Source: Bolinopsis microptera (taxonomy: Eukaryota; Ctenophora; Tentaculata; Lobata; Bolinopsidae). From it: a stretch of 64,000 nt of DNA. Under the pieces are notes generated by a model. It made no database searches, was not told the DNA's origin, and saw only the letters and a list, made by a program, of their open reading frames with translations. Shown piece by piece: positions 1 to 64,000 of the stretch. The stretch is from assembly GCF_026151205.1 (NCBI RefSeq), contig NC_087073.1, positions 19,124,837 through 19,188,836 on the forward strand. The letters run 5' to 3'. A program made the translations under genes and the position numbers. Numbering within the stretch: position 1 is the first letter of the stretch; each line of letters begins with the position of its first letter.

Positions 1-3000
1 ATATCACTGGTCTCGTGTGTGTTTAAATGGAGAGAGCACTGTAATTTGACATACACATTACACATTTACTACACCGGTGTGTGCTTGTGACGCATGTGTA
101 GTGAGTCACGTGACGTATCACTGTGAGATCATATAGGATCGTGAGATCTTTATTACAGTTTAATGTGCTGCTTGGTTTTCTAAATCATTTTAAATTATCT
201 TTAAATTAGTGAGAATTTTTAATAATTATGCAATGAATTGATGTGTTGTATAAACTAACACTACACATTAAAATCTATTCATAGATTAAACGTATTCCAT
301 TTAATAAATGATGAAATAAGTAAATAGGATCCATATGAAATGTGTGTGTTTCTCAAATTGACGCTGTTTCTCAAATTGACGCTGTCCTATGTGCCACACA
401 CATTGCTTTACAATCTCCTGTAATTTCCAGTACACGATTCTGTGATATGTGACGACTATTCTTTCTAACAATGACTGGCACATACTTTACTGGTCTGTAT
501 TATCTTGGTAGACTCTTATCATCTGTTATCATGCACGAGGAATAATTTAACAATTAACATGGCACAATGTTGTGTTTGTGACTGTGAAAATGCTTCTGGC
601 AATCATGGTAGTGGAATATACTGTGAACTTAAGAAATAAAGATATTGCACATGTAACATACATACTACTGCAACTGATTAGATGATAGTGTGAAGGTAAA
701 TTCGCCCATTTGCTCAGTACTCTTTCTGTCAAGCATAAAAAAGGAAGATAAAAAAGCGGAATAATAAAACATAATGTCTTAAAATAATATAATATATACT
801 AATATAAAGATGTGTCCTAAGCTGAAAGATGTGTCCTAAGATGTGTCCTAAGCTGAAATCTACACGGACGAGTTACAAGTTTTAAAGAAATATCAGAAGA
901 TTTACCACAATTCTATTATAAGGGTACATTATAAATTAAAATGCTTTTAACTAGCCTAGAGTGTGGTAATAACAGCTGAGAATGATCATTATACCTCGTC
1001 AGAAATGGTTATATTGGCATGATAAGCGTTGTACAACATGATACACATGATCATGACCCGTGTGTAGCTTCTGCATGTAATGAGCCGCTCTCTTATCTGT
1101 ACTAGTAATTATGTAAGATAGATCCCTGAATGCCAGCTCTGAGATGAATAATATGCAGCCCAATATTATACACATAGTCGAACTGAGGACTTGGAGGATG
1201 CAGTGAAAGAACCCTCATACATAGCGGGTCGGGTTGAGAGGGAGAAAAAGATTGGCCTGTTTAAATAGAGTGGAACTTTTACCCACACGCAACCCATGAA
1301 TTCGTATAAGAATTGGACAAAAGTTTTAGAGGTTACAGATATGGGTCGAACTTAGATTACCTGACAGTTTCGTAAAATTTCGGCCTGCCATTCCCTCTTT
1401 TTGACTATTTTCGTCATAAAATGAGACCACTTTGAGAATTGAGTTAGCTCAAAATTTTGAGGATGCCTTTGATTAGATAATTGTTAAAACTTGTGCATAA
1501 ATTTCAAGTTGATTGTTTAAAGTTTGAAGAGCTGTCGGGAAGGTGATATTATCAGGAGCTAGTCGCCTCATCAGGATGTACCGAGCGTGATAGAAAGATG
1601 ACGATCTGATCATTTAAGTGAATACAATCGTTACTTCCCTGAACTGAACATCAAATACGTGAGTTATTTAAGGGTTGCGTGTGGGTAGTCAATTCTGGGT
1701 CCTTTAGTATCAAGTCGAGATTTGTACTATAATATTAGTATTAAGTAACTGTTGCGAAAGAATCTGAATTTTCTCTGATATCACAAAACCTCAAAACCTG
1801 CTGCTAGAGCTATATATAGAATTATTGTTCAGATTACATCTAAAAACTGTGGGCCGTGCTAAAATCAACTGCACACCTTTCCACCTTACTGATCAAACCA
1901 CATTTTATGAAGCCCTGGAAACACAACATCTTACTAGTACTAGCACAGTCTCAACGTGTAGTTCAACTCTACTTGTAGATCTACTCTACTTGTAGATCTA
2001 CTCTATAGTAGTCTGAAGGACAGTCTCCCTTCATATACTCCCTAGTCAGGGTATATCTAGGGTATATTAAATAAATGTAATAGATTTGTAGTGTTGTAAT
2101 TAGTATATTAAAACACCACACCTCGTCTACGGTCTAATACCCATACTTGCTGATGTCTCACAATCTCCCCACAGCTTCACTCTGGGTGTGGCGTGTGCCA
2201 AAGTGGGAGAGAAAATTACTGATTCTGTGAAGTCAGATGAAAAACCTTATAAAGACTGAGATTGATGTGGAATGTGGATATTAGTTGAAAGATAGATGAG
2301 CCGGCACACCTTCGTGACACTGGTCAGACTTGAACAGTTGCAGTGGGCAATCAGCACGGATGTTGACTATTGACTATTGAGTATTGAAGCTGTAATTTTG
2401 CGAACCCTTACTGGGTTAATAAAACAGAATAGCCGTGATGGACCAGGAGTAATGGGGTATTCTGAGATCTGTAATACCAACTCAACTTGCACCACTTTTG
2501 GGCAATAAAATTGCTATTAGGCGAATATCTTCTCAATGATGCAGATAGTGGTCTTATTGACAATTAATACTATACTGTACTGTTACGGAGTTAGACTTTA
2601 CCTTTGTTGACATTCCCATTTCCCATTATTAAACTTTAAACTTATGATATTGTGATCTCAGTGAGGCAGATCTAGAACTGAATATGGTTCCCAACAACTC
2701 CAATGATGTATTACATATTAAATGGATTAGAATATCCCAATTTAACCGCACAGTAAGCAATAAAGAACGGCAGCTGTCGTCCACAATAGTCTACCGAGTC
2801 ACATTATACATTTAGTAGATTGGAGCCATTTGTATTGGTTCGCCAATATGTGGACAATTTGACACATTGTACAAGTGACAAGAGTGGCGTACGTTTTTGA
2901 ACTGTAGAAGAATACATAACTCACATTTTATTGTTATAATAATATAGGAAATACATATTACACGAGACTGAACCTCACACAGACCATATCCCGTACGGGT

Positions 3001-3854
3001 AGACAAGTACACGGCTTACAAAGCAGTTACTACCAACCAACCATAGCGCCATCTACCCAAACGGTAAATTAATCTTCATTAACCTTTCTTAAGACATTTA
3101 CCTCACTGATGCATCCAATAAGCCAATAAGGTAACATGATGTTAAACTTGCTAAGTTTAACCAATTACCTCTTATCTGACAGACTTGGGCAACAAGGACC
3201 AACCAGAAGTGTGTAAAACTTACACGGAACCTGAAGATATTATCAACCTTACTCCTCCCTCTTACAATATATCATTACAGCTCTATCTACCATACTGATA
3301 GTGGACACTACAAGGTGGTTACTGGTTATCAGTTACACTTATGTAATATAATATGTACTTCAAAATATCAATCATCCTCCACAGTGTATCATTTATCAAT
3401 AGAAGCCTGTTTATTACACTGATGAGGGTTATATAAAGTACCACTTTACATGGTCATTAGTAAAGTGGTACTACCACTGGTGGAGTGCAAGTGGTAGGAT
3501 AATTTACTAAACACCTGTGTATCTCGAGACTAACTCTACAACTCGTGTACTGATAGGGTAATTACATTCCACATTCAGATCACCGCGCAAAATTTAAAGG
3601 ACCTTTTTCACATATTCTGTACACGAGATAAAATGCCTAAAAGTGGCAGAAACGCAGTTTTTTAGCACAATTCAATTACAGTGCAGCGCAGTAACCTTGA
3701 ATTTTAATTGGTTTTATCTAAAACATACTTTAGTAGATAAGAATTTAACATCGCTGGAAACTGCTAAACCGGCAACAGACAGAATGTTCTATTGTCTGTA
3801 AATGAGAAGACTTTAATCGAGATAATGATATTCACAGTTATAAATGGTACTCAC
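1..3854. other. Gene-poor stretch downstream of the last visible glypican exon
   Basis: I see no convincing exon here. Glypican exons encoding the C-terminal half and GPI signal should lie on the minus strand further left, so much of this is probably intron. Small local repeats are present: a short direct repeat containing GATGTGTCCTAAG three times near 808-855, and a duplicated CTCTACTTGTAGATCTA unit near 1966-2006. Short ORFs on both strands lack splice-site context or family resemblance. Confidence 0.5.
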
Positions 3855-6800
3855 ATCGGTAGAGTCCCGACACTCGCTGCATTTCTGAGACTTGACCAGT
3901 TGTTCGATACAACTCTGTGATACTGCCTGGTTCTTCATCTCGGTCAGAACCTCTATTCCAACAGGGATAGACTGAAATGAAACAAGATTTAATAGTTAAT
4001 AGTTAATAGTACTATGTTTACAGTATGCACTGAAGGGGTATCCTAGGAAGTTTCTTGAACTTTTAACAGGTACCCCTCCTCATTTAACCCTCATTTTATT
4101 AATTTAATTAGTTTTAATGGTTAAATAATATTTAATGGTTGGGCGCATCAGGAGAGTTAGCTGAAAATACAGCAATTTTTGAGTGCTAAGATAAGATGCA
4201 GTCCAAGCTGGAACCAGTCCAACTGTAAATCAGTTTTTAAATACCTGTCAAATTCCGACATAAGAATGTTGCAGGAGTTTCGGGTCTATTTCTAGCTACA
4301 TTAGAACGTTAAACTAGCACATGGTTCCAAAATACCAGAAATACCACCACGAGCTGCATGTTCATTGTGAATCACCCTGGGGCCTTGGCAACGATCCAAA
4401 TACCACAACAGTAAACCTCCCACAGTTCACATAGAGCCACCAAAGCTGCTGTGTTTGGCCACCCAGGACGATTGGACATATTACACCCTTATATTCACCA
4501 AACTTAACGTACACCTAATCCTGTTGTACACAGAAGATGAAATTAAATCGCTGACTCATTCAGAACGTGAGTCAACAACAAAGATATACAGTAATATAAT
4601 CCATCGTTCCTTCACTAGATCAGCCATTACTATACCAAAACACCGATAGTAGATCATAGTGAGCCAGTGACGTGCGTTAGCTCAACTGTCCAGTAGTCTT
4701 TGCTAGAGCTTCACGCAGCAGTACACTCCACAACCACGGCAAGAAGAATCGCGTGATAATGGTCTCTGCTCAGCAGTGCAATTTGAATATTCGTCAGCAG
4801 TACGGACATATCATTGAGCACGTGTCACTGTACTAATCCTTTGTACTTATTCTTTGAACTACAATTAAACCCGCCTACCACTACGAGTACACTGTCTGTA
4901 CTTTGTTGTAAATAATATCATGATATATAATTGACACACAAATTAAAACAGTGTACATGATTATAGCTTGATAATCAATACATTACACTACATCTGATAT
5001 TTGAGCCACTCTTAAATTTACCGTCAAATGTTTTTAATCCACAGTGCTCTATGTTAACGGCGGTGCTTGTAAATGGTATAAAAGATGTGCTGGTATAAAA
5101 CACTGAACAACAGCGTTCAGATCATCAATCAAGCTACTCTGGAGTCTGGCTCTGTGTACAAAACATTAATGCTCTAACCGTAAGGTGAGGCACTAGGCGG
5201 CAATGGTTTGAAAATATTGTTGCTGTGGTTGAATGTTATAGCAACAATACCAATCACAAATATGCCTGAATCTTATAAAATTACGTTGTGTTTCGAGACA
5301 TCCTTACGGTTTCACTTTGACGGCGACTTATTAGATTAAAAGAGTCTGAAAGCTTTTTTAAAGTTCAGCACTTAAATCGATGTTTTGAATCGAATTTTAT
5401 AATTGAGACTGAATTGAATGGATACATCAATTATAAGCCATTCTTGTGGACACACTGCACTGTACCTGTGACGCACCTATTACAAAGGAGTAATTTGTAA
5501 CTTATAACTTATACACACTACGAACGCAAGTGAGCTACCCTGGCCTGGTATATCGTCACTATCCTGTATACCATCGCTCGATCATTCAAGCATTGAAAAA
5601 AATCCACAACCGAAAGTTATCAGGCCCATGAAATATCCAACAATAGTTCTCCCAATAGCGAATCCAGGAAGAGGTATTCAATACGTCTACTATTGTATCT
5701 ACTATCTAGGGGTCCTCTGGATCTTCTTTTGAAGGTTAATTATACCTTATTGTTAAGATTAAACTGGAAATAAACAAAGTACTTACCTTGTATAACAACC
5801 TTGCGATCTTCAGAGCATCTATCTGCATGGCAGCAAGAGGGTGTAGAAAATCTCGCATCTCCGCTATACAGTTTGTGCTATTCTGAAAAATGTTAGGTGT
5901 TAACTTGAAGGAGGGATTATTAGAATCTCGAAAATGTGAGGCTCAGAAAAACAGGACAATTCCTTGGCGTACATAAATATGTATAACATCGGACCCATGT
6001 CAATGTATTAGTCCAAAGTCAGTGGTGCTAAATTTAAAATGGAGTAGATTGGATAAGAGAGGGAGCCATTGCCAAGTTTCTAAAAAATTGAGACAACTTA
6101 GTTCCCTTTCTCATTTGGCTGGACGACCTACTTAACCACCATATTGACTAGCTAGTCCAGTAATTTTCACTAACACCAGGTTGAATATTTGATCAACAAA
6201 AATGTCTGGGATATAGTAATAGTAATAGTTCTATGTTTACAGTATGTACTGAAGGGGTATGCTAGGAAGTTTCCTGAACTTTTAACAGGTACCCCTCCTC
6301 ATTTAACCCTCAATCAAGTTTCCTATCATTCGGCTGAGTCGACCGAGGAGATTGAATAGATCCAATGGATCCTTAGCTACTCCCTAGACTAGGAGACACT
6401 GGGATTCGAACCCTGGAGGCTGGATATCACAATAGGTTAAATCTAGATTTCGTGAATCACCCCACTTTACTTAGCAAACAGCTCGCACTAAGAAACAGTG
6501 TTTGGCAAGGTGACGTCAGCTACCTAAATTGATTATAAGTTGCCAACGAAAGACCCATCACGTGTCCCTATAATACATATTTCACATACCAGGAGTTTGT
6601 TGACTCCATGAGATTGGGCGATATCCAGCAGAGTAAACACGGGATACTGCATAACGTCAATAGTCTGGATCTTGTACTTTGACATCTCCATAAAGGTAGC
6701 TACAAGTTTCCCGGTTCGCTGATTGTAACGAGATGCCATCGTGAGCACTTGGGTCATGTAGTCAACTGAGAGTTTGTTTATATTGAATTGAGATAAAATA

Positions 6801-7476
6801 ACTAGTTTCCCAATTTATAAAAAGGGGCAAAATCAAACTTATTGTCCTCTCATCCAATCAGTAAGTAAATGACAATATTTGGGGTATTTATCGAACCAAA
6901 AAAGGACTTGGAACTGTTAATACGTCTATAGACGCACTAGAGTACTGAACAAACCTAGGTGGTCACGTCCATTGGTCAGCCTCCTAACATAAGGATCCTT
7001 CATGAAGCTGATCCTGGGGACTATGATAGCCGTATCATTGTAGAAATTCTCCTCAATTTCTCTTGTGCAACACGTGGTCCCAGATCCACAATATTCTAAC
7101 GGTTCCTCTGCAGATAAAGTTTCATTATAAGGTTGGTCATTGTCAAAGTTACATTACAATACAAAGAAGTACACAATTCAGCACTTTTTTGTTGCTAATT
7201 GGGTGCCACAGTTTTAGGTTATAAGTTGCAGTGCCAAGGGATACCCAATGTAAATATTTGAATATTTGATAATCATGCAAAAATTATTATTTATCGTAAA
7301 TAAGAGATCTACTTACCAGGCTCTTTGGAAAACATCTGGTCGTATGTCCCTGATTTACGGGACATGTATCGAGCTATAGCATTGCATGAGTCCTCTACAT
7401 GTTCATAGTCCTCAAAACATTGTGCAACTCCAACCAGCAGAGACAACAAACACAACACTTTCATTTCTCTCACCAT
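3855..7476 (-). CDS. Glypican family heparan sulfate proteoglycan core protein, 5' part (five exons)
   Basis: Minus-strand exons: 7476-7317, 7107-6955, 6765-6590, 5882-5787 and 3971-3855. All have GT donors and AG acceptors, phases agree, and together they give 234 codons. The N-terminus is a signal peptide (MKVLCLLSLLVGVAQC after a few residues; the start may be 7476 or 7464). Exon 2 has the glypican hallmark GTTCCTREIEENF, matching the family pattern of a CC followed by T.EMEE. Exon 5 ends in a C..LVKSQKCSEC segment like the conserved cysteine motif in the middle of glypicans. Known role of the family: GPI-anchored, heparan-sulfate-bearing co-receptors for Wnt, Hh, BMP and FGF. The cysteine-rich C-terminal half, glycosaminoglycan sites and GPI signal are not visible and must lie left of position 1. 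SINE copies sit in introns 3 and 4. An AG lies 6 nt before the first ATG. I cannot assign a subfamily. Confidence 0.85.
4005..4105. repeat. SINE-like repeat copy 1 (in glypican intron 4)
   Basis: About 95 bp are nearly identical to 6222-6315, including the shared stretches ACTGAAGGGGTAT and AACAGGTACCCCTCCTCATT. This copy lacks the portion bearing the tRNA-type B box seen in the 6.2-kb copy, so it is truncated. Confidence 0.7.
6222..6430 (-). repeat. SINE-like repeat copy 2 with a Pol III B box (in glypican intron 3)
   Basis: The copy shares its left part with 4005-4105 and its right part with 8808-8960. On the minus strand it contains GGTTCGAATCC, a perfect match to the tRNA/SINE B-box consensus, near 6400-6412. 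I did not find a convincing A box upstream, so the tRNA-derived head may be incomplete. It lies in the intron between glypican exons 3 and 4. Confidence 0.65.
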
Positions 7477-8018
7477 GTAGAGCTAGAGATGATAAGGGAG
7501 TTATATAAAGTCTTAAAGACAAAATATGTATTTTCCATATTGTATATTGTCATTAAGGTAATATACATTGTTGTATTAGTGGAAAAACTGTAATATAAAG
7601 TTCAACTGAATTGGTAGGGCTAGGCAAGCAGCAAGTTTAACTTGGTTAGATATATGACGAGGAAAACAATAGGATATTCATGGATTAATAAAAGATAAAT
7701 AATAAGATTAAAATGTAAATAGAAATAATGTAATTCAATTTGAAACAGGTCCAAGCAAGTCTGAAAAATTTGTTTAAAAATGTCTGGAAATAAAAATCGG
7801 AAATTTCAGAGCACCAAAACTTTCTCCTCTGAAAAGATTAAATCACTTAAACTTGTTACATCTGACAAGTTTTTGGACATCTCAATTGCGAAGGTAATCG
7901 TTATGCTCACACCGTACCAGTTCAGTGTCAAGATCTTCATGACAAATAGACTTTAAACTTTAAAACAAGCTGATGTGCTTAACATTCAATATAAAGCATG
8001 TAGCCCTCTTTGCTACAG

Positions 8019-8750
8019 TCATTTCTTAGCTTTCTTCACATCTTTTTTGAGAAGATTAAGACGGTTTGACTTGGCTGAACTTAAAGAATTTGTGAACAGC
8101 GGACTCATTATCACTCCTTTCTTAGCCTGAAAATGGAACCAATGATAATTTATTTAAGGAATAGGAGCATTTCACATGGCATAGTAGCAATATCCATAGC
8201 ATTAGTATATAAGGCGAATCTGGTTAGAATCTGGTCCATTGACCAAAATGCCTGTTTTGAGTAAACATTACTATGTGCATGGTACACCATGCAAACCATT
8301 CTCTAACCTTGGAGGGAAAAGATTCTTCATCTCCATCATCACGTAACCTTTTGTTCAAAAGCTTGGGTTCTGCCCTCACATCCTTTTGTAACTTTGATAC
8401 CTGATATTTCGATTTCAGGCAGGGAACCAAACTCGTCATTCATCATTCATCAAAAATTTTACACTTATCAGACTGTTGTATTGTGGCCATTTCACAGAAC
8501 AAACTGGATTTGAGGCGACACATCTGATTCTGCATAAATCTACTTTCACTCAGAAAGAAAATGCTAAAAACAGTCATAATAAAATGTTTACCAGACTAGA
8601 CAAGTCTCCAGACTCAGAAATTGTAACACCAGCCCACTCTGAACTAGCAATGATCTCCTCACACAAGGTAACCAGCTTGTTTGTTGATGTTGGATCACTG
8701 CTGTGTAAATATGCCAACCCTTGCAAGTAAATACTATCAAGATCTCCCAT
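8019..8750 (-). CDS. Unknown 119-residue protein with a lysine-rich C-terminus (three exons)
   Basis: Exons on the minus strand: 8750-8592 (53 codons), 8400-8308 (31 codons) and 8126-8019 (35 codons plus stop). All introns are phase 0 with GT-AG ends. The protein starts MGDLDSIYLQGLAYLHSS, has a charged middle (KRLRDDGDEES) and ends in a basic tail (LLKKDVKKAKK). No signal peptide or membrane segment is visible; the basic tail could be a nuclear signal, which is inference. I do not recognise the family. A pyrimidine-rich TTTTCCATTAG lies one base before the ATG. The gene is 0.54 kb upstream of, and co-directional with, the glypican gene. Consistent splice phases and a natural stop make it more than a chance ORF. 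Confidence 0.65.
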
Positions 8751-8807
8751 TCTAATGGAAAATATTTAAGTTAAAATCGGATTGTGGTGTCGACACTTGA
8801 AAGTCAC

Positions 8808-8960
8808 TAGACACTGAAGGATAACCTGAAGGGTAACCTTAAAAGATTCTAGATCTTTTGACAAGCTCCCTCCACATTTAACTCTCAATCACAGATTTCT
8901 CAATCAATAGGCTGAGTCGTTAGCAGGAGATTGCAGAGAATTCTTTCGCACAACCTTAGG
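8808..8960. repeat. SINE-like repeat copy 3, diverged
   Basis: A diverged relative of the 6.2-kb copy: it keeps the ACTGAAGGATAAC, CCTCCACATTTAACTCTCAATCA and GGCTGAGTCG...GGAGATTG blocks in the same order. It lies just upstream of the unknown gene at 8019-8750. Confidence 0.55.
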
Positions 8961-9515
8961 ATTGATGGTGCAAACAGGTCTGGAACATGCAACATTCCGA
9001 TAACAAGTTCCTTCAAGCTACCAACACACCACAAAAATGGTGAAAGGCACAGTTAAGGTTTTGAATCCTTTTACAGCTTATGTTTTGCTCAATTAAATCG
9101 ATGTAGGTTAGATGTTGTAAGTCATGTTAAATATCAAATCAAAGATAGTTACATAAACATCATCGCCGCGTCTAAAAACAGTCGTCCTAAATTCTATGTA
9201 ACGGAAATTCAGAATATAACGGAAATTTTGAAACAAGATGCAAAATTGAAAACCTCGGCATTCGTTTACAAAATTTTTTCTTATAAAGTATTCAAACAAT
9301 ATACACATCATATCACAATGACCATATATGAAATAATTTTAAAAAAATCACATCAACATAAAATGAAAATCACCCTTGGGCTTGTGACTCCAAGTTCCGA
9401 TCTAGACTAACTTTGTATCACGTTGTGACCCCCACGGTCGTTTCACTTTATCGTTCTTACGATACAGATGAAGCCGCGCACTCGTGCGCGGCGGGTCATA
9501 CAACGTATGACAAGA

Positions 9516-9701
9516 TTGTATCACGTGGTGACTCCCTAAAGTTTCTTTACTGGGCCGCGCTCAGCCTGTCATTCCGCCTAATCTCTATCTCTATTATCTT
9601 TATGGACATAATAGCCTGAGGTCCCCAGGTAAGAGTTTCTACGATACAGGGGAGCCGCGCACTCGCCACTCGTGCGTGGCGGGTCATACAACGTATGACA
9701 A
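9516..9701 (+). mobile_element. Family A mini-element A2, inserted in A1 and itself host of E1
   Basis: Bounded by a perfect 8-bp duplication TGACAAGA (9508-9515 and 9702-9709), which was created inside the right end of A1. Ends are TTGTATCACG and CGTATGACAA. Family E element E1 interrupts its middle. Confidence 0.8.
9548..9633 (+). mobile_element. Family E mini-element E1, inserted in A2
   Basis: Contains ACTGGGCCGCGCTCAGCC and CCTGAGGTCCCCAGGT, shared with the 10.3-kb copy. Flanks AGTTTCTT (9540-9547) and AGTTTCTA (9634-9641) form an 8-bp duplication with one mismatch. Confidence 0.7.
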
Positions 9702-9920
9702 TGACAAGACTATCTATTATATTTCTTTCTCCATTCTCGCACCTCTAGTCTGTCTCTAACAAAATTTCACTTGGTGTTAAAGGCTTGTCATGTACTGACG
9801 GCATTATATTGGCCAAAGACAACGAATTAATGATTCGCTGTGATTATGGATTAGCTATTTTAAAAACCACAACAATATTATTAGACACATAACATGCAAG
9901 TGCTACGAAGTAGCGCGCGC

Positions 9921-10027
9921 TTGTCATACGTTGTATTACCCGCCGCGCACGAAGTGCGCGGCTCCCCTGTATCGTCGAAGACGATACACTATAGTGAAGC
10001 GACAGTGGGGGTCACCACGTGATACAA
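9921..10027 (-). mobile_element. Family A mini-element A3
   Basis: Reverse orientation: begins TTGTCATACG, ends CGTGATACAA. Flanked by GCGCGCGC on both sides (9913-9920, 10028-10035), a perfect though low-complexity 8-bp duplication. Internal hairpins: GCCGCGCAC-GAA-GTGCGCGGC and TATCGTC-GAA-GACGATA. Confidence 0.8.
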
Positions 10028-10105
10028 GCGCGCGCAGGGCCAGCTCATTAACAATGGTCAAGAAATGGCCCGAGGCAGGAGGCGAGTAAAGTGCTATGAT
10101 CGAAG

Positions 10106-10203
10106 TTGTAGCGCGATGCACTACTGGGCCGCGCCGCGCATCCAATAATGAGCTTCTCGCAACCAGATCGGCGAGATGCGAAGGATTGACATCGTGAATC
10201 AAC
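10106..10203 (-). mobile_element. Family C mini-element C4
   Basis: Starts TTGTAGCGCGATG and ends near TTGACATCGTGAATCAAC. Perfect 8-bp duplication GATCGAAG at 10098-10105 and 10204-10211. Shares GATCGGCGAGATGCG with the other C copies. No ORF. Confidence 0.8.
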
Positions 10204-10322
10204 GATCGAAGTAGCGCGCGCTTGGCTAGTCCATTAACAATGACAAAATACCTTCGAACGTTCATAATTATATTCGCGTCCACGTTTATTTAATCTCTGA
10301 TCAAATAAGATCCGATAAGGTA

Positions 10323-10415
10323 TTTACTGGGCCGCGCTCAGCCTGTCATTCTGCCTTATCTCTATTCATTTGTTTATGAATACATGATAGCCTGAGGTCC
10401 CCAGGTGAATAACAA
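10323..10415 (+). mobile_element. Family E mini-element E2
   Basis: Begins TTTACTGGGCCGCGC and ends CCCCAGGTGAATAACAA. Perfect 8-bp duplication ATAAGGTA at 10315-10322 and 10416-10423. Related fragments occur near 11735-11760, 12207-12242 and 12724-12775. Confidence 0.8.
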
Positions 10416-10507
10416 ATAAGGTATGTGCAAATATTTGTTTAATATCTAGGAACCCATGGTTAACAAATAAGTGTAAAAAACACTGATAATATAATTGTAG
10501 GTTTATA

Positions 10508-10723
10508 CTTGCTCTATCCAGAGCCCTTGCGCTTGTTGTCATACGTTGTATGACCCGCCGCGCACGAAGTGCGCGGCTCCCCATGTAGCGTCACTATAGT
10601 GAAGCGACCGTGGGGGTCACCGCGTGATACAATGCGCTTGCAGTAGCGTGCGCCCGCCTCACGGCGGGCGCGCTTGTGAAACAAGCGCACCCGTAGTGGC
10701 GCGAAAGCACATGGTTAGGTGAA
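10508..10723 (+). mobile_element. Family B mini-element B1 (host of A4)
   Basis: Begins CTTGCTCTATCCAGAGCCC and ends ATGGTTAGGTGAA. Perfect 8-bp duplication GGTTTATA at 10500-10507 and 10724-10731. Family A element A4 is inserted inside it. Confidence 0.85.
10536..10632 (-). mobile_element. Family A mini-element A4, inserted in B1
   Basis: Ends TTGTCATACG and CGTGATACAA. Perfect duplication TGCGCTTG (10528-10535, 10633-10640), which lies within B1 sequence; other B copies carry the uninterrupted TTGCGCTTGCAGT there. Confidence 0.9.
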
Positions 10724-10781
10724 GGTTTATACTCTACCAAGACGCGCGCGCCGAGTTGGATTAAACGACAGTCAATATATA

Positions 10782-10846
10782 CTTGCTTTATCTAGAGCCC
10801 TTGCGCTTGCAGTGGCGCGAAAGCACATGGTTATGTCATATGTGAA
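10782..10846 (+). mobile_element. Family B mini-element B2, short uninterrupted copy
   Basis: A 65-bp copy with the family B head (CTTGCTTTATCTAGAGCCC) and the central GCGCGAAAGCACATGGTTA. Perfect duplication AATATATA at 10774-10781 and 10847-10854. It shows the empty state of the site occupied by A4 in B1. Confidence 0.8.
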
Positions 10847-10872
10847 AATATATATTGTCACCAAGATGTAAC

Positions 10873-11075
10873 TTGTATCACGTTGTGACCCTCACGGTCG
10901 TTTCATTCACCTAACCATGTGCTTTCGCGCCACTTCGGGCGCGCGCTACTGCAAGCGCAAGGGCTCTGGATAGAGCAAGTCGTTTCACTATAGTGTACTC
11001 TACCCCTGTAGAGTTTCCACGCGATACAGGGGGAGCCGCGCACTCGTGCGCGGCGGGTCATACAACGTATGACAA
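10873..11075 (+). mobile_element. Family A mini-element A5 (host of a family B copy)
   Basis: Perfect duplication GATGTAAC at 10865-10872 and 11076-11083, inside the left TIR of the composite element. Ends TTGTATCACG and CGTATGACAA. The interior is interrupted by a family B element at 10906-10979. Confidence 0.9.
10906..10979 (-). mobile_element. Family B mini-element inserted in A5
   Basis: Begins TTCACCTAACCATG and ends GGATAGAGCAAG, the reverse of B1. Perfect duplication TCGTTTCA at 10898-10905 and 10980-10987, made in family A sequence; uninterrupted A copies read CGGTCGTTTCACT there. Confidence 0.9.
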
Positions 11076-11539
11076 GATGTAACTAGGTTGAACGGAGAAA
11101 GTAGGTCTCACGCGTGAGACCTGAGACCTAATTTAGGTCCCGAATTACAAATTAAGTCTCACGCAGGCACAGCTTTTAAGTGTATATTATGGAAGCGCAT
11201 GTGTGTCAAAAAAAATAATGATACACATGCGCTTCCTAGGTAGCGTATGTGTGTCAGAAAATTTTTTGATACACATGCGCTAGCAGGTTTATCATGTATA
11301 TCATTAGGTGGCCCATGTGTGTCATTTTTGTAAAATTGCTGTAAAATCTCTATTTAATATTCTAATCGCTATCTTTATCTATTTATATATGTATTTTATC
11401 CTTATCTCTATTTTATCTTTAAACTCCTCTCCGCTCGCCTCCCGTGTGAAACGAGCGCGCCTGCACGCTGCAGTGGCGCGAAAGCACATGCAACATGGTT
11501 AGGTTAAAGCGCGTGTACTGTTGCTGCACAGGCTATAAT

Positions 11540-11667
11540 GTTAATTGACGATGTCAATTCATCGCAGCTCGGCGAGGCACAGTAGCGCATTTCACCGATT
11601 TAGCGTTGCAAGAAGCATAATCAATAATTGAATGCGCGGCGCGGCACAGTAACGCATCGTGCTACAA
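11540..11667 (+). mobile_element. Family C mini-element C1
   Basis: Begins GTTAATTGACGATGTCAATT and ends CATCGTGCTACAA. Perfect duplication GCTATAAT at 11532-11539 and 11668-11675. Contains GCAGCTCGGCGAGGCACAGT, common to family C. Confidence 0.85.
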
Positions 11668-13121
11668 GCTATAATATTTATAAACATACTCATTGGAGAA
11701 TGGAGCTATGGAGGAATGAAGCTGCCTGCTGCGCGTGCGGTAGAATGACAGGCTGAGCGCCGCCAAGTATTGCATATTGAAGCGTGTACGCCGACGAATG
11801 ACAGGCGAGCTCCTGTGTCCTGGGATCGTGCGCGAAGATCGAAATGCAATTCATGTATCAAGCCAACTGCCAAGTGCCAACAACAATGTGTTTATTGTTA
11901 TAAATGATAATGGACTAACCCGTTTCGGGATACTTCGTAGCAACTAGCAAGCTTGCCGCGCATCGATCCAATAATGCTTCTCGTCGTAAGTAAGGCCACC
12001 TTGTTTGTCGTTAGATATAGGCAAAATGCACCCAGCACCCCTGCGGACCTCGCTGAGCTGCTATGCAAAGTGAAAAAGCAACAACTCAATGGATGGTTAT
12101 TGGTTACCCGTACCGTAATGGGTGCTACATGCCTAGCATGGAATATTTACTTACTTACTTGTGCACTTAATTTGTGTATTATATGTTCATAATCATATAA
12201 ATTCGGCGGAATGACAGGCTTGAGGCTGAGCGCGGCCCAGTAAACTTCGAATCGAAAAAATTAAACGAGTAACATCCGTCAACTAATAGTTATATGTAAT
12301 AATTAAAAACAAACTTTGCTTGTTTACCTGAACTTAGAATTTTATACAATTAATGTAAGATTAAAGTCGTGTTTTTACCAATTTCCCTGCACCATCCGGT
12401 AAATTTATTACCCTCAGCCCTTCGTTGTGGGCTGCGCGGTCGTATCGTGGCTTTAATTCGCCACGCGCGGTATAGCGGGGGCGAAATGAAATACAAATGA
12501 GGATCGCGACGCGTGACTTGTAGGTTTATAACCTACCAGGACGCGCGCCGAGTTGGACTCGTCGACGGTCCTGATTAATATTTGAAGCAAATATTTTACG
12601 ACTACAAGTATCACCCGTTAAAGAAAGGATTGGAAATTGAACTCGCCGGTACGTCGACGGATGATGCTTGTCTAAATTTGTTCGAAGTAACACGAAAAAC
12701 TTTCTTTTCGAAGCGAAATGTCTGTGTTACTGGGCGGCGCTCAGCCTGTGCCTTTTCAATGTCATTCCGCAACCGTTTATCATTTACGAACGAATAAAAA
12801 CAACGTCAATATTTTACATGTCACAGTTAGCTGGCAGTACGGCCCAGTTAATAAATTGTGCATCGCGCCGATCTAGCAAAAAACATTATTTGATGCGCTG
12901 ATCAGTCTTCTAAGACTAATAATATAAAACATTGTTTCTTTTGTCCGTAATTGCCTGTACTGCGTGAGAATTACAAAATAATTACAGCACATTTACAAAA
13001 TAAGAATAATGAAAAAGTAAACGTGTTTTCTCGGTTATAATTCATAATTATTTTTAGAATAACGCTTTATTGTTAATGCAATCATAGTGGTCAGCTTGTG
13101 ACATGGCTATGACGCCTTTTT
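11668..13121. other. Repeat-derived stretch, no gene seen
   Basis: Contains fragments of families C and E (near 11735, 11955, 12207, 12724 and 12840) and the D1 copy. The ORFs at 11898-12089 (minus), 11953-12192 and 12582-12901 (plus) read through these repeats and show no family resemblance or splice context. Confidence 0.55.
12520..12617 (-). mobile_element. Family D mini-element D1
   Basis: Shares GGACGCGCGCCGAGTTGGAC, TCGTCGACGGTCC and TATCACCCGTT with D2 at 14.7 kb in reverse orientation. A GTAGGTT-TAT-AACCTAC hairpin lies at one end. I found no clear target duplication. Confidence 0.6.
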
Positions 13122-13541
13122 CTTACATGGTTATGACATGGTTATGATATGGTTATGACATGGTTATGACATGGTTATGACGTGGTTATGACATGGTTAT
13201 GACATGGTTATGACATGGTTATGACATGGTTATGATATGGTTATGACATGGTTATGACATGGTTATGACATGGTTATGACATGGTTATGACATGGTTATG
13301 ACATGGTTATGACATGGTTATGACATGGTTATGACATGGTTATGACATGGTTATGACATGGTTATGACATGGTTATGACATGGTTATGACATGGTTATGA
13401 CATGGTTATGACATGGTTATGACATGGTTATGACATGGTTATGACATGGTTATGACATGGTTATGACATGGTTATGACATGGTTATGACATGGTTATGAC
13501 ATGGTTATGACATGGTTATGACATGGTTATGACATGGTTAC
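13122..13541 (+). repeat. 11-bp minisatellite, about 38 copies
   Basis: Near-perfect tandem copies of CATGGTTATGA, with only a few variants (ATATGG, ACGTGG) near the left edge and in the first quarter. All three frames differ because 11 is not a multiple of 3. It lies within the composite TIR element. Confidence 0.95.
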
Positions 13542-13702
13542 AACCAAAACTCCTTCAGACCAATTTTGAACCATTATGAGCACTTTCAGGATACAATTCA
13601 TTTCCGTTCATTTCCGTTCATTCTATGAACCTGGGTCATTTGGTGCGACTTTCGATGACCTCTAGGCCTAGCTTATGACACTATCTATCATAGAAAACCG
13701 AA

Positions 13703-13912
13703 TTGGGGGTTCCCAGCCCTTACGTAATAAGTCTCAAATTGAAATGACACACATGCGCCACCTATTGATTTACATGATAAACCTGCTAGCGCATGTGTGT
13801 CAAAAACAAAAGTGACAGACATGCGCTAGCAGGTTTATCATGTAAATCAATAGGTGGCGCATGTGTGTCATTTAAATTTGAGACTTATTACGTAAGGGCT
13901 TGGAACCCCCAA
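13703..13912. repeat. 210-bp near-perfect palindrome (foldback mini-element)
   Basis: Arms of roughly 100 bp run from TTGGGGGTTCC at the left to GGAACCCCCAA at the right, around a short AAAACAAAAG-type centre near 13805. Inner subrepeats such as CTAGCGCATGTGTGTCA also occur in the TIRs of the surrounding composite element, suggesting a related origin. Confidence 0.85.
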
Positions 13913-14273
13913 ATAGATAAAGATAGCGATTAGAATATTAAATAGAGATTTTACAGCAATTTTACAAAAATGACACACATGGGCCACCTAATGATATACA
14001 TGATAAACCTGCTAGCGCATGTGTATCAAGAAATTTTTTGACACACATACGCTACCTAGGAAGCGCATGTGTATCATTATTTTTTTTGACACACATGCGC
14101 TTCCATAGTATATACATGTATATCACGCGCATGCTTGAGACCTATAATTCGAGACCTATAAATTATGTCTCGCACGTGAGACCTAATTTTTCCGTTCGAC
14201 CTAGTTACATCTTGGTGATAGACAGAACAATTGTTTTAAGAGTATCTGCAATCTGGTATCAGCGGGGGTTGCT

Positions 14274-14386
14274 CTTGCTCTAACCAGAGCCCTCTCGCTT
14301 GCAGTATGCAATAGCGCGCAACCGCCGAAGGCACAGGAGGTGAACAAGCGCGTCACGCAGTGCGCGTAGACTCATGGCTAGGTTCA
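14274..14386 (+). mobile_element. Diverged family B mini-element
   Basis: Head CTTGCTCTAACCAGAGCCC and tail CATGGCTAGGTTCA match family B, with a different GC-rich interior. The flanking 8-mers do not match, so it is old or rearranged. Confidence 0.5.
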
Positions 14387-14709
14387 CTACACTTTTTTAC
14401 ACTACTTTTTGTCATTTTTTTGTAGTAGAAATGTAAAAAGTACACTTTTTAATATCAACGGATGTTACTCGTCTAAATTTCTTCGAAGTAGCGCGCGCCG
14501 CTTTCTTCTCAAAATGGCCCGACGGCACGAGCTACGAAGTAGCGCGCGCCGGGCCAGATCATTAACAATGGTCAATTTTTAATACTATTATACATTATTA
14601 TTAATTACACTTAACCAAATTATCTTCTATAAATCTTCCTTTTTCCTATTAATATTATTTTCGAATCAGTCTTCACATATAGTGCATTTCCCGAGGTAAG
14701 ACAACCTTT

Positions 14710-14816
14710 AACGGGTGATCAGTGATACTCGTAAAATATCTGTTCCATATATCTGTTCCAGGACCGTCGACGAGTCCAACTCGGCGCGCGTCCTGGTAGG
14801 TTGTAAACCTACAAGA
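14710..14816 (+). mobile_element. Family D mini-element D2
   Basis: Begins AACGGGTGATCAGTGATACT and ends AACCTACAAGA. Perfect duplication CAACCTTT at 14702-14709 and 14817-14824. Palindromic stretches include GGACCGTCGACGAGTCC and GTAGGTTGTAAACCTAC. Confidence 0.85.
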
Positions 14817-14824
14817 CAACCTTT

Positions 14825-15463
14825 GATGAGGAAAAATTTCACTTTTTAACACTACACTTTTTTATTATGTATGATGTAAAAAAGTGTAGAGATGAGACAC
14901 CCCTCCCCCCCCCCCCCCCACCGTATTAACCGTTAATTGAGAACTTCTGGAAACATTTTCGAGGACACCGATCCCTTGCAGTTCTAATATAATCAAGAGG
15001 TTAAAAAGTGAGACACGACATTTTAACTGAGTTTAGAATCAATAATATCATATACACTATACAATTACAGGGTTAATACCTGCAACGCAAATCCCGATGC
15101 GCTGCGCTCGTTTCGAGCTTCTCGCATATAATATGGTGAGAGGAGCGAGCAATAGTAAATAGAATAGCAAGCTAGGTAAATACAAGGGTGTTCTAAAAAG
15201 GTGACCAGTTAACTATACGTTCTCAAACCGTTCTTGAGATATTAACACTGATCACGTTGTCACTTGTTTGTTTTTTGGGGCGCCTCGTGTATCGGAATGT
15301 AAACAACTGCATTTTTGTTCTTCATATGTACATACAGTTATTAGTCCTCAAAGTTTGATTAAAATACCACGTGGTTTATCGATAAGTGAGAACTGAGAAT
15401 GAACATGTGACATGTAATAACAATAATATTTGCTCAAGCTTTATATTATATACACAACTTTAA
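14825..15463. other. Intergenic spacer, no gene seen
   Basis: Contains a C run near 14904-14919 and short fragments of the GC-rich repeats near 15090-15130. No exon or ORF of interest. Confidence 0.4.
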
Positions 15464-15758
15464 GGGGGCAGGGGGGGTCTTCATGGAAATTTCCTCAAAA
15501 TCGACTTTTAAGTTGTTTCTGATAGAGGGAGTGATATCTGAAAATAGACTCGATTTTCAGGGCACGCGATCAAAAATCGCTCGCGCAATACAATTACACA
15601 CAAGCGCTGACCTTTTACCGGCGATAATTTCGGCTAGGAACAATATTTTTCTATCGGATTAAAGGCATCTGATAGATATCACTCCCCTCTATTAGAAACA
15701 ACTATGTACTAAAAAGTCGATTTTGAGAAAATTTCCATGAAGACCCCCCCCTGCTCCC
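15464..15758. mobile_element. MITE with TTAA target duplication (piggyBac-like), 295 bp
   Basis: Flanked by TTAA on both sides (15460-15463, 15759-15762). Ends GGGGGCAGGGGGGGTCTTCA and TGAAGACCCCCCCCTGCTCCC are inverted repeats that continue inward for roughly 80 bp with small differences. No ORF. TTAA duplication is typical of piggyBac-type elements; the assignment is inference. A second, partial copy lies at 34527-34715. Confidence 0.8.
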
Positions 15759-16284
15759 TTAAGCCCAATAAAATATTTTTACTACATTCGATATTGATGC
15801 CACTGTTTAAAAATGCTTATTATTTAAACTTATGAAACCGGTATTTACACCCTGCCCACATGAACATGATCCAGAGAAGATACGGCCACGGCCCCTCCTA
15901 ATCAGACACACCAATAAGTTAAAGTAACAAAATTTATAGACAATTCTAAGTTTAAGTAGAATCAACTCTATAAACAAACTTTAAACAACTCATAAAAACA
16001 ATAAACAGTGTTCCTATCCTGTCATTCACTCCACGGTAAGTTTCTCAAGAATGTTGTAAGCTCAATAAAATAGCAGTGTTCCCAGTTCAAAAACAGCTGG
16101 CAGTGGAATTTATCTTGGCATATCTCAACATTTAGTAAATTTGGTCGTATTTGGGTTCAGGAGAGATCGAAGATCAAGTACTTATAGTACATTGACATAG
16201 ATTTTCAGGGGTCACTGAAATGTGAAGGTAGGCCTAAGCATAGGCCTAGCTAGCTATGTAGGAACTAAGGCCTATTTACGACGC

Positions 16285-16791
16285 TCATCTCTGGAGATTT
16301 TTTCGTTTGATAACTGCGTTCGAGAGCGATAAAAGGCCCAGGACGATATAAAGACCCAGAAGTGCATAGACACCTTTTCTAAACTGTTCCTTCCTCGCTT
16401 GAATGTAATCAGCAATCATTGCACTTCTCATTACCTTCTTAGCAGTTCGAGATTCAGGATCAATATTAACAGCTCTGATATCCTCATAATCAATTTGACT
16501 CAAGCCGACTCCTTGTACACCAGGATACCGAGCGAAGAAGTCCGGAGAAATAAGTCTTTCAGCAGCTTCAAGTTCAGCTTTAGCGGCCTCGTAAGAAACC
16601 CGTTCAGGTTTAACGCTCCTCTCCACATACTGACGGAGATAAACCCCCACATCTGGGGAGTTAGGAGAGGTTTTCTGACGTTCCGTGTCTACTTCCCATT
16701 GTGATAGTAAAGTCTGGAAACGTGGCAGCAAAACTGCAGCTGTTCGGGTGGTGACTTTCGAGATGGTTTCAGGAACCTTGGTGCTAGCCAT
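16285..16791 (-). CDS. Small single-pass membrane protein, 168 residues, family not recognised
   Basis: Single-exon ORF from MASTKVPETISKV to KRKNLQR. A basic/hydroxylated N-terminus free of acidic residues except one could be a mitochondrial presequence (inference). The middle is charged and helical, with a YEAAKAELEAAERL stretch. A hydrophobic segment (YALLGLYIVLGLLSL, about residues 143-158) is followed by a short basic tail, so it looks like a C-terminally anchored protein. The ATG at 16791 is preferred because CCCTGCAG, an acceptor-like site, ends 3 nt before it. I considered ATP synthase subunit g and other small inner-membrane subunits but saw no decisive motif. It is the last of four minus-strand genes in a row. 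Confidence 0.7.
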   Translation of the reverse strand: MASTKVPETISKVTTRTAAVLLPRFQTLLSQWEVDTERQKTSPNSPDVGVYLRQYVERSVKPERVSYEAAKAELEAAERLISPDFFARYPGVQGVGLSQIDYEDIRAVNIDPESRTAKKVMRSAMIADYIQARKEQFRKGVYALLGLYIVLGLLSLSNAVIKRKNLQR

Positions 16792-16879
16792 CACCTGCAG
16801 GGTCGAGGGTTAGGACGTGTGTAATGATGTGACGCTTGGTAAGGGATCGTTCACATACTATGTCAGCAGCCTAGCCGCT

Positions 16880-16906
16880 GGGGGGGGGGGGGGGGGGGGG
16901 GGGGGG
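16880..16906. repeat. Run of 27 G
   Basis: Uninterrupted G tract followed by TGGTGG, about 90 bp upstream of the ATG of the small membrane protein gene. It could form a G-quadruplex and is prone to length error in assembly. Confidence 0.95.
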
Positions 16907-17420
16907 TGGTGGTTTGAAAATACAAGTGTAGTTTCTACACACTGTGTAAAAGTGCTGATGGAGGACAGGATCTAAAATGGCCAAAACCTGACTGTCGTTA
17001 TAAGTGAACGATCCCTTGCAATAGCTGTCGTGGATTAATGGATCAGTGCATGATGTTAAATTAGTATCAGAAATGGTTTTATGGGCTAAAAAATGGAATG
17101 CCAGAAGATTCGATGCTGCAATTAATTCAAGAAATAATTGGCAACCTATCACAAAATACACAATAATACGATTGTATTGATGAAAATGAAGTTTGGTTGA
17201 AGTACTTAATAAATTAGGTTACGACAGAAATTTACATTAACTTTATGATTAAAATAATAAGGAACTCAAGATCCTTAAATTTCAACTTCCCATCAACAAG
17301 CGAAATTAACTCAGATTCACTCTCCATTCATTAAACTTTATGCCTAAAACGCATTCAATATTCATAACACTTGTTACAATTCAATATTAGATCGTTAAAT
17401 CCACTTATAAAGTATCAACT

Positions 17421-19045
17421 TCAAGATCCATAGATTTGTGGCACATCAGGAAAGTCTGAAGATAAGCCGTAAAGTTTGATCTTAGCAAGTTCTTCCTCCC
17501 TATTAAATTGACAAAACTCGAACAAATGTGGGGATTCTGAGAGCAGTTTGTTTCTGGTTTCAAGGTGTGAATTTGAAATATATGCTTGAAAAACAGTTTG
17601 ATCAGTCTCTGGCCAGGATTCTAAAACTGCTTTAGATATTTTCTGTTTGTCTGACACACTTTCAGGAACCTGAAAATATTGTTTGATGTTAGCTATAATT
17701 TACTAAATCAGCACACAATCTTAATTAATTATCTTTATTTGTGATGAAGTTCAGCCAGAATTCTAAGTCATTAAAAACTTACTTAATTACAACTTAATCT
17801 TACCTCTACATTTGATACAGATTCTGGTGAAACATTGAAAAGTTGTGCGATTGCAGCCCGATCCCAGACGATAGGATTCTCAATCATCAGTTTCTTGGCA
17901 ATCTCTTCCTGCTGCTCGGTAATGGTGTGCACGGTGGGTTGTTCTGGCTCAACTGGCCGAGTGAGACTGTATTGTACCTGAACAATTATTAATTTAAGTT
18001 TTATGATATTAAGCTAAATGCATCTAGTTCCCATTTTAACTTTATCATTGAACGGACGCGGATTTAGATTTAATGAGTAAAACCTTAAACTGTTAAAGCC
18101 CATATAAAACCAGTGAAGATGTTTCCTGCAATTGTAATCCACCGTTGGGCTTGGTGCCTCAATATAAGATCAACCAGGTGAGAACGTACAGAAGTGTATG
18201 TAATTAATCCCTCAACAAGAATGATAGAGCATTAGTGCAGACGTATTATTACACCAGATCACTATCAAGTTCCAACTTGACCAGGATAAGTACTAAGAAT
18301 TAAGCAGGGACTCTGAGTAGAGAATGATGTGATGATGATCTAACAGCTTAGAGCGGAAGGGGTTGGTTACAATGACCACTGAACATGTGACTAGTGACAT
18401 AATCCTTTTTGTAGGCAGTTTAAGGTAATTGCTCCTCACAGACCGCCATGTTAAATGTATCTATTATTAAAATATTTATGCCCGCGAGGGCTTCGCATGT
18501 GGTACGCCGTAATCGATTTAATGTGTAATCCAATTTGGGCATCCTGAACATCCATTATAACTCTTTCCTGGCTTACCCACGTAAACAACCGTATCAGAAG
18601 ATGTGTATACACTAAAATGTGGGTGCCAGCAATAGCTGATTCTTTCCCTCAATTCACAATATATACACGTGTAAAATGAAATTGGAGCCTAAAATTGTGC
18701 AAAAATACTCTGAAGAAAATAAACTTTAGAAGTTTACACAAAGAGAGTAATACACGAACTGGACAGTGGAGACTCCAGAAATCTGACCTTATTTGGGGGA
18801 TGATGGCAAACAATAATCCCAGGATTATCTGCGATGGTTATTCTTACTCTTGATCTTCCAGGTTCCTGTTCCTTTAGTACTGTTACATCGGGGCTTGAGG
18901 TCCGCACTTCCTGAGACCCACACATGGAATGCCGCACTTGGAGTGACGGTAGATGTCGCATTTCCGCATTTTTTCTGGGACACTTGAAAACACTCTGGAT
19001 CAGCAGAGACCGTAGACAGACATGTCGTCCACAGGAGCCGAACAT
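17421..19045 (-). CDS. mL42-like mitochondrial ribosomal protein (three exons, 226 residues)
   Basis: Exons on the minus strand: 19045-18788 (86 codons), 17977-17804 (58) and 17669-17421 (82 plus stop), all phase 0. The N-terminus is rich in Arg, Cys and Ser with almost no acidic residues, like a mitochondrial targeting peptide. Across the exon 1/2 junction, IIVCHHPPNK and VQYSLTRPVEPEQP resemble the IVCYHP...PYEHTKPIPRPDP signature of large-subunit protein mL42 (MRPL42). A helical stretch (ITEQQEEIAKKLM...AQLFNVSPESV) follows. The protein is longer than vertebrate mL42 (about 140 residues), with an extra C-terminal exon that I do not recognise. CCCCCTTAATTTAG lies 2 nt before the ATG. The exon 1 donor (GTCAGA) is weak. 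The family call is moderate. Confidence 0.6.
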
Positions 19046-19782
19046 TGCTAAATTAAGGGGGAAATCAGTACAGTGAGATATAATAGGTATGCAGAATATG
19101 CTGAATGCGATTTTTGAATATTGGTGAAAAAAGATGGGTGGTTAATAGATGAGTGTGTTTTGGTATCGTAATCTATTGCTACAGAGAAGACAAGCTGGTT
19201 AATTGCTGACTTAAATTTTCATAATCAAATATTTACATACAGATATAATAATACATAATAATTAATACAAATATAGCTTCATTTTTTCATTCACTAAATC
19301 AAAGAAAATATCACTTAATCCGTATCAAATCTTCTGATACAATTAAAGATAGTATAGCGTCTATCAAACAGACACAAAAAGGTAGAAAACTGTTATCCAA
19401 ATAATTGCAAATCCACACACAGATTAACCAGACAAGCAATATCGTATAAGTCGAAAAAAACAAACAAAAAACAGTGATACACCTTTTTACGGAGAATCCT
19501 GCGGGAAGTTAAATGTGGGCTGCTTTTTCGCGGTAAATCGAAATTTGATTTACACTTATGGGATCTGAGAAATTCCCATCAAGGCAGGGTATTACTGAAG
19601 TGCTGAATATAAATGCCGCATGATCTATAACATTGTTATTATTATCTTACAGAACGAGAAAAACGATAAAATAATTATAAAAATTCATTTAAAAACCATA
19701 CTTTAAATTCCGTATACGAAGACTACCTTTCTAGATTTCGTGGGTCACAGACCTTCGACTTAGCGTACTTTACGTCATTATC

Positions 19783-19826
19783 TACATTCTACATTCTACA
19801 TTCTACATTCTACATTCTACATTCAA
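19783..19826 (+). repeat. 7-bp microsatellite (ATTCTAC)n
   Basis: About six tandem copies of ACATTCT in the spacer between TBC1D2 and the mL42-like gene. Confidence 0.9.
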
Positions 19827-20159
19827 CACTAACAAACAATTCTACAATCTACGTGTTATCTGATCAATGGATCTTTAATTTGACATAAAGTATTATAAAC
19901 CATTATCTAGAGCATTTAAGAAAACATACTACACTAATTTAAACATTTCAATACTCAATAGGTTATAATAGAAGTTCGTGCAACTTTAACGAAACATCAT
20001 ATTAGGTATTAGCATAAGCATGTATTAAGATGAAAAAGTTAAAACTTCAATAATAAAGGTGACAAAACATCAAAAGTTGAAAATTCAAATCATGGGTTAT
20101 CATTAGGAATCCTCCTTATCATATTAATATTTAATTAATAATATTCTTAATATTATTAA

Positions 20160-23100
20160 TTAATCACTGTCATAATCTATAGCGGAGGAACGTTTGTGGG
20201 TGTTATATTGTGCCCTCATTTCATTCAGCTGGTTTAGTTCTCCTACTACTTTCTTGTAATGGAACTCTCTTCTCTTATTCACACGCTCCATAGGAAAGGG
20301 GTTTAGTTCTCCAAACGCAATCTTCTTTATGTTTTCTGGAGTGCTTAAGTCACTGTCTCCTATAGCACGACAGAAGTTGTAGACTTCAATACCGTCCCGT
20401 GTTGTGAGCAGCATATCATGGTGTATGCGGAAGATGGAGAGAGCGTATCGGAAGAGAACTTTGTCTCCCTCGTAGAAAAACGAATCCCAGAATGAAAGAA
20501 TCACGTCGATGTTTGTGTTGTCCACGTAAAGGGTGAGGAACCAGTTGAATGTGATCAGCGATAAATCGATCTTGAATTGTTGGAAATGAGCCATGATTTT
20601 GGGGTATTTATCTGACATGATGTCGCTCAGGACCCGTTGGTCGACCTGGGCACCGATCATAGTATGACTGTAGTAATCTTCAGGGAGTATTTCTACAATC
20701 GCGACCACAGCCCAAAACGAGTCTTCCTCTTTAAGGTTCAGGACCGAAAGAGCGAATGCAGCTATTCTGTTGAGACCCTGACAATAACCAATCTCGACGT
20801 TATAACGACTGAAAGCCAGCAAGACATTCCTAAGTTTATCCACTCCAGTTGCCGAGGTTGTGTTGAAAAGACAGTTGTTAGGAAGAGTCCGCATCAGGTC
20901 AAGTTCGATCTGTTTTGTAAAAATGTCGCTTCCAGCCTGGCTAAGAAGAGTCTTGTAATATCCAGGTTCCTCTCGGCCTTTGCAATGAGCTGTTATCCTT
21001 CTGATGCACGCCTTCCAGAAACTAGCCCGATATTTGTGAGGCACTCCTATACGAACTAACGCTTTTAGCTCTTTACCTTTGTCAAAGTGATTGCCAAAAT
21101 GAACTATGTGCTTGTCCCAAGCCATCTCATTCTTGGTGGTTGACCCCTTCTTTATATAGAGTTTCGTGATTTCGAAACCGTACCTATCATATTTATGGGT
21201 AATATCATTTCCGAGTTTTTGAACATCCATGAGATCTTCGTCTTTGACTTGTTCGATAAGCGCAGCGGCTATCTCCTGAAAATCTGGCGAGATCGTCGTC
21301 TCAGCACCAGTGCGAAGTTTGTTGATTTCTCGAAGGAGCAGCATGTAGTGACTGTTTGTTTTCTCCAGCTCAGCTCTTACCTGGTGGGACCTTTTCTGTT
21401 CCTCGTGCCTTAGGTTGTTAATCTGTACGATTTCCTCCTCCAATAATCTATTCTGAGCAACGTAAGAGTTGATCGCTTCCTCTAGCTCCAGAACACGCTG
21501 CTTCGGCACAAACTGCTCCTCCTCAACTTTGTGATCGTCCATGAGGTCTTTACAAAGGTAGGGTCGAGTTTCTTTTTCGATTCTTCCAATCAATTCAATA
21601 GAGTCCTGAGGCATTGCACCACCCATAAACTTGTCAAATTCTCTCATCATTATCCTGTGATTTATAGAAAGTTTCATGTGCCTTGCTTTAAGATCCTCGT
21701 AGTCAAACATCATGTTGTTAGCCCTCTCATCGTCCGATTTTCGAAGAGCTTGCATCTGGAGGAGTTCGCCCTGAAAGTGACTGATCTGCAGCTGATAGGC
21801 TTCGTTCATATCTTTCAGGTGCTCCAGCTCATCTTCATCAATAACCGTCTGTTTCGCATCGTAGAAGTAGCTGCTGGAATTAGGAGTTCTACTGGATAGG
21901 GCATCAGGTAAAGGTTTGGACAAGTTAAGGACTACCTGTTCTTTGCACCTTATCACTTCTTCGTTACATCTCAGCTTGTTGTCAGCTTCTGACAGATCTT
22001 TCTTCAACATCTCAATATCTTCTCTGAGCATGTCCATTTCCTGACAATACGTCATAAGCTTTCTCTTCAGATCCCCAATAATCACATCCTTCAAATTCAG
22101 AACATCCTGGTTATCCTCAGCATTGATCCCTTTCTCTGCCGCTTGTATTTTCTCAGTAAACTTACTGCTAAGTTCCTTGACAATCTCTTCGTAGTTAGAA
22201 TTGCTGGCAGTTAGTTCGTCTATCCTGGACTGCAGCTTAAATGCAGCCCATTGTGCATCTTTGCATTTAGTGCAGTCGGTTGTGGTGCTATCCATACTAT
22301 TTACACTAATCGTGTCGCCAGAACTTCTATCTGATGCACTGAAGAATGTACTGTTATTCTCCTTCTTATGAGGTCCTTTTAGTAAACTTTTAAACATGGC
22401 CACCTTACCGGAAGTTCTTGGTCTAGGATCATGTTCCAGCACAGAGCTATCGTTACATATTCCTGCTATATAAACTGTCGATGAGGTGAAATCCAGATTG
22501 GTTCTAGAGTTGTAGTTGTTACGTTTGGATTGGAGTTGGTTGATCCACTGCATCATAGAGTCTTTATTGCCAGCACTAAGAAGGTGATCTTCTCCACTGT
22601 GAAATAAAGGATGAACTGGATAATGTTAAACTTTACAGGTGAAGATTCGAAACACTGCCATCCACCTCTAATCAACAAATTAAGAGAGGAATTTATGGAT
22701 TCACTGCCAGGTATGATGAATAAAACTTAAAGAGTTGAATTTACATACCTGGAGATGGTAAATTCACCCTGTTTAGCATTCTCAGGTACAAATTTAAATG
22801 TGGCGTTGATAATATCTATCTTTCCACGAGGGGTGTCGTCGTTAGAAGAATTGTAGTACAATAATTGACATGTGCTGTCGTCGTGCATGAACCAGTACCT
22901 GGAACACAGGAACTTTTTATTGTATGTACCACCAGAGTAAAATTTCATGTTATACGTGATCTCGCACGTATGTAGTTAAGCAAATATCCTTGCAAATGTA
23001 ACCAGCTTTAGCTTTAAAGTCCGTCATGTAAGACGTAACGGTCGATTGGCCTGGAAGTTGACGCAAGAGTTGAAAGGTGAATTGAAGGAAACTGACAGGA

Positions 23101-23452
23101 GGTCACCGCGCGCGCGCCTCGCGCCCACACGTAAGGGGTGAGGGACTCGAAGTTTTGCCATATGGCACATGATCGCGCGTTACGTCAAAGTCAACACTTT
23201 TTATAAATTTGTCCCATTTCGTTGTTAAAGCCAATATGGACCGCTGAAACGAAACAAACAGGGCACTTCTAGCTTCCGACAACATTAATAGAACATACTA
23301 ACGGCGGTAAGGACAACTTACTTTGCCCAGGATTTGTACAGGCCCATGGCCCCAGTCGTGAATTTCTGAAGGTGCCCATATAGCTTTATCTCCACTTTTT
23401 GATCATGTTCTTTGTTCTCCGCGATGCTTTCCTTATCAGCATCCTTGCTCAT
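20160..23452 (-). CDS. TBC1D2: TBC1D2/TBC1D2B-type Rab GTPase-activating protein (PH, coiled coil, TBC)
   Basis: Exons on the minus strand: 23452-23322, 22898-22749 and 22596-20160, with consistent phases and 905 residues in all, close to vertebrate TBC1D2 (about 920). Exons 1-3 join into a PH domain (about residues 25-125: KLYGHLQKF, then a central YWFMHDD, ending in MMQWINQLQSKR). A long coiled-coil region follows (about 190-500). The TBC domain lies at about 600-830 and has the catalytic arginine finger in IELDLMRTLPNN and the glutamine finger in GYCQGLN. Known role of the family: Armus/TBC1D2 inactivates Rab7 and links to Rac1 and cadherin turnover. Start: ATG 23452, 11 nt after an AG in TTTTCTTAG. 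A two-codon upstream ORF (ATG ATA TGA) overlaps the start. ATTAAA near 20133 on the minus strand may serve as polyadenylation signal. Confidence 0.92.
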
Positions 23453-23802
23453 ATCATCCTTCTCTAAGAAAATAAAACATAAACTTATAGTCTTGTCGTA
23501 AATAAATCTTAATGATAAAATTTCGGATATGGTTTTCTGATCACAATCGACAAAATTTCATCACAATTTAAGGCATTGCAGAAGTTTGAATTTTGTAAAC
23601 AATTTTGAGTAATGAGATTGCAGTGGTTGTCACTATGTCATATAGGATTCGAAAGAAAACAATACAATTGTTAGTGAGACAAATACTTGGTGAGAAAAGA
23701 TTAAATATAAAACATAAACCAAATATCAAAGCTCGACTTTTGACAACACCAAAGCTACTTAAACTTGGCCACAAAAAGCACAAAATTGCCTACTTTTAAG
23801 TT

Positions 23803-25313
23803 TCATTTCAAATCTGAATTTTGGTCATTATATCCTGAACGTCCAACTGCACCTCCACGCCGGCCACCACCACGGCGAGTATTGCTTCTTTGATCACTGA
23901 AGGGTTTCCTCTGTCCACGGTTAGAATTCATGGCCGTTTTCTTTTCCTCCACGTTGAGCCTCTGATCGTTGAGGAAGAATTTTTCTCCACTCTTCACAGC
24001 ACCAAGGATAGCCTGTACAGGCTCCTCGTTCTCAAACACAACAAATCCAAAGTTGTTCGGGGTAACACGAACATGGACAACATTTCCATAACTTTTGAAC
24101 TTCTCTTCCAGATCTGCGTATGCAGTGTTGTTAGGAAGATTTCCAACAAATATCTGATGGGCGTTGGGAGCTTCACGTTCTTGGAACCGATCTTTTCCAA
24201 AGTTACCAAATCCCTTGTTCTCTGACTTGTTGTTGCGTCTTCCACCTCTACCTTCACCTCTCTCAGCTTCTTTGTTGAAAGGTTGGAAAGTGGTTTCCTT
24301 CTTTGGTGCTTCTTTAGGTTCTGGGGTAGGTTTAGGTGCAGGAGGGGTGGCTTGAGCAGGGACAGCTCTAACTGGAGCAGGTACAACTCTGGCTGGTCCA
24401 GAGGTTGAACCAGCACCAGCAATCATGGCCCAGGATTTGGGACCCTTAGGAACATCAGGAACAGGTTCAGCAGGCTCCTCAGGGATGGGCTCCTCAACAA
24501 TGGGCTCTTCTGGGACTGGTTCTGGGACTGGCTCTTCTTCAACTGGAAGACTTTCTGGCTCTAACGGTTCCTCAAGCACAGGCTCAACTTCTTCTAGAGC
24601 AACTTCAGGTTCTGGATGAACATCAACAGGCTCTTCATGATATGATTTAAAACCTCTTCAATGGGCAGCTCATGGTTGTTATTCAACACTTCATCTTCAA
24701 TAAGATTTCCATTGGTTTTTTCTTCATGGAGATCCAAGGTAGATTCTTCAAATTTTGGTTGGGCCATCTCTTCCTCCAAATGTTCGTTGATATCCTCTTG
24801 GCTGCTCAAGCTGTTCTCTTCATCATCTACTACATCCTCTTGGTCGTATCCAAATACCTCGTCCTGATACCTAAAGATATCGTTGTGGACGTAATACTTC
24901 CTTGGGGTCTGGGAGCCTAGGACGAAAGTTTGCATGAACCTTCGGGGAAGTTTGCCAGCATTGGAGAGCTCACCAGAAACCTGAACAACAACTCCATTGT
25001 CAATTGTGGGCTGACTGTCGACATGTTTGATCTTTGTACGGCAGTCAATGAAGTTGAGACTCATGATCTTTTCGTGGATAGCCCGCTGTCCTGAAACACA
25101 CTCAGCAGTTTCGTCTGTTTGGTTACCATGAACAAAAGTTGACTGATCAAGGTAGAAGCGGTGAAGCTTGTTTGGGTTATCATGCAAAAGAGTGTAATAA
25201 CATCTGACGAACTCTCTGCCGATGCATTGAGGACTCAGGTTATCAGGGAGGTTGGTCACCTTTGCGGGGATCACATCAGGGACGGCACTGCCCATCACTT
25301 GTTCCATTTTCAT
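23803..25313 (-). CDS. G3BP: G3BP (Ras-GAP SH3-binding protein; NTF2-like, acidic linker, RRM, RGG), with an internal -1 frame shift
   Basis: No introns within the coding span. First frame: 25313 to the TAG at 24596-24594. Second frame: open from 24657 to the stop at 23803. Residues 30-150 form an NTF2-like domain (GREFVRCYYTLLHDNP, RRFMQTFVLG, VHNDIFRYQDEVFG, all close to vertebrate G3BP). An acidic, proline-rich linker follows, then an RRM (HQIFVGNLPNN, NNFGFVVFE) and an RG-rich tail (RRGGGRRGG). Reading both frames gives about 503 residues, in line with the family (466-482 in human). Known role: RNA-binding nucleator of stress granules. The frame change falls at a TTTAAAT heptamer (24651-24645). 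It may be programmed, an assembly indel, a mutation, or an exceptionally short 23-nt intron. An intronless copy also raises the possibility of a retrocopy, but the rest of the reading frame is intact. Confidence 0.9.
24645..24651 (-). promoter_or_regulatory. Candidate -1 ribosomal frameshift site (U UUA AAU) in G3BP
   Basis: Minus-strand TTTAAAT sits in the zero frame as GTT TTA AAT and fits the X XXY YYZ pattern. A -1 slip continues TCA TAT CAT and enters exactly the frame that encodes the acidic linker and RRM. The frame overlap is only about 61 nt. Downstream, two weak complementary pairs (ATGA/TCAT and AGAGC/GCTCT) could interleave as a pseudoknot, but they are short. An indel in the T/A run explains the data equally well. 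Confidence 0.3.
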
Positions 25314-25733
25314 TTTTTCGATCTTAGTGAACAGAAGCCAATGCCATATAGACCTATCCCTGAAAGGTGAAACTGATTAAATCTGATGAATAATTAATAT
25401 TTGTGAAACAAATTTTTTACAGTTATTACAGTCAAGACATGCTAAACTGCTCAATTTTAGAAATTGTTCACAACAAAATTGTTATGTATGCATGGAGGTT
25501 GAAATTGTTATACAAGCTATTTATTATTATGATCATTATTTACAGTTGCTCAATTTCACTCCTAAGAGCATATTAGGAAAATATTATGTTCTTATCGATT
25601 TCTGGCAGTTTTCAATAAATGTTAATTGTTATACCCATTTTGGTGCATCAAAACTTGTCAAGGATATAAATTCTCATCGTTATATAATGTCATTTCTGGG
25701 AAATGTCGCTATATTTCGAAAATGTTATTTCGG

Positions 25734-26214
25734 GAGGGGGGATCATACACTTAGTACCGTACGTTGAAGTTGGGGTGGTGGGTCATATTTTCTTCCAAAA
25801 CACAGTTAGTACTTTTGTACTAAGTGGTGGGTCTGCTGCTCATTTCCCAGAAAAAAAAAAACAGTTAGTTCCAACCCCAAAAAACCCATTTTACCTCAAA
25901 TTTCAATTTTGGGAATGAGTTTTTTGGATTTTGAGGTTTTTTTTGGGTTTTTTTTTAAAAAATTTCCTTTTTTGTAACTTTTTATCTCAGTTAGACACAA
26001 ATTTCAGTTAAACAAAGATTTCCAAGACACAGTTAGTACCGTGATTTCTCAACAGTTAGTACTGCAAAAGCCGGCAAAAGGGGTGGGTGTCTTAAAAATT
26101 ATCCAAAAAACAGTTAGTACCACAAAGGGGGTGGGTGGGTCTTTTGAAAAATTCCAAAATTAAACTTAGTCAACGTCACGTACAGAACTTAGTACCTGAT
26201 CCCCCTGGTTATTT
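25734..26214. mobile_element. Non-autonomous element rich in CAGTTAGTACC
   Basis: Ends AGGGGGGATCA and TGATCCCCCT are inverted, and nearby GTTATTTC/GTTATTTA flanks could be an 8-bp target duplication. The interior holds about eight dispersed copies of (A/C)TTAGTACC or its near match, plus poly-A and poly-T/G-rich stretches. No convincing ORF. Confidence 0.55.
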
Positions 26215-26706
26215 ACCCTCAATAATGACCCATACAACTTGCCTTGATAGTATACCATAGATTATTACCATTACATGTTTCAAGCATAGTTAGTGGTATA
26301 TTTAGGCAAATTGTGTAATTAATCATATTATGTTCTATTACTCATGTCCAGCGTTAATCTCAATTTGAACACAGCTGTGGATAATTTCTTCTGACCTTGA
26401 ATTTCAGTAATAAATAGTTAAAGAAATACTTATCCTTATGCAATTTTCATTTTCTGTCTCATGATTTTAATTAGTTCAACCCATTAAAAACAAATGATAT
26501 GAAGTATGAACCTTTAACCTTTTAACCTCAATTATTCCATATCTATTATATTAGCAACAATCAACAATGTGCTCATCAGATCATAATATTAAAATTGATA
26601 TAAGTAGTAAGCATGAGCAAACACATGGATATAAGCAGACACATGTAATGGCAGAATGGACTAATGGCAGAATGTCAAAATAAAGTTGGAGGCTTGAAAT
26701 AAAACT

Positions 26707-27610
26707 TTGAATATCATAAAAATTAAAAAAACCAAAGCAACAAAGTTTCTTGGAGTTGTTATTGACGAACAGCTTTCCTGGGGGCCTCATATAACAGCAC
26801 TTAAACGAAAGTTAAACTATGCCTCTGCCACCTTAAATAGAATTAGGGACTCTGTATCGAAGGAACTCCATAAAGAACTCTACCACACACTATTTGAATC
26901 CCATCTTACATATTTTATCTCAGTTTGGGGTGATGCAGCACTCTTTAGGACAGCAAGTATCTGGCTGTCTCAGAAGCACTGCATACGGGTCCTCTTTGGT
27001 GATAAAGAGGCATACCTAAACAAGTTCCTAACATGTGCAACAACAAGAAAGTTTGACAACCAGGCACTCGACCATACATTCTTCCAACTAGAGCACTGTA
27101 AACCACTTTTCAAGCAACAAAACATCCTGGCTTTCAAAAATGTATATACATATCACACATTTATGGAAGTTTTTAAAATACTGAAACTGAGGACCTTCTA
27201 GAAGATGGCTGATAATGCTGTTGCAGTGATGCTGGGCACCTTAGTCTAAGGTGCCCAGCATCACTGCAACAGCATTATCAGCCATCTTCTAGAAAAGAAA
27301 GCAGTCTCATTTCACAACTCCCATCTAATGACTTAATATCAAGATCCACCAAAATTTGGAGTACAATTGCACCTAAACTTAAGCTTTTTGACTACTCCTA
27401 CAAGATTAGCCTTGATTCAGCATGGACCTCAAGCGATTATGACAAATTTAATCCAGTGTTCTTGGCCCACATGCACAGGTTCCTCCTATTAAACAATTTT
27501 GATTTTGGTAAATGTGTGCTGACTCCACCACCTATGTATTTAACCTAATATATTTAGTGTATTACAGGTAGACATTGACTTAGGTAGGTATTTTTATCTT
27601 TCAAAATTAG
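26707..27610 (+). mobile_element. LINE fragment 1: reverse transcriptase C-terminus and 3' UTR
   Basis: The first part translates to KKTKATKFLGVVIDEQLSW...SVWGDA, the typical thumb/C-terminal region of jockey/CR1-type reverse transcriptases. A second part (from about 27288, SRKESSLISQLPSNDLISRS) continues the same protein to a stop at 27546. The two are separated by a 99-bp palindrome. The 3' UTR continues to about 27610 and is matched in reverse at 37215-37430. The 5' part of the LINE is missing. Confidence 0.85.
27196..27294. repeat. Perfect 48-bp inverted repeat with a 3-nt spacer, inside LINE fragment 1
   Basis: Left arm 27196-27243 and right arm 27247-27294 are exact reverse complements around GTC. 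Starts TTCTAGAAGATGGCTG and ends CAGCCATCTTCTAGAA. It interrupts the reverse transcriptase frame. Confidence 0.95.
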
Positions 27611-27830
27611 CTCCTTCGAAAAAATAATTTTTGTTTACAATCCAAACATTATTTTTTACCTCACCCTGTACATTCAGATCTCAGAGTAACATCATTCATA
27701 ATCTAATTTTGTACATAAATAAGCCAAAAAAGATAAAAATTGTGATAAAATTTCAAAAATCTATCATATCTATATTATATTTTAAACTTGATGAAATCTT
27801 CCCAGCAACGAGATTTGCAGCTATTATATA

Positions 27831-27991
27831 ACAAAATTTTAAATAAAACAAAATTTTAAATAAAACAAAATTTTAAATAAAACAAAATTTTAAATAAAAC
27901 AAAATTTTAAATAAAACAAAATTTTAAATAAAACAAAATTTTAAATAAAACAAAATTTTAAATAAAACAAAATTTTAAATAAAACAAAATT
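27831..27991 (+). repeat. 18-bp AT-rich tandem repeat, about nine copies
   Basis: Near-identical copies of ACAAAATTTTAAATAAA. Follows the 3' side of LINE fragment 1. Confidence 0.95.
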
Positions 27992-28429
27992 TTATTTTGG
28001 CTAAGGTTTACTGTGTTCTTTCATGCTCTATGATACGTCATGACCAGTATAACAGGATTACAAGTTGTGGGCATAAATAACACAGGGAATGGGGATCTTG
28101 ATATTTGGGCGAAGATGCCGTTTCTGAATTTGGACTGATTGGAGACATTATTAAGTGCTCTAATCGCATATTTAATAAAGAGCCTTTTCGAAACCACACA
28201 AAACAGAAATTATATTACACAATTACACATTGTTATGAGCACAGCTATTCTTTTCATGTGTTCTTAATATATTATGTTAAAGTTCTTAATAGTCTGAACT
28301 GCTGAACCACATATAAAATCAAATTAATGTTTACTGAACTATTATAAAAATCCAGTAGAGAATAGGTCCTATAAAGATTCATTCAATGCTTTTAACTCAA
28401 TTATACGAAAATTCTGGAGGGACATAGTT

Positions 28430-29240
28430 GAGATTTAGAGGCTGCGCTGTAGATTAAGAAACCTGAGGGTGAGAACCAGAGTTTGGAAGCAAGAGGATGT
28501 AGAAGGAAGGACTTTAAAGTGGGAGTCCTGATATTGACATTGATTGAAATAAATTTTCGTGCACATACAGAACGAATGGTTAATAATTTAATATATATGT
28601 GGACCAAGGTCTGTGCATGGGATGCTTCCTGGAAGAATCCAGTTCTTTTAGCGGGGCACCCTACCTAAAGCTGGTGAGGTCGAAGATCAGAGGGGAAGCC
28701 AGAGAGTGAAAGGCTAGCATAAGTACAAACCGCATTTGTAAGAACAGAGAGGCCGGAATGTGAAGACTCAAGCAAGAAAGTCACAGTTTTGATAAGGGAA
28801 GGGCGAAGGCTGTATAGTGAAGACATGTTCATTGAGAGCTTAGAAAAGGTGGGAGAGAGTAAGATGCCGGGAGACAATGAGTACTGAGTAGCAGGACTAG
28901 GACACCCGAGAGATTGGAAAATCAGTGATCCTGAGTTCCCAGAGAGTGTGAGAGGCCAGAGAGGGAGAGTTCAGAGGCTGAGAACTGGAGAGGTCAACAG
29001 GTATGAGAAGCTGAGTACCTGGGGAGGCAGGATAGTGAGACACCAAGGAGAGGACACTGAGAAACCGTAGAATGAGAAGTAAAAAATAATTTTCAAATCT
29101 TTTGAATCATGTAATCGAGCTAGTACAGGAATGGAGAGGCTGGAGATTGGGGAATGAAGAGTAAGGGGCGAGAGATAGTGAGAGGCTGGCGAGTGAGAGT
29201 TCAGCTAGTGGAAGGGATGATAGTGGAGATTGTCTGATAG
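28430..29240 (+). other. Purine-rich, gene-free stretch
   Basis: The plus strand is strongly biased to A and G, with many loosely repeated AGAGG(C/T)(T/C)(G/A)GAGA motifs such as GTGAGAGGC and GAGAGG. The ORFs here (for example 28665-28877 and 29107-29337 on the minus strand) are Ser/Leu-rich by-products of this bias. Confidence 0.55.
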
Positions 29241-29465
29241 AATGTAAGTAACAAATATTAACCAATCTGACACAAATCAAATATGTCCCATTGGCTAGAA
29301 TGAAGGGGGAGCTCTCGCTCAGTACCTTACAAGACAATTTATCTTGACCAGTATGATTTCATACACCAGTGTTACTGAGTGAGGACTCTCCCTTCATTAA
29401 TTTAAAGAAAAAGGTTAAGTATTATAAGACATCAATTAGGAAGCAATAGAAATTAAGGTCAGAAG

Positions 29466-29744
29466 CAGTGGCGTAGCGAAGGGCCCCGCTGGCCCCGTTG
29501 TGCAGGGGGGCACCATCTTAGGGGGGTGCAAAATCGTCGTTTGAATGTGGGACAATTTAAAAAAAACTTAACTGAGGTACTAGCAAAGCTGCGCGTTTTG
29601 ATCTAGAAACCCACTTTTTTAGAGATTTTACCGGCATATCTTCTAAAATCACCTAATTTGTTCAATTTTAGGGAGGGGCACCATAAAGGGAGGGGGCGCC
29701 AACAGGGCCGGGGGCGCATTTTCAGCGGGGGTGTTTCGCCACTG
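29466..29744 (+). mobile_element. hAT-like MITE (CAGTGGCG ends) with 8-bp target duplication
   Basis: Ends CAGTGGCGTAGCGAAG and TTTCGCCACTG are inverted. GTCAGAAG flanks both sides (29458-29465, 29745-29752). CAGTGGCGTA termini and 8-bp duplication are typical of hAT elements. No ORF. Confidence 0.88.
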
Positions 29745-30004
29745 GTCAGAAGTGAACGTGGCACTACAGTCCACATTGTAAAGCCATAGTAAAAGTAATC
29801 TCCTGAATGTTACAGGAAAAAGCATCTACTAAAACAGGATCATTCCTCTTAACCCTCTGAAATGAAGCTAGGTTATCAAGTAACTCTAACATTTCAGCTA
29901 TTCCTGAGCCCATAAAACAGGTTTGCTGAGCAAGTTAAATAACCACCTGAACGCATACGACTTGTAGTCTCCTCTTCAGTCTAGATAAAAAAATCAATTC
30001 AAAA

Positions 30005-30455
30005 TATAATGACACAAACATCATCACACATCATCAAAAATATATCTACTAAAGTTTTAAAATTATCTTAAATCTATTGGCCTAAACATAAACAACCAAG
30101 TTAAAATGAATCTAATTTACATACTTTCCATTACTATATAAGTTGATAAAGCGTTTTTTAGCAACATGAGGATTACACATAAGATATTCATTGTGCTCCA
30201 AAAATTACTATCATTTACAGATCCGTTTAAAATAGTCTCTTTTTTGAAAACCTCTAATCTTATTTTAAAACTTAACACAGTCCCACAATTCTTGACATCT
30301 GAGGGGAGTTTGTTCCAATATGGTCTCACCCTCTCCGGAAGAAAAGAACTGTGGACTTTCCTCATTTTACTGCTACTTTTACTGCATCTACTGTTTGATA
30401 CCACATTAAGACCAGATCTGCTCATACTGAACAAACCAGCTCCGACTAGATACAA
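30005..30455 (-). mobile_element. LINE fragment 2: reverse transcriptase C-terminus (minus)
   Basis: The minus frame 30455-30117 contains SSFLPERVRPYWNKLPSDV followed by LSFKIRLEVFKKE, a signature of the C-terminus of non-LTR reverse transcriptases in many invertebrates. No other part of the element is visible. Confidence 0.8.
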
Positions 30456-30535
30456 AAACTAAATACAAAAATACAAAATTTTGTTTTCCTTCATAGGGGA
30501 TTCAGGCTGAAAAAAATGTTGCTGCATTACACGGT

Positions 30536-31853
30536 GGACATTACAGTAAGAGACACGGCTATCCAGCAAGTCAGCAACTTCACTTACCTTGGGTCGATTA
30601 TATCAAGTGATGGGACTATTTCGGGACTTGTCTGCACGGATCCAGAAAGCCTCAGGAGCATTCAATCAGCTCGGTAATATTTGGAAGAATCGCAATATCC
30701 AAACTAACACCAAAATACGGATATATGTTGCAGCGGTTCTAACAATATTACTTTATGGAAGCGAAGTCTGGAACACTACTTCAAAGCAACTACATCGCTT
30801 CGAAGTTTTTCATCAAAACTGTTTGAGGAGATTCCTTCGAAATAAGTGGTTCCACCGGACGAGCAATGTTCAAGTGTTGGAGCGGGCAAGAATAAACCCG
30901 GTTATAACCTACATCAGTGCCAACCGTCTTCGCTGGTTTGGACATGTTTCTAGAATGGCGGACACCAGGTTACCAAAGTATCTACTGAAAAGAATATTCA
31001 AACAATATACACATAATATAGCAATGGCCAATTGGCTGACTATAAGGTCATGGCCTGAACTTTAATAGTCAAGTGATGCTAAAGCAGAGCACAAATATGT
31101 AATAAGTTAATAGATAAAAATACTGATTCAATGATTAAAATTATAGCTGTGAGTGTCAATAAATTACTGTGTCATAAAAAAAGGAACGATGTACACGTGA
31201 TCTGAGATACCAATATCTCAATATCAAAAGGATAGTGTCTAGAAACATTCATAGTCCATGGTGGCAGGTATCAAGTTAAACGAAGTTACACTGACTGGCA
31301 ATGTATACGATTGCCGTCTCCCTCTCTCACCCCTGACCGCTATCAGGGTGCTCCTGAGGATTGAGAATCTAATCCTGGTGCGCATGTAACACATAATAGC
31401 CGCATAGTCTTCTCCTCTCTTCTGGGATAGTTTTTCAGCGAGTCTCTTGTGGTATCTTGTGGCTTGTGGACCCCATCCGCCATTTGTTGAGTATATAAGT
31501 GGGGTAAAGGTGCCTTTTTCCACCTGGATGATTCTGTTGTTGTACTTTTTCATTTTCCTCATTTCATGAGCTTTATAGATCTGTTCCATATCTTTTTTGA
31601 CATATGTGGGTGAGTTGGGGTGGGTAACACAGAAAAGTATCTACTTGACTGGACACCTGCTCACGGCCGAAGATCACGTGGGCGGCCAAGAAAGAACTGG
31701 CGAACCTGTGTCCTAGAAGACGCAGTAACATTCACAGGAGATCCAGACATTGTATTTGATAAGGTCCGAGAGTTGGCAGGAAACCGAAAGCACTGGAGAG
31801 AGATGATACGACATAAGCGGCAATTCCTTGGTGCAGGCCACTCGAATGATTGA
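30536..31853 (+). mobile_element. LINE fragment 3: RTE-type reverse transcriptase C-terminus, interrupted
   Basis: Plus-strand reading gives FTYLGSIISSDG, then (after a frameshift near 30620) RIYVAAVLTILLYGSEVW, RLRWFGHVSRM and, past the insertion, GRPRKNW and LAGNRKHWREM. This order is characteristic of the C-terminal region of RTE-like LINEs. Fragment 4 is inserted between KYLL and DWTPAHG. Confidence 0.85.
30987..31633 (-). mobile_element. LINE fragment 4, 5'-truncated and nested in fragment 3
   Basis: Bounded by a 12-bp direct repeat AAAGTATCTACT (30975-30986, 31634-31645). The minus frame 31589-31239 has VEKGTFTPLIYSTNGGWGP and RTRIRFSILRSTLIAVRG, typical of the tail of non-LTR reverse transcriptases of invertebrates. 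A variable-length target duplication plus 5' truncation fits target-primed insertion. No poly-A tail is evident. Confidence 0.85.
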
Positions 31854-32439
31854 GGAGACCTTATCAAGTATCAAGTAGTATTACACGGGGATCTCAGTCC
31901 AGCGTTTGACACTCATCCGTGATTGACTAATTTGTTGCTCAGATATTCCAGAGAGAACTTTGTAATTAGAAAACATAGAAAACATTCTGTGCCAAGAAAG
32001 ACAGCAGGATTTAGTCTTTGTTTGAACTCTTCTTTCGAGTCCCTACTTCGGCCAAGTATCCTAGTATGAAAATAAATCGAAGCAGTAGGCTGATGATTCT
32101 AATAAATGTGTACATCTTTCATAACAGCCTTCCAAGTGAGCTTGCAGATGTTAAAGATGGAAGGTACAGGTTATATCTCCACTGAAAGCACATCCAATTT
32201 GATACGCATGAAATATGTTTATTAACGGGTCTAGTTTAGTTGAGAATTCTCAACACCCACTTCCAAGTCGAGTACTCTCGACCCACTTAGTCCACATACC
32301 TTGCAAACTTACAGCAGGGTATTTGTAATGGTCTAAGTCCCTAATACACGCCAAAGATGGTTCCTCTATACTCAACCGTAGGAGAAGAGAATTAGGTGAC
32401 TGTATTTTGTTCTAATGTTGATATTAATATAAGTATGTT

Positions 32440-32622
32440 CTAGTTGTTACTCCTTTTGTTTTAACGTTTTTATGGTACTCTCCTTAAATTATTTCAATGC
32501 AGTCACTCAGATGATTTTTAAATCAGGACACTTAAATAAAGACACATACTCTGCCCACAATAAGGGGCCATAATTTTTAAATTATGTAACAGTATAGAAT
32601 TATTATTATTATTATTATTATT
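32440..32622 (+). repeat. LINE 3' tail copy ending in (ATT)n
   Basis: CAGTCACTCAGAT, ATCAGGACACT, TCTGCCCACAATAAGG and a terminal (ATT)n run are shared with 39188-39412. Family D element D3 begins directly at the end of the (ATT)n run. Confidence 0.65.
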
Positions 32623-32712
32623 AACGGGTGATACTCGTTAAATATTTGTTCCAAATAGGACCGCGTCGAGGAGTCCAACTCGGGGCGCGTCTTGGTATGT
32701 TATGAACCTATA
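32623..32712 (+). mobile_element. Family D mini-element D3
   Basis: Begins AACGGGTGATACTCGTTAAA and contains GAGTCCAACTCGG and GCGCGTC, ending near ATGAACCTATAA. It is joined to the (ATT)n tail. No clean 8-bp duplication because the left flank is a microsatellite. Confidence 0.6.
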
Positions 32713-32862
32713 ATATCCTGTAGGTGGATATTTAAAACATATAAGTGATATACGAAAGATTTTATTAGCAGGATCTTTCAAAATACTTGTATAAATCGTC
32801 TTCAGCCTTCAACTTACAATACGTCTATTGTCTAAAGATCTCTTGACTCTGCACTAAGTTGA

Positions 32863-32978
32863 CTTGATTCACGATGTCAATCCTTTCTAGCTCGGCGAGG
32901 CGCATCGGTGCATCTCGCCGATCTACGGAAGGTTGCGAGAATTTGCGCAGCGCGGCCCAGTAGTGCATCACGCTACAA
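32863..32978 (+). mobile_element. Family C mini-element C5
   Basis: Begins CTTGATTCACGATGTCAAT and ends CATCACGCTACAA. Perfect duplication TAAGTTGA at 32855-32862 and 32979-32986. Confidence 0.85.
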
Positions 32979-32986
32979 TAAGTTGA

Positions 32987-33536
32987 GGTGTGCTTAATAA
33001 AATTAAACGAGGAATCGTTTGAGATAACTTTAGAGACACCTAGCTTGATAAAAGCTACTCAAGTTATTGGAGGACTTCACCGCTTCGACGTGCCGCGCAA
33101 TGTTGATTCGCCGAGCAACGCCTGGAAGGGTTGACACAGTCAATCAATTCATATTAGTTGCCAAATAATTTATATTAGAATGCTAGTTTGCGCGCCGCTT
33201 TGACGCGCCGCGCAAACTAGCATTCCTGCTTCGCATTGACGATCGTTGCTTTGCAAAGCAAATCAACGATCTTGAAAGGTTGACATCGTTAATCAATCTC
33301 GATTCACACAATTTGAAGGAAGCTACTACACTGCAATGCGTGCAATTTGGGAAGTGTGCTTACGGTGGGGATAAAGAGTTAGGTAGTGTGCCATCGACAG
33401 TGAGCCGCGCGTGCCGACTGTAATGTAGGATGGTTTTTTAGCGCTAATGTCGGCCAGCACAAAATTCTTGCGTATTGAGTAACCTTCCCTTGATCCAATT
33501 TTAACAAAAATTGGTTAGCTTAATGTACTGATAGAC
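32987..33536. other. Decayed GC-rich repeat fragments, no gene seen
   Basis: Several fragments related to family C (CGCCGAGCAACGCC, GACATCGTTAATCAATC) and an inverted pair around 33183-33225 (CTAGTTTGCGCG.../...CGCGCAAACTAG). No reading frame of interest. Confidence 0.45.
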
Positions 33537-33718
33537 TTTATTGACAATGTCAATTCATCGCAGCTCGGCGAGGCACAGTAGCTTGCTCTAACCAGTAAGG
33601 CTTCTCGCTTGCAGTACGCGTAGACACATGGCTATTTGAACACAGTTGCGCATCCCGCCGATCTAGTGAGAAGCACAATCGAGTGCGCGGTGCGGCACAG
33701 TAACTCATCGCGTTACAA
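33537..33718 (+). mobile_element. Family C mini-element C2 (host of a family B copy)
   Basis: Begins TTTATTGACAATGTCAATT and ends CATCGCGTTACAA. Flanks TGATAGAC (33529-33536) and TGATAAAC (33719-33726) are an 8-bp duplication with one mismatch. A family B element interrupts it. Confidence 0.8.
33582..33640 (+). mobile_element. Family B mini-element inserted in C2
   Basis: Begins CTTGCTCTAACCAGTAAGG and ends CATGGCTATTTGAA. Flanks CACAGTAG (33574-33581) and CACAGTTG (33641-33648), one mismatch, lie in family C sequence that reads CACAGTAGCGCAT when uninterrupted. Confidence 0.8.
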
Positions 33719-34015
33719 TGATAAACTTACAAGGAAACTATCCGACAAATTTAAAGCATATCCAACCATCAAAACTTATGTTACAGCTAAAAGCAGCGTA
33801 TTTCGTCCTATTTCCATCACTACATCAACTTCAATATCCACCAAAATTTTCGGACAGTTGTGAAAGCACTATTGGAAGGTCGTTAACAATTTTCAAAATG
33901 ATCTCATTCAAGGAACCAAAGATATAATAGAATAATACGACAAAATCAAGGAATTTTGTCAAATTACGCGAGTTTTACTATACACCTACTTTAGCTACAA
34001 AAGCCCTACCAACAA

Positions 34016-34123
34016 TTGTCATACGTTGTATGACCCACCGCGCACGAAGTGCGCGGCTCCCCCTGTAGCGTCGAAGACGCTATATAATAGTGAAGCGACC
34101 GTGGGGGTCACCACGTGATACAA
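34016..34123 (-). mobile_element. Family A mini-element A6
   Basis: Begins TTGTCATACG and ends CGTGATACAA. Flanks ACCAACAA (34008-34015) and ATCAACAA (34124-34131), one mismatch. Carries the GCCGCGCAC-GAA-GTGCGCGGC and GCGTC-GAA-GACGC hairpins. Confidence 0.85.
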
Positions 34124-34229
34124 ATCAACAACAGGTTGGTGGAATGGGAAGAGAAGCAAATACTTTCTTCAAAAATTTTGCTGATAAACTATTTAGAAAA
34201 TCAGGTCAAAGATACAGTTAAGTGAGGCG

Positions 34230-34348
34230 TTGTAGCGCGATGCGTTACTGTGCCGCGCCGCGCACTCAATGAGGCTTCTCACAGCTAGATCGGCGAGATG
34301 CGCTACTGTGCCGCGCCGAGCTGCCATGAATTGACATTGTCAATTAAA
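34230..34348 (-). mobile_element. Family C mini-element C3
   Basis: Begins TTGTAGCGCGATGCG and ends TTGACATTGTCAATTAAA. Perfect duplication GTGAGGCG at 34222-34229 and 34349-34356. Confidence 0.88.
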
Positions 34349-34526
34349 GTGAGGCGATGACATTTATCAGGAAAAGAATAAGATTTGACTTATCGAGAAC
34401 AACAATTATTGCTCTTAGATGAAAAAGAGGGATAAAAAGTGGTAGTGCAGTTAAAATATCAGATTAAGATATAAATTTAGAGCCAACAATGAACAAATTG
34501 AAGTAGCTATTTTTACTACTTTCATG

Positions 34527-34715
34527 GAAATTTTCTCAAAATCGACTTTTCCATTTTCAGTTGTTTCTAATAGAGGGGAGTAATATCTATCAGATGTTTT
34601 TAAACCCGCGGAAAAATATTGTTCCTAGCCGAAATTATTGCTGGTCAAGGGTCAGCGCGTGTGTGTAATTGTATTGCGCAAGCGATTTTCGATCGCGTGC
34701 CCTGAAAATCGAGTC
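34527..34715 (-). mobile_element. Partial second copy of the TTAA MITE
   Basis: Matches 15540-15745 in reverse (TTTCATGGAAATTTTCTCAA, AATAGAGGGGAGTAATATCT, GATCGCGTGCCCTGAAAATC). The outer G/C-rich terminus is missing and the far TIR is absent. Confidence 0.75.
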
Positions 34716-35179
34716 TAAAAATCTATATTCTCCCAAATTTTTTGAGCTATCACCCTGATACTTTCAGGATATGTTCTAGGGATCATTTAGAAGATAAGAG
34801 ATGAGCCGGGCAGAATTTTGAGATGGGCCTTTAAAATTTTTTATTCGATTTTGAAAATCGTGGACCTCGTTTTTTGATGATTTTTCGTATATTGTTTGAA
34901 TTTCTACATGATTTATGTATTCCTTAAAATGTCTCGATCACGTGATATGTGTAGAGTGATTATTCATCATTCTTCGTTGCATTCTTTATTTTGTGAGATT
35001 ACCCAGTAAAGTAAAGTAAACCCACTTTATTATTAGGAGTTTAGTGATAAATGATACAAATCCATATCATTTGATTCATGTGGCTCTAGAAAACTTATAA
35101 TTTCGTGTGGAATAAATGATGTTTAGAAACCTGCTGTTAAATCCCAGCTTGGTATATTATATGGTATTTTTAGTTTATT

Positions 35180-35460
35180 AGAATATTAAATTTAGCGGAG
35201 ACAAGAAACTAATCCAAGTGCACAAATATTTCTTTGTCCGCTTTTGCCAACTAAGAATGCTGAGTTAAATAGAAAAGTGTTCTTTTTCATGGATCTTGTT
35301 CGTAAGGAGCTACTCCTTAAAATATTTCGTGCGCAAATGTTCGGTAGTTTTGACGTCTTTCTGGGTAACAATGGCTTACTCAGCCAGTTGTTGTCCAAGG
35401 ACTTGGGTAGAAACGGACGACCAGACTTCTTGCACCTGAATTGGAAAGGGTAGCTGTGCC
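35180..35460 (+). mobile_element. Possible LINE-related coding fragment
   Basis: The plus frame 35244-35453 (FLGNNGLLSQLLSKDLGRNG, ending DFLHLNWKG) is open and has a protein-like composition resembling the SGNH-hydrolase/ORF1-like ends of some LINEs. The assignment is weak; neighbouring DNA is LINE-rich. No splice context for a host gene. Confidence 0.35.
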
Positions 35461-36059
35461 TCATTTATACTGTTTGCAAGTGATTAATGATTATTACTGT
35501 TTCAATCAATTTGAATTTTACACGTCTAGCTGAGACAACCAACCAGCTTTTGGTGTTATGAGTCTATATAATATGATTTGATTTGTGAATAAAGACCTAG
35601 AAATTTAATTTGTGTTTTCTTAAATTTTTGTTTTCTTTAGCACAATCTCTTATCTAGGTCCCCGATGCCCATTCCATACCCTGACTCTCTACTCTGACCC
35701 CAACGCTAACCCTGCAGTAATTTAACACTCTCGAACCCAGTATAAGCTGTTCACAGATCATCAATGTTAAGGAGTTCCACTTTGGCTGTGTTCAAACCAT
35801 ATTTTCACATTGATTTCGTAGCACCTTCCTGAGGCTCACAATGTTGATTTCAAAACGCTATATGCACTTGCAAAACGCTCATTTTCACGTTCAAAAGTTG
35901 TTTTTAACCAGAGCTTTTTGATAAAATTTGTGCTAGTTGTAGTTTTTGCGCTGTTCTGTGCTTTTCTTGCTACTACCACTTTTTTCAATCTTATTATTTA
36001 AAATTTCAATTAGATGATTTGTACAATTAGATGATTTGTACAATCTCACTTAAATTTCT

Positions 36060-36640
36060 GTTCACTAGTTTGGGGCTTTGCTGCAAAATCCCATATTCAC
36101 TCACTTTTCACTAAACAAAATCAGGGAATACAAGCAGTTATGTGGGGCTACGTGAATTATTATTACAAGGACGGTAAGCTTCCGGATCATACTAAAACTA
36201 CGTTTAAAGAGTACGAAATATTATCTGTACACGGGGTCATCATAAAAAATGCTCTGACTCTGATGCACAAATTACATGCCTGGCCTTCGGCCGTCGTCGA
36301 TAAAAGACTTATTTCCTCCCGATATACCAAAGTATGGCACGTCTTATGACGACAATATCGACTGGCTAACAACGTACTCTCAACCAGATCTACGCGCTAG
36401 TGTTCTGTATAAAGGTCCTATATTAGCTATCATACCGAGCACAACATTAGTCACATAACTTGCCCATCTAGCATTTTCTCAATAAGCATTTATAAGAAAT
36501 CAGCAAATCGTGTAATGATAGAACTACAAAGCTCAGGAAACGATGAAGAATGGCCACCTTTTCTGTTACATAATTTACCCGGGCTACGTAAATCAGCTAG
36601 ATCAGGCACTCAACAAATCAACTACCGAGAATAACCTAAG
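36060..36640 (+). mobile_element. LINE fragment 5: reverse transcriptase C-terminus, frameshifted
   Basis: The frame ending at 36349 (LFTKQNQGIQAVMWGYVNYY, VHGVIIKNALTLMHKLHAWP) continues after a shift near 36300 as FPPDIPKYGTSYDDNIDWL. This order is typical of the non-LTR reverse transcriptase tail. It is plus-strand and decayed. Confidence 0.8.
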
Positions 36641-37214
36641 GAATAAGTGAAACCAGACGGTTAGCACACTAGTCACTATCAACCATATGCCACATTTTAT
36701 ACTGCCCATTCACTGTCATATTCAGTTAAACAAAAAATTTCAGTTAAACAAAAATTTCAATTTTATGCCATTTATTACAGATTAAACAAGTTTACAATAA
36801 ATCAATTTGATATTTAACGGAATCCTAATTCAATGTGCAGTATGGTTGTCACTCTTTAAATAGATTAGATATAGGTTGACGGGGCAAAGGAGTGTGCGTG
36901 CTGTTCGCTATTGCTCACACCAAACGGCAACCTAGTAAATGTTTTGTATGAACCGGTCTCCATCACGACACAAAATTAGGATTGTAGAATTTATTGTATA
37001 ACTATTAGTGCAGTGGAGGTAGCGGTGTGGTGCATTAATAGAGTGACAGCCTACTGATTTAGAGTTGTTTTTAAGTGAGCATAATGGGTGTATTTTTGGA
37101 TCTAATGGCAACTTTAAAATTTGTTCTTTTAATCATTTATTAAATATCAGTTTAAAAATATATAAATCTGGAATCTGTTCACTCTGTGAACCAGTCCTAA
37201 AAAAATTCCAAAAA

Positions 37215-37430
37215 CCCTCCTAAATTAAATATTAAAAACGTCTCAGTAATGGAAATAGTCATACAATTAAGAAATTATCCAAATTCTTAATATCTACCTA
37301 AGAGAAAAATACCTACCTAAGTCAATTTCTACCTGTAATACACTAAATATTAGGTTAAATACATAGGTGGTGGAGTCAGCACACATTTACCAAAATCAAA
37401 ATTGTTTAATAGGAGGAGCCTGTGGGCCGA
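37215..37430 (-). mobile_element. LINE 3' end copy, reverse orientation
   Basis: Reverse complement of 27475-27600, sharing AAACAATTTTGATTTTGGTA, GTGCTGACTCCACCACC and TTAGTGTATTACAGGTAGA. It marks a 5'-truncated insertion of the same LINE family as fragment 1. Confidence 0.85.
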
Positions 37431-39187
37431 GATCACTGGATTAAATTTGATGAAGGGGATTGTTTTCAAATGACAGCTGCTATTGATAGCGTCATATTGA
37501 TAGCGCTAGCAGGTGCTGATTATAAGACATGGGCACAGTTATTCTTATTTGTTTTAACTTCAATTAAGAGCACTATACTGATACAGAGTACTATACCATC
37601 GACTCTGCACTGTCCACTAATCAGTAATCTGACACAAGTACTAGCTTATAAAACAGTGCATGTGATCATCTGTCGTATCAAATCAAATTATTTGTCACTA
37701 TGTTAATAAATCATGATATGCAAGTTTTAATTTTTAAAGTTTTTTGTTTTTTTTAATGAATGGACGTAAAAGGTTACATAATAATTTTCAATTAAATTCA
37801 TATTCACGTATACTGTATTAAATAAAATTATATTGTTATGTATCATATGATTTTGTAAACATTGGCCGGTGTACCAAAAACCGGTCCCCAAACAAACATG
37901 CTTTCTAATTCTGTATAATTTTCCTCAAACTCTGTCCAAGGAGGGCAGCACTTTCTAAAATTTGGTGGATTTTGGAGCCCAGAGCAGATCTTTTGAAAAA
38001 GAGCAAGCTCTATGTATGTACAGTGAGTGTTCAAAATTGTAGGTCTAAAACCGACATAGCACTACTTTGAACTATTTATTTCTTAGTATTGTCTTAAAGT
38101 TTTAAGATTGTTCTCTCCGTCAATGACATTTGACAACCTAGATAGTAAAAACTTTAAACAGAACCCCTAATGTCTGCTAACAATGTTTCTTATAGTCCTA
38201 ATTTGAGCCTTGTCTCTAAAAACTTAACTGAACTAGCGTTTTGGTGTGTGCAAAAGCTCCCAGGCACGCGCATTCCTTGCCCCGTTAGTAACCTGTCCTT
38301 CCAAAACCAAACAAGCAGTCAAGGACAAAAAGTCATACACCAAATGGGCATTATATTTTATGAATTGTTTTACATCTTTTATTCTGTAAAATGTGCTAAA
38401 ATTAAATTTCTTGTTTCATTGAAATTTCTTGTTTCATTGAACCAACACATCTCCACTATTGTCAACTTCGCAAACTGCACCAAACGCTTAATTGTGCCGA
38501 GGAGCTGGACCAGACCGGTGTGATATAGCGACTACTCACATGTCGTCTTAGCTCACCTTTCTCTTCCACACCCAGCTGGCACTTAAGCGTTCATTTAGGA
38601 CACATCTCATAACACTTACCAGTTACCATCTTCCTCCAATATACATTATGATTCTTGCGGCACCCTCCCATAGGACTGATCCCATAGGACTTTACGGGCA
38701 CAAAGAAGCATTATTAGCAATTTTGTCCTTTACCCTCCTACACAATTTGAACATTTTCGTGGCTAACTCATTGAACAACTTCTGACTTAATATGCATTTA
38801 GTATTAAACAATTCAGTGAGTTATCTTTTCATGTACGCGTACGCTGTACATTGTAGTTAGTAAATGCAAACCAAACTTTTTCGATCAGCCGCACGCTGAG
38901 CCAGTTTTGCAAGGTAAAAATTGTGTATATTTTGTACAATTTTGAGTGTAAATTAATTTATTAATTTATCACTTAAACATGTATCACAAATTATTTAATT
39001 ATAATAAAACCATTTCTGTGACATGGTCATTTTGACTTTAAATATTTGAACTAAATATGATTGTGGGTATAAAATAAAATTTGTTTTACTTAAAAAAATG
39101 TGTTTTACTGCCATACCCCAGAGGTAGGCAAAGCATCCACATGCTATCCTCTCGTGGGCCACCCAGGCCCATCCTCGCCACAAAAAT
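37431..39187. other. Intergenic, no gene seen
   Basis: A short copy of the LINE-tail repeat lies near 38055-38115 (ACTACTTTGAACTATTTAT, also at 39187). ORFs at 37422-37706, 38170-38523 and 38995-39192 show no recognisable domain or splice context. Confidence 0.45.
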
Positions 39188-39412
39188 AGCACTACTTTGA
39201 ACTATTTATCTCTTAGTATTGTCTTAAAGTTTTAAGATTGTTCTTAGTAATTTTCTTAAATTATTTTGATTTAGTCACTCAGATAGGTTTTATATCAGGA
39301 CACTCAACAAGGAGCATATTTTCATTGCCAGGACACATATTCTGCCAACAATAAGGGTCCGTAATTATTTTGATCATGTTACTGTATTATAGATTTATTA
39401 TTATTTTAAATT
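39188..39412 (+). repeat. LINE 3' tail copy 2 ending in (ATT)n
   Basis: Shares TTTAGTCACTCAGAT, ATCAGGACACTCAA, TCTGCCAACAATAAGG and a TTATTATT tail with 32440-32622. It ends 39 bp before the first codon of the PA-TM-RING gene. Confidence 0.65.
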
Positions 39413-39450
39413 AGAATGTTTCGTAAAACTAATAAGCCAAATTATTGTAG

Positions 39451-42400
39451 ATGATAGGAGAATGGTTGTTATTTTGTATGATTGGTTTGTCGACTAGTGA
39501 ATTCGTAAATGTGATCCTGAAAGATGCCAGTTTCAAAGACGTTGGATTGTAAGTCTTTTAAGTGTAGTATAATTGTAATTCATGATCATACCCTTTATGA
39601 TTTTGGGGGCCCCTGATTTTGGATATTTTTATATTGGTTTCTTAATTATCATCATTTGACATTTAACACTATCAATTATCATATCATATACTACTTACCT
39701 TTCTAGAAATTTAGTCAAGTTCTTTAACATGTTGCCAAAATTAGAATAGATATATCAAACAAAAACCGAACCACAGCTCTAGCTATACTATACTAAGAAA
39801 ATGAGTGGAAAATATAATGGAGGTCTCCTTCATAAATGTTTTTATAGACATTTAAAACCGTTTCAATGTCTCGTGTACACCCTGTACATGATATATTATC
39901 TTTCTGCTAATCAAATTACATAATCTACATTAAAACCAATTTAGATATGCAGGACAAGGTTATAAATTGATTTAAAAACATTTTTTTCTGTTTCAGAATC
40001 AATGGAGTTGTAATACCACCAACAGAACGCTATAATTTGCCTGAAGAAACTGGAAAAATTGTTCCTATCGAATTTGGTGGATTTGGGGAATCGGGATTAG
40101 ACAAGCTTTCAATGTGTCAAACAGGGGGATGCATACCCATTATAGTTATCAACAAAGACGCTCGCTATTCCAATAGCACTGTAAGTTTAAAGTTTATGAA
40201 GACTGAGTTTAAACAATGTTGTTTTCATCAAACAAATGACAAATCAGTTGCTCTGCTAATACTCATATTTAGTATTCATTTTTTGAAGGATAATACAATT
40301 TTTCAGATGGCTCAATTGAATAGGATAGCTGATATCGTTATCATAGGCTTTGAAGCCTCTCCAGATAAATTCAATCAGGTATTTAAACGTTTATATTGAC
40401 CAGTGGATGAATAATTCATTCAATTAATTGTGATTCAATCACATAATACTGTATGAAGATTTCTAATATATATAATGACAGTCACTAGCCAGACTGATCA
40501 AATGCATAATCAGTCTGTTTGAGATTATGCCAGCAAACATGAACTAATCATTGCACTGACCCTCATGGAAATGCTATTGTCATTTTGATTCGTAACATAC
40601 TGACTAGTCATTCACTACTGATACTGACTATCCTCCCTTCAAGGGCTCATGGGAGCACATAAAAGATACACCTCTCGCTCTGATAGAATATAGTGATGCC
40701 AAGACAGCTAATCTCATGGTTAAGAAAGGTGTTGTTACATACGCATCTATATCTGCATACACTAACCATATGAAGGTAAGATTAAACTATTTCTTTATTT
40801 GCTGTAGGTATCCGTATCTGTTCAGAGCACGGTTAGAAGTTCATGTATAAATTTTCGCAAGCAAAGTATTTTTCCGTTTTTGTAAAGAAGAAACCAGAGA
40901 TTAGCCTCTCAAGCTTACATCAAATGATGCTGCTAATGATTTAATTTACTGTGTGGTTTGAATGAGGCCACCCACAGACCGACAGACAGACACACAGACA
41001 GCTGTGATATGTCGCACTTTTCCTACCTGGATACAATTGTTGTTAATCAAATAGTCGATACACTGTGCATCTCAGAACTAACAGCGAGATTTTATTGCAG
41101 AAACTATTGCACGGGAATATTATGAGCATATTATTATTATTAATAACATGCTAGATGTTATGTTAATATGCGTGTGTAATAATTTGAAATATTTCCTGAC
41201 GCTAATTTCACTAAACACTCACAGAGACGGGAACATTTTATGAAGCTTGGAGTGCTATTCCTTGTTTTCGCCTCCGCTTGCTTTATTCTCGCCATGCGGG
41301 TAAGTCTACACTCTACAGCATCCTAATTTTCTTGCTTCCTTTTCACTAATTAATGGCATTCATTAGATATAATATATCGCATCATCAATATCTCAGTTAA
41401 TACAGTTAATACATTACCGCGCCTGTAATCTGTATGTAATAATGCCAAGAATGTATTGTTACACACTGTTGTTATAATATAGTTATAAACATAACTCCAT
41501 TATATCATGAAATGATGTCGAAATGTTAGCTGTTTATCTTATATACGGCATAATTGTTTGTAACAATGTACCTTTGAAGAGACTGAACTTTCAGCAAATT
41601 AATTTGTTGAATAAATGGGCATAAAAACATACAAGTTTAACGAACATTCTAAACATGCACCTTTAAAAAAACTACACTTTGAGCTAGCTAATTTATTGAT
41701 TAAACGACCATAAAAGTTAAACGGCGCCTGTTCTTGAACATTTTAGATTTAAAGTAGTTGATAGTATATAAATATCTTTTAATAGTGTAATGTAATAAAT
41801 TGTGATTTAGGGTAATTATTGTGTTAGACAAGGTCACCGAGCCAATGTAATTAGTGTTCAGTATAATATATTTAAAACAAATGAAACATGGGGGTGGGTG
41901 CAGGCCAGGAACTATCTCTTGTTGCTCAGTCTGCTATTGTTAATAACAACACTTTGGTATGTCATGTACTAATTGCACTGCTGTTAAAATGACTGTAATT
42001 AACCTTGGTGTGGTTGGTTTACACATTAATTTACAACATGTGCCAAATTAAACCCTCCCACAAAAAACCTCCAAATTAACAATTTCAAAACATTAAAACC
42101 GCAGATCAGATCATAATGTACATTTAACTTTATAATGTTGATATATATAAGTGTAGTACATTACACCCGCATAAGTAGATTGTAAAGACTGCCGCCTCAG
42201 TGGGCACACCTAAACCAGGTGTTCAACATTTCAACAGCATCATACCACACTGCTCTGAAATATAGCACGGTTATTGTCAGCAATGTTGTTGGATCTTATT
42301 ACTGGATCGGCACTAACGCCATAAAACAACATACAACGTTCAATTTAGCCACAATATAAGATGGTATACTTCATGTACCTACATACCAGTAATCAGTATC

Positions 42401-45400
42401 ATAGATATTATGATAAAACTAACTAAACACGTCTCAGAAAAACATTCGTCTTTGCTAACAACCGCCTCCCTGCTCCCAGGTCCGAGCACAGAGAAGTATA
42501 TACGTGATCAGGCGACATGCTCAACAGGTAACACTTTTTAGCCGCGTGTACGTGTTATATGATTAGTACGTGCTTTTAGCAGATCTCAGATTATTGATGA
42601 TATTATGATTATTTAATTATGCAATTACAATAACATTTAATTAAAGTCATCATGTTTTAAATACCCGGTTCAAAATGTTCTCATAACTTCGTACTTTCTG
42701 AAGGGATGGTTATACTAAATGTGAGATATAGTTCACTTTGAGTTTAGTGAGTGTAATGTGTAAGTATTCTGAAGGAAATTTCTGCCATAGACGGCCTTAA
42801 TGCGACTAGTTGGGGGTAGTGTGAATAACATATTCTATATTTATAGCACTGTAATACATTGCTTATAAATCATGCAGTTCATGGAATGTATCCCGAGAAT
42901 TTGTCATCATGGCAACAAGATCCCTTTTGGACATCAAATCAACATGACGTACTGAACATAATTACGTTGCAAGATGTAAATTTATCAATTCCTCGCATGG
43001 ACCGCAAAAATGTCCGGTATTTTGAGAATTTCGGTTTCACTGTAAATAAGTTTTGCCATACCAAACATCTCTGTAACAAACAGTGCATAATTTGGATTTA
43101 TTTCAGAATATGAAAGAGCGTAAAGCAAAACAGAAGGTAGCTCAGCTCCCTACCAGAATTCTGAAGATAAACGAGCCCTCGTCTGAGTGTACCATTTGTT
43201 TGGAGGAGAAAAAGTTCCCGTCGGTATGTGTCATTTAATGTTTTTAGTACGTGTCATTTAATGTTATTTCAATAATTATTACTTCTACAGTAAAACCCCG
43301 ATTGTTTCTAGATCGATTCCATTCCACAATACCTAGTGATTTAACATTTACAACTTGGCATTAACCTATAGAGTATAGATCTCAGTATAACCTTATTACT
43401 GACTTGTAGTAACTGCACATTCCACATCAATCAACATTTGAACATGAACTTCCAATGAACTAATAAAAGAATTGAGTTATAACTCAATAGATAAATATAC
43501 ATTAATATAAATAAATATAGTTATATTAGGATTACTCTGTGCAGTAAATACATGCTGCAGTTATTTTTCTTTGATAAGGATGGTTGACCGTATTATAATT
43601 AATGATTGGCCGTGTTTGAATATTTTATACCAAACTCTTAAGACATTTTATGAGATAAATACACTCTCATATTATCGAAATACACTCTCATATTATCGAA
43701 ATACACTCTCATATTATCGAAATACACTCTCACTGCCGTTTTAAAATTGTTAGCTCTCGTTATCGCACTGCTTATCTCTTGATAATTACACCGCTACTGC
43801 GCTGCTAGCTTGTTGTGCTGATCTTTACGATGGCAGATTTGGACTTGGAAAGTATCAATTACATGTGGAATGAGATGTTCACCTGGAGCAAAGAGACTCT
43901 GAAGAAATTTGGCAAGCCTTACGGAAAGTTAAAGGACATTGCGGACGCTAAGAACTTCAACAGACTGAATAAGCCGGAGATTGTCGATGTGTGTGGTCGA
44001 TCTTTTGAGTACACGAACTATCTTATGGAGACCGTTGAAGCGTATAAGAATGTGTTGACCAGACTTCAGCGTCAGTTAATTGAGAAGCAAGAGCAGGTTA
44101 TCAGTGTTCAGGCCGAGCTATCAGCTAGCTGATAGCAGCTTGCAAGACTGAGCAACTTGAAGCGATGAAGAAAACTGTTTCAAGTTCAGTTGCTGATTCA
44201 GTGAAAGCGGAGTTCCAATCTTACAGCTCAGTCGTTCAAAGTTTGCCAGCACAGTCTCCAGTAATCAGCCCGGAAGCATTGACGTCTGTAGTCAAAACTA
44301 TTGTTGCAGAGGAGGACCGCAGCAGGAACCTTCTTATCTTCGGTCTGCCTGAGGAAAAAGAAGAGAAGCTCGAATCTCAAGTCAGTGAAGTTCTGGAAAC
44401 TATTGGCATAAAGCCAAAAGTAGAGGCTCAGAGAATAGGAAAAAAGAAAACGGTTGACTCAACGCGACCAGTTAAAGTTATCACCTCAAACTCGCTCATC
44501 GTTAATCAGATTCTGAGGAATGCCAGGAACCTGCGGCAGAGTGAGAAGTTTAAGACAGTTTTCTTGAGCCCTGATCGGTCTGTCGAACAGAGGAAGCTCC
44601 GGAAAGATCTGGTACAGGACATGAAGAAGCGGGCACTTGCAGAACCGACCAAAAAGTTTTACATAAAGGACGGGCAAATTTATTGTGCCGATGAGAGCAA
44701 CGGTTGACAACTTTTTTTGAGTCTGTGTTTCGTGTGCTGTTTTGATATGTTTTGGACCATGTTTGTGAGGGACATATTGGTAGCTGTAGTTATTTTCTAT
44801 ACAAGACTGAATAGTCTTCAGGCTTTAGCTGAGCTTTAATTTTCGACGCAGATTTGTTGAGCCACTAGTCCATGATGGGGAATATAAACAATATATTTAA
44901 CTCTTAATGGTCATAGCTACTTTTAATTTCATGAATCATACAGATTTTAAAGTACGCTGGTACAATTTTTATCTTATTAAATTGCTGTTCAATATCTATT
45001 TTAGTAAACATTAACTGGGGTAGTAAAACCCAGTTCCCAATCAGAATATTAGCTAGGCCCAGGCCATATCACTGACCTTTAATTTTATGTCCTGTATCTG
45101 ACTGAAAAGCCGCACAATGTTTTGAGTATACGAGGTTTGTGATGTTATTTGGGTTTATTGGGGTCTATAGATCAAAAAAAATTTGGGTAGACAAAAAGTT
45201 ATGTGTCCACCAGGTCTGTGGCCACGCCCTTTTATATGATCGTGGGAAAATCTTACCTTTTCCTAATATAAATTCATATTTGCTCAATCAAAGCAAGTAG
45301 GGTATCAAAACTAATGTCCTTTGACCCAAGAAATCGATTGGTGACATCTATTTGACTTTCAGACCACTCCCAGATAAGATAACCACGCCCATAAATTACA

Positions 45401-48400
45401 ATTGAGCGTAAAAATTTCCAAAAATGTAAGCAATTTTTTTGGGCAAGTTGGGTGTTGAGACCTATGTTTTTTGACCCAAGAAATCGATTGGTGACATCTA
45501 TTCGACATTCAGACCACTCCCAGATAAGATAACCACGCCCATATTTACAATCGAGCGCCAAGAATTCCCAAATACTCATATTATGGATCTGAAGACATTC
45601 CCACTTCCGGCCCGGGGTTTGAGACTTGGAATAGCTCAAGTGACCCATCAGAAACAAATATGGCCTGGGTAGAAATTGTTACTATGGTGCAGTTTTGCGC
45701 AATTGACCACGCCCTTTTTTTGGCACTTTTGCGACTTTAAAATCAAAATAACTCCGCTTCTAATTGGAATTTAAAGCTCAACTTGGCTTTGAAGTTGTTC
45801 AGAATCATCACATTTAGGGGGGTAGAGCATATTTCTAAAGTCACTAGACATCAGGTTGTTGAGTTATGTGACCACACCCTTTTTTCTCTCGAGAGTCATA
45901 ATTTGCACACTTAATACGAGATATCTCGGCTTCTGATTGAGCTAGGTGCTTATCCGGGGCATTAACTTGTTCAAAATCATCAGTTTAAGTAGGGTAGAGC
46001 ATAATTTCAAAGTCCTCAAAGATCAGGTTGTTGAGTTTTTTGGCCAAAACCTATTTTTAAGCTCTTGCGAGTAGCAATTGCAGCGCTTAAAATTAAAATT
46101 ACTCAGCTTCTGATTGAAGTTAGGAGCTAAACTCGGGCAGCAAAATGGTCAGAATTATGATATGGAGTGGGGTAGAACGTGGTTTCAAAGTCCTCAGACA
46201 TCAGGTTGTTGAGGTATTAGGCCACACCCTATTCTTACGATATCGCGAGTAGCAATTGACACACTTAATACAAAATATATCGGCTTCTGATTGGAGTAAA
46301 GAGCTAAAATCGGGCAGCAAAATGGTCAGAATTATCATATTAAGTGGGGTTAAGCATAATTTAAAAGTCCTCAAACATCAGGTTGCTGAGGTTTTTGGCC
46401 AAAACCTATTTTAACGCTCTCGCCAGTAGCAATTATAGCACTTAAAATCAATATAACTCGGTTTCTGATCGGAGTTCGAAGCCAAGTGTCGACCGAGTCT
46501 TCGGCCTCGGCCTCGGTTTTACCGAGGAATAGCGATTTTTCCTCGGCCTCGGTCAGGCCTTGTTCGAAGCTGAATTTGGCCATTAACATGCTTATTATGT
46601 TCAGAACTATCACATTGAGAAGTGATCTCAAAGTCCTCTGGTATCAGGTTTATGAGTTAATAGACCATAACCTTTACGCGACCAAGACAAAGCTACTTGT
46701 CTATGTAGGGCCTGTCGTGATATCATGGATCGCTTAGGTTCCACCAGGATCTGGTAGTCCTCATAATTCTGCGGCCTCTATGTTTCGTCATCTCGCACAA
46801 CTCTTTAAGAATCTTGTGGATTTGGCATGTGAAAATTTGCAGCCTTCCAGACATTGATATCACGACAGGCCCTATTGTCTATGTTACTGAAGGTAGTTGG
46901 GACAACCGACAAACTCTAAAGATGAACTGCGAACCTTGATGCGGGACAGGGATATATGGAGGGGGTTATCTGGCGTAGATCGGACTTAGTTCTGACATAG
47001 TAGTAGTAGTATTAGTAGTTTACGCATCTGTGATAACAGCATTTCATAATGAAATACTAAGATATCTCCGCTTCTGGTTGGAGTTGAGTGTTAATCTTGG
47101 ACATTAAAATGATCAAAGCTTCGCATTGAATAGAGTACACAGACATCAGGTAGAACCATGATCTAGCCTCTACTCCCCTTACTGCTATAATTCTAAATAT
47201 CTTCATGCCCAGGCTAAGCACCGAACTCCAATCAGAAGCCGAGATACCTTTTAATGAGTTTTGTAATTGTTGCAAGTAAGTGCTTAGAAATATGGTGTGG
47301 CCTAACAACTTAACAACCTGATGACTGAGGACTTTGAAACCTAACTTAATGTGATAATTCTGACCATTTTACTGCCCGAGTTTAGCTCCTAACTCCAATC
47401 AGAGGCTGAGTAATTTTAATTTTAAGCACTGCAATTGCTACTTGCAAGAGCGTAAAAATAGGTTTTGGCCAAAAACCTCAGCAACCTGATGTTTGAGGAC
47501 TTTTAAATTATGCTTAACCCCACTTAATATGATAATTCTGACCATTTTGCTGCCCGAGTTTAGCTCTTTACTCCAATCAGAAGCCGATATATTTTGTATT
47601 AAGTGTGTCAATTGCTACTCGCGATATCGTAAGAATAGGGTGTGGCCTAATACCTCAACAACCTGATGTCTGAGGACTTTGAAACCACGTTCTACCCCAC
47701 TCCATATCATAATTCTGACCATTTTGCTGCCCGAGTTTAGCTCCTAACTTCAATCAGAAGCTGAGTAATTTTAATTTTAAGCGCTGCAATTGCTACTCGC
47801 AAGAGCGTAAAAATAGGTTTTGGCCAAAAAACTCAACAACCTGATCTTTGAGGACTTTGAAATTATGCTCTACCCTACTTAAACTGATGATTTTGAACAA
47901 GTTAATGCCCCGGATAAGCACCTAGCTCAATCAGAAGCCGAGATATCTGGTATTTAGTGTGCAAATTATGACTCTCGAGAGAAAAAAAGGGTGTGGTCAT
48001 ATAACTCAACAACCTGATGTCTAGTGACTTTAGAAATATGCTCTACCCCCCTAAATGTGATGATTCTGAACAACTTTAAAGCCAAGTTGAGCTTTAAATT
48101 CCAATTAGAAGCGGAGTTATTTTGATTTTAAAGTCGCAAAAGTGCCAAAAAAAGGGCGTGGTCAATTGCGCAAAACTGCACCATAGTAACAATTTCTACC
48201 CAGGCCATATTTGTTTCTGATGGGTCACTTGAGCTATTCCAAGTCTCAAACCCCGGGCCGGAAGTTATATAGACGGGAATGTCTTCAGATCCATATGAGT
48301 ATTTGGGAATTCTTGGCGCTCGATTGTAAATATGGGCGTGGTTATCTTATCTGGGAGTGGTCTGAAAGTCAAATAGATGTCACCAATCGATTTCTTGGGT

Positions 48401-51400
48401 CAAAAAACATAGGTCTCAACACCCAACTTGCCCAAAAAATTGCTTACATTTTTGGAAATTTTTACGCTCAATTGTAAATATGGGCGTGGTTATCTTATCT
48501 GGGAGTGGTCTGAAAGTCAAATAGATGTCACCAATCGATTTCTTGGGTCAAAAAACATTAGTTTTGATACCATACTTGCTTTGATTGAGCAAATATGAAT
48601 TTATACTAGGAAAAGGTAAGATTTTCCCACGATCATATAAAAGGGCGTGGCCACAGACCTGGTGGACACATAACTTTTTGTCTACCCAAATTTTTTTTGA
48701 TCTATAGACCCCAATAAACCCAAATAACATCACAAACCTCGTATACTCAAAACATTGTGCGGCTTTTCAGTCAGATACTTGATAATATATCATTCTGAAT
48801 TACGCAAATAATGTTGCGTGTGAGTAGTGAATTCTGGGCTGAGAAATATCCCGAGAAACATTACACAGATAGAAAAGGCGATATATGAAACTTGTAATCG
48901 CTTCCTACACTGTACAGTGTACAATCTTTCCTAGAAATATTTGAATTGATTCAGGTAATACAATAATCATACCTATAAAACTATGTGGCCCCCTCGTACT
49001 GAAGTATCTCCTTAACTTACTGTAACATTTTGATGATGTCTCCAGACTATCACCTGATGTAGGCAGTAAAGGACCGATCAGCCGATAACTCTAAAATCTG
49101 AAATGAAACTTAGAATTATAATCGAAAGGGAAAGCTTGTGGATATAAATTTTTATCCGTCTCCTTTGGGGTTGTTTCCTCCGCCCTATATGGTGTTTTCA
49201 GTACAACAATTAAAACAAGGATTTGAAGTACTTTGCCAACAGGATTTGGGCTGGCTGGTCTAATACAAATTGTTAAAATTTTGATGCTATTAAAATAAGT
49301 TCAACTTTCCACATTTTGGCTTGCCCGATTCATTATCAGATCAGCACGAAAATTGTATTGTCAATACATGAAACATTAACGTGCAGCACGTACAGCAAAC
49401 AGTGTGTGTTCATGTTAATTAACACTGTTATTGTGTAACTCAATATTCTCATTTGTGACGAGCTGTGTACCTGTGTAACGGAGCTGTATAGTTGGAGTTG
49501 TGCCAAGTTATACTCCTCCTCCTCACATTTCAATATAACTCATTTCACGCAAAACATAATGTAGTGTCAAACCCTGTAGTGTGCACACTGTTATATATAA
49601 CATATATATATATATGTTAGACCATAATATATTACATTATCTCATACCGTGTAGTGTCGATACTGGGTGTGTGATTTGAAAGGATCTCTTTTCCTCAGAC
49701 TTTTCCTCAGACCCTACCTCATCTTCCATGCCGTACCAACCTGCAACAAACGTGATAATAGTCCAATGAGATGGTAAGGTCACGTCATCTGAGTGTTGAT
49801 TTGGTGTTCTTTGCACGAGCACTGTACAGAGCTGTACAGTTGGAGAGATTCAAGTGAGAGGAGTCTGTCGACGTCATACGGTGCACTGCACGTGACACTG
49901 CAATCACGTGACACTGCAGTCACGTGACACTAAGCTGCAGAGCTGCAGTCTCACTTTAGTGTGAGTGTAAACTATTAGCCGGGTTTTATAATAAGAAGTC
50001 GCACTTTGCTGGTCTCATTTATTGGCGCCCTCAGTCACACCCTCCACAACAATTATTTCATCTCAACTTCATACCTAGTCACACCCTCCTCAGTACTTGT
50101 TCCACATTTACTTCACTCTCTGTAGCAAATGTTCCTCCTTATCTTTGCCCTCACCCTGAGGTGCTTATCTATCGGATGAAGAATTTCGATGGGGCCGGAA
50201 TCATATCCACTATCCAGAACAAAGGTTCCAGAATGAAGGTTCCAGAATGAAGGTTCCAGAATAAAGGTTCCAGTTGATTACTGTTCAATGTTCATTGTTT
50301 CAACTTTACTTCGCTCGACTTGTGCTGCTAATCTACGGGAATCAGGATTTCACTCAAACCACCGCCTAAACTAATGTTTCAATCGGGCCGGATTTAGGAG
50401 CCAAACTGAAATTTCAATTAGGACGGAATAATATCCATATAATTTAGATGACGTATTTTATGCGAAGTACGTGCTAAGATGATGTAACTGTGATGTTAAT
50501 CGTTCTAATAAAGTTGACGGCTTTTCACTCAACCTACCTTTGAACTGTCTGCAGTCTGGTCCTCGTTTTCCTGCATTCTTTCCACGTGAGGTTTTAGTGC
50601 GAGACTCGTTGAAATGGAACGATAAGTTCGGCGTGCAATCGGGCTATTAAATTGTTTCACATCGTGACTCGTGTATCATGTTCTACTTACATTCTCTCTC
50701 AAGTCTGCCGACCCGGATGAATAGAAATTGTGAATCATTCATTTTAATGTCACTAATTCCCGGGGCAGGGCCGAGTTGGAACTACATGTTGTGATTACGT
50801 CATGGATAAGTTACGTGACTCATTACAATGCCCAGCCGCTGCACCGTAAAACTAAAGATTTCACGTGTCTAGAAATGTGTCTGATGATGAGTTTATAATG
50901 CACTCCCATTCGACAAAGAGATCTCTCAAAGGGTGCATCTGAGCCGTTCCGTGCAAAAGTATTTAATTAATATTGGTGGTCTATTTTAAAGTGATGGTCT
51001 ACATATAACGTACAGTGATGGCATATATATTTAAAAGTAATGGTAATGTTTCACGCGGAGTAGTGTATGACGTTGTGTTGGACATCAGTGCTTAGTACAT
51101 AATGGGGCATTAAGTTATGGAAGTTGGATGTAAACGCTAAGTTATTAGTCGTGAACTAATGGAAGTTGGATGTCACTGACGATTTGGTGCCTTGATTTAA
51201 CCGTACTTTTTACTGTGATCTTTTAGTGCCACTGATATTGGGTGTCGCCAATATGAGTGTCACTGATATTGGGTGTCACCAATATGAGTGTTACACCAAA
51301 ACTAAGGAAATGTAACATACACTACTCTGGCTTCGTGGCGCGAAGGTTCCCTTTTGTTGCCGCATTGTCACTAGTGACATACCTACAGCCCGGATGAAAT

Positions 51401-54400
51401 ACCTATTAAATCACTCTCAGAGATAATATTAAATATCACCGTCCCCTGCTGATTAGAGAAATATTTCGTGGATGTTCATTTAATTTTCACGCTCTGGCGT
51501 CACCATTGTTAACATGGTGAAATATCAATCTCATTTTTGTTGCTTACTAATGGGTAAAAGCCTGAGATATTAAATGAAATGTTGGTTAAGTGAGACAAAG
51601 TCAGGACATTGTGTTGGTAGTGGTCCCACTAGAAGAAATAAAAGCAATCACACTAAATTAGGACAAACTTTTAATCATTTATTACATATTAATGTAGCTC
51701 CGACATTTTCACAATAACGTGTTCAAGGAGGAGCTTCACACTCCACCCGATCCTAACTACGCCGACATTCTATTTTTAGAACTTCAATAGTAGTGACCCA
51801 ACAGTACAGTAGTTAAGTTTTAACTAACTGTTAGTAAAATCTACAACTGCAACATACTATAACTTATTATATGGTCAGTTAGTTTACTGCGACACCACAG
51901 TGTCACCCTGTCAGAAGTTCTAATATACTATTCACTGAAGCACCCTGTCAGAAGTACTCATGTATAATACCGAAATATGTGTTTAAAAAGGCACAACATG
52001 TCCCGAGTTAAGTAGGGTGCAACACTTAACTGAATTATAACCTTCATAACGACAATTGATTATCGTACACCCCCTTACACAATTCAACTTTAAAAGGTTC
52101 GTGACAATTATTATAGTGTAGGGTATTTTATTATTAGGAATTTAGGAACCAACATGACATAACAACAATTTTAACAATTTTTTGTGACAATGATACCTGG
52201 CACCTGCTATTTATAAGTAGGTAGATGACAAGTGAGAGTGAAGTGACACTGTACTGTTAACAAAGTGAAAGTGAAATATAACGTTACCATTGTTTAAGAA
52301 AGTGAAAGTGAAATATAACATTAACATTGTTTAAGAAAGTGAAAGTGAATTATAACACCAACATTGTTTCAGAAAGTTAAAGTGTTGCAATGTGGTCACG
52401 AGTACCATGACCCCTGTATAACACCTTGGCTTGTATCTCACGGTACATGTCCCCTCTGCAAATATAACGTCCTCGACGGTAAGCAATCTTTATCATCCAC
52501 AGTACCTACTATAATATAATAAAATATATTATAATACTCAATATACATAACCTTATATAATTATATAATATATATACTCAGTGATCTCAATTATACCTTT
52601 GTAAGAGTATTTGAGTTTTCTTTGATCCTAAAAGTTATACTTTACTAAGAGTAGTTATGGGCTATATCCCAATATCCCGTGATGCTCGAGATCACTTAAC
52701 TCACCTTCTAGTCAGAATCATAGTGCAACTTTCCAGATGTAACTTTTAAGAAAGTGATCGACATAATTAAAAAATCTTCGGTACTGGAAGCATCGATTTA
52801 TCCAGAATATATCATACACGCAAATTATAAGTGGGTATTGCAATTTCTTAGATTCAATACCTTACGACATACCTTACAATTTACTTAATGCATACCTTAC
52901 ATACCTTACGAGACATATTTATGTTCGACATAATTTCGGTGACCTAAATGATTTGGGAACGAAAATATGGGAATTTTTACCGAAAACCGCCACATTTCGT
53001 ACCCCAAATTAAATCGAATGGTATTTTATTTGGGGATTTTTTCATCTCCTTATTTAAAAAAAATGAAACCCAATATTTGAGAAAATTAAATACAAAAATC
53101 TTCTCTGATCAGCATCTCGTAAACAATTTCTCTGGAGCCTTTGAAAGTTAGCCTCAACTTAACTTATAATACTCCAGAGGGTATAGGAGACCGACAGTGT
53201 TTGTTATCTTCCACTAATCCCGATATGTCACCGCTGTGGCCAATAAAGGAGTGACAGAGCTTGCTTATTTTTAATGGAACGTGTCCTAAATCATTTTAAA
53301 ATCATTTCATGATCGAATTCTAGTGTTCATTAATTGTTTGATGAATCATATTTATAACTACTATATTGATAAGTTGATAGTAAATCGATAAATTCATAAT
53401 TTTAAAAAATACGTGAAAAATAATTTGGGGAAAATAATGACGGTGATCTCAATTTTGGTAGTCCGAAAATATGGTGTTTTTTTCCCGAAAAACCACCGAA
53501 TTTCGCAGAATTTAAATATGTCTCGTAAAGTAGTCAGGATGGAGAGTACAGACTACTGTGCACATGCTGATGACATATCTATTTTTAGCACTTAGCTGAT
53601 TTTCTGAAAATAAATGTAAGAATTGCAGCTAATTCCACGTTTTTCTCAATTATGGGATATCTGATACACTATATTTTATAGTTGTTCTTTTGAGGGCAAA
53701 ATAAACACGGACATAATGCCAAAGAAATAGGTTACAATGTCAGATTAAAATCCGAATAGTCTACATTAACGAGTTCATTCAAGTGCATGAACATCAAACA
53801 AATCCTTTAAATAACGAGAGCTATTGTTCATCAATGTGACAATAATAAGAAGGGGTATTTTGGAGGTTTCTGTAAAATATTATGTGCAATACACCCACGT
53901 TCTTTGTGAATGTTCTTGAATAATTTACTGAATTTAAAACATCAAGCTTATAGTCTCTTTTTTTATCCGATTTCTGTGAACCAAAGAACTTTTTGTATTA
54001 TTAGGTATTCAAATTTCAATGATAAGCTGGTAACAAAGTCACTGTGTGCATTGCCGATAACAATTTTTCGTGGTACTTAAGGCGACAAATATTTTGAAAT
54101 TATCGAATTCCGGTATAAACTCAAAGAATGTCGGCAGCTTTCACCAAAACAATCTTACCTGGTGAGACTCGCCACAGCGTTCAAATGTCGGCATCTGACC
54201 AAAGACTCATGAAATCACGCTGATGACTTGTTTAAAACCAAGAAATTAAAACAGGCTTCCAGTTCTAAGGATGTTGTTGTGTAGAGTACAACATTGATGA
54301 ACAGTATTCCCTGCTGTACAGTATATAAGTTACTGAATATCATAGCTTTTCTAAGGAAACAATCGATTAAAATGAGACAGCAGTGTAATCGATTACACGG

Positions 54401-57400
54401 CGAGTATAATGGCTAATAAACAATTTTATTATGTTTGTTTGATCTTTATCATTCCGTTTGGCCAGCTCTTATCGTTACTGAAGCAAACTTTACCTATCAA
54501 CTTTGTGGAAAAGATATAGTTGATAATTATCTCCGGGAATTATATCCCCGAAAAGTCGTGAACACTGGTAACTGATAATTTCCTGCAAGGGTTGTCAAAG
54601 TATTATCAGGACATACTGCGAGTCACCTCAGACTGGCTGGCGGGAAATTTCAAAACAAATAACAGTTGCGCACTATATAATATATATTACACATTAATGA
54701 CACACAATGACTTGAACACTAGTTGTCACTGATGAGTGATGATATCATGGTTTTGTATCATGATTAAAACATTTGTCTGACTCAACCGGTCGTTTCAATT
54801 TGTATTACACACTATATACAGAAACCGAACAAAATTATAATAAATAAAACCATGGCTAAGTTTCGTGCACCGCAATCGCTCCGCCAAGGCGTCGGGAATT
54901 ATCACGGGTAGCATTCAACAGTCAACAGCCAAGGTATTCTTTTATTATAGCTCCTTTAGAGCCACCGTTCAGTTGCAGGAATTTTATGCAAATTAGATAT
55001 TTCGCAACTATTGACAGTTGCAACATCTCATAATTTGCATACAGAAATCAAGAAACTGTGCAGCAATTTGTGGTCACTTATTACCAACTATGCGGTTATA
55101 ATGCGGCCAATTTTCAATAATGATGTGTGTGGGTGAATGTTTTCCAGGAGGTTTATTACAATACAATTATTACACATAGCATTGATATTAATTCACCGGG
55201 AGAAAACAAAAGACCTATTATATGTTACACAATCTTAATCGTCACAAGAAGTATTCAATCGCCAAGCATCATTGAGAAGGGTCCGTCTACTGCGAAGCAC
55301 CGTTCCTTACACTCAGTACTTCATACTGACACGAGTCCACTTTAATACAAGTTATTTTATCCGTCTTAACTTGAGTTGACAAAGCTAATTTATTATTATG
55401 TCTGTATTATTGATTGTTCGACTTTTTATTTTTAGTTTTGCCAACTTTGATACTCAACTGACAGTTTCCACATAATACCGCCACATTATTTAACGAAAAA
55501 TAACACCAGATCGTAGAGGCGAAGCAGAGGAATGTCAACGAGGAATGTCAGTAGATCCAGAGATGGGTATAATGAACCCAGGTGCTATTAGTAACGCCTC
55601 CTCAGACGACTCGATCCTATCTATTGGGTGAGCATGTTTCTACTTTCTCATTGTGTATACATTATGATATATACTGTTCACTTCTCCAGCTGCTCATGCT
55701 AATTGCTGTAACATAGGTTACACTGATGTAACCTATTGTTCAGTAGAATTGAAGTGTTCAAAAAGTTTTGTGTGTTTTCTATGACATACTGGATATCATC
55801 ACGTATATAACTTGTAAAAGTTCAAGTCTGAACTTTAGTCTGGTCTGAGAGAATGGCTCATGAGAGATTACAGTACACATTGGAATTTTGCCAGTAAATT
55901 TCTGCTTGCACGATATAAGGTATAATATATCTTCTGGTCTTTGCTGTGGATGTGTAACAGCACTGCAATATATTGGATTATTATATATATAAAGATATAA
56001 GCACAGACTAGCTGTACCTTTTACTGTCATGCCACTGTCAGACATAGGCATTAGAGGTGTAGTCTGAAGTATTTGCTATCCCAGCGTGAAGTATTGTTTA
56101 TTAAACACTGTGCAACTGTGTGGTTGAGATAAGCCGTTATACCGTGCTAAAGCTGAAAAACAGATGCCCTGTTTACAACTGATCTGCATTCTGCTGTATT
56201 AAAATTTAACTATCTGTACAGGTGATTGTAAGAACCCCCATTAGTTGTTCAGTCATTAGTCAAGGTGCTACTCCTACACGGTTTCGTATACTGCTATAAT
56301 ATTATAGAAGTATATAGTGTAGCAGGAAGGTTCGAACTGCACTCAATGTAAGAATTGAAAATGGACCAGTAAAGCACTAAAGTGATGTAAATGACCTGAG
56401 AAGCTTCAGCAGCTTCTTTATTGATTTGATATATTGGCCGTTGTTACTGTTTTATGGTAACTGACCATGTATGGTATTATTACTTGATGATACGGTGCCG
56501 TAGTGGCAGGGCTTTGTTCGTATTATGGTTCTACTTTTCTCATAAAAAGGGTGGAGCACGTAGCACGGTGTTTCATCACACTGAACCTTTTGTTACTCTA
56601 GATATATCATCTTGTAGGTGTTTCATCACACTGAACCTTTTGTTACTCTAGATATATCATCTTGTAGGTGTTTCATCACACTGAACCTTTCGTTACTCTA
56701 GATATATCATCTTGTAGGTGTTTCATCACACTGAACCTTTCGTTACTCTAGATATATCATCTTGTAGGTGTTTCATCACACTGAACCTTTTGTTACTCTA
56801 GATATATCATCTTGTAGGTGTTTCATCACACTGAACCTTTCGTTACTCTAGATATATCATCTTGTAGGTGTTTCATCACACTGAACCTTTTGTTACTCTA
56901 GATATATCATCTTGTAGGTGTTTCATCACACTGAACCTTTCGTTACTCTAGATATATCATCTTGTAGGTGTTTCATCACACTGAACCTTTTGTTACTCTA
57001 GATATATCATCTTGTAGGTGTTTCATCACACTGAACCTTTCGTTACTCTAGATATATCATCTTGTAGGTGTTTCATCACACTGAACCTTTTGTTACTCTA
57101 GATATATCATCTTGTAGGTGTTTCATCACACTGAACCTTTCGTTACTCTAGATATATCATCTTGTAGGTGTTTCATCACACTGAACCTTTTGTTACTCTA
57201 GATATATCATCTTGTAGGTGTTTCATCACACTGAACCTTTCGTTACTCTAGATATATCATCTTGTAGGTGTTTCATCACACTGAACCTTTCGTTACTCTA
57301 GATATATCATCTTGTAGGTGTTTCATCACACTGAACCTTTTGTTACTCTAGATATATCATCTTGTAGGTGTTTCATCACACTGAACCTTTCGTTACTCTA

Positions 57401-58653
57401 GATATATCATCTTGTAGGTGTTTCATCACACTGAACCTTTTGTTACTCTAGATATATCATCTTGTAGGTGTTTCATCACACTGAACCTTTTGTTACTCTA
57501 GATATATCATCTTGTAGGTGTTTCATCACACTGAACCTTTCGTTACTCTAGATATATCATCTTGGTTCAGCCCGATCAGATAACTATGATATTTTGTAAT
57601 AAAGCGTAATCTCATCTTCCCACGACGTAGTTAAGATCTTGACAGGATAGATTTGATAACTTGTCCTACCGCCTGAGAACTTGTATCTCCCTGACGTTTC
57701 TACTAATTTGAGTTGAAATTGTCACTATATGAACTGGAACAGCCACTCAACCGGATAGTCGTATATAATGGTCTGGTAGGTATGGGAAGTATTGATTTCT
57801 CCTACAGGTTGGAAGCTACTTTTAATCAAAGGTATATTTCAGGTTGGGAGGGACACAGACTCCAGGAACTGTCAACCAAACAGCAGGTGCGTGACGGTGC
57901 CATTATTTATAAATCTACCTTATTTAGACATGTACTCTTGTTCCGTTTTGCAATATCCTAAGTAGGCATGCAAAAATAAAATCACATGTGAAATTATATA
58001 AATATAATATATACTATACGTGTATCCGTGGAGATTGGAATCGCGTGCAAGTACTTAAGGTGTCGCATTTTATGTGATTCAAAACGGACTGCCGACTTTT
58101 AAAGTTATTTACTATCGTTAAACACGAGCATTTCCCTTTTAAGGGTTGACAGGTTAATTAGTATCAATATAATTTGCGGGAAAATGTCGATCAAATGACG
58201 TCATCAAGATTCATTAAGATTAAAGAAAAACATTTCCTTTATAACACAGAATGTTGTTTATAACAGTGTAATCATGGGTGTAAAAGCAGTGTGGAAAGTT
58301 ATTAAATAAGGGGCACTATATCAGGAGCCATGTATATTGTCAGTTTGACCTGGCCCTGACTTGCCTTTATATTCTCTAGTCGGTACCACTTTGTTGTAAT
58401 ACGTGACAGCTGCTTGCCCATTAAATTTGCCGATGCTGTAAGCTGATTGGATAATCACTGTCACGTGGCAAAACAAAGTTTACCGCCTCCGAGAAATGAC
58501 AGCCAACTTCAACTACTAACAACACTGAGTTGTAGTTGCTCGCTTTTGCTGCAGACTAAAGTGACTCCAGCAAACTCTGTCACGCTTGCGAAAGTGTCTA
58601 CCAAGTCTATGGCAGGGTTTACTAGCCGTGTACTATTGACTGCCACTAACTGA
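39451..58653 (+). CDS. Goliath/GRAIL-type PA-TM-RING E3 ubiquitin ligase, 11 exons, 375 residues
   Basis: Exons: 39451-39548, 39997-40180, 40307-40378, 40644-40775, 41225-41299, 42480-42527, 43107-43223, 52373-52478, 55510-55627, 57808-57886 and 58555-58653. All are GT-AG with matching phases; the total of 1128 nt divides exactly into 376 codons with the stop. Signal peptide MIGEWLLFCMIGLSTS, then a lumenal protease-associated-like region (exons 1-4), a transmembrane segment (LGVLFLVFASACFILAM, exon 5), a basic juxtamembrane stretch and a RING-H2 finger: CTIC in exon 7, CGHEYHDPC and CPLC in exon 8. Spacing C-x2-C-x14-C-x-H-x2-H-x2-C-x10-C-x2-C is canonical. Known role of the family: membrane-anchored endosomal ubiquitin ligases. 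Exons 1-8 are firm. Exons 9-11 rest on phase and splice sites only; an alternative acceptor at 57842 would end the protein early in exon 11. The first ATG directly follows TATTGTAG. Confidence 0.85.
43660..44900 (+). mobile_element. ORF1-only LINE copy in intron 7 of the E3 ligase
   Basis: Three tandem 21-bp units (CTCTCATATTATCGAAATACA) precede a 5' UTR-like stretch. ORF1 starts MADLDLESINYMW at 43830. A frameshift/stop near 44127-44133 separates it from the second part (44165-44707), which has an RRM-like RSRNLLIFGLPEEKEEK, then VFLSPDRSVEQRKLRKDL and a C-terminal FYIKDGQIY, as in ORF1 proteins of CR1/L2-type LINEs. No endonuclease or reverse transcriptase follows, which is unusual because LINEs normally lose the 5' side. 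Confidence 0.75.
46486..46600. repeat. GC-rich CCTCGGCCTCGG-type foldback insert in the central region
   Basis: CGGCCTCGGCCTCGGTTTTACC and TTTTTCCTCGGCCTCGGTCAGGCC face the related GTTCGAAG ends. It has no counterpart in the right arm, so it is a separate small insertion or a local expansion. Confidence 0.4.
46708..46872. mobile_element. 165-bp MITE with TA duplication, nested in the foldback element's central spacer
   Basis: Perfect 18-bp TIRs (GGGCCTGTCGTGATATCA and its complement TGATATCACGACAGGCCC) flanked by TA (46706-46707, 46873-46874). The TA duplication suggests a Tc1/mariner-type or similar mobiliser. Confidence 0.85.
48779..52264. other. Rest of intron 7 of the E3 ligase
   Basis: No exon or other gene seen. 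Holds the triple E-box array (49889), a four-fold GGTTCCAGAATGAA unit at 50208-50272 and AT dinucleotide runs near 49592-49616. Confidence 0.5.
49889..49926. promoter_or_regulatory. Three CACGTG E-boxes at exact 16-bp spacing
   Basis: CACGTG at 49889, 49905 and 49921, each within a CACGTGACACTGCART unit. Only about 40 bp in all. Could bind bHLH-ZIP factors of the MYC/USF/TFE type if in open chromatin; position within a long intron makes an internal enhancer or alternative promoter possible. Confidence 0.4.
52265..52375 (+). repeat. 37-bp tandem repeat ending in the 3' splice site of RING exon 8
   Basis: Three copies (52265-52301, 52302-52338, 52339-52375) of a unit containing GTGAAAGTGAAATATAAC and ACATTGTTTAAGAAA. 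In the third copy TTTAAG reads TTTCAG and is the acceptor of exon 8; the first exon bases AAAGTTAAAGTG resemble a fourth copy. Confidence 0.9.
52480..55509. other. Intron 8 of the E3 ligase
   Basis: No further exon seen. Two diverged copies of a short repeat (GAAAATATGG...CCGAAAA.CC.CC.A.TTTCG) lie near 52950-53000 and 53465-53515. Confidence 0.45.
56568..57564 (+). repeat. 50-bp minisatellite, 20 copies, with a T/C dimer pattern
   Basis: Unit GTGTTTCATCACACTGAACC followed by TTYGTTACTCTAGATATATC and ATCTTGTAG. Copies are almost identical except for one T/C site. From copy 4 to copy 14 this alternates strictly, so the true repeat there is a 100-bp dimer. It lies in the intron before exon 10 of the E3 ligase. 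Confidence 0.97.
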
Positions 58654-60787
58654 ACGTTTTAGGTTGTCTGTCACGGACTATTCTGAGATTTAGACCCTCA
58701 AATAGACCCACCTTTAGCAGATATCCCCAGTCTACCACTTGTAGAATTAAATTCAGACTTTTTTAATTTTGAGATCAGGGTTAAAGTTAGTAGTAGTGAA
58801 GTAGTAGTACAGAGTTTGTGGCAGACTTAGAAGACTCTCAAAGTACCTCCAAATTGTCGCTCTAAAGTGCCTAACACTAATTTTAACCATTAAGGCTATC
58901 CCTATCCCGGTTCCCAACACTTACCCTATACCAAACCTTTATTCCGCTCCATACCCGATAGACACTTTATTTGACAAACAGTGGCTGTGGCCGCCTGGTA
59001 GTGTCTGTGGTAGATGTAATAGACTTGGCAGACAGTGAGACAGTAGTATGCTGTTTGTTTACTATTTAAGTATATAGTATCTACACATTATATAGATCTA
59101 CATTTATTATTTGTTGGCCAGTGAGTATATTATATTATGAAGGTTAGTCTTATAGTTATGTACTGAATACTTGAAATTTGTCTCTAAGACGTGTACGTAA
59201 ATTGGGTTGGGCTATTCATCAATGACGAATGAACTCTGATGATATCATATCATGGCTAAAACGGAACTCTAAAGTCAAAGCTTCCTATCCTATAGCTAGT
59301 TTTCGCCTAAATTGCCTTGGTAGCACACAATTTTCAAGCGCACATTTTGCGCGTATCCTGAGCTGCGCTGCATGTGCGCGCGCATTATAACTCTACTATT
59401 CCTGGTCTAGGTTATGCTTCACAACAAATTTCTGTGTTCTATAAATAAACTAGAATTGAAAACGACTAGTGCAAGTGATGTCCTTTGCCTCAGTTAGAAT
59501 AGTCTATGGCATCGTTGAAATTCCCCATGAAGAAACCAGAGACCCATGATATCGTTTTCCAGCACCTAAAATATTAATTGTATTTTGTTACCAAGACGAC
59601 TCCTCACACTTGTACGCTATTACTCCGTGCTGAGAACAAAAGGCTCTGACGACACAACACACGATAATATAATGGACCTATGTTTAAAGGCGTGATGTAA
59701 GTTATCTACTTACTTTGGTGATACTACATACAGTGTTACGGGAATTTGGTGCTACTAAGTGCTAGCTTACCACATGATGAATGTGGACATCACTTGTTAA
59801 ACGTGATATATCATGTGTCAGCAGTGTTCTGTAGGCAGTAGGCTGTATTGTAGAACTAATATTGGCTAATCAGTCATAGTTACAATAGGATACTATATTA
59901 GAGCGGATTGTAGATAGTACACAGTTGTTTAGATAGACATGTGGCATTGTGACGTCATCATCATATAGGTCGGCAAATAAATATCTTTTAACAAACAGGA
60001 ATTGTTATTAACTAACAGTCTACATACAAAATTTCAGTCTATCCTAGCTAAATTAATTCGATTAATTAATGTATCGTTAAGACAATTAGAAAAACCGCCC
60101 TTAATAACATTGCAAATTGCGGCGTATTTGGCACATGTTGCGGGCATAGTTTTCCTTCAACTAAGTTTTCTTGGAAATACATTTTTTACAAAATCAAACC
60201 TGGAGTTTTCCGGCTTTTAATGCCAATGAATAATCGAACGGGCATTTCAGCATAACCTCCGGTCATGTTATCTCCCGTTATTGAATTATTCACTTACAGA
60301 AATACAGAGGTTAATGAATCCTATCGATGAACCGGATAAGCATGCAATGGGAAAGTTTAATTAAGGAACCGCTGCGACGTCCTAATTTTTAATTTTAGAA
60401 ATATCTCCTCCATAATCGATTAATGGTACCTGATTTTGCTTCTGTTATATGTGTTAATAGCGTGGTCTTTAGAATCTTCTCGAATTAAGTTAGGAACTTG
60501 TTATCTTAGTCCATGACCATTAGCCATGGGCTTTCTTTAATCATTACACACTACACAGCCGTGTTGTCATTTTGTTCCCCATCTATTATCAGTAAATTTG
60601 ATAAGGTGTAGACTTAATAACAAGTGTTTTTACCGATCATCCTCACTATTAACACTATATGCTACATTTGATGCGAATGGAACTGTAACTATAGAGTCTA
60701 GACCACAACCTTGTGCATGATGGAACACTCTAGATTAAAAATACCGATTCATATAATACTAACATGACATCTTCATATAGCTTAGTG
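58654..60787. other. Intergenic spacer between the E3 ligase and NUDT22
   Basis: No gene or clear mobile element seen. TACTAAC at 60756-60762, followed by GCTTAG just before the NUDT22 ATG, has the layout of a branch point and acceptor. Confidence 0.45.
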
Positions 60788-61771
60788 ATGGAGCTAGCTA
60801 CAAACCACCACGTTTACTTTCCCAGACCGCTCTCTCGTCACCAGTTAAAAGTAACCCAGAAATCTCACTTTAACCGGCGCAGGGCATCTGCAGATCTTGA
60901 AGAACGAGCTGGTATAGTTTGGGATAAAAGAGTTAAAGAAAACCCTCATCTGTTCAATGGGACGAAGTTTCGTTTTGCCGGACTATCAGTGACGTCAGGT
61001 GAGGTAGTGACACGTAAGGATCGTAAAGTAAACTTTGTACTTCCAGATCGCACGTCAGGATGTGATGTCGAACTGAAGACCGGTTTCAGCAACTACAAAG
61101 ATTACACCTCCACCAACATGAGCGCTCTGGCCGAGGAGTTTAAAAAGCACGGCATGGACAAGTACAGTGATCCCCAAGCTTGTATGGCGGACATCATCGG
61201 TCACAGCGCACTGCTCATCACTTCCGACAACTTTGTTGTCATCCAGCTCAGATCTCAGACAGTGGGCGAGGGTGCAGGTATGTGGCACTTCCCTGGGGGG
61301 CACCCCGAACCGGAGGAGTTGGGAATATCTTGCAGTGAAGACATGGCTGAAACGGAGCCCGGCAAGATCGTCGACGAGATTTATGATAGTCTGTTGAGAG
61401 AGATGAAGGAAGAACTGAACCTATCTGAGGAGGACTTGAGTGACCCAATGTTGGTGGCGGTCGGTAAAGACAAGGAATCATACTACAAACCTGAGTTCAA
61501 CTTCATGCTACATTCACGTCTGACTGCACAGCAGGTTTCAGAAAAATATTTTGCAGAGGATTTCTCGGATTGGGAATCAGATGACATTGGATTTTTGGAT
61601 GTCAGGCAGCTTGATCTGACCGATAAACAGTGTGTCAATTTGTTCAAGTTTAAAAGTGATGAACCTGAGGTTGTTACCGTGAATGTTGAACAAATTGCTA
61701 ACAGCTCACTTCAATTCTTGGAAAACTTGCATACTGCTATTAGTTATAATCCAAAACTTTTCAGTGTCTAG
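60788..61771 (+). CDS. NUDT22: NUDT22-type Nudix hydrolase, intronless, 327 residues
   Basis: Open frame without introns. Start at ATG 60788 (MELATNHHVYFP) is preferred over 60764 because CTTAG ends 2 nt before it and vertebrate NUDT22 starts at the equivalent point. Family landmarks, as known from NUDT22: an N-terminal domain with WDKR.KENPHLFNGTKFR and YKDYTSTN, then the Nudix core with FPGGHPEPEE. The second half of the Nudix box (REMKEEL) follows after an insertion of about 27 residues, as in NUDT22. Human NUDT22 has a degenerate version of this second half, whereas here the metal-binding REXXEE is intact. Known activity of NUDT22: Mg-dependent UDP-glucose hydrolysis. Length is close to human (303). 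Confidence 0.88.
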   Translation: MELATNHHVYFPRPLSRHQLKVTQKSHFNRRRASADLEERAGIVWDKRVKENPHLFNGTKFRFAGLSVTSGEVVTRKDRKVNFVLPDRTSGCDVELKTGFSNYKDYTSTNMSALAEEFKKHGMDKYSDPQACMADIIGHSALLITSDNFVVIQLRSQTVGEGAGMWHFPGGHPEPEELGISCSEDMAETEPGKIVDEIYDSLLREMKEELNLSEEDLSDPMLVAVGKDKESYYKPEFNFMLHSRLTAQQVSEKYFAEDFSDWESDDIGFLDVRQLDLTDKQCVNLFKFKSDEPEVVTVNVEQIANSSLQFLENLHTAISYNPKLFSV

Positions 61772-63633
61772 ACCAATTTTATCATGAAACCATATTATTT
61801 ATAACTATTACTCATAGACTTATCTGATATGAGAGATTAGCCAGAAATTTACAGTTTATGCCACATAGTTTTATATTTAGTCTTAGAAATTGTTTTGTGA
61901 TGGAATCACGAAAAAAGTCACGTTTGTTAGAGCCATGAAATAACAACAAATAGGTATTTTATTGTCGGCATATTGAGAAAATGTATACCTTTTCGCGTTG
62001 AGTTGACAATTTTCACCGGCGTGTACATCTCGCTAGGCAATATATATAAATATGCAGTATGCACCCCAACTTTAAAACTTCAACAGCCATTTGATGACCG
62101 AAGTATGGATTTTTCGTCAATTTGTGAAGACTTTGAAGAATCATGTTCGGCCTGAACTGAACACTGCGAATTTTTGCGCTTCTAATTTCAGAATTTATCG
62201 GTTATATTCGATCATTTCTCTGCAGCACCTTCGGTTCCCAGATTAAGTTTCGTGTATGTGTTGAACATTGGCTTAAGTTATTAGTGTGCGTATTAAGACA
62301 TTATGTTAAGACACATAATTTATATTTTAGCCGAGATTATCACGATGATCTGAACGATTTACTTCTTTAATTTGTATTACATAAGTTACACGGTTTAAAC
62401 TGCCATTTTTTTGTTTAATGGTTGTCATCGCGACCTGAATTGATTTAGCAGAAATGTTCTTCACGTAATTTTTATCTGACTAGGATTTTAACTATATAAA
62501 AATGTAATGTACCTCTTCTGTTATTTTTCTTATTTAACCTATTTATTTCTATACGTCTGTGTTTAATTAATCTTAAATCAGTGCTGACCGGTAAACGAAC
62601 TTTGCGTCACGCAACAATTAGGAGCGGTCTAGCTATAATTAACGGTGTTAATAGCTCGATTACTCTATAAAGTATAAATAGTTTATGTAACAAAAATGGA
62701 GTGTAGTCCGTTAATAATAGATGTAAATGGAAGATCATGTATTGTTTTGGAAATTCATAAGTTGAAGAAATGACAACTGGTATCTTGATTTCCTACTATT
62801 CGTATCCAGATCTATTTCTATTTGTCTCAAAGTCTATTCCATTTTAGTCTTGACACATTTCATAGTCTACTGTTAATAATCTCTCCTACGTCTGATTTCT
62901 GGCAGCTGATAAAGTTACATCTGCCGTAGCAGTAAGTTTAAATAACCTGAAGTATTATTATTCCTCATCTTAAAGTAACTTATGTATTTAAATGAGAGTT
63001 TCAGCAACTGTTAAATCTGGATCAGAACCAACCATTAAAACGCATTGAACTATGGCATCTAGAATATTCTCGACCACTTCTAGTAAAATCACACAGTGAC
63101 TTAAGATGTAAGTTACTTCACCGTTTTTAGTCATGAACGTTCTGACGTGACACTGAATATGTGACATACGTTGACTCTCATGATAAGCGATCCCATAAAA
63201 ATTCCAACCGTTAATGTTCATTTTTAAGATCCCACCTTGCCTCTCTCTTGTTCACGAATAGACATTCGAATGTACTGTTATGCAAGCTGGAACATCTCCG
63301 GATGCCAACCTAAGTACATTGTTGCATGCAATTAGTAATTTAATTTTCCAGGACGAACTTTGAGCACACTATTGATATAATATATACATCGTGTTGTTTG
63401 TTTTAACTCCAGCACCCGAGCCGAGGAAGTATGTAATTGCTCTTTGTAAAATGTACAATTATCCTCGTATTTCGTCTTAGCTGTGGCCCAAAAAACATCC
63501 ACTCGTTCGTCACTATTTACCACACACGCAACCAAGGTAAATGATATTTTGCCATCTTTTAAAGTTGCCTGCATCTGGACAATGACATATTGCTTCTTTT
63601 AAATTTATCAGAATTTTTACAATAAAATACATA
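61772..63633. other. Downstream spacer, no confident gene
   Basis: No recognisable exon. A minus-strand ORF at 63574-63332 (DGKISFTLVACVV, NCTFYKEQ) begins right after a CCAG and is discussed under rejected items. Confidence 0.4.
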
Positions 63634-63770
63634 ACAGTAAAATCCCGATTTACCGCAAACCCCAATTCAACCCCAAATTGTAATGTAAATCTGAACAATC
63701 GAAACCCTGATTTACCGCGGATTTTTCTTTTCCCCAAACTCCGCCGTATATCGGGTTGTTAGTTTTACTG
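63634..63770. mobile_element. Tigger/mariner-like MITE
   Basis: CAGTAAAATCCCGATTTACC at the left and CGGGTTGTTAGTTTTACTG at the right are imperfect inverted ends, with TA on both sides (632-633 and 771-772). CAGTA(A/G)AA(C/T)CCCGAT ends are typical of pogo/Tigger-type MITEs. A single left-end match (ACAGTAAAACCCCGATTG) lies near 43290. Confidence 0.6.
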
Positions 63771-64000
63771 TACTGCATTTTAAAAAGTTATCAGGATTTG
63801 AATGTACAGGTCGTTTTTCCTAACAATAGCAACAATTACGCAAATTGGTCTCTAGTTACCGTCTGTAAAGAAAATGCAAGTGCTAATGGCCAACTAATGT
63901 CGCAGATTTGGTTTATTTTCCGTTCTCGTCGTTTAATTTCCGCCTAAGTAGTGTTCTTTAGCGATATTTCTCGGAATGGTCTCGTCGGATTACCAATCTT

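What the first reader, a model, noticed from the sequence alone, without database searches (positions are those of the whole stretch)
9405..11083. Reciprocally nested families of hairpin-rich mini-transposons with 8-bp target duplications
Family A (ends TTGTATCACG / CGTATGACAA) is inserted into family B (A4 in B1, duplication TGCGCTTG), and 200 bp away family B is inserted into family A (duplication TCGTTTCA in A5). Each host is itself bounded by its own perfect 8-bp duplication (GGTTTATA; GATGTAAC). Reciprocal nesting shows that both families were active in overlapping periods and land in each other. The 8-bp duplication points to hAT-like or P-like transposases, but the termini match no family that I can name.
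Basis: partly seen in the sequence, partly recalled or inferred. Interest (0 to 1): 0.85.

Follow-up and report, generated by a model that had tools for sequence, protein, structure and literature searches.

The report
Mutually nested hairpin mini-transposon families
The stretch is a pile-up of very short, gene-less jumping DNA elements from several families that have landed inside one another in both directions; they are real and abundant in this animal genome, but of a familiar general kind, and the enzyme that moves them has not been found.

Summary
A4 sits in B1 (TGCGCTTG), B2 sits in A5, and both hosts have their own target-site duplications (TSDs). The assembly (264.65 Mb) holds 1305 exact-ended A copies and 52 B copies; reversed-pattern controls are 0. 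In the DNA I held, A makes 8-bp TSDs (39 of 73 perfect at 8, 3 at 9). B mainly makes 9-bp TSDs (19 of 37 at 9, 3 at 8), so both B duplications in the finding are 9 bp. Empty sites: 36 of 98 TSD-bearing copies match an uninserted relative; mis-joined controls 0-5 of 98. Reciprocal nesting is general: 20 of 128 copies lie inside families A-D, in eleven directions; controls 1-4 of 128. Families C (9 bp) and D (8 bp) lie in the same 1.7 kb. A de novo scan gave seven families with TT...AA ends and at least one with other ends. These are MITEs moved by an unidentified, probably DDE-type transposase with symmetric target preference. The hAT-or-P guess is not supported: B and C make 9-bp TSDs, no P-type domain was detected (controls silent), the few hAT and MULE loci read have other ends, and no autonomous partner was found.

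The parts
9413..9513 (+). A1: family A MITE, TSD GACTAACT (9405-9412) / GACTATCT (9708-9715), 7 of 8; its right border carries A2
   Evidence: TSD read by hand
9516..9701 (+). A2: family A MITE inserted at the right border of A1, TSD TGACAAGA (9508-9515 and 9702-9709)
9547..9632 (+). D1: family D MITE (TTACTGGGCC...CCCAGGTAA) inserted in A2, TSD AAGTTTCT/GAGTTTCT, 7 of 8
9921..10027 (-). A3: family A MITE, TSD GCGCGCGC on both sides
   Evidence: uninserted relatives found
10106..10202 (+). C1: family C MITE (TTGTAGCGCGATGC...), TSD TGATCGAAG/CGATCGAAG, 8 of 9
10324..10408 (+). D2: family D element; its right end is irregular, a possible 9-bp duplication ATAAGGTAT lies at 10315-10323 and 10416-10424
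   Evidence: duplication read by hand
10509..10723 (-). B1: family B MITE, interrupted by A4; TSD GGTTTATAC, 9 bp (10500-10508 and 10724-10732)
10536..10632 (-). A4: family A MITE inserted in B1, TSD TGCGCTTG; the joined flanks match uninterrupted B copies at 98%
10873..11075 (+). A5: family A MITE, interrupted by B2; TSD GATGTAAC (10865-10872 and 11076-11083)
10906..10978 (+). B2: family B MITE inserted in A5, TSD GTCGTTTCA, 9 bp; the joined flanks match uninterrupted A copies at 92%
34016..34123 (-). A6: a further family A copy in the window, TSD ATCAACAA/ACCAACAA, 7 of 8
34230..34347 (+). further family C copy, perfect 9-bp TSD AGTGAGGCG

Best explanation
The region is a nest of miniature, non-coding DNA transposons (MITEs) of families A, B, C and D, moved in trans by cut-and-paste transposition. 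A transposase dimer brings together the two TT-ended termini of an element and cuts a target with nicks staggered by 8 bp (A, D) or 9 bp (B, C); gap repair makes the duplication. Targets are weakly palindromic: for C and D a pyrimidine three bases before and a purine three bases after the duplicated stretch; A and B have preferences at other positions. Because the elements are numerous and contain good targets, they land in each other, and some positions in A are hit repeatedly (GTSGTGAY in its left end, GTCGTTTCA further in). Shown: repetition, TSDs and their lengths, empty sites, mutual nesting, target symmetry. Inferred: that the enzyme is of DDE type, of the hAT/P/MuDR kind, and that related enzymes serve all families. 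Not found: the transposase itself.
For: Copy number: A 1305 and B 52 exact-ended copies, reversed-pattern controls 0. TSD length (perfect 8 / perfect 9): A 39/3 of 73, B 3/19 of 37, C 3/16 of 40, D 13/2 of 32; mis-paired flanks at most 0.17%. Empty sites: 36 of 98 against 5, 0, 3, 3, 1 of 98 mis-joined. Nesting: 20 of 128 copies with a TSD of at most one mismatch lie in a family A-D host (A in A 3, A in B 2, A in C 1, A in D 2, B in A 2, B in C 2, B in D 1, C in A 2, C in B 1, D in A 3, D in C 1); controls 4, 1, 3, 1, 4 of 128. Hot spot: of 18 A left ends with a foreign interior I fetched 8; four carry a TSD-flanked insert at one position: two A (7 of 8 and 8 of 8), one C, one of another family. 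B2 in A5 and a D in L006 used the same second site of A. Target symmetry: C 38 of 42 (p 5.7e-8), D 29 of 32 (2.6e-6) at three bases outside; B 40 of 48 at the adjacent base (3.3e-6); A 79 of 110 at five bases outside (purine/pyrimidine, 5.3e-6), 75 of 110 at the first TSD base (1.7e-4), 72 of 110 at three bases outside (1.5e-3). The p-values are not corrected for ten position pairs per family nor for related sites.
Against: No autonomous element was found. The 18-bp right end of A with a foreign interior occurs at 14 places; 4 were read, and the only one with a frame over 300 aa is a LINE fragment inside an A copy. A similar C search gave 4 places, 2 read, no transposase. The loci were fetched through A and B, so nesting and family frequencies are not a random sample. 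34 of 73 A copies lack a perfect 8-bp TSD; 20 of 73 have fewer than 7 of 8. The symmetric target position differs between families, which argues against one identical enzyme. The palindrome inside an end is strong at one end of A and of C (score 7, reached by 1% of random windows), moderate at one end of B (5; 8%), and weak at both D ends, C's left end and A's and B's other ends. At least one TSD-bearing family in the de novo scan lacks TT ends.
Confidence: 0.93

Rival explanations
1. The mobilising enzyme is a Mutator-like (MULE) transposase that recognises only a short end shared with its autonomous element.
For: 88 MULE-domain matches. Sampled MULEs appear to make both 8-bp (TAATATTG in L071, TTCATATT in L095) and 9-bp (AGTTTTTAT in L070) duplications, the same mixture as A/D and B/C; the L095 register was chosen by eye among several. 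A 9-bp TSD fits MULEs better than hAT or P (recalled).
Against: 7 of 88 MULE loci read; 4 have recognisable ends, three with GG at both ends and L069 with GG at one, with long repeated arms in L070, L071 and L095; none has paired A-D ends. Single one-mismatch hits to A-, B- or D-type ends occur in L072, L094 and L095; C and D ends were not looked for in L069-L071.
Confidence: 0.35
2. The mobilising enzyme is hAT-like.
For: 150 scored hAT dimerisation-domain matches; A and D make 8-bp TSDs; P and hAT insert into a 14-bp motif that includes the TSD (passage of PMC3706591), the length of TSD plus 3 on each side seen here for D. Single one-mismatch hits to an A end lie downstream in L077, L080 and L081.
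Against: B and C make 9-bp TSDs. In 8 hAT loci (L078 and L083 proved to be one family) about 1.2 kb after the transposase domain hold no exact A end and no B end. The L081 hit is not an element end: a second copy is 100% identical through and beyond it; L077 and L080 were not so tested. By eye L078 and L083 end in a CAAGGGTCG-type terminus, the usual hAT kind (recalled).
Confidence: 0.2
3. The mobilising enzyme is P-like.
For: 8-bp TSD of A and D.
Against: 0 matches to the P-type RNase H domain PF21787; but no control genome rang either, so this is weak. B and C make 9-bp TSDs.
Confidence: 0.07
4. The elements are not transposons but segmental or replication-slippage products (hairpin-driven duplication), with chance flanking repeats.
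For: Elements are palindrome-rich; a few copies are segmental duplicates (L010/L011, L033/L036 share flanks); interiors show slippage-like repeats.
Against: TSD statistics, family-specific TSD length, empty sites and target symmetry.
Confidence: 0.02

Closest known systems
MITEs (miniature inverted-repeat transposable elements), general class
   Same: short, non-coding, high copy, TSD-flanked, hairpin-forming, nested in each other
   Different: terminal inverted repeats are short and imperfect (A: TTGTATCACG against TTGTCATACG, 7 of 10); hairpins lie inside the element and inside single ends rather than between the two ends alone
hAT-derived MITEs
   Same: 8-bp TSD in A and D
   Different: termini TTG/TTA, not CA; families B and C make 9-bp TSDs
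Mutator/MULE-derived MITEs
   Same: 8- and 9-bp TSDs; MULEs present in the genome
   Different: the few MULE ends read here begin mostly with GG and several have long repeated arms
P superfamily
   Same: 8-bp TSD; 14-bp target motif (passage of PMC3706591)
   Different: no P-type domain detected (controls silent); 9-bp families
Dada superfamily (PMC3706591, passages read)
   Same: DDE transposons related to hAT, P and MuDR, with sub-terminal inverted repeats
   Different: 6-7 bp TSD, specific RNA-gene targets

Membership tests
MITE | short (<500 bp), no coding capacity, many copies with conserved ends | tested here: met
   1305 exact-ended A copies within the 90-120 bp searched; 52 B copies
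MITE | constant-length target-site duplication | tested here: met
   A and D mainly 8 bp, B and C mainly 9 bp
MITE | terminal inverted repeats | tested here: inconclusive
   by hand from the ends: A 7 of 10, B 7 of 11, C 4 of 10, D 6 of 10 positions match
MITE | derivation from an autonomous element with a transposase | tested here: inconclusive
   none found through shared 16-19 bp ends; 10 of 14, 1 of 1, 10 of 18 and 2 of 4 places were not read
hAT | 8-bp TSD | tested here: inconclusive
   met by A and D, not by B and C
hAT | CA...TG-type termini and a hAT transposase between such ends | tested here: not met
   A-D termini are TT...AA; 8 hAT downstream flanks hold no exact A and no B end; most hAT loci were not read
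MULE | 8-11 bp TSD (range recalled) | tested here: met
MULE | MULE transposase between matching ends | tested here: inconclusive
   7 MULE loci read, none with paired A-D ends; 81 of 88 matches not read
P superfamily | P-type transposase in the genome | tested here: inconclusive
   0 matches, controls silent
KDZ/Zisupton | KDZ transposase in the genome | not tested
   the search (PF18758) did not complete
Merlin | IS1595-type transposase in the genome | not tested
   the search (PF12762) did not complete

The most novel reading that the evidence does not exclude
At least seven MITE families with TT...AA ends, 8- or 9-bp TSDs and symmetric target preferences (palindromes inside an end seen in A, B and C) are the visible part of an uncharacterised transposon superfamily. 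Its transposase shares almost no end sequence with its passengers, or has been lost, and the families persist by feeding on one enzyme pool and on each other's sequence as landing sites.
Probability: 0.15. Interest if true: 0.65.

Novelty: new member of a known kind. Interest (0 to 1): 0.4.

Why it matters
If right, this animal (probably a ctenophore) carries a guild of mini-transposons whose mutual nesting gives a relative-age network for many families at once, and whose mobilising enzyme is an open question that a full transposase survey of the genome could settle. In another ctenophore, M. leidyi, over 90% of looping promoters are reported to carry DNA-transposon insertions (PMC12221973, passage read), so knowing such families has practical value. 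As a kind of system, gene-less nested MITEs are well known.

Tried and rejected
Autonomous A element through its 18-bp right end with a non-MITE interior: 14 places, 4 read. L076 looked like a 3364-bp element with a 671-aa frame and perfect TSD, but the frame reads as a reverse transcriptase (by eye, no profile search) and the LINE sits inside an A copy with its own short duplication (TATGA), so it was rejected. The A right hairpin with an odd interior gave 1 place, not read. Left-end search: 18 places, 8 read: L085, L086, L090 and L092 carry TSD-flanked inserts; L087 begins an end like that of a further family (TTGTAGGTTTA) at the same spot but its right side is lost; L088 has a short tandem repeat; L089 and L091 are changed A ends; no transposase seen. 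C end: 4 places, 2 read, no transposase. MULE and hAT flanks: no paired A-D ends; single one-mismatch hits are listed under the rivals; one of them was tested and rejected. TT...AA elements over 300 bp in held DNA: 303 candidates, the top ones being nested MITEs, the LINE case, one further TT-ended family (L048/L064) or chance. Rfam: 0 matches at 9000-14500 at gathering score. Viral and prokaryote collections: 0 exact matches to an A end pattern each. A link between the 11-bp minisatellite at 13125-13540 and the B end was considered and dropped for lack of evidence. Literature: 'TTGTATCACG' gave 9 papers, unrelated by title (listing only). Searches on ctenophore or Mnemiopsis MITEs listed no paper whose title or abstract start describes such families (listings only; lists capped); 'mite' does not occur in the main text of PMC11797021, PMC12221973, PMC11184263 or PMC13231562.

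Full report
WHERE. The window lies on contig C2 of a 264.65-Mb assembly of 232 contigs. Contigs C1-C13, whose lengths are listed, sum to about 258 Mb, 97.5% of the total. Bolinopsis microptera has 13 chromosome-scale scaffolds with 97.23% of bases (figure legend of PMC10232365, passage read) and 265 Mb (table in PMC11797021, passage read). I infer a ctenophore, probably this species or a near relative; no tool named it, and the scaffold number in that table (346) differs from the 232 contigs here. Some frames of the window hold TBC, NTF2 and RRM domains, as in animals.

OBSERVATION. The described elements exist as described. In full: A1 carries A2 at its right border, and A2 carries D1; A3 stands alone with TSD GCGCGCGC; C1 follows; D2 has an irregular right end; B1 carries A4; A5 carries B2. 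The interval 9405-11083 runs exactly from A1's left duplication to A5's right duplication.

FAMILY SIZE. The full-length pattern for A gives 650 + 655 places, the reversed control 0 + 0; for B 28 + 24, control 0 + 0. These are lower bounds because exact ends and a limited length were required.

TARGET DUPLICATIONS. I collected copies of A, B, C and D in all DNA then held (about 0.35 Mb; copies with identical flanks counted once; L001, and also L049, left out because they lie in the window). Perfect 8 / perfect 9: A 39/3 of 73; B 3/19 of 37; C 3/16 of 40; D 13/2 of 32. Flanks paired at random between copies match perfectly in at most 0.17%. So A and D mainly make 8-bp, B and C mainly 9-bp duplications. 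Where several right ends were possible, the script preferred one with a perfect TSD, which favours TSDs slightly; an earlier scan without that preference gave 33 of 55 for A.

EMPTY SITES. For 98 copies with perfect TSDs I removed element and one TSD and searched the joined flanks: 36 hit an uninterrupted relative across the junction at 85% or more (A 22, B 7, C 4, D 3), against 5, 0, 3, 3 and 1 of 98 for mis-joined flanks. A looser criterion without control gave 48 of 98, A4 and B2 among them.

NESTING. Of 128 copies with a TSD of at most one mismatch, 20 lie inside an A, B, C or D element; mis-joined controls 4, 1, 3, 1, 4 of 128. Directions seen: A in A, B, C, D; B in A, C, D; C in A, B; D in A, C. 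A-B, A-C, A-D and B-C are reciprocal; several directions rest on one case. A4 in B1 and B2 in A5 are among the 20. The sample is biased, since loci were fetched because they hold A or B.

HOT SPOT. A left ends with a foreign interior number 18 in the genome. I read 8. Four have a TSD-flanked insertion at one and the same position of A, duplicating GTSGTGAY: L085 (A, 7 of 8), L090 (A), L086 (C), L092 (another family). L087 begins a further family's end there but has lost its right side; L088 has a short tandem repeat; L089 and L091 are changed. A second site, GTCGTTTCA/TCGTTTCA in A, was used by B2 and by a D element in L006.

TARGET SYMMETRY. Beyond the TSD, family C has a pyrimidine three bases outside on the left and a purine three bases outside on the right in 38 of 42 positions, D in 29 of 32. 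B instead has purine/pyrimidine next to the TSD in 40 of 48. In A the strongest preference is purine/pyrimidine five bases outside (79 of 110), then the first and last TSD base (75 of 110); the C/D position is weak (72 of 110). p-values are not corrected for the ten position pairs per family. Such symmetry is what a two-fold symmetric transposase complex would leave; that its position differs between families suggests related rather than identical enzymes.

SHAPE. An alignment of 60 A copies shows constant ends and, in nearly all copies, a GC-rich hairpin (GCCGCGCAC..GTGCGCGGC), with a variable middle. A script found a perfect stem of at least 5 pairs in the middle part of 38 of 60; TATCGTC/GACGATA and TAGCGTC/GACGCTA both occur, a two-sided change. 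Uncompensated cases also exist (L009). Palindromes starting two bases from an end are strong at the right ends of A and C, moderate at B's, and weak elsewhere, D included.

A GUILD. Looking without end motifs for 45-420-bp segments flanked by 8/9-bp repeats and recurring with at least three different TSDs, 48 clusters arise, which merge to 11. Seven have TT at both ends (A, B with its sister, C, D and three more); one is a shifted C variant; one has TT at one end in the register found; one lies inside A and is an artefact; one (CGCTCC.../GGCTCT..., 363-389 bp, three different TSDs) has other ends.

TRANSPOSASE. Not found. MULE domains: 88 matches, 7 loci read, 4 with recognisable ends, GG at both ends in three. 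hAT domains: 150 scored matches, 8 downstream flanks read, no exact A and no B end; of three single one-mismatch A-end hits, the one tested is not an element end, because a second copy is identical through it. P-type domain: 0, controls silent. KDZ and Merlin searches unanswered. The superfamily therefore stays open; MULE is my first guess because the sampled MULEs, like these MITEs, seem to make both 8- and 9-bp TSDs.

VERDICT. A sound observation of an ordinary class (MITEs) with an above-average twist: several families with one type of end, mutually nested, with no visible driver.

Noticed in passing
window 45094-48778: Large imperfect palindrome: outer arms 99% complementary over 300 nt, inner arms carrying 177-178-bp tandem units. 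Perhaps a foldback-type element.
   Followed up: no
window 11180-14115: Element with 205-nt inverted arms, 98% complementary, enclosing an 11-bp minisatellite of 38 copies (13125-13540); no clear TSD found.
   Followed up: partly
L070, L071, L095: MULE-bearing elements with GG ends, long repeated inverted ends, and 8- or 9-bp TSDs in the registers chosen.
   Followed up: partly
L076: A truncated LINE with a 671-aa frame that reads as a reverse transcriptase lies inside an A copy; the A copy keeps its own 8-bp TSD.
   Followed up: yes
L048 311-622 and L064 192-516: Another TT-ended element of 312-325 bp with a palindrome inside its end (TTGTAGGATGAAATCCTAC) and TSD GATGTGCC in both loci.
   Followed up: no
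L050 1862-2235, L059 1068-1456, L007 2418-2780: A family of 363-389-bp segments with CGCTCC/GGCTCT ends and three different 9-bp TSDs, so not of the TT...AA type.
   Followed up: no
L098 about 108-211: A second copy of the L081 hAT family holds about 100 bp that the first lacks, i.e. a filled/empty pair; not identified.
   Followed up: no
window 10783-10840: A B-like sequence without a recognisable TSD, whose end is degraded, between B1 and A5.
   Followed up: no
window 15545-15741 / 34521-34717 and 27474-27551 / 37347-37424: Dispersed inverted repeat pairs of 197 nt (89%) and 78 nt (99%).
   Followed up: no
family A hairpin GCCGCGCAC..GTGCGCGGC: In M. leidyi, loop anchors share a GC-rich motif with two CpGs bound by CTEP1/2, and looping promoters are rich in DNA transposons (PMC12221973, section 9 and passages read). 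Whether that motif occurs in these MITEs could not be tested: its letters are not in the text I read.
   Followed up: no
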